From: a virus
Strand: one strand, 5' to 3'
Virus record (IMG/VR): IMGVR_UViG_3300037264_008072
Span: 1 to 22,575 of that record
Length of the DNA stretch: 22,575 nt
How positions within the stretch are numbered: position 1 is the first letter of the stretch; every line of letters starts with the position of its first letter. Made by a program: the position numbers and the translations under genes. This document shows positions 1-22,575 of the stretch, in pieces. The notes under the pieces were generated by a model that did no database searches, had not been told where the DNA came from, and worked only from the letters and a program-made list of their open reading frames with translations.

Positions 1-511
1 AAGAACCCCGTGCTTCCTTATCCCACCGAGCTTTGTCTTTTTCAGACGGTGGTTTTTGCCCGGACATTCTGCCCGCTTGCCAAGCATCAAAAGCTATATC
101 ATAAGCGATATGGTCCGCTGTTAAACCTGGCTGAGCTTTTTTAATCCACAATTCAAATTCTCTTTTTGAATCATCGGTAGCTTCTTCATTCAGATTATCA
201 GCAGGACAAACCGAAGCCAGATGTTCTCTGATCACCGCCGCTTCCAAACCTTTCGTCGCGATCTTCAAATAGTAAAGAATCTTGGTCACATAGTCGCTAA
301 TCTTCTTGCCGTAAGGAGCCACTTTCACTTCACTCTTGTAAATCTGTTCGTATTGTTGAAGCAGTTTGAGAAGTTTTTCCACAATCGGGTTGTCCGACTT
401 TTCATCGTCTGGAGCCTCAGTGACTATTTTTTGTTCAGCCATGACTTCTTGGATAACTTCATGGAGTAAATTGGCAAATTGGGGATTGGAGATTTTACAT
501 GGAGACTTCAT
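1..511 (-). CDS. Uncharacterised protein, partial (C-terminus beyond left edge)
   Basis: An open minus-strand frame runs from an ATG at 511 off the left edge, giving about 170 residues and no stop. The protein begins MKSPCKISNPQFANLLHEVI and is mostly charged and helical. Residues 13-27 form an amphipathic segment (FANLLHEVIQEVMAE) like the N-termini of other genes here, which may mark a protein packaged in the prohead. Around residue 122 onward there is a W/D/K-rich stretch (AYDIAFDAWQAGRMSG). I recognise no family. It follows the terminator behind MCP copy 1 and has its own TATTTATA box only 5 nt before the ATG. No Shine-Dalgarno is visible, so the start may be leaderless or lie further in, for example at Met24 (442). 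That it is a real gene is likely from the frame and context; its function is unknown. Confidence 0.7.
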   Translation of the reverse strand, partial: MKSPCKISNPQFANLLHEVIQEVMAEQKIVTEAPDDEKSDNPIVEKLLKLLQQYEQIYKSEVKVAPYGKKISDYVTKILYYLKIATKGLEAAVIREHLASVCPADNLNEEATDDSKREFELWIKKAQPGLTADHIAYDIAFDAWQAGRMSGQKPPSEKDKARWDKEARGS

Positions 512-516
512 ATGGA

Positions 517-524
517 TATAAATA
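517..524 (-). promoter_or_regulatory. Late-promoter-like box TATTTATA
   Basis: The minus strand reads CATATTTATATCC directly before the ATG at 511, with 5 nt between box and start. It is an exact copy of the 8-mer found ahead of seven other units in the window. That it works as a promoter is inferred from recurrence and from resemblance to the reverse complement of the T4 late box. Confidence 0.5.
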
Positions 525-567
525 TGAAAACAAATATAGAAAAGATAGGCTTAAAAAAGGCAAAAAA

Positions 568-594
568 GAGCCCCGCTCCGAAGAGCGGGGCTTT
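568..594 (-). terminator. UUCG-loop intrinsic terminator after MCP copy 1
   Basis: On the minus strand a 10-bp stem AGCCCCGCTC / GAGCGGGGCT closes a TTCG tetraloop with a C-G closing pair, followed by C and six T residues. It starts 18 nt past the MCP copy 1 stop at 611. The c(UUCG)g loop is exceptionally stable. On the plus strand the T run is only three, so minus-strand termination is the natural reading. Confidence 0.9.
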
Positions 595-610
595 GAAATA
601 TCATAATCGG

Positions 611-2767
611 TTATACCTGATCCAAATCAGCCACCAGAATCTTACCATAAAATTCCGGACGGACAATCTTCTTGGCATAGCGTGTCATTACACCCCGGCG
701 CGGCGTGAAATTAACAGGGTCATACACCAATGGTGTTTGAACCAATGGAACATACGGAGCATAAACCGCTCCTGTTTCCAGGAAGTTATTGCCTCTGAAT
801 CCCATCAGAATCACATTATCCGTCATGTACGGGTTCTTATAGACCTGGAAGCGCTGTGCGAATGTGCCGACCCTTGTTACACCCATCGCAAACTTCGCTT
901 GGTCGCCATCCGTATTAACGGTAAACCCAGGAATGGATTCCAAAATTGTTGCTACATCCGGCGAACACACCATGAAATTAGCACCACCCCGGAGAGTCAA
1001 TTGGTGAATCTTGTTCGACACCTTTTGACATTTGATGCCCAGAGTTCGGTACCAGGTTGATTTCTCATAGTAACCGCCTGTGCCCGCTACCGTTTGATCT
1101 TGATATGTCCAACCACTTGCTCCATCCGGAATTATCTCACGATTAAGTTTAGCACTCCAACGTTCGGTAGTAACGGCAGGAACATTAACAATCAGCATGT
1201 CCAGAATTTCAAGATCAATCTCCATCGAAACATACTCACTCAATAGAGAAGTAAGTTCAGCTTCGGCATCAATACTGTGATAAGCATTCAAGTCTTGGGC
1301 GAGTTCGGGAGTCCAAACTGCCTTCAGCTTACGGGTTTTGGCTACAATCGGTTCACTCTTGAGTTCCAAATTGACCTCAGGAATACCAATGTCCTTGTTC
1401 AGACCAGTATCAGTGGTTGAGGCTCCCGGAAGATTAAACTTGCCGGTATCGCCTGAATTATCCGCGTCTTCAAAGTCGCCACGGTTGCTATCCTTCGGCT
1501 GAACACTGTAATTGATAGTGGCCATACTAACATGAGTTGCATCATAATAACCCTCACCACCGTAATACCAACCTGTAAAGTCCACCGATGTCAAGATAAC
1601 GGATGAAGCGCTGATGTGACCCAAGAAATTGGTGATACTGCTAGAAAGAGCTACTTGACCAACGACTACACCAGCAATGGAAGTACTGCCGGTAATACCG
1701 GTATTATATCTTATCGCATTGGCTTGACCATTGATAGAACCGCTGAAATACGAAGCGGTAAACACTCCAATACCAGTACCTTGAAAACTACCACTAAGAT
1801 AAATTCCACTATTAAGAAAACCGAGGCCGTTACTGCTCGACGCTACGGATCCTGAAAAACTGGTAAGAGTGCCGCTGCCTGTTACTTCTGTATAGACGGC
1901 AAGAGGAAGCACAGCATTACTAGCCGTGACATACTGACTGGTTACTCCAGTTAAAGAAGCGGATACAATAAATACCACTTCGTTTCCGGATAGTTTTGTT
2001 AGAGCGGGGAAATAAGCTTCATATAACGATCCAGAAGACGGGACGAATGAACGAATGGCTGTAGTATCAAAAACATTACCTTGTGCTGCAGCAACCGTTG
2101 CAAAATTTGTCGTGGTAATTTTGATAATTTCACTATTGACTACAGATCGACTGATGGAAGCCAACACCGTTTCTGTTGAACCTGATTTTGCGGCTTGAAT
2201 ATCCCAGTTGTAGTTCCAATTCAGATCATCCAACATTGTTGCAAGGACCACTGAGGAAGTAACATTACAATTACAAACCTTATCATTTATGGAATAAGCA
2301 AATCTTCCTGCGCCATACAAACCACCAACTGCGGAGTCAGTCGAACCGGTTTTTGTACCAGTACCGCCAAACAGGGAATCATATACCGTAGCACTATCTT
2401 TAACAATTGCACCTTGATTGGTGCCATATTTGAAATCCAAATAAAATATCAGACCGGAAGGCAAATTCATTGGTTGAACCGACACAAATTCCTTGGCCGC
2501 AAATTCGGCAAAAACACGGCGAACCAACGGAAGGGCAACGCCGGCCCATTGTTCAGAATTGGCCGAAGTGCCGGTGGAAGTTGATTCTTCGATCAGCTGC
2601 TTGGCTTGATTCTCAAGGAGAATAGACATGTTGCTTCTGTCGATGTCGTTAGTCAAACCCTCAAGCAGACCTGTCTTGTCCCACTTGTCGCGGAGATTGC
2701 GTGTTTCTTGCATTAACCGCACCTGGGGGTTAAGAGCGCTGGTGAGAAGTTCTTTGACGTTGTTCAT
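611..2767 (-). CDS. Major capsid protein, gp23-like, copy 1 (with long insertion)
   Basis: This 718-aa protein forms the capsid lattice. The region around residues 450-530 (ELKSEPIVAKTRKLKAVWTP, AQDLNAYHSIDAEAELTSLL) is typical of T4-type gp23. The N-terminus (MNNVKELLTSAL) is a likely propeptide. Prohead protease sites of the (L/I)xE type occur at LIE (58-60) and IEE (59-61), close to the cleavage position in T4 gp23. The protein is collinear with copy 2 (2875-4668). The last ~160 residues are identical except at the penultimate position, while residues ~165-270 diverge. Residues ~271-415 are a Ser/Gly/Thr-rich insertion absent from copy 2. No Shine-Dalgarno precedes the ATG. It has its own promoter-like box and terminator. 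It could be the vertex (gp24-like) or a minor lattice protein; which paralogue dominates cannot be read from sequence. Confidence 0.95.
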   Translation of the reverse strand: MNNVKELLTSALNPQVRLMQETRNLRDKWDKTGLLEGLTNDIDRSNMSILLENQAKQLIEESTSTGTSANSEQWAGVALPLVRRVFAEFAAKEFVSVQPMNLPSGLIFYLDFKYGTNQGAIVKDSATVYDSLFGGTGTKTGSTDSAVGGLYGAGRFAYSINDKVCNCNVTSSVVLATMLDDLNWNYNWDIQAAKSGSTETVLASISRSVVNSEIIKITTTNFATVAAAQGNVFDTTAIRSFVPSSGSLYEAYFPALTKLSGNEVVFIVSASLTGVTSQYVTASNAVLPLAVYTEVTGSGTLTSFSGSVASSSNGLGFLNSGIYLSGSFQGTGIGVFTASYFSGSINGQANAIRYNTGITGSTSIAGVVVGQVALSSSITNFLGHISASSVILTSVDFTGWYYGGEGYYDATHVSMATINYSVQPKDSNRGDFEDADNSGDTGKFNLPGASTTDTGLNKDIGIPEVNLELKSEPIVAKTRKLKAVWTPELAQDLNAYHSIDAEAELTSLLSEYVSMEIDLEILDMLIVNVPAVTTERWSAKLNREIIPDGASGWTYQDQTVAGTGGYYEKSTWYRTLGIKCQKVSNKIHQLTLRGGANFMVCSPDVATILESIPGFTVNTDGDQAKFAMGVTRVGTFAQRFQVYKNPYMTDNVILMGFRGNNFLETGAVYAPYVPLVQTPLVYDPVNFTPRRGVMTRYAKKIVRPEFYGKILVADLDQV

Positions 2768-2789
2768 AATATTCGATAGTGTGTCGTTT

Positions 2790-2797
2790 AATAAATA
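2790..2797 (-). promoter_or_regulatory. Late-promoter-like box, TATTTATT (7 of 8)
   Basis: The minus strand reads TGATATTTATTAAAC, 22 nt ahead of the MCP copy 1 ATG at 2767. It matches the shared TATTTATA box at seven of eight positions and lies between the terminator of copy 2 and the start of copy 1, so copy 1 can be transcribed on its own. Confidence 0.45.
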
Positions 2798-2826
2798 TCA
2801 TCCAGTTTTGTAAATATACAAAAAAA

Positions 2827-2853
2827 GAACCCCGCTCCGAAGAGCGGGGTTTT
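2827..2853 (-). terminator. UUCG-loop intrinsic terminator after MCP copy 2
   Basis: On the minus strand a 10-bp stem AACCCCGCTC / GAGCGGGGTT with a TTCG loop is followed by C and seven T residues, about 23 nt past the stop at 2875. It is nearly identical to the hairpin at 568-594; only one base pair of the stem differs. Confidence 0.9.
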
Positions 2854-2874
2854 GAATTTTTTACTCAGTCAAGC

Positions 2875-4668
2875 TTATACTGTATCCAAATCTGCGACAA
2901 GAATCTTGCCGTAGAATTCTGGCCGAACAATCTTCTTCGCGTAACGGGTCATTACACCGCGTCTTGGCGTGAAGTTGACTGGATCGTAGACCAGAGGAGT
3001 CTGCACCAGCGGGACATACGGAGCGTATACCGCGCCAGTTTCCAGGAAGTTATTTCCACGGAAGCCCATCAGGATGACGTTATCGGTCATATATGGGTTC
3101 TTGTAGACCTGGAAGCGTTGAGCAAATGTACCCACTCGGGTTACGCCCATTGCGAACTTGGCTTGATCACCATCGGTGTTCACCGTGAATCCAGGGATGG
3201 ACTCAAGGATAGTCGCTACATCAGGAGAGCAAACCATGAAGTTTGCACCACCACGCAGCGTCAGCTGATGGATCTTGTTGGAGACCTTTTGGCACTTGAT
3301 ACCGAGTGTTCGATACCAGGTTGACTTTTCGTAGTAACCACCCGTACCTGCGACAGTTTGGTCAACTGCAACATAAGAACCATTGGTGGCTCCAGGAATG
3401 ATTTCTCGATTGAGCTTAGCACTCCATCGTTCAGTTGTTACTGCGGGAGCATTAACAATTAACATATCCAGGATTTCGAGGTCGATTTCCATAGACACAT
3501 ATTCCGACAACAGAGCCGTCAACTCGGCCTCAGCGTCAATGCTGTGATAAGCATTGAGGTCCTGAGCGAGTTCAGGCGTCCAGACGGCCTTCAGCTTACG
3601 GGTCTTAGCCACGATTGGCTCAGACTTCAACTCAAGGTTGACTTCTGGAATACCGATGTCCTTGTTAAGACCGGTGTCCGATGTGGAAGCACCTGGAAGA
3701 TTTACTTTGCCAGTATCATTAGCATTAGTTGCATCTTCGAAGTCGCCACGATTGCTATCCTTTGGTTGGACGCTGTAGTGAACCGTGAGACCGTTAGTGC
3801 CGGGGGCACCTAACCAGGCCCAAGCAGTAGGTTCAGCTTCAACAATGAATTGAACTTCGTTGGTTGTCGTCAACTTCGTCAAGGCTGGGAAGTATCTCAG
3901 AATTCCACTTGCGCCACCGAGCACGGATGCCGTCACTGGAACAAACGAACGTACTGCACTTGCATCAAATACACTACCTGAGAGCGCGGAGGCCGCCAAG
4001 AAGTTAGTTGTTGTAAGTTTGAAGAGTCGTCCGGCGACTACCGAAGCACTAAGGGATGACGAAATAACGCTGCCTGAGCCATAGGCTGCAGCATCGACAT
4101 TCCAATTTATATTCCAGTTTAGATCTTCAAGCGTAGTTGCTGATACGGATGCCGAAGCATAATTCACCGCGATGGTTTTGTCATTGATGGTGTAAGCGAA
4201 GCGCCCAGCGCCATACAGACCGCCAACTGCTTTGTCGGTTGAACCGGATTTTGCACCAGTACCGCCGAACAGTGAGCTGTAAACGGAGTTTGTTCCGTCT
4301 TTACCGATTGCACCTTGGGTTGTGCCATACTTGAAGTCCAAGTAGAACACCAGACCAGAAGGGAGGTTCATAGGCTGAACGGAGACGAACTCCTTCGCGG
4401 CGAATTCAGCAAACACACGACGGACCAGTGGCAGTGCCACGCCGGCCCATTGTTCTGAGTTTGCAGAAGTACCTGTCGAAGTAGCTTCTTCGATCAGCTG
4501 TTTGGCTTGATTCTCAAGGAGAATGGCCATATTGCTCTTTTCAGTATCATTCTCAAGCCCTTCGAGCAGACCAGTTTTGTCCCACTTGTCTCGCAAGTTA
4601 CGGGTTTCCTGCATCAGTCTTACTTGAGGATTAAGAGCGCTTGTCAAAAGTTCTCTGACATTATTCAT
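2875..4668 (-). CDS. Major capsid protein, gp23-like, copy 2
   Basis: This 597-aa gp23-type capsid subunit starts MNNVRELLTSALNPQVRLMQ and, like copy 1, has candidate prohead protease sites LIE/IEE at residues 58-61. The conserved core (PEVNLELKSEPIVAKTRKLK, ~330-350) and the C-terminal domain match the T4-like family. It lacks the ~145-aa insertion of copy 1. In the corresponding place it has a short loop (AWAWLGAPGTNGL, ~283-295). It lies 24 nt after the scaffold gene, with AAGAGAAA before the ATG, so scaffold and MCP are probably one transcript, as gp22-gp23 are in T4. Its usual size, good ribosome site and position after the scaffold make it the better candidate for the main capsid subunit; this is an inference. 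Confidence 0.95.
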   Translation of the reverse strand: MNNVRELLTSALNPQVRLMQETRNLRDKWDKTGLLEGLENDTEKSNMAILLENQAKQLIEEATSTGTSANSEQWAGVALPLVRRVFAEFAAKEFVSVQPMNLPSGLVFYLDFKYGTTQGAIGKDGTNSVYSSLFGGTGAKSGSTDKAVGGLYGAGRFAYTINDKTIAVNYASASVSATTLEDLNWNINWNVDAAAYGSGSVISSSLSASVVAGRLFKLTTTNFLAASALSGSVFDASAVRSFVPVTASVLGGASGILRYFPALTKLTTTNEVQFIVEAEPTAWAWLGAPGTNGLTVHYSVQPKDSNRGDFEDATNANDTGKVNLPGASTSDTGLNKDIGIPEVNLELKSEPIVAKTRKLKAVWTPELAQDLNAYHSIDAEAELTALLSEYVSMEIDLEILDMLIVNAPAVTTERWSAKLNREIIPGATNGSYVAVDQTVAGTGGYYEKSTWYRTLGIKCQKVSNKIHQLTLRGGANFMVCSPDVATILESIPGFTVNTDGDQAKFAMGVTRVGTFAQRFQVYKNPYMTDNVILMGFRGNNFLETGAVYAPYVPLVQTPLVYDPVNFTPRRGVMTRYAKKIVRPEFYGKILVADLDTV

Positions 4669-4692
4669 AATTTTCTCTTTTCTTATTGGTTA

Positions 4693-6192
4693 TTACTTTT
4701 TCACCTTGATACCAGCTAATTTCTGGAATCGAGCGGCGAAATCCTTACCAGCAGAAACGATATCTGCGGCAGGTTTGGTTGATGCGACCGGCTTGCTTGC
4801 GTAGGATTCGGTGATGCGGCTTGGACCAGCAGTTTTAACTGTCGATTTCTTACCAGCACCGAAATTCAGAGCTTCACACATACCAGCGAAGGTCAGCTTT
4901 ACTTCACGAACATTCTTCAACAGATCGAATGTCTCAACCACACGCATCTTCTGCTTGTTGTCAAGATTGAATTCCTTGAACAGCTTTGTCGTGTAAAGCA
5001 GTTTGGCATTCAACAGATTAACTTCGTTAATCTGGCCTTGGAGATACTTGATAGCACTGACATGCTCATTGAGCGCGTCCTTGAGATCAGAATTCTCTGT
5101 CTTGAGATCTGTATTTTCTTTATCCAAAGCGGCAGCTTCGGCAACGGGCTTACCACCTGTTACTCCAGTACCAATATTTCCCTTACCTTGGACATTGTGA
5201 TTCTTTCCTTTGACTTGATTCTTGCTTCCATCCTGAGGCGCCTTTGGATAACCGCAGGTACCGCCGGATTTATCTTGACCACCAACATTCGTTGGCACGC
5301 CTTGATTAGCAATTTCGTCGACTTTTTCTTTTTCGTCGTCTTCGTCTTCGTCTTCCTTTTCACCCTTTTCGCCCTTCTTCTTGAGCCAAGGTGGAAGTTT
5401 CCCTTCGGATACTTCGCCTTCCTCTTCAGTCAGAGCTTCGAGCAGTGCGTTAAGGTCGATTTCTTCTTCGACGTCGTCTTCGCCAGGAACCTCTGGAGCT
5501 ACAGGAGCTACACCAGCTTCGCCTTCAGGGGCAACTGGCGCAGGTGGGGCTACAGGAGCACCAAGTGCGGCAGGGTCACCTTCCGGTGCGCATGGCGCGG
5601 CAGGAGCAGCAACATCGCCTTCAGGGGCAACTGGCGCAGGTGGGGCTACAGGAGCACCAAGTGCGGCAGGGTCACCTTCTGGAGCTACAGGCGCGGTAGG
5701 ATCTTCCAATCCCTTTTCGCCATCAGCTTCAGCAGCAACTTCTGCTTCAAGTTCTCTGATGATTTCGTCTAGGTCTTCCGATGTGACGCCGGATTCTTCC
5801 TCAAGACCAACCTCTGCGGTTTCTTCGATACCTTGTGATGCGGCAGGGGCTTTAGAGCCAGCGGCTCCGCCCTTACCACCAACGGCAACTGTTTTAAAAT
5901 TGCTAGCGGCATCTGAAACTTTTTTAGGTTGACCCTTGGAAACATCTTTGGTAGCTGGGCCTTTGGCCTCACCACCCTTACCTGATACCTGGTTAGGAGC
6001 ACTAACTTCGGCAACTGGCAATTCGGCACCAACGGCATCTTCACCCGCTTCTTCTTTCAATTTATCCGCAAACATTGCGTGAAAGCGTGGGGCGAAGGAT
6101 TCTTCAAGGACATGCTTTGCGTTGGCAATCGCGGTCGCGCGTACCGCCTTGGCATCGGCAATGGCCTCTTTGAGTAATTCGCTGTTGATCAT
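4693..6192 (-). CDS. Prohead core scaffolding protein (gp22-like)
   Basis: This 499-aa, strongly acidic, low-complexity protein most likely forms the internal core around which the capsid assembles, and is later degraded by the prohead protease. An amphipathic N-terminus (SELLKEAIADAK) is followed by Gly/Ala/Lys-rich linker. Next come Pro/Ala repeats at ~165-235 (APVAPEGDPAALG twice), a Glu-rich stretch ~236-262, and an Asp/Glu/Lys tract ~273-292. A predicted coiled coil follows at ~352-392 (ALDKENTDLKTENSDLKDAL). The conserved block is at ~388-437 (INEVNLLNAKLLYTTKLFKE, then QKMRVVETFDLLKNVREVKL), a pattern I associate with scaffold proteins of T4-like phages. It sits directly before MCP copy 2, as gp22 precedes gp23. 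AAGAGAAA lies before the ATG. The long leader (about 85 nt) holds two inverted repeats. Confidence 0.85.
   Translation of the reverse strand: MINSELLKEAIADAKAVRATAIANAKHVLEESFAPRFHAMFADKLKEEAGEDAVGAELPVAEVSAPNQVSGKGGEAKGPATKDVSKGQPKKVSDAASNFKTVAVGGKGGAAGSKAPAASQGIEETAEVGLEEESGVTSEDLDEIIRELEAEVAAEADGEKGLEDPTAPVAPEGDPAALGAPVAPPAPVAPEGDVAAPAAPCAPEGDPAALGAPVAPPAPVAPEGEAGVAPVAPEVPGEDDVEEEIDLNALLEALTEEEGEVSEGKLPPWLKKKGEKGEKEDEDEDDEKEKVDEIANQGVPTNVGGQDKSGGTCGYPKAPQDGSKNQVKGKNHNVQGKGNIGTGVTGGKPVAEAAALDKENTDLKTENSDLKDALNEHVSAIKYLQGQINEVNLLNAKLLYTTKLFKEFNLDNKQKMRVVETFDLLKNVREVKLTFAGMCEALNFGAGKKSTVKTAGPSRITESYASKPVASTKPAADIVSAGKDFAARFQKLAGIKVKK
5519..5679 (-). repeat. 65-bp perfect direct repeat within the scaffold gene
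   Basis: Positions 5519-5583 and 5615-5679 are identical over 65 bp, with an offset of 96 bp (32 codons, in frame). They encode the duplicated Pro/Ala segment containing GDPAALGAPVAPPAPVAPEG. Perfect identity at the DNA level points to a recent in-frame tandem duplication with a diverged spacer, or to gene conversion. Confidence 0.95.
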
Positions 6193-6219
6193 AATATTTC
6201 TCTTATTGTCTGGAATTAT

Positions 6220-6233
6220 TTGGAGAACTCCAA
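6220..6233. repeat. Inverted repeat TTGGAG-AA-CTCCAA in scaffold leader
   Basis: A perfect 6-bp inverted repeat with a 2-nt centre lies 28 nt before the scaffold ATG at 6192. The 2-nt loop is too small for a good RNA hairpin, so it looks more like a protein-binding palindrome, or it may be chance. Function unknown. Confidence 0.4.
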
Positions 6234-6252
6234 TGAAGTGTTATAGAGTGTA

Positions 6253-6275
6253 GCGACAAATTGAATTGTTGTCGC
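6253..6275 (-). promoter_or_regulatory. Hairpin in the 5' leader of the scaffold-MCP unit
   Basis: GCGACAA (6253-6259) and TTGTCGC (6269-6275) are perfect inverted repeats around a 9-nt loop. They lie between the TATTTATA box (6285-6292) and the scaffold start, so they would fold at the 5' end of the scaffold-capsid mRNA. A 5' stabilising hairpin or a translational control site are both possible. There is no T run, so it is not a usual terminator. Confidence 0.45.
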
Positions 6276-6284
6276 ATTGTTGAT

Positions 6285-6292
6285 TATAAATA
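6285..6292 (-). promoter_or_regulatory. Late-promoter-like box TATTTATA before scaffold
   Basis: The minus strand reads TGATATTTATAATC, an exact copy of the shared box, 92 nt ahead of the scaffold start. It is one of two boxes in the divergent 6193-6367 spacer; the other (6346-6353) faces the opposite way toward the plus-strand genes. Confidence 0.5.
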
Positions 6293-6345
6293 TCATTGTA
6301 TTCCTGAAAACATAAAAAAAGTTTTCTTCATATCATTTGTGGTTC

Positions 6346-6353
6346 TATTTATA
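6346..6353 (+). promoter_or_regulatory. Late-promoter-like box TATTTATA, plus strand
   Basis: The plus strand reads TCTATTTATAGG, 14 nt before the ATG at 6368, with TAAGGA between box and start. Here the box reads TATTTATA on the plus strand, whereas for minus-strand genes it reads so on the minus strand. The motif therefore follows the direction of the gene. Confidence 0.55.
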
Positions 6354-6367
6354 GGTAAGGAATAACT

Positions 6368-7072
6368 ATGCCTGCTAAAAGCCAAAAACAGAGACGATTT
6401 TTCGGAATCGTCCATGCCGTTCAAAAAGGCGAAAAGAAACCGTCAGAAGTTTCACGAGCCATTCGTAAGGTATCTAAAAAAATGAGCCCTAAGAGTGTCG
6501 AAGATTTTGCCGCTACCAAAGAAAAGAATCTTCCGTTGAAACTAAAAATGGAAATGTTGAGTGTCCTGAAAGAATTCTGGGAACCCATGATGCTGCAGGA
6601 AGGACAGACCAATCCGATTGCCAAAGAATTTACCAAGTCTGCGGTTTACGACGAATACATTCAAAAATTCGTAGGCTTACCCTTCTCTCAAAAAGAATTG
6701 GAAACCATTGGCAACTACACCGACGTCAAGGCTTCCAAGATTGATAAAAATCAAATCCGCTACGAAAGCTCTGACCAATTTAACAACAACACTACAACCA
6801 CCATCAAAAAACTGAGAGAGGGTTCGCAATTTTCTTATACGGCTTTCACCAAATACACTTTGACGAAACCTGAAGAAGAACCCGCTGCCGAACCTGCCCA
6901 GCCGGGCCAGCCTCCACAGCCGGGGCAACCTCCACAACCTTCACAACCTCCCGTAGTTCAACCGGTGGGTCCGCAACCAGAAGATGTAGTGGTGGCCAAA
7001 TCAACTTCTTTTACGGACGATATTACCGGTAGCAAAGTGTTGGCAGATTTTTTGAGGAAACTTGATCTATGA
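6368..7072 (+). CDS. DUF3008-like protein with proline-rich C-terminal linker
   Basis: This 234-aa protein opens with MPAKSQKQRRFFGIVHAVQK and continues to EDFAATKEKNLPLK (~46-59). That pattern (MPAxSKxQxRFFGxVxAxxKG ... DFAxTKxKxLPxK) matches the small DUF3008 family, common in phage genomes and of unknown role. The middle (~60-175) is unassigned. Residues ~180-210 are Pro/Gln repeats (PGQPPQPGQPPQPSQPP), probably a flexible linker before a short C-terminal helix (SKVLADFLRKLDL). The ribosome site TAAGGA fits the chosen start. It is the first gene of a plus-strand trio opposed to the rest of the window, and the next gene overlaps it by 4 nt (ATGA), implying translational coupling. Confidence 0.8.
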   Translation: MPAKSQKQRRFFGIVHAVQKGEKKPSEVSRAIRKVSKKMSPKSVEDFAATKEKNLPLKLKMEMLSVLKEFWEPMMLQEGQTNPIAKEFTKSAVYDEYIQKFVGLPFSQKELETIGNYTDVKASKIDKNQIRYESSDQFNNNTTTTIKKLREGSQFSYTAFTKYTLTKPEEEPAAEPAQPGQPPQPGQPPQPSQPPVVQPVGPQPEDVVVAKSTSFTDDITGSKVLADFLRKLDL

Positions 7073-7356
7073 TAAGCCTTAAAGAAATTTTACATACGGC
7101 GAAAGACGAAAATAAAAGCGGGCTAGTTCCCTATGAAGAATGGACTATTGCGGAAACTGATCATCTATCCGACATGGGATTCAAACCCAATGGAACTTAT
7201 TGTATGGGACTTGAAAATCCTCCGATGGTGGTATTCCGTAAGAAAGAAGGCTTTCAGCTAAAAGACGGTAAAAAGAAACAAAACTTTAAGTTCCAATCCT
7301 TCGATCAGCTAGTTGAGTATTTCGACAATTATCAACAGGATTTGAAAAACAAGTGA
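7069..7356 (+). CDS. Uncharacterised 95-aa protein
   Basis: A small soluble protein starting MISLKEILHTAKDENKSG. It overlaps the preceding gene by 4 nt (ATGA), with GAGGAAA about 8 nt upstream of the ATG, which supports the start. It has no signal peptide or membrane segment. A Lys/Phe-rich stretch (LKDGKKKQNFKFQSFDQLVE) leads into a helical C-terminus. I recognise no family. It is probably co-expressed with the DUF3008-like gene. Confidence 0.75.
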   Translation: MISLKEILHTAKDENKSGLVPYEEWTIAETDHLSDMGFKPNGTYCMGLENPPMVVFRKKEGFQLKDGKKKQNFKFQSFDQLVEYFDNYQQDLKNK

Positions 7357-7364
7357 TATTTATA
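7357..7364 (+). promoter_or_regulatory. Late-promoter-like box TATTTATA, plus strand
   Basis: It abuts the TGA of the preceding gene and lies 8 nt before the ATG at 7373; the plus strand reads GATATTTATAGAGCAC. It is an exact copy of the shared box. A start site 6-7 nt downstream would leave almost no leader for the next gene. Confidence 0.5.
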
Positions 7365-7372
7365 GAGCACAT

Positions 7373-8038
7373 ATGAAGCATAACTACAACGTTCAAAAAT
7401 TTAGTCTAAAACAAATCGCGGAGAATCTGGACAAGATTCCCCGTAATGGTGTTTTTGAAGACGATGGCCCAAAACTGACCAACGAACAGAAAAGAAAACT
7501 GATGGACATGGTCAGCCGTTTTAATGAATATGGCAAAGTTCTCCAATGCGAACAAGCCATCCTTGACACTTCCAAAGCCCTAGGGGAAATCACCGAAATG
7601 GCTGAAGTGTATGCGTGCAATGAAGCTTCTGATTGGTTTCAAACCGAAACCATCAAAAAAGATTTCGGTGACCTTCGCAAACGCTCCGGAGAATTCCAGA
7701 AGCTTTCCAAAGAATGTTTTTCGGGTATTCAGAGACTCAATGCTTTGTATGAAGATATGGGACATGTTCTGAGCCGCTATTACGAAATCAAAGATATTCA
7801 GGAAGTTCTTCGTAAAGGCCCAGCCGTTGACCAAGATCCAGTGGACCGGGAACGCCAGGATATGCAGGATTGCGAACCACAATTGATGGAAGCGGAAGTA
7901 GATGAAATCGCCGTATCGCCCCAGGAAGTTCACACCGACCGAATTACCGGAGAAGAGAATTTGGAAGAAATTCGCAAATCCCCTTGTTGCATGGATGAAC
8001 CTATGCACGCCGACACAGACACCGGCGGTAGACCGTAA
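7373..8038 (+). CDS. Uncharacterised 221-aa helical protein
   Basis: Starts MKHNYNVQKFSLKQIAENLD and is largely charged and helical. A likely coiled-coil region runs from ~41 to 145 (LTNEQKRKLMDMVSRFNEYG; later DLRKRSGEFQKLSKECFSGI). The C-terminal ~75 residues are acidic and probably disordered, with a CC pair near the end (SPCCMDEPMH). No catalytic motif is visible. The SLKQIAENL segment near the N-terminus resembles, loosely, the amphipathic starts of the head-operon proteins. It is the last gene of the plus-strand trio and ends before a clear terminator. A virion or head-associated role is possible from position only. Confidence 0.8.
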   Translation: MKHNYNVQKFSLKQIAENLDKIPRNGVFEDDGPKLTNEQKRKLMDMVSRFNEYGKVLQCEQAILDTSKALGEITEMAEVYACNEASDWFQTETIKKDFGDLRKRSGEFQKLSKECFSGIQRLNALYEDMGHVLSRYYEIKDIQEVLRKGPAVDQDPVDRERQDMQDCEPQLMEAEVDEIAVSPQEVHTDRITGEENLEEIRKSPCCMDEPMHADTDTGGRP

Positions 8039-8058
8039 ATAAATTGCTTCATAAAATC

Positions 8059-8089
8059 GAGCCGGAGGAAACTTCGGCTCTTTTTATTT
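8059..8089 (+). terminator. Intrinsic terminator, GAAA loop, between converging genes
   Basis: A 9-bp stem GAGCCGGAG / CTTCGGCTC with one G-T pair closes a GAAA loop and is followed on the plus strand by TTTTTATTT. It ends the plus-strand trio. On the minus strand the hairpin is followed by GATTTTAT, so it may also stop transcription arriving from 8084 (bidirectional). Its T run overlaps the stop codon of the converging gene. Confidence 0.9.
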
Positions 8090-8377
8090 GCCGCCGGCAG
8101 GAATAACCGGATTATCGCTTTGCTGCATATTCCATAAGAACATAGCAAGATTCGCTACATCCACCCAATCCCCCCGATTGAGATTTTCCTGTAAACGTGT
8201 TTTTAACAGTTCTATCATATCGGGAGTTTTTTTGTCCCACGCGTGATAGCCCTGTTGTCGTTTCATTAATATCTTCTTGAACATGGTTTCACTAAAGACA
8301 TTCATTAAAGATGCCAAGGCTTCTTGTTCAGCCGCCTGGCGAATTTCGTTCGTAATATAGTCATCGGATTTTATCAT
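8084..8377 (-). CDS. Small phage protein with GDWVDVANLAMFLW motif
   Basis: This 97-aa protein has a helical N-terminus (SDDYITNEIRQAAEQEALAS), then KRQQGYHAWDKK and a C-terminal GDWVDVANLAMFLWN (~69-83). A (D/E)xVDVANxAMxLW-like segment recurs in small phage proteins, some annotated near nucleotide-metabolism domains; I cannot assign a reaction. It overlaps the gene before it by 4 nt (ATGA), and AGAGAAG precedes the start. It is the last gene of the minus-strand accessory stretch that begins with the GMP reductase. Confidence 0.75.
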   Translation of the reverse strand: MIKSDDYITNEIRQAAEQEALASLMNVFSETMFKKILMKRQQGYHAWDKKTPDMIELLKTRLQENLNRGDWVDVANLAMFLWNMQQSDNPVIPAGGK

Positions 8378-8718
8378 AAATCTTCTCTTTCAATCATTAT
8401 GGTTTCGCCGGGGAATACCACTGATACTTTGTATTGATTGGCCGCTTTCTGTAATAGCTTGCCCAATTCCAGCGCTTTCTTTTTTATGTCGGAAAATTTT
8501 GCGGGAAATCTTGGGTAATTTATCAAACCGATAATGGCTCCTGGTTCACTGCCCTTGGTATAGATGTATTCGGTTGGCGTAAAAGTTACACACAGACCTA
8601 TTTCATCACAATACTTCTGGCAAATATCCCGGAGGGTATCAGCCGGAAAGATGCTTTCGGAATCCGTGTCTTTCAAACCAACATAAATGGTTGCGGTAAA
8701 TGTGAGGACGGTTTTCAT
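8374..8718 (-). CDS. Uncharacterised 114-aa protein
   Basis: Starts MKTVLTFTATIYVGLKDTDS and appears to be an alpha/beta protein with alternating strands (TFTATIYVG; LCVTFTPTEYIYT; YKVSVVFPGETIMIE) and helices between them. It has no signal peptide or membrane segment, and I recognise no family. Its ATG overlaps the stop of the preceding gene by 4 nt and its stop overlaps the next start by 4 nt, so it is embedded in a tightly coupled operon with small accessory proteins. Confidence 0.75.
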   Translation of the reverse strand: MKTVLTFTATIYVGLKDTDSESIFPADTLRDICQKYCDEIGLCVTFTPTEYIYTKGSEPGAIIGLINYPRFPAKFSDIKKKALELGKLLQKAANQYKVSVVFPGETIMIEREDL

Positions 8719-8951
8719 ATTTTTTTCTTGGCAACAATGCCTTTAGCGTTTCTACTTTTCTTTTCAAATTTATCCAACTCAATCAGATATTCCCTTAACG
8801 CAGCCCTGGTCTTTTTTTCGTAATTAGGGTCACCATTACATGGACAAATACATTTGCTGCCTCCGTATTGTCCGGGAGGAGTCTTACTACTTCGTTCACA
8901 TTTTTTGTGATCACCCTTCAAACATGCCTGACATTGGTATATTTTTACCAT
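8715..8951 (-). CDS. Small putative zinc-binding protein
   Basis: 78 aa with a Cys cluster in the first half: C7-x2-C10, C18, then C34-x-C36-x-C38 (KCICPC). Such spacing suits one or two zinc sites. The C-terminal half is a basic helix (LDKFEKKSRNAKGIVAKKKI). The combination suggests nucleic-acid or protein binding, but the family is unknown. AAGGA lies 6-7 nt before the ATG, and the stop of the upstream gene (TAG) falls between them. Operon position is the same as its neighbours. Confidence 0.75.
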   Translation of the reverse strand: MVKIYQCQACLKGDHKKCERSSKTPPGQYGGSKCICPCNGDPNYEKKTRAALREYLIELDKFEKKSRNAKGIVAKKKI

Positions 8952-8952
8952 A

Positions 8953-9480
8953 CTATTCCTTGCTTAATGCTTCAAACGGTTTTTTGCACAATAAATCCAC
9001 AAAACCCATAATCTCCTTGTAAACAGGATCTTTTTCACCAAACCCAAATCGTTCGACAGCATCGTTCTCGATCCAATCTCTCAATGATGTTCCGAATTCT
9101 TCGGAGCGAGCCTTCCAATCGCAGACCATTTCAGCCACGGCTACGCTTGGCATATTATGGATTCCGCCCCAATGTTCCGGATGATGTGAATTGGTTCGGT
9201 TGTGATGCAGCACAGCTAATTTCAATTTTAACTTTGCTCCCTCTTCCACCGTCGGTTGTCCTGGAGCCATATAATCCCATTCAATGCCATGAAATTTACT
9301 GGCATCATGAACGAACCCATTAGCAATCGTCTGTTTTCCCAATTCAATTTCTCCCTGTTCGATTAACTCCTCTCCCAACAACAAGCAATTATCTTCCACA
9401 TTACGAATATGGCGGGTAATTCCACGAATTTTCTCCATGGTTTTTTCTGCTTCTTTTTTTATTCTATCTACCTTTTTCAT
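8953..9480 (-). CDS. DUF5662-like protein, possible HD-type metalloenzyme
   Basis: 175 aa. The pattern H58-D59-ASKF, H92-H93-xx-xx-N, H99-H100-PEHW, then E117 and D121-W resembles the phage/bacterial DUF5662 family (HDxSKF ... HHxxNxHHPEHW). Its conserved His/Asp residues suggest a metal site of HD-hydrolase type. Substrate and activity are not known; nucleotide hydrolysis would suit the neighbouring GMP reductase but is a guess. The first ~45 residues are a charged helix. Start at 9480 overlaps a 51-aa ORF by 17 nt; Met15 is an alternative start. Confidence 0.75.
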   Translation of the reverse strand: MKKVDRIKKEAEKTMEKIRGITRHIRNVEDNCLLLGEELIEQGEIELGKQTIANGFVHDASKFHGIEWDYMAPGQPTVEEGAKLKLKLAVLHHNRTNSHHPEHWGGIHNMPSVAVAEMVCDWKARSEEFGTSLRDWIENDAVERFGFGEKDPVYKEIMGFVDLLCKKPFEALSKE

Positions 9481-9619
9481 AATCTACATCACAATCTCTC
9501 AAAATAAAATCAGTTAAACTAAACTCATTGAGTTTGTATTTCTTAATAGCTTCCTTCGTCAACACAGGATAAAGAATCAAATCTCCAACCGGATATGGTA
9601 ATTGTAATTGTTCGTTCAT
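9464..9619 (-). CDS. Small 51-aa protein coupled to GMP reductase
   Basis: A short frame MNEQLQLPYPVGDLILYPVL...DVDYEKGR fills the gap between GMP reductase and the DUF5662-like gene. Its ATG overlaps the GMP reductase stop as ATGA, the arrangement used by other genes of this operon, and its end overlaps the next start by 17 nt. It has no membrane segment or motif I recognise. Without it the spacer would be the only long gap in this otherwise compact operon, which supports it being real. Confidence 0.6.
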   Translation of the reverse strand: MNEQLQLPYPVGDLILYPVLTKEAIKKYKLNEFSLTDFILRDCDVDYEKGR

Positions 9620-10575
9620 AAACAATAATGCCATCCTATATTTTTGAAAGAAGACAAATCCTTTCCACCCGCATAGGAAATACTGCTACGTAGGGCCTGT
9701 TGAATTTTCTCCATGCGTTTTTCATAAGTGATATCTCCTTCCAGTTCGATGGTCTTGCCTTCGACATGGTTATCATGACCCTTAGCCGCATAGGATGTTG
9801 AACCTCTATAAATCTTTTTGCCATGGACTATTTGGGCGGGGGAATCGATACAAGAGGCAAATAACCCACCACACATAATCATATCCGCTCCCAAGGCAAT
9901 TGCCTTGGCAATGTCTCCATGATGCTTGATTCCGCCATCAGCAATGATGGGTTTTTTCTTACCATACTGACACTCCAATAATGAAGTAGCGGTCGGTAAA
10001 TGAAATCCTGTTTCAAAGCGGGTAGTACAAATCGAACCGCCACCGATACCTATCTTTACCGCATCCACTCCCAAGTCACACAAAAATTCATAACCGTCTT
10101 GAGTAGCAACATTTCCTGCAATAATAGCCGGTCTTCTATTGGCATCCTCCTCAAATTGTTTCCAAATAAAAGACATCATATCTTCAACATTCTGATGGTG
10201 GCCATGCGCAACATCAATGGTAAGATAATCCAGGACATCCCCGAATCGGGTAAGAATATCACCCAGTTCTTTTTTGGAATCTTCTCCCACTCCGATGCTT
10301 ATACTAATATAGGGAAGGTTCTCTGCAATGGAAAATTCTACAAACTTGGAGGGAGCACCCTTGAATCGGTGCATGATATAAAAATAACCATTTTTAGCCA
10401 ACCACTCTGCGTTTTGAAAACCAATAACGTCTTCCATATTAGCAGGTATTACAGGTAGATTAAATTTTCTTCCAAGAAAATCAACTGAAGTATCGGCGTC
10501 CGCGCGGTGAAGCAAAGAGGAAAAGCGCGGGCGCAAATAGATATTATCGTAAGAGGGAGAGAAATCTTCTATCAT
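9616..10575 (-). CDS. guaC: GMP reductase (IMPDH/GMPR family)
   Basis: A 319-aa TIM-barrel enzyme predicted to convert GMP to IMP and ammonia with NADPH. It lacks the CBS domains of IMP dehydrogenase and is close in length and sequence to the short bacterial GuaC type. Visible blocks: LPVIPANMEDVI (~40), NGYFYIMHRF (~62), DVAHGHHQNV (~121), IIAGNVAT (~151), GIGGGSICTTRFETGF (~176-191, catalytic Cys183 with Thr185), PIIADGGIKHHGDIAKAIAL (~209), GSTSYAAKGHDNHVEGK (~258), SSISYAGGKDL (~297). These match GMPR better than IMPDH, though the two are close relatives. It heads a small accessory operon and has a sigma70-like promoter instead of the TATTTATA box. No Shine-Dalgarno is seen. In a phage it could shift guanine nucleotides toward adenine, helping an AT-rich genome. 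Confidence 0.9.
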   Translation of the reverse strand: MIEDFSPSYDNIYLRPRFSSLLHRADADTSVDFLGRKFNLPVIPANMEDVIGFQNAEWLAKNGYFYIMHRFKGAPSKFVEFSIAENLPYISISIGVGEDSKKELGDILTRFGDVLDYLTIDVAHGHHQNVEDMMSFIWKQFEEDANRRPAIIAGNVATQDGYEFLCDLGVDAVKIGIGGGSICTTRFETGFHLPTATSLLECQYGKKKPIIADGGIKHHGDIAKAIALGADMIMCGGLFASCIDSPAQIVHGKKIYRGSTSYAAKGHDNHVEGKTIELEGDITYEKRMEKIQQALRSSISYAGGKDLSSFKNIGWHYCL

Positions 10576-10586
10576 AATCAGAGGAT

Positions 10587-10615
10587 ATTGTACCCGGTCT
10601 GATAGAAAGATTCAA
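10587..10615 (-). promoter_or_regulatory. Sigma70-like promoter for GMP reductase
   Basis: The minus strand has TTGAAT (10615-10610), a 17-nt spacer, then TACAAT (10592-10587), both close to consensus at optimal spacing. The expected start of transcription (~10580) is only a few nt before the ATG at 10575, so the message would be nearly leaderless. The late box is absent here. Confidence 0.6.
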
Positions 10616-10632
10616 CTTATTATAACCACCGA

Positions 10633-11319
10633 TTAAGAATCTCGCTTGTCATTACCCTCATCCATTCCGGCCCAGTCACGATAGGCGTCGGTATCACCGT
10701 GATCAAAATCATCTTCCTTACCACTTCTGCTTTTTCGGTATTTTCCATCACCACCATCATCGTCGCGCCCAGATCCGCCACATGATGAACAAGAAGTGCC
10801 GTCTGCCATTCCTTCACCACTTCCATCGCAAGTGGAACAAATATCACTGTTCTCTTGTATCTTTTGGGCGACGGGCGTGACATAAGCAGTGATGTCATAA
10901 CGGGACATGGGATCTTGCACAGTTCCTGCTCCACTAGCGGTAATTTGTCCAACCAAGGCAACGGCCTTACCTTTGTTGTTGGTAAAAGGAATGGAAATTT
11001 TCCATTCTTTGTAATTTGGCATTCCGTCCTGCGTATTTGCGTGTCCACCATATTTCGCCCCATGTATCTCCACTTTCAACCCCGCTTCTTTTAGTTTGGA
11101 AAAAATTTTATGGATTGCTTCCCAATTTTCATCAGAAAAGAATCCCTTGGATAGAGCCGCTAAAAGTTTGTTCACTCTATTCGCCGCCACGTTATTGGAT
11201 TGGCCGTTGATAAAATGTTCTTTCGGTTGAACTGCGTTCGTCGCAGTCATTTTATCTTCGTTCTCTAATACGACAGACACGATTTCCTTGATTATAGATT
11301 TGAGCTGTTCCTTTTTCAT
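10633..11319 (-). CDS. Head-operon protein with DnaJ-type zinc motif pair
   Basis: 228 aa. It opens with MKKEQLKSIIKEIVSVVLEN, an amphipathic helix shared in style with other genes here and ending in Glu, as a prohead-cleaved propeptide might. Residues ~45-150 look like a folded alpha/beta domain with no family I recognise. C161-x2-C164-DGSG and C177-x2-C180-GGSG are two CxxCxGxG motifs, as in the DnaJ zinc finger, able to hold one Zn. The tail is Asp/Gly/Lys-rich. The start codon overlaps the stop of the previous gene (TGATG), with GGGAG upstream. It is probably a structural or internal head protein, since it is coupled to the 11319-11870 gene; chaperone-like function is not implied by the zinc motif alone. 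Confidence 0.75.
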   Translation of the reverse strand: MKKEQLKSIIKEIVSVVLENEDKMTATNAVQPKEHFINGQSNNVAANRVNKLLAALSKGFFSDENWEAIHKIFSKLKEAGLKVEIHGAKYGGHANTQDGMPNYKEWKISIPFTNNKGKAVALVGQITASGAGTVQDPMSRYDITAYVTPVAQKIQENSDICSTCDGSGEGMADGTSCSSCGGSGRDDDGGDGKYRKSRSGKEDDFDHGDTDAYRDWAGMDEGNDKRDS

Positions 11320-11870
11320 CAGTAAACGCTCCCACGTTGATGCATGGCTTTTCCGCCTGTACCAGGTTTGACTACTGGGCCGTCGGGAGAATGCATGTCA
11401 ATAAGTTCTTGAGCTAGTTTTTCCACCTTATCCCAAGCTTCTTGATTTTTCTCTGTTCCTGCCCACTGTAACAACTCTAAAATTTCCTTACCAATCTGGA
11501 CTTCTCTTTTTTCATCGGACTCACCTTCGGGATAATCATTATCATGGGTATCACCATGACTTTTTTTATAGCTTTCCTCATCGTGCCATTCAACTTCCTT
11601 TACAAAAGTTCCCGTCTCCGGATGATCAGCAAATCCAAGCGTTGGGGCAATATCCCGCGCTTCTTGCAAAGCACATTTCCGGGCGGAACTAACATCCTTG
11701 ATGAAACCCAACCCAAAATTTTGAACTTTGTCGTAGGATAATTCTTTTTCAGTGTTGGCAAATACTTTTTTTAGACCTTCACGAATTAATTTTGCTTTAT
11801 CCGGATTCATTGATTCGGTCAAAAGTTTGAACTTGTTGCCGCCGACGTTTTCAAAGAGTTTGGTTTTCAT
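11319..11870 (-). CDS. Uncharacterised head-operon protein, 183 aa
   Basis: Starts MKTKLFENVGGNKFKLLTES. KLLTE (15-19) fits the (L/I)xE cleavage pattern of T4-type prohead proteases, so an N-terminal propeptide is possible. The rest is charged and acidic (WHDEESYKKSHGDTHDNDY), with a helical block ~125-160 and a Gly-rich end (KPGTGGKAMHQRGSVY). No known domain. Its TATTTATA box (11875-11882) ends 4 nt before the ATG and follows directly on the stop of the homing endonuclease gene, so translation may start leaderless. The next gene overlaps it by one base. Confidence 0.75.
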   Translation of the reverse strand: MKTKLFENVGGNKFKLLTESMNPDKAKLIREGLKKVFANTEKELSYDKVQNFGLGFIKDVSSARKCALQEARDIAPTLGFADHPETGTFVKEVEWHDEESYKKSHGDTHDNDYPEGESDEKREVQIGKEILELLQWAGTEKNQEAWDKVEKLAQELIDMHSPDGPVVKPGTGGKAMHQRGSVY

Positions 11871-11874
11871 TGTA

Positions 11875-11882
11875 TATAAATA
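11875..11882 (-). promoter_or_regulatory. Late-promoter-like box TATTTATA after homing endonuclease
   Basis: The minus strand reads CACCTATTTATATACA directly before the ATG at 11870; 4 nt follow the box on each side before the neighbouring codons. It is an exact copy of the shared 8-mer. It gives the 11870 gene its own promoter despite the endonuclease gene upstream. Confidence 0.55.
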
Positions 11883-11886
11883 GGTG

Positions 11887-13560
11887 TCAAAGTGTCATTT
11901 CATACCGAAAACTGCCACAATCCCATATTCGGTCCCAGCCATGGTTTTGCATATTCCGCCACTCCGTAAATACCGGATTGTAGTTATCAAGTCGTTTAAC
12001 CAAGGTATGTTTAGCATATCCGAAGCGGTGATGGCGTTTATATGAATTTCCCCGGCCGAAATACCAGTAATTTGGAGTCCCGTCGTTTATCTTTTTAAAG
12101 CCAAGTTTCTCATACAAATTACCCATACTCCAACGCCGGTCTGCATAACTGACTATTTTAGACGGGTTGTATTGCTTTATGAAATGAGAAAGTAACTTGC
12201 TAGCTCCGCCTATAATTGATTTGGCCGAAGCGAAGCGATACAATTCAAACATTTTGTTTGTTTTTTTAGACCCCAACGCGGTTCTCAAAATTCCAAAAGT
12301 CATTACCCCCACCAATTGTTCTTCTTCAAACAATCCCAGGCGTATGGAACTCTTGTCTTTACCTTGAATGTGATATTGTTCAAGAAATGTATTGCATTGA
12401 ATTGCCTCAACTTCTTTCACGGTACATTTTCTCGCGGCTAATCTATCTTCTGATTTTTTAAATAAATTAGTCAATTTAGATTTGACTATACCCTTCTTCG
12501 ACAACCACTCATCCTCAAAGATATGAATTAGCCGGATGCCTTGTTTTTCACATGAAATAGTTTTGTCCAGATGATAATTTTTATTCTTGTTTCCGCCTAT
12601 TTCTCCATGCCAATATAGTCCATCACATTCGATGGCTATTTTTTTGGTCGGGAGGTAAATATCAATTTCCTGATTGGTATTCAAAAGCGTCTTGTCATTC
12701 TCTAAAATTATATCAGAGGATTCCAATAAACCCTTAACAAATTCCAAAACTTCTGTTTCAAAAAATGACCGACCTTTAAAACATTTTGGACATCGTGGCA
12801 AATCACCATCCTCTAAACAATCTAAAAATTCTGTATGGCATTTATTGCAACTAAATTTATATTTTTCATACAATCCATGAGCCAGATATTCCTCACTGGA
12901 AAATAATGGGGTGGCTAATTCCTGTAAACGATTGGTCGTCGTCAATGAATCAAAAAATAACCTCCGGCGGGTTTGGATAGTCTGTTGCCTAATTTCAGGC
13001 CATTGTTGAACATTTTTAACTCCATATTTTTTGAATATCGCCTTTTCCTTCTTTTTTTGGTCCGACAATATCCATTTTACTCCAAAATTTTTCTTATTGG
13101 AATCGGATATTCGTTTTAGAATTTCCGAAGATTTGGTGGGATTATCAACCCCATAGTTTTTCAAGAGTGTCTGTTTTCTTTTACCAATGACAACCTTGTT
13201 ACTGAGTCCATATTCTGAACCATATCGTTTTAGATTGGTGGTTTTTATTTTTTGGGATGTGATGGGATCTAATTGCGCACACCGATTACAACATGCTTTT
13301 AGATACCCCCTAGTCAAGGTTAAAAACTTTGGGGATTTATCACATAATGGATTGGAACACTTAACCGGTTGATAACGGTCGTGCATTATGTGCCATATAC
13401 GTTGGGGAAACGTGGGATTTGTCAAAAAAGAAGTTTGACCGATTATGATCTGGTACCTTTCAATAAACTGGCTGAGATTGCGACCAAACCACTCTTCTTT
13501 ACATCGTTTAGCAACCAATTTTCCGTCTATCATCAGATTTTCTTTTATCCAAGTTTTCAT
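11887..13560 (-). CDS. Free-standing homing endonuclease (EDxHD/Vsr-like, modular)
   Basis: 557 aa, mobile. The N-terminal part holds a Cys cluster (C68, C73, C90, C91, C94). Four copies follow of a short DNA-binding-type repeat, roughly LKRYGxxxxxxN, LLKNYGVDN, KKNFGVKW, FKKYGVKN (~110-183). A zinc ribbon comes next (C238-x2-C241 ... C257-x2-C260). The nuclease core at ~295-352 (NQEIDIYLPTKKIAIECDGL, then YWHGE, CEKQGIRLIHIFEDEW) matches the PD-(D/E)xK/EDxHD Vsr-like fold seen in phage homing enzymes such as I-Bth0305I. A C-terminal domain (VSYADRRWSMGNLYEKLGFK, PNYWYFGRG) recurs in such phage proteins. It stands between the protease gene and a late-box gene. AAAGG precedes the ATG. It acts on DNA and probably spreads its own gene into phages that lack it. 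Confidence 0.85.
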   Translation of the reverse strand: MKTWIKENLMIDGKLVAKRCKEEWFGRNLSQFIERYQIIIGQTSFLTNPTFPQRIWHIMHDRYQPVKCSNPLCDKSPKFLTLTRGYLKACCNRCAQLDPITSQKIKTTNLKRYGSEYGLSNKVVIGKRKQTLLKNYGVDNPTKSSEILKRISDSNKKNFGVKWILSDQKKKEKAIFKKYGVKNVQQWPEIRQQTIQTRRRLFFDSLTTTNRLQELATPLFSSEEYLAHGLYEKYKFSCNKCHTEFLDCLEDGDLPRCPKCFKGRSFFETEVLEFVKGLLESSDIILENDKTLLNTNQEIDIYLPTKKIAIECDGLYWHGEIGGNKNKNYHLDKTISCEKQGIRLIHIFEDEWLSKKGIVKSKLTNLFKKSEDRLAARKCTVKEVEAIQCNTFLEQYHIQGKDKSSIRLGLFEEEQLVGVMTFGILRTALGSKKTNKMFELYRFASAKSIIGGASKLLSHFIKQYNPSKIVSYADRRWSMGNLYEKLGFKKINDGTPNYWYFGRGNSYKRHHRFGYAKHTLVKRLDNYNPVFTEWRNMQNHGWDRIWDCGSFRYEMTL

Positions 13561-13585
13561 ATTATAGCCTTTGACTTTGACTATA

Positions 13586-13613
13586 ATTATGACAGGAAAG
13601 CAAAAAATTCCAA
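13586..13613 (-). promoter_or_regulatory. Weak sigma70-like promoter for homing endonuclease
   Basis: The minus strand shows TTGGAA (13613-13608), a 16-nt spacer and CATAAT (13591-13586), 25 nt before the ATG. Match to consensus is moderate. The direct repeat GTCAAAGTCAAAGG sits between it and the start. This would separate endonuclease expression from the late box. Confidence 0.3.
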
Positions 13614-13634
13614 AGATATTATACCATCAATGTA

Positions 13635-14252
13635 TTAAATTTCGGAAAGAATATCCCGAATAATATTTTCCGTTGATTCCCAATGATTGGTTATTGGATT
13701 GCGAATTACGCCTTCTTTAAGAGGACTTGCAGCGAACATAAATGCCCCTCTTGTTGAAGGATTTGAAACAAAATCAAACGCGATTAACTCAAAGTCATCC
13801 TGAACCACATCCACTTCTTCACGAATGTCTTTCTTGACGGTGCCCATGCCCCGACTGGAAATACCCAGGCGAATGTTTGACTTGAACAGTTCCTTGAGAA
13901 TATTACCATTGGGCGTGGGGAGAATTTCAATGGTCCCGATCAAATCGTCGCCATCCCAATGCATTTCAATGACATTATGGGACACATTCTGTAGGTTAAC
14001 CACGGAACTTTCCGGGTGATCTAATTCACCAAGAGCCCGACGTTCCCGGACAAAATCGCTTTCATATTTTGCCGCTTCACGGATCAAAGTTTCCTTTTTG
14101 TAAAGGCGACCATTTTGATTCTTGATGTTAGCTCGCTGCAAACATCCTTTCACGATGAAAGGACCCGTTCCGGACAAAGCTTCCGTGAGAATGTCGCGTG
14201 GACATTCGAATGTCATACATTCTACTAACAGTGGTTTTTGTGTATCACTCAT
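13635..14252 (-). CDS. Prohead core protease (gp21-like)
   Basis: A 205-aa serine protease of the T4 gp21/herpesvirus assemblin type, which matures the prohead by cutting scaffold and capsid N-termini after (L/I)xE motifs. Visible family marks: GRLYKKETL (~48), LGELDHPESS with catalytic-type His79, IRLGISSRGMG with Ser132/Ser133 as nucleophile candidates, and the closing block ELIAFDFVSNPSTRGAFMF (~155-173). Length fits gp21. It starts 3 nt after the previous gene, with GTAGGA upstream. In T4 the scaffold and capsid genes follow directly; here they are separated from the protease by a homing endonuclease and about 7 kb of other genes. Confidence 0.92.
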   Translation of the reverse strand: MSDTQKPLLVECMTFECPRDILTEALSGTGPFIVKGCLQRANIKNQNGRLYKKETLIREAAKYESDFVRERRALGELDHPESSVVNLQNVSHNVIEMHWDGDDLIGTIEILPTPNGNILKELFKSNIRLGISSRGMGTVKKDIREEVDVVQDDFELIAFDFVSNPSTRGAFMFAASPLKEGVIRNPITNHWESTENIIRDILSEI

Positions 14253-14255
14253 AAA

Positions 14256-15164
14256 TTATACATCCAATCCTACCGTATAATTAATTTCCATACGATAGAG
14301 TCGCCCGAGCTTTTGAACAGCAGCATAGCCCCGGGTATATTGTGCTCCTGGTCCTTCTGAACTGCGCAGGCCGTCGGTGAAAGCCAGTTTCAATTCATTA
14401 ACATCCAAATTAGGATCCATATCTTCCACTGGAATTTCCAGATTCCATTTTGCTGTATCTCCGTCTCCAGGATCTCCACCCGAATCGCTCACCCAAACCG
14501 AACTCTTAATGTAAGGCAGAACAACTTGGCTGGGATGTTTTCCCTGAGAAGATTGTTGTTTTTCGGGAGACAAAAACGATACCAAAATTTCTCCGACTAT
14601 TTGAGCCGCCCATTCTTTTTTGTATTCCTTGGTAGTTTCTGTTACCGGCGCATCTTCTGCAACCGGAGCTTTCGCCTTGGGTTGTGCAGTCGGAGCCGGG
14701 GCAACAGGAGCTCCCGTTGCCGGTTTCGCTGGGTTTTTGGAACCCGGAGCGACCGGAGAAGGAGCCGTTGGCGGCTTTGCGGCTGGCTCGGCCGGAACTT
14801 GTTGGGTTGGTTTTTCTCCGGGCTGACCGGCCTGACTCAAAACTTCAACCTTAAAACCAGGCTTCAAAAAGTATTCTTTGCCTTTTTCATCTTTAAGGAC
14901 GACCACATATTGTTTCCAATACCAGTCGATGCTGGCCGTCACAACCTTTTCAATCACATAATCTTTTTCGGGTTGGCCGGGCTGACCTTTGGAAGCACGC
15001 GCCTTAACCTTCTGGTTAACGACTTTCTGCTTCATACTATCCTCAAACTTTTTCTTCGCGGCTTCTGTCGCGGTGGCTACGGCGGATTCGAAGGAGTTTT
15101 TTTCTGTATTTACATCATACACAAACCCTTCGGCCAACATCGTTTTCAATCGTATTTTGCTCAT
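14256..15164 (-). CDS. Uncharacterised head-operon protein with Pro/Ala linker
   Basis: About 302 aa starting at MSKIRLKTMLAEGF. The frame is open to 15242, but that extension runs back into the preceding gene (ends 15175), and the ATG at 15164 follows its stop by 10 nt, so I use 15164. IRLKTMLAEG ends in an (L/I)xE-type site (MLAE), suggesting a cleavable N-terminus. Residues ~20-125 form a basic helix and beta-rich region (SIDWYWKQYVVVLKDEKGKE), ~130-185 are Pro/Ala-rich low complexity, and the C-terminal ~100 residues seem folded (NELKLAFTDGLRSSEGPGAQ). No family recognised. It lies between the portal and the protease, the place of gp67/gp68 in T4. Confidence 0.75.
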   Translation of the reverse strand: MSKIRLKTMLAEGFVYDVNTEKNSFESAVATATEAAKKKFEDSMKQKVVNQKVKARASKGQPGQPEKDYVIEKVVTASIDWYWKQYVVVLKDEKGKEYFLKPGFKVEVLSQAGQPGEKPTQQVPAEPAAKPPTAPSPVAPGSKNPAKPATGAPVAPAPTAQPKAKAPVAEDAPVTETTKEYKKEWAAQIVGEILVSFLSPEKQQSSQGKHPSQVVLPYIKSSVWVSDSGGDPGDGDTAKWNLEIPVEDMDPNLDVNELKLAFTDGLRSSEGPGAQYTRGYAAVQKLGRLYRMEINYTVGLDV

Positions 15165-15174
15165 ATAAAATCTT

Positions 15175-15894
15175 TTAGTATCCTTTTTCCGCTGGGGTGT
15201 AACCGATACTTTTTGTCGCATCCATAGCTTTTTTGCTGCCACCCCTCTTACTGAAAGCGTAAGGCGTCTGATAGCCGGCTACGGCTCCGGTACCCGTCAT
15301 TTCATTCAAGCCTGTTGTTTTAATATGCTCAAGGGCCGCATTCCACCCCGACACAAAAGAAACCGCACTGGGCTTTTTAGTGTATTTGGAACTGTGTTTT
15401 GTCCATTCCTCATAAGCTGACGATACTGCCGTTGAATTTCGAACATAATTAATTGATTCATCTACATTCGCCGTGTCCATTGTATGAACATCGGTGGTAT
15501 CACCTTGCATTGCATCTCCCTTACAATTACATCCCGGTGCACAATCACATTCTTTAACCGGAGCTGTAGCTTGTTCTGGTTCGGTAGCTACCTGGGCGGT
15601 TTTTGCCGGCGTCCAAATTTTCTGAGGCGGATTCATGCTGAACCAACGACCTTGCGCGTCCTGTTTCAGATACTTGATGGGTCCGGAAGAACTGTGAAGA
15701 GTTACCCTGTAAAATACTTCGTTGTTTGATTCTCCCTTGATCATTACATTGTACACCCCGCTCCAAATACTATTTGCCGTTTGCTCCGCAGCGCCGACAT
15801 CTCCGCCTTGACCAAATTTATTGGCTAAAGCCTCATAGACAAGATTCCGGATTGTCTTTTTTAACTGTTTAAGATTGTTGGAGTTTTTGTTCAT
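15175..15894 (-). CDS. Uncharacterised head-operon protein with CxC cluster
   Basis: 239 aa starting MNKNSNNLKQLKKTIRNLVYEAL, an amphipathic basic helix like that of 10633-11319 and probably a head-targeting or core-binding segment. Residues ~40-95 look like a small beta domain (YRVTLHSSSGPIKYLKQDAQ). C116-x-C118-x3-C122-x-C124 (CDCAPGCNC) is a compact metal-binding cluster. The second half includes SAYEEWTKHSSKYTKKPSAV and a C-terminal basic tail (KRGGSKKAMDATKSIGY). It overlaps the upstream gene by 26 nt. No known family; I infer a head or core component from operon position. Confidence 0.75.
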   Translation of the reverse strand: MNKNSNNLKQLKKTIRNLVYEALANKFGQGGDVGAAEQTANSIWSGVYNVMIKGESNNEVFYRVTLHSSSGPIKYLKQDAQGRWFSMNPPQKIWTPAKTAQVATEPEQATAPVKECDCAPGCNCKGDAMQGDTTDVHTMDTANVDESINYVRNSTAVSSAYEEWTKHSSKYTKKPSAVSFVSGWNAALEHIKTTGLNEMTGTGAVAGYQTPYAFSKRGGSKKAMDATKSIGYTPAEKGY

Positions 15895-16768
15895 GGCGTA
15901 TTTGTTTCTTTACTTCCTTCAAGAGTTCATAGGACAACAACACAACCATAACTTGATTATCCTTCACAATGGACCCGGGTTTAACATTGTCCAGTTGTCG
16001 GATGACTTCGTTAATTTTAATCTTTATGACTTCGGAATCATGAATTGCATTTGCCGCGTCAATTAAAGCGGCTTTGACCTCATCGATTTTGGTACAAAGA
16101 AACTTACCAAGTGAATTAGTGTTGGATACATTGTTGATGTATTCACGCAATATTTCTTTTTGATGAGTATCAAAGTCTTTGTATTTTTGGTTGACGCCTT
16201 CCACAAGAAACTTATAAGACAACAACCTAATATCATCGTCTTGTTGTTCGTAGAAACTCAACAGGTCTTCTTCCAAAGCAACCTTACCACTGGGCCGGTC
16301 AACGATATTTTCAACAATACAGTTTTTGGACTGATAAACCTCTTTCAAATCAAACTTGGTATCATTTGATGCAGCATCCTCAAAAACTTTGTAGATAGAA
16401 GCGTATAAGCGATAGTTTTTGATGCCGGATTTTAGAAAATCATCAATAGGATACAAGGTCTTGATTTCACGAATCAGATTGTATTTTTCCAAAACCAACT
16501 GTTTGTTGTTTAGTTTTCGTCTTTGCTCCACGACGGTTTGTAGAAAGCGTTCAGCCGCCGGCTCGTTTTTCGTTCTTTCATTGATCAGACAACTGTAAAG
16601 ATGCCATTCCTTCCCCAATTCTGTGTGTTCCTTGAAATATTTGAATAGAACATCCCGGGCCGAAGATTCTTCTTCACCCGAAATAATGTCTGCGGTAATC
16701 TGCCGGGCCAGGAGTTCAAACAATATGCCGGTATTTCTAAATTTTGAATGACGAAGTTTTTTGGACAT
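15869..16768 (-). CDS. Conserved head-operon helical protein after portal
   Basis: About 299 aa starting MSKKLRHSKFRNTGILFELL, almost entirely helical, with no membrane segment. The frame is open to 16813, but the TATTTATA box at 16793-16800 lies inside that extension, so the ATG at 16768 is preferred (24 nt after the box). I recall similar (K)LRHSK(Y/F)xNTGxxFELL proteins next to portals in T4-like phages, but know no function for them. The later half (REYINNVSNTNSLGKFLCTK, IKINEVIRQLDNVKPG) is helical. Position between portal and protease suggests a prohead core or head-assembly role. Confidence 0.8.
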   Translation of the reverse strand: MSKKLRHSKFRNTGILFELLARQITADIISGEEESSARDVLFKYFKEHTELGKEWHLYSCLINERTKNEPAAERFLQTVVEQRRKLNNKQLVLEKYNLIREIKTLYPIDDFLKSGIKNYRLYASIYKVFEDAASNDTKFDLKEVYQSKNCIVENIVDRPSGKVALEEDLLSFYEQQDDDIRLLSYKFLVEGVNQKYKDFDTHQKEILREYINNVSNTNSLGKFLCTKIDEVKAALIDAANAIHDSEVIKIKINEVIRQLDNVKPGSIVKDNQVMVVLLSYELLKEVKKQIRHEQKLQQS

Positions 16769-16792
16769 AGGCTTACACGCTTCTACTTGATT

Positions 16793-16800
16793 TATAAATA
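16793..16800 (-). promoter_or_regulatory. Late-promoter-like box TATTTATA
   Basis: The minus strand reads CCCATATTTATAAATC, an exact copy of the shared box, 24 nt before the ATG at 16768 and about 34 nt past the portal stop. It decides the start of the downstream gene, since a start at 16813 would lie upstream of the promoter. Confidence 0.55.
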
Positions 16801-16833
16801 TGGGGTATTCCATTGAAAATCATACTTTTGTAT

Positions 16834-19800
16834 TTATGAATCAATGATGTTATCCTCATTTAGAAAAGTATCTGATTCCTCAATAACTTCTGGAATTACC
16901 TCTGTCTTAGAAGTATTTTCAGTGAGAATTTCTTTTGGAGAAGCATCCATAAATGCGCGCATTGAAGTTATTACTGAATCCCGTAAGGTTTTTTGGGCTT
17001 GAATTTGTACTCGGTTTTTCTTATTCTCACTGATCGAACCGACATCAAACGGACTTCCGCTCTTCCATTTGTGTATCAAGTCACTACCTTTTCTGGGCTG
17101 TTCGTTGTTTTCTTTATCCCCCAAAGGATCTTCTCCAAATGGATATTTTGTCGCATCCTTATCGCCTTCCTGAGAAGGTCTTACATAATCATCGGCATGT
17201 TCACCATGAACTTCTTTGAGCGCAGCAGCTAAATCAGCTTCAGGTGAACCACCGCCAGCACCCGGCTCGCCTCCCAGTTCTCCACCAGGACCTCCGCCCG
17301 GACCCCCCTCCAAATCTCCCAAATCAGGACCTCCACCGGGGCCGCCTTCGCCTCCACCTTCACCGCCCTGTTCTCCTGGAGGTTTGATTTTCTTGAATGG
17401 CTGAGCCGGATCGTTACCATCTTCTTCGATGCTCTTGTAACGATAAAGTTGTTTAGCATCCTCAATAATTTCTTTGTTGAGCAGTTCAATATCTTCTTCC
17501 GAAATATCAAACAGATGATTGTAAACCCAACGCTTGGAAAATAGTTTGTTCTCCATCATGTTTTTAGCCACATCCACTTTGTCTGTCCACAAGGCAACTT
17601 TTTCTTTTTCGAAGATAATGGATGGATTGGTCAATTCAATACTGAAATTGACCAGTTCTTCATCCCGATAACCCTGGGAATAAAGGTGAACTCGCGCGAT
17701 TTGACCCAATGCGGAAATCAGAAAGTTTTGAACACGCCCAATGGTTCGGGCAAACCGAACATCTTCTGCGGCCAAGGTGGCTTTGCCGGAAAGTTCTTCT
17801 TCATAACCCAAAAAGGCCTTGGGAATCTTCAGGCCCGCCATCAACTTATTGCGGAGATATTCAATATCGTCCGTTCCCGTCCATTCCATACCGGTAAGAT
17901 TTTCGATGGAATTACCGCTATCGCTGCCACGCACGGGCAGGAAAAAGTCTTCGACCATATTCTGTAAATTGAAACGGAGGTTATAATCACCGGTTCTTTG
18001 GTCAAGGTATGGAACTTTTTTCATCTTGGAGATGAGTTTTTCCATGTGTGAGTCAACTTCGTTGGGCGGAATATTACCGATATCAACTTTAAAAATGCGT
18101 TTTTCTGGAGCGCGCATGATACGATGAATCAACATAGCGTCTTCCATCAAACTCAATTGTTTCCAAATACGACGAGCCCCCTCCATCATACCTTTTCCGT
18201 ATGGCAAGAAATTGGAATCGGCAAGCAAACGGAAGTGGACCATTTCAAATTCTTCCAGGGTTTCGGCTTGCGATGTATCGGTGGGACGAATTTGAAACTT
18301 GACGTAGTTCTTATTGAGAGGATCAGAATTTTCAATGCGTTCCACATTGTAAGCAGAAATGGGTTCGGCAAAATAAACACCGTAAGTGGGAGAGATATAC
18401 AAACGAAGGAAAAAATCTCCGTATTTTGCCATGTTACGAGTCCACGACCAAAGGTTGAATCGAACATTGAGAATGTCGTAGAATAGATTGTAAAGAACAT
18501 CTTTGATGTTGTTGTCGTCAGAGTGGATAACTAGAATTTCACCCATTTCGTTAGGCGTTAAACACTCGTCCGAGTATATGTCGAGGGCACTGCTAATGAT
18601 AGGATCCATATCCATGGTATTTGACACGTAGCAATTGTCCGTGGCAAAGTTATGATATTTCTCCACCGTAACATCATACACCTCCAACGGACCAACATGT
18701 TCAATGGATACAATTTTGTGATTCAACTTAGAAATGGCTTCTTCTTTAAAATCACTCCATGAAATATTATTCGACTGCAATCTGTTTTGAAATGTTGAAT
18801 AATCGCATCCAACATAATTAATCAATTCCCACAAAGTTAATTTTTCATTTTCTTTGTAATAATCGGATGCTTTTACTTTCAACGCTTCTATGGTCAAATC
18901 GTCTCTAAACCTTGGATTTTTATCTCCACATTGATCTCGGTTTTTTAAAACTTCCTTCAATGTTTTGGATCGTTTTTCGTTAGATTCTTTTCTATGAATC
19001 TTACCATGAAACGGATTATTTTTTCCAACCCTCTTACCACCCCAAATATGAAATTTTCTATTTATGTAATTTTCATTTGTTAATAATTTTTTGAGTTGGT
19101 TTTCATAGTTATCAGGTCCCCACAAAACATTTTTACTATGATTGGAATGGTATTTGTAATGATCAATTTTAGTCATTACTTGTAAATTTTCGGGTAAATT
19201 ATCCAACCCCTTAAAATTTTTGTGGTGAACACACTCATTTTTATTTAACGGCCCATAAAATTGTTCAGCCACAATTCTATGTTCGGTTTGCCATCCTTTA
19301 GAAAAATTGTATAATTTTCTATACCTGCCTTTATTATAAGGCTTCTGATAAAATGGCATCACCGAATCTCCAATTTTAAGTTCCAGAATCTTCTTATATG
19401 TCCCGTCACGCATCAAAAATGGATGTTTGATACTTCCGATTACATACTGCCCATTATCAAATGTAACCTTAAATCCCTCCCTGGTTCCTCCGCCCTTTTT
19501 TCTTGGATGATATGCCTTACCCAATTTTATTGAGTCGGTTTCGTGATCATAAGAAAATACCCAAAATCGTTCTTGAGGCTTGTTTTTGTATTTTTCGGCA
19601 AGTTCTGCTATTGTTGGATTTGTTCCATCTGGTAATGGAATAACCGTATCCGGTCCAACACAATCATAATCCCGAAACAAATCAATCCGAGCGGCTTGAT
19701 AAGACAGGGCAAAATCCCTGGTGTAAGCATTGTAACCGGTGGACCGGACACGATTGAAACGGTCCCTTCCGGTATTCTGGGAAGTCGCAACCATGGTGTT

Positions 19801-19953
19801 ATCGGTGTCGATAACTTTAAGTTTCTTCCCTCCAATATTTCGGACAATGGTGCCTGAAGAGAATAATCTCTTCAAACGTGCGTAAAGTGACCTCTCTCTG
19901 ATATCAACTTCGTCGTTCTGAAACCGGTCGTTTTTTAGTTGTGATTGTGCCAT
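16834..19953 (-). CDS. Portal protein (gp20-like) interrupted in frame by an intein
   Basis: A 1039-aa precursor. Residues 1-97 and 446-1039 are the exteins, together a 691-aa portal, the ring at the unique vertex through which DNA is packaged and to which the tail binds. The family is shown by MDMDPIISSALDIYSDE right after the insertion, YGDFFLRLYISPTYGVYFAE, FEMVHFRLLADSNFLPYGKG, MRAPEKRIFKVDIGNIPP and LRNKLMAGLKIPKAFLGYEE, all typical of T4-type gp20. Residues 98-445 are the intein (separate entry). The tail contains a long Gly/Pro/Glu-rich linker (~885-940) and a charged end (EILTENTSK). Coding is open throughout, so function needs protein splicing. No Shine-Dalgarno precedes the ATG; the TATTTATA box lies 28 nt upstream. 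It follows TerL directly. Confidence 0.93.
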   Translation of the reverse strand: MAQSQLKNDRFQNDEVDIRERSLYARLKRLFSSGTIVRNIGGKKLKVIDTDNTMVATSQNTGRDRFNRVRSTGYNAYTRDFALSYQAARIDLFRDYDCVGPDTVIPLPDGTNPTIAELAEKYKNKPQERFWVFSYDHETDSIKLGKAYHPRKKGGGTREGFKVTFDNGQYVIGSIKHPFLMRDGTYKKILELKIGDSVMPFYQKPYNKGRYRKLYNFSKGWQTEHRIVAEQFYGPLNKNECVHHKNFKGLDNLPENLQVMTKIDHYKYHSNHSKNVLWGPDNYENQLKKLLTNENYINRKFHIWGGKRVGKNNPFHGKIHRKESNEKRSKTLKEVLKNRDQCGDKNPRFRDDLTIEALKVKASDYYKENEKLTLWELINYVGCDYSTFQNRLQSNNISWSDFKEEAISKLNHKIVSIEHVGPLEVYDVTVEKYHNFATDNCYVSNTMDMDPIISSALDIYSDECLTPNEMGEILVIHSDDNNIKDVLYNLFYDILNVRFNLWSWTRNMAKYGDFFLRLYISPTYGVYFAEPISAYNVERIENSDPLNKNYVKFQIRPTDTSQAETLEEFEMVHFRLLADSNFLPYGKGMMEGARRIWKQLSLMEDAMLIHRIMRAPEKRIFKVDIGNIPPNEVDSHMEKLISKMKKVPYLDQRTGDYNLRFNLQNMVEDFFLPVRGSDSGNSIENLTGMEWTGTDDIEYLRNKLMAGLKIPKAFLGYEEELSGKATLAAEDVRFARTIGRVQNFLISALGQIARVHLYSQGYRDEELVNFSIELTNPSIIFEKEKVALWTDKVDVAKNMMENKLFSKRWVYNHLFDISEEDIELLNKEIIEDAKQLYRYKSIEEDGNDPAQPFKKIKPPGEQGGEGGGEGGPGGGPDLGDLEGGPGGGPGGELGGEPGAGGGSPEADLAAALKEVHGEHADDYVRPSQEGDKDATKYPFGEDPLGDKENNEQPRKGSDLIHKWKSGSPFDVGSISENKKNRVQIQAQKTLRDSVITSMRAFMDASPKEILTENTSKTEVIPEVIEESDTFLNEDNIIDS
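18619..19662 (-). mobile_element. Intein in the portal gene with HNH homing endonuclease
   Basis: 348 aa, from C98 to N445 of the precursor. Block A is CVGPDTVIPLPDGT; block B is GSIKHPFL with S-x-x-H in place of T-x-x-H. Block F is VYDVTVEKYHNFATDNC and block G is CYVSN, followed by Thr as the +1 residue. The penultimate position is Ser where most inteins have His. Removing it joins RDYD to TMDMDPII, restoring a conserved portal stretch, which fixes both borders. The interior holds an HNH endonuclease (TEHRIVAEQFYG ... ECVHHKNFKGLDNLPENLQV, ~126-161), then a NUMOD3-like motif (NNPFHGKIHRKESNEKRSKT, ~215-234) and a helical DNA-binding-like stretch (LTLWELINYVGCDYSTFQNR). Its sequence is more AT-rich than the exteins. 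Confidence 0.93.
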
Positions 19954-19981
19954 ACATCAAGATATATAGAATAATTTCAAG

Positions 19982-19989
19982 TATAAATA
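19982..19989 (-). promoter_or_regulatory. Late-promoter-like box TATTTATA before portal
   Basis: The minus strand reads ATACTATTTATACTTG, an exact copy of the shared box, 28 nt before the portal ATG and just past the TerL stop at 19995. It allows portal transcription apart from the terminase. Confidence 0.55.
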
Positions 19990-19994
19990 GTATC

Positions 19995-21623
19995 TTATAA
20001 TAGCCACGATAGATTTTCTCTTTCGTGGTCGCCTCTTCCGATTCTCATATTCCATTGATCGAAGGCTGAGTTTTGAGCGCTTTTCGCAGTGTAAATAGGG
20101 GCATGATTGTCGGGCTTATCAGGCGTATCAATGTTTTGCAACATTTTTTTGGTCAATTCCATGTTCTCTTCTTTCCATCTCAAAGAGTTGTCCCGAATCC
20201 ACAATCCAATACCCAGTGACATAACCAAGTCGTCATGATATCCATTGGCCGCTTCCGCACGTCCATTATGCCAGATGAAAGTCTTCAATTCATTGACCAA
20301 TCGGACTGAGCGCGGCGTAAAATATTTTTGGTTCAAATACAATTCAATTTTGCCAATGATAAGGATTCTGGTTTTTTCATTGGTGGAGAATCCGGGAAGG
20401 AGTTTCTTTTCTTCCGCATAATACTTGTTGCGAATTTTCCCCTTCACTTCCACATACAACTCATTGGAGTTGGTGAATATCAAATTACGATAACCGTCTT
20501 CCAATATGAATTCAAGAACGGCACGCCCGTAAGATTCCCGTTCAACCACCAGCTGTGCGTTATTGTAGCGGGTTGCCACCGACACTAAAATCCGCGCGAA
20601 TTCCAGAATACCGATTTTATCCTGATACTCTGCTACTTGAATCATAGTGTCCCTGTCGATGACATGAAAAGCAGAATAGTCCGAACCATCCCCCGTAGCC
20701 ACATCCGCCGTGACCAAATAATCGGTTCCGGATTTCGCTCGTTCCCAAACCCAAAGGGCGCCACCTTCCGAAATTTCTATGGGATCAATAACAAAAGCAT
20801 CTTCAATTTCCTTCAGTTTAATCAGGTCAACCACATTGTTTCCGGAAGCTAAAAAGTCGCAATCACATTCCTGACCGGCCATGCGCGCACCCAATTCTTT
20901 GGTTTGGGCATCACGCCAAGTTTGATCACGCTCAGGATGCAGACTCCAGTGAATTTTAACGGTCTTGAAATTGTTCTTCTGCGTCTCAGCATCTGACCAG
21001 ACCCGATGAAAGAAATTGCCCATACCATTTGGCGTGGAAAGAATAATAGCCTTGCCGGCGGCCACCGTAGCCAAAGTCTGCTGGGCAGAAGTCCAAATCT
21101 CTTCAATCCCTTCAATGAAAGCAGCTTCGTCAATAATCAGTAGGGAAGCCGCAAAACCACGAGCACTATCAGATGCGGAAGAAGTAGCTAATACGCGGGA
21201 TTGATTGTTTAGTTTCAAGGAAAGCTTATTGCTTTCAAGTTCCGGAATTTTCAACCATGGCGGCAGATTATCGTTCGCCAATTTTATTTTGGCAATGATT
21301 TCCTTGGCCGCCGTTTCCTTGGTTGAAATAACAAGAATGTTTTTACCTTCATGAAACAACAGTTCCCAGAGAGCATAAGCAGAAACCAAAGTTGAAATAC
21401 CCATCTGTCGGGATTTCAATACCACACAACGACCGTGGTCGTGAAATTTCTTAAAACAATCTTCTTGAAATGGATATGTGGCAAATGGAATAATGCCTCT
21501 GTCTTGGTGTTGAATCTTAACATAGGTCTTTATGAAATACAAAGGATCAACAAAACACTTTGCGTATTCATTACGCATGTGCTGGCGCGCTCTTTGAGCG
21601 GCAAGTTGTTGTTTACTGGGCAT
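19995..21623 (-). CDS. terL: Terminase large subunit (gp17-like packaging ATPase-nuclease)
   Basis: A 542-aa motor that pumps DNA into the prohead and cuts the concatemer. Walker A is the non-classical SRQMGIST (71-78), comparable to SRQLGKT in T4 gp17. Walker B is LLIIDEAAF (161-169), with Glu as catalytic base, and the coupling motif is STPNG (196-200). The C-terminal RNase H-like nuclease shows TADVATGDGSD with Asp307 and Asp312-315, VVERESYGRAVLE (~359-371), and the final HDD (463-465) in GYHDDLVMSLGIGLW. Length is slightly shorter than T4 gp17. AGGAAG precedes the ATG, and it overlaps the upstream zinc-site gene by 11 nt. Confidence 0.96.
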   Translation of the reverse strand: MPSKQQLAAQRARQHMRNEYAKCFVDPLYFIKTYVKIQHQDRGIIPFATYPFQEDCFKKFHDHGRCVVLKSRQMGISTLVSAYALWELLFHEGKNILVISTKETAAKEIIAKIKLANDNLPPWLKIPELESNKLSLKLNNQSRVLATSSASDSARGFAASLLIIDEAAFIEGIEEIWTSAQQTLATVAAGKAIILSTPNGMGNFFHRVWSDAETQKNNFKTVKIHWSLHPERDQTWRDAQTKELGARMAGQECDCDFLASGNNVVDLIKLKEIEDAFVIDPIEISEGGALWVWERAKSGTDYLVTADVATGDGSDYSAFHVIDRDTMIQVAEYQDKIGILEFARILVSVATRYNNAQLVVERESYGRAVLEFILEDGYRNLIFTNSNELYVEVKGKIRNKYYAEEKKLLPGFSTNEKTRILIIGKIELYLNQKYFTPRSVRLVNELKTFIWHNGRAEAANGYHDDLVMSLGIGLWIRDNSLRWKEENMELTKKMLQNIDTPDKPDNHAPIYTAKSAQNSAFDQWNMRIGRGDHERENLSWLL

Positions 21624-22230
21624 TTACTTCCTTTGGAGCTTCCAAAGAACAAATCAAATCTTCTGTGTCTTTGATGTATTTGGAATAAAGGTCATAATCC
21701 GATTTTGCATTCTTCAACAATTCATCAACTTGGGTATTAGTCCATGTTTCTACTCCGCCCTGTCCATCTACAAAATGCATTTTTCCGTCGGTGGTGCTAA
21801 GATAATCAATTGATTCTTGAACTTGATTTCGGATATCTTTGAAATAAGACAGGCTAGACTTGGCCAGTTTCATTTTTTCGTGAGCAGCCCAATGACCCGA
21901 CATCATTAGAAGGGTATCACGATTAATAGTGCAATCATAACACATCCCACCTTTCAAAAAAAATCGCCTATCCAATCTATTTCCCCACCTGATGTCTTTC
22001 TTACATTTGGGGCATTCCTGCCGAACCGCATCACGAATCAAATCTGCTTTTTCATTGACAATAACACGATATCCACTTTTTTGTTCCCAGGTTTTTCCAC
22101 GAGCATCCGTCCATCGCTCACCGATTTCTCTTTTGTGGGGTTCAACCACATCATAACCGAATTGTTTGAAGGGATTTTCTCCCGCTACTACGGTTTTGAT
22201 TTCATCCATTTTCCAACGTCGTCTAGCCAT
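21613..22230 (-). CDS. Zinc-site protein upstream of terminase, possible small terminase
   Basis: 205 aa. It starts MARRRWKMDEIKTVVAGENP. C73-x2-C76 (CPKC) and C97-x2-C100 (CYDC) form a likely zinc ribbon. Residues ~105-195 are helical and coiled-coil prone (SLSYFKDIRNQVQESIDYLS). AAAGG precedes the ATG, and its end overlaps TerL by 11 nt, implying coupling. Small terminase subunits are often encoded here and are helical, but the zinc ribbon is not typical of gp16, so the role stays open. Confidence 0.75.
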   Translation of the reverse strand: MARRRWKMDEIKTVVAGENPFKQFGYDVVEPHKREIGERWTDARGKTWEQKSGYRVIVNEKADLIRDAVRQECPKCKKDIRWGNRLDRRFFLKGGMCYDCTINRDTLLMMSGHWAAHEKMKLAKSSLSYFKDIRNQVQESIDYLSTTDGKMHFVDGQGGVETWTNTQVDELLKNAKSDYDLYSKYIKDTEDLICSLEAPKEVNAQ

Positions 22231-22231
22231 G

Positions 22232-22372
22232 TTATAACCTTTCCACTAATTGTTTAGCTTTGTAATGAAAATAAATTGGACTTCTTATTCCAATCGACTT
22301 ATAATATTTCTGCCAGGATAAATGTCTATCCGATTTTTCTTTTTCGGATAAGTACATTCTATATGTATTCAT
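22232..22372 (-). CDS. Small 46-aa basic protein
   Basis: A short frame MNTYRMYLSEKEKSDRHLSW...YKAKQLVERL ends 1 nt before the ATG of the next gene, with that gene's AAAGG site inside its last codons. It is rich in Tyr, Lys and Arg, with no recognised motif. Its exact fit between the flanking genes supports it; the weak ribosome site (TTTTGAAAA) and small size argue for caution. Confidence 0.5.
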   Translation of the reverse strand: MNTYRMYLSEKEKSDRHLSWQKYYKSIGIRSPIYFHYKAKQLVERL

Positions 22373-22401
22373 TTTTCAAAAAACAGGATTATTTACTCCG
22401 A

Positions 22402-22575
22402 TTATCTTTTATATCTAATCATACCTAATATCTGCCCAATTGGTGCAAACAAACCGGTCAACTTGTAGAGCCGTCCTTTTCTGTAAAAAGTAATTCCTTC
22501 AGTCCCCGCCATTTTTTCTAATCCCCCCAGTTTTTGGATTCTTTCCAGTTCCTTTTCCAATTTTTCCAAAGCATC
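22402..22575 (-). CDS. Uncharacterised protein, C-terminal fragment (start beyond right edge)
   Basis: An open frame entering from the right edge gives the last 57 residues. A coiled-coil-like helix (DALEKLEKELERIQKLGGLE) is followed by TFYRKGRLYKLTGLFAPIGQ and a basic end (LGMIRYKR). There is too little to assign a family. It ends about 30 nt before the 46-aa ORF on the same strand, so both probably belong to the same operon as TerL. Confidence 0.6.
   Translation of the reverse strand, partial: DALEKLEKELERIQKLGGLEKMAGTEGITFYRKGRLYKLTGLFAPIGQILGMIRYKR

Follow-up and report, generated by a model that had tools for sequence, protein, structure and literature searches.

The window, a 22,575-bp viral metagenome contig, covers the head region of a T4-like phage and represents an incomplete genome (a 22.6-kb fragment). 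It carries genes for the terminase large subunit, an intein-bearing portal, a prohead protease, a protein in the scaffold position and two capsid proteins in tandem. The capsid genes are open reading frames on the minus strand, at 611..2767 (copy 1, a gp23-type major capsid protein of 718 aa by profile; PF07068 E 8e-74) and 2875..4668 (copy 2, likewise gp23-type, 597 aa; PF07068 E 1e-75). Copy 2 lies directly 3' of the scaffold-position gene and is followed after 107 nt by copy 1, which is only 610 nt from the contig end. The scaffold-position gene (4693..6192, minus strand) lies upstream of copy 2 in the place of gp22, an arrangement shared with relatives, and is named by position only, family searches having returned no match.

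Two capsid genes and their signals

With scores of 249.7 and 255.8 bits against the PF07068 (Gp23) profile, which has a curated cut-off of 24.4 and is covered for the most part, both copies are gp23-type major capsid proteins as judged from sequence. The capsid-family profile matches T4 gp23 with an E value of 5e-37 and gp24 with 4e-4, scores that rule out copy 1 as a gp24 orthologue. The predicted structures are poor (pLDDT 52–57 for both copies). In a structure search with the copy 2 model, of low overall confidence but nearly identical to copy 1 in sequence in the part concerned, the conserved C-terminal part was aligned to the T4 gp23 core (272–521) with a Z score of 11.4 over 192 residues. 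The match to the A/P core of gp23 spans residues 367–593 of the copy 2 model and covers the C-terminal block discussed below. Cleavage sites for removal of the N-terminal propeptide follow an (L/I)xE motif rule, and a motif of this type, LIEE near residue 61, is the predicted protease site in both copies; its L and final E positions are invariant in 45 sequences. The copies differ at seven positions in the propeptide region, and the prohead protease encoded at 13635..14252 on the minus strand (Peptidase S77, T4 gp21 type; E 1.3e-22) is expected to process both of them.

The main difference between the copies is a variable region at about residues 160–430, where identity falls to ~50–60% and copy 1 has ~122 extra residues. 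The Ser/Gly/Thr-rich insertion of copy 1 (1483..2290, minus strand) is about 261 aa long, compared with 138 aa in copy 2 and 96–152 aa in most relatives. Searched alone, this enlarged insertion has no relative in the viral contig collection and no Pfam family match, and because its model is unreliable (pLDDT 30–40) we claim no fold for it. The insertion domain of T4 gp23 forms bumps on the shell surface (PMC9958956), and by analogy with this I domain the copy 1 insertion would lie at the outer surface; given the poor structure models, the placement is based on that analogy.

Intrinsic terminators on the minus strand follow copy 1 (562..597) and copy 2 (2821..2856). They match at 34 of 36 nt, and both differing bases pair together in the stem (G-C to A-T). 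Their common 20-nt core was found in only three other loci, and the terminators of the nearest relatives are quite unlike this pair. A promoter-like element, ATATTTAT (2791..2798, minus strand), lies downstream of the copy 2 terminator and ahead of the copy 1 start. Upstream of 1441 gene starts in the phage family, this element was counted 285 times in sense orientation and 56 times in antisense; it is ~40 times denser there than within genes and sits mostly at −20 to −11, while that of copy 1 begins at −31. It was absent from the leaders of all 36 orthologue capsid genes, and each of these 36 leaders is richer in purines than that of copy 1. The element, which is probably a promoter, and the unusual leader make copy 1 look separately transcribed.

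Protein identity and silent divergence

The C-terminal block that begins at QTVAGTGGYY comprises 161 codons and a stop in both genes (611..1096 and 2875..3360, minus strand). The earlier note had counted about 159 identical residues there with many third-position differences in the DNA, and both observations were confirmed: 160 of 161 residues are identical (99.4%), 159 of them consecutive, the sole difference being Q/T at the penultimate residue, and the codons differ at 8 first, 1 second and 97 of 161 third positions. The proportion of silent differences in the block (pS 0.87) is beyond the reach of a Jukes-Cantor correction. When synonymous codons were permuted within each amino acid, 96.8 differing codons were expected in the block and 99 were observed, so its silent homology is all gone. 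Over all degenerate identical residues, 286 codons differ against 303.6 expected, and total identity between the copies is slightly greater than the random expectation. Their longest exact run over 588 aligned codons is 23 nt, which is not shorter than in permuted genes.

A maximum-likelihood codon model of the 392-codon core gave a dN of 0.037 and a dS of 7.0 (with about 3 as the lower limit for a drop of 2 likelihood units), where any value above ~3 denotes saturation and is not a number. The resulting omega of ~0.005, a ratio unreliable at saturated dS, compares with 0.017 as the minimum among orthologue pairs of >92% identity. By these sequence measures the capsid core is under very strong purifying selection, as the earlier note had proposed. 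The copies are 94.4% identical over the comparable core and retain 3% excess silent identity, whereas the median for 147 orthologue pairs of 93–96% core identity is 44% and the lowest value 16%. The pair is an outlier in silent homology, yet it stands at the end of a continuum: the orthologues L089 and L091 come close, with 97.5% identity in the C-terminal block and 4% excess silent identity. The higher G/C content claimed for copy 2 at third positions is weak in the block, at 0.565 for copy 2 against 0.516 for copy 1 (discordant sites, 40 against 32); across the full gene, at 0.50 against 0.41, it shows more clearly.

The silent change lies mainly on copy 1. Its dS to the nearest orthologues is 3.2–13, compared with 1.3–2.3 for copy 2, while dN to them is equal for both copies (about 0.09–0.12). 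With several outgroups copy 1 has more silent changes of its own than copy 2, for example 97 to 52 with L003 and 96 to 51 with L010; the excess was not seen with L014, L083 or L009, and most outgroups give roughly equal numbers of amino-acid changes in the two copies. At 178 sites, copy 1 departs from the majority codon of the relatives 88 times and copy 2 54 times (orthologues, 23–43%). Codons ending in C make up 0.32 of those for F, Y, N, H, D and I in copy 1 and 0.56 in copy 2; the value is 0.335 in the rest of the window and 0.34–0.86 (median 0.62) in orthologue capsid genes. Paired at identical residues, the C-ending codons are 18 in copy 1 and 47 in copy 2 (p 0.0004). Both copies are weakly biased overall (ENC about 52, against an orthologue median of 37). 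Copy 1 thus has the codon usage of ordinary genes in the window and copy 2 that of a capsid gene, the bias of copy 1 having been lost. On a plain reading, copy 1 was released from selection for fast translation and drifted at silent sites. This loss is the simpler account of the silent divergence and predicts unequal expression, which codon bias reflects indirectly; in T7, the amount of capsid protein was halved when the codons of its gene were deoptimised (PMC5592923).

Relatives and origin of the pair

The tandem capsid pair was found at none of the 204 related loci fetched, 159 of which have at least 2.3 kb downstream; a few contigs were fetched twice, so the distinct number is somewhat lower. 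The earlier view that the pair is unusual stands on this comparison. No second full-length Gp23 protein was present in 13 long relative contigs, and in 2493 annotated phage records the matches fell at 2495–2496 places, at most two or three records having two. A scan of genome contigs yielded one relative, a Flavobacteriales MAG contig, and the literature gave no direct precedent in phages for major capsid paralogues in tandem or for silent sites diverging as a guard against recombination. Among the single gp23-type capsid genes of the same clade (L083, L003, L004, L007, L010 and that of Flavobacterium phage immuto), the nearest are 85–88% identical to copy 2 in the core and that of immuto is 51% identical. 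These single-capsid phages share the order scaffold, capsid, terminator with the window but have one capsid gene only, often followed by a gene for a GIY-YIG endonuclease. Such a (homing) endonuclease lies at most 400 nt after the capsid gene in 35 of 110 relatives with at least 1 kb downstream, including seven of the nearest, and the slot that holds it is that of copy 1 in the window.

In the protein tree copy 1 and copy 2 are sisters (100/100). On third positions the tree groups copy 1 with L014 and not with copy 2 (96/93), and an AU test on these positions does not reject the sisterhood of the copies (p 0.29). The sisterhood in the protein tree and the near-identical terminators point to one cassette, duplicated or homogenised once the lineage had parted from the sampled relatives. 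As for the claim that this is not a fresh duplication, the low silent distance of a recent tandem duplicate was sought and is absent, the distance being saturated. That part of the claim holds, but the copies are each other's closest relatives in the protein tree, their terminators are nearly the same and the divergence is mostly that of copy 1, all of which weaken it. Dating the duplication by silent distance was rejected because copy 1 alone is accelerated and third positions are saturated.

A proposed shared shell and its alternatives

We infer that copy 1 and copy 2 co-assemble in one shell, copy 2 forming the bulk and copy 1 being rarer and bearing a larger surface insert, the likeliest reading, whose probability we place just short of even. 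Copy 2 would be the bulk subunit, expressed on the same transcript as the scaffold-position gene and with its capsid codon bias kept. Copy 1, past the terminator and with a promoter-like element of its own, would be made in a smaller amount and would contribute the larger variable insertion to the outer surface of the shell. The same capsomer contacts and the same protease would apply to both proteins and hold the HK97-fold core to one amino-acid sequence. Freed from top-speed translation, the silent sites of copy 1 would have drifted to randomness, leaving too little identity for easy recombination between the two genes. The shared lattice suggested by the earlier note is plausible from the sequences, and a fixed core with a free outer part suits two lattice-sharing proteins better than a vertex specialist.

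Copy 1 might instead have entered the post-capsid slot from a co-infecting, close but unsampled relative and not have arisen by duplication within the genome. Its DNA would already have been divergent on arrival, and for that reason the tandem pair would not have been lost by recombination; the endonuclease that occupies this slot in 35 of 110 relatives and the union of copy 1 with L014 on third positions agree with such an import. It is harder to reconcile with the sisterhood in the protein tree, which the AU test leaves standing on third positions too, and with the terminator core confined to three other loci. The silent homology of 0.03, against a lowest value of 0.16 in the 147 orthologue pairs, means that a ready-made donor would itself be unusual, and we consider the import, which is the main rival, unlikely, though not far-fetched. 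Very little weight can be given to an assembly chimera in which the contig fuses the capsid genes of two related phages from one sample. The contig is metagenomic, 22.6 kb long and ends 610 nt from copy 1, and no second contig with the pair was found; however, a solo capsid gene should adjoin a scaffold gene, as in all relatives seen, while ahead of copy 1 stand a terminator and a promoter-like element, and the only long string common at the join is 20 nt, which is short for an assembly overlap.

Copy 1 could also be turning into a pentamer protein such as gp24 in T4, which is considered to have arisen by duplication of gp23 (PMC9958956; PMC3012670). The 13 long relative contigs with no second Gp23 protein suggest that vertices in those phages are probably built of the main capsid protein, and weak expression would be in keeping with 55 copies per head. 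Adaptation to pentamers, however, proceeds through contacts within the capsomer, with T4 bypass mutations in the A domain (PMC9958956), and the half of the protein that holds the A/P core differs between the copies at a single residue of 161, the changes lying instead in the insertion and the propeptide; an incipient vertex protein is thus improbable. The earlier note had suggested that codon divergence keeps the tandem genes from recombining, and selection of this kind would act if near-identical tandems were deleted and variants with dissimilar codons survived. An exact run no longer than 23 nt and the acceleration of silent change in copy 1 without protein change are what it would leave. 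Yet the differing codons are as expected at random in the block (99 vs 96.8) and fewer than expected over all degenerate identical residues (286 vs 303.6), exact runs are no shorter than in permuted genes, and loss of codon bias accounts for the direction of change. Active avoidance of homology was rejected by the codon permutation and the run lengths, the suggested device against recombination is not borne out, and this selection is distinctly improbable.

The co-assembly reading leads to a wider proposal, which we regard as doubtful: a two-component lattice of the phage's own capsid proteins with an identical, interchangeable core and different outer domains, encoded by genes that are kept stable by the lack of silent homology between them. 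If true, it would be the natural counterpart of engineered display capsids built from duplicate genes that have been recoded. Capsid paralogues of tailed phages are usually far diverged and have fixed places, as gp23 and gp24 do, and a pair identical in the core and free in the insertion would capture an early mixed-lattice stage of that route. The pair would also test how long co-assembly alone keeps two proteins at one sequence. Protein identity of 99% beside random silent codons calls for caution in dating phage paralogues by silent distance after a change in the expression of one copy.

The closest known system is T4 gp23/gp24, likewise HK97-fold paralogues of the Gp23 family, in a phage whose prohead protease and portal have counterparts in the window. 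As the earlier note stated, the T4 proteins are far more diverged, with an identity of about 20% (PMC9958956); for the copies in the window the figure is 94% for the core and 99.4% for the C-terminal block. The window copies also differ in that both are gp23-like and neither gp24-like, and in their tandem arrangement with near-identical terminators. T7 gp10A and gp10B are the major version of a capsid protein and one made in lower amount, with an identical core and an extra segment, produced from one gene by frameshift. The proposed likeness to them lies in a major and a lower-amount version with a shared core and an extra segment in one; the window differs in having two genes with unrelated silent codons and an internal extra segment. 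In SaPIbov5, Ccm, a homologue of the phi12 capsid protein encoded by the parasitic island, co-assembles with that protein, occupies pentamers and alters capsid shape (PMC8569155). The second capsid gene of the window, for which co-assembly is proposed, lies by contrast in the phage's own head operon and leaves the core unchanged.

A promoter-like element near start codons

The element ATATTTAT occurs in the window at positions 518-525, 2791-2798, 6286-6293, 7356-7363 and 16794-16801. Across 1441 gene starts from the related loci, it is located family-wide at -20 to -11 relative to the start codons and exhibits a strong strand bias. This placement and strand bias suggest that ATATTTAT is likely a phage promoter, in which case the mRNAs would be almost leaderless.

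Repeats and additional genes in the head region

The scaffold-position gene, named for its place in the gene order, harbours two direct repeats of 95 nt each (5511-5701) that are 89% alike and result in EGDPAALGAPVAPPAPVAP repeats at the protein level. The phage head gene region also includes a member of the IMP dehydrogenase / GMP reductase family (9616-10575, minus strand; PF00478, E 1e-52). The prohead protease gene adjoins a minus-strand gene (11887-13560) for a 557-aa protein that matches homing endonuclease families and has a Mom-like C-terminal part, and the minus-strand portal (gp20) gene (16834-19953) is interrupted by an intein with an HNH endonuclease at residues 105-440.

Capsid loci of the relatives

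A GIY-YIG homing endonuclease gene lies directly 3' of the capsid terminator, in either orientation, in 35 of the 110 relatives (capsid loci L003, L004, L005, L007, L009, L010, L083 and 28 more). Two jumbo relatives have, away from the capsid locus, a short additional match to the Gp23 profile, at G005:284836-285099 (the contig of L023) and G001:39964-40116 (the contig of L004); stops are present in one of the two, and these matches may represent decayed or partial capsid paralogues. Loci L090, L095, L105 and L106 form a separate clade, in which the capsid proteins (676-737 aa) carry other large insertions at the variable region that is enlarged in copy 1.
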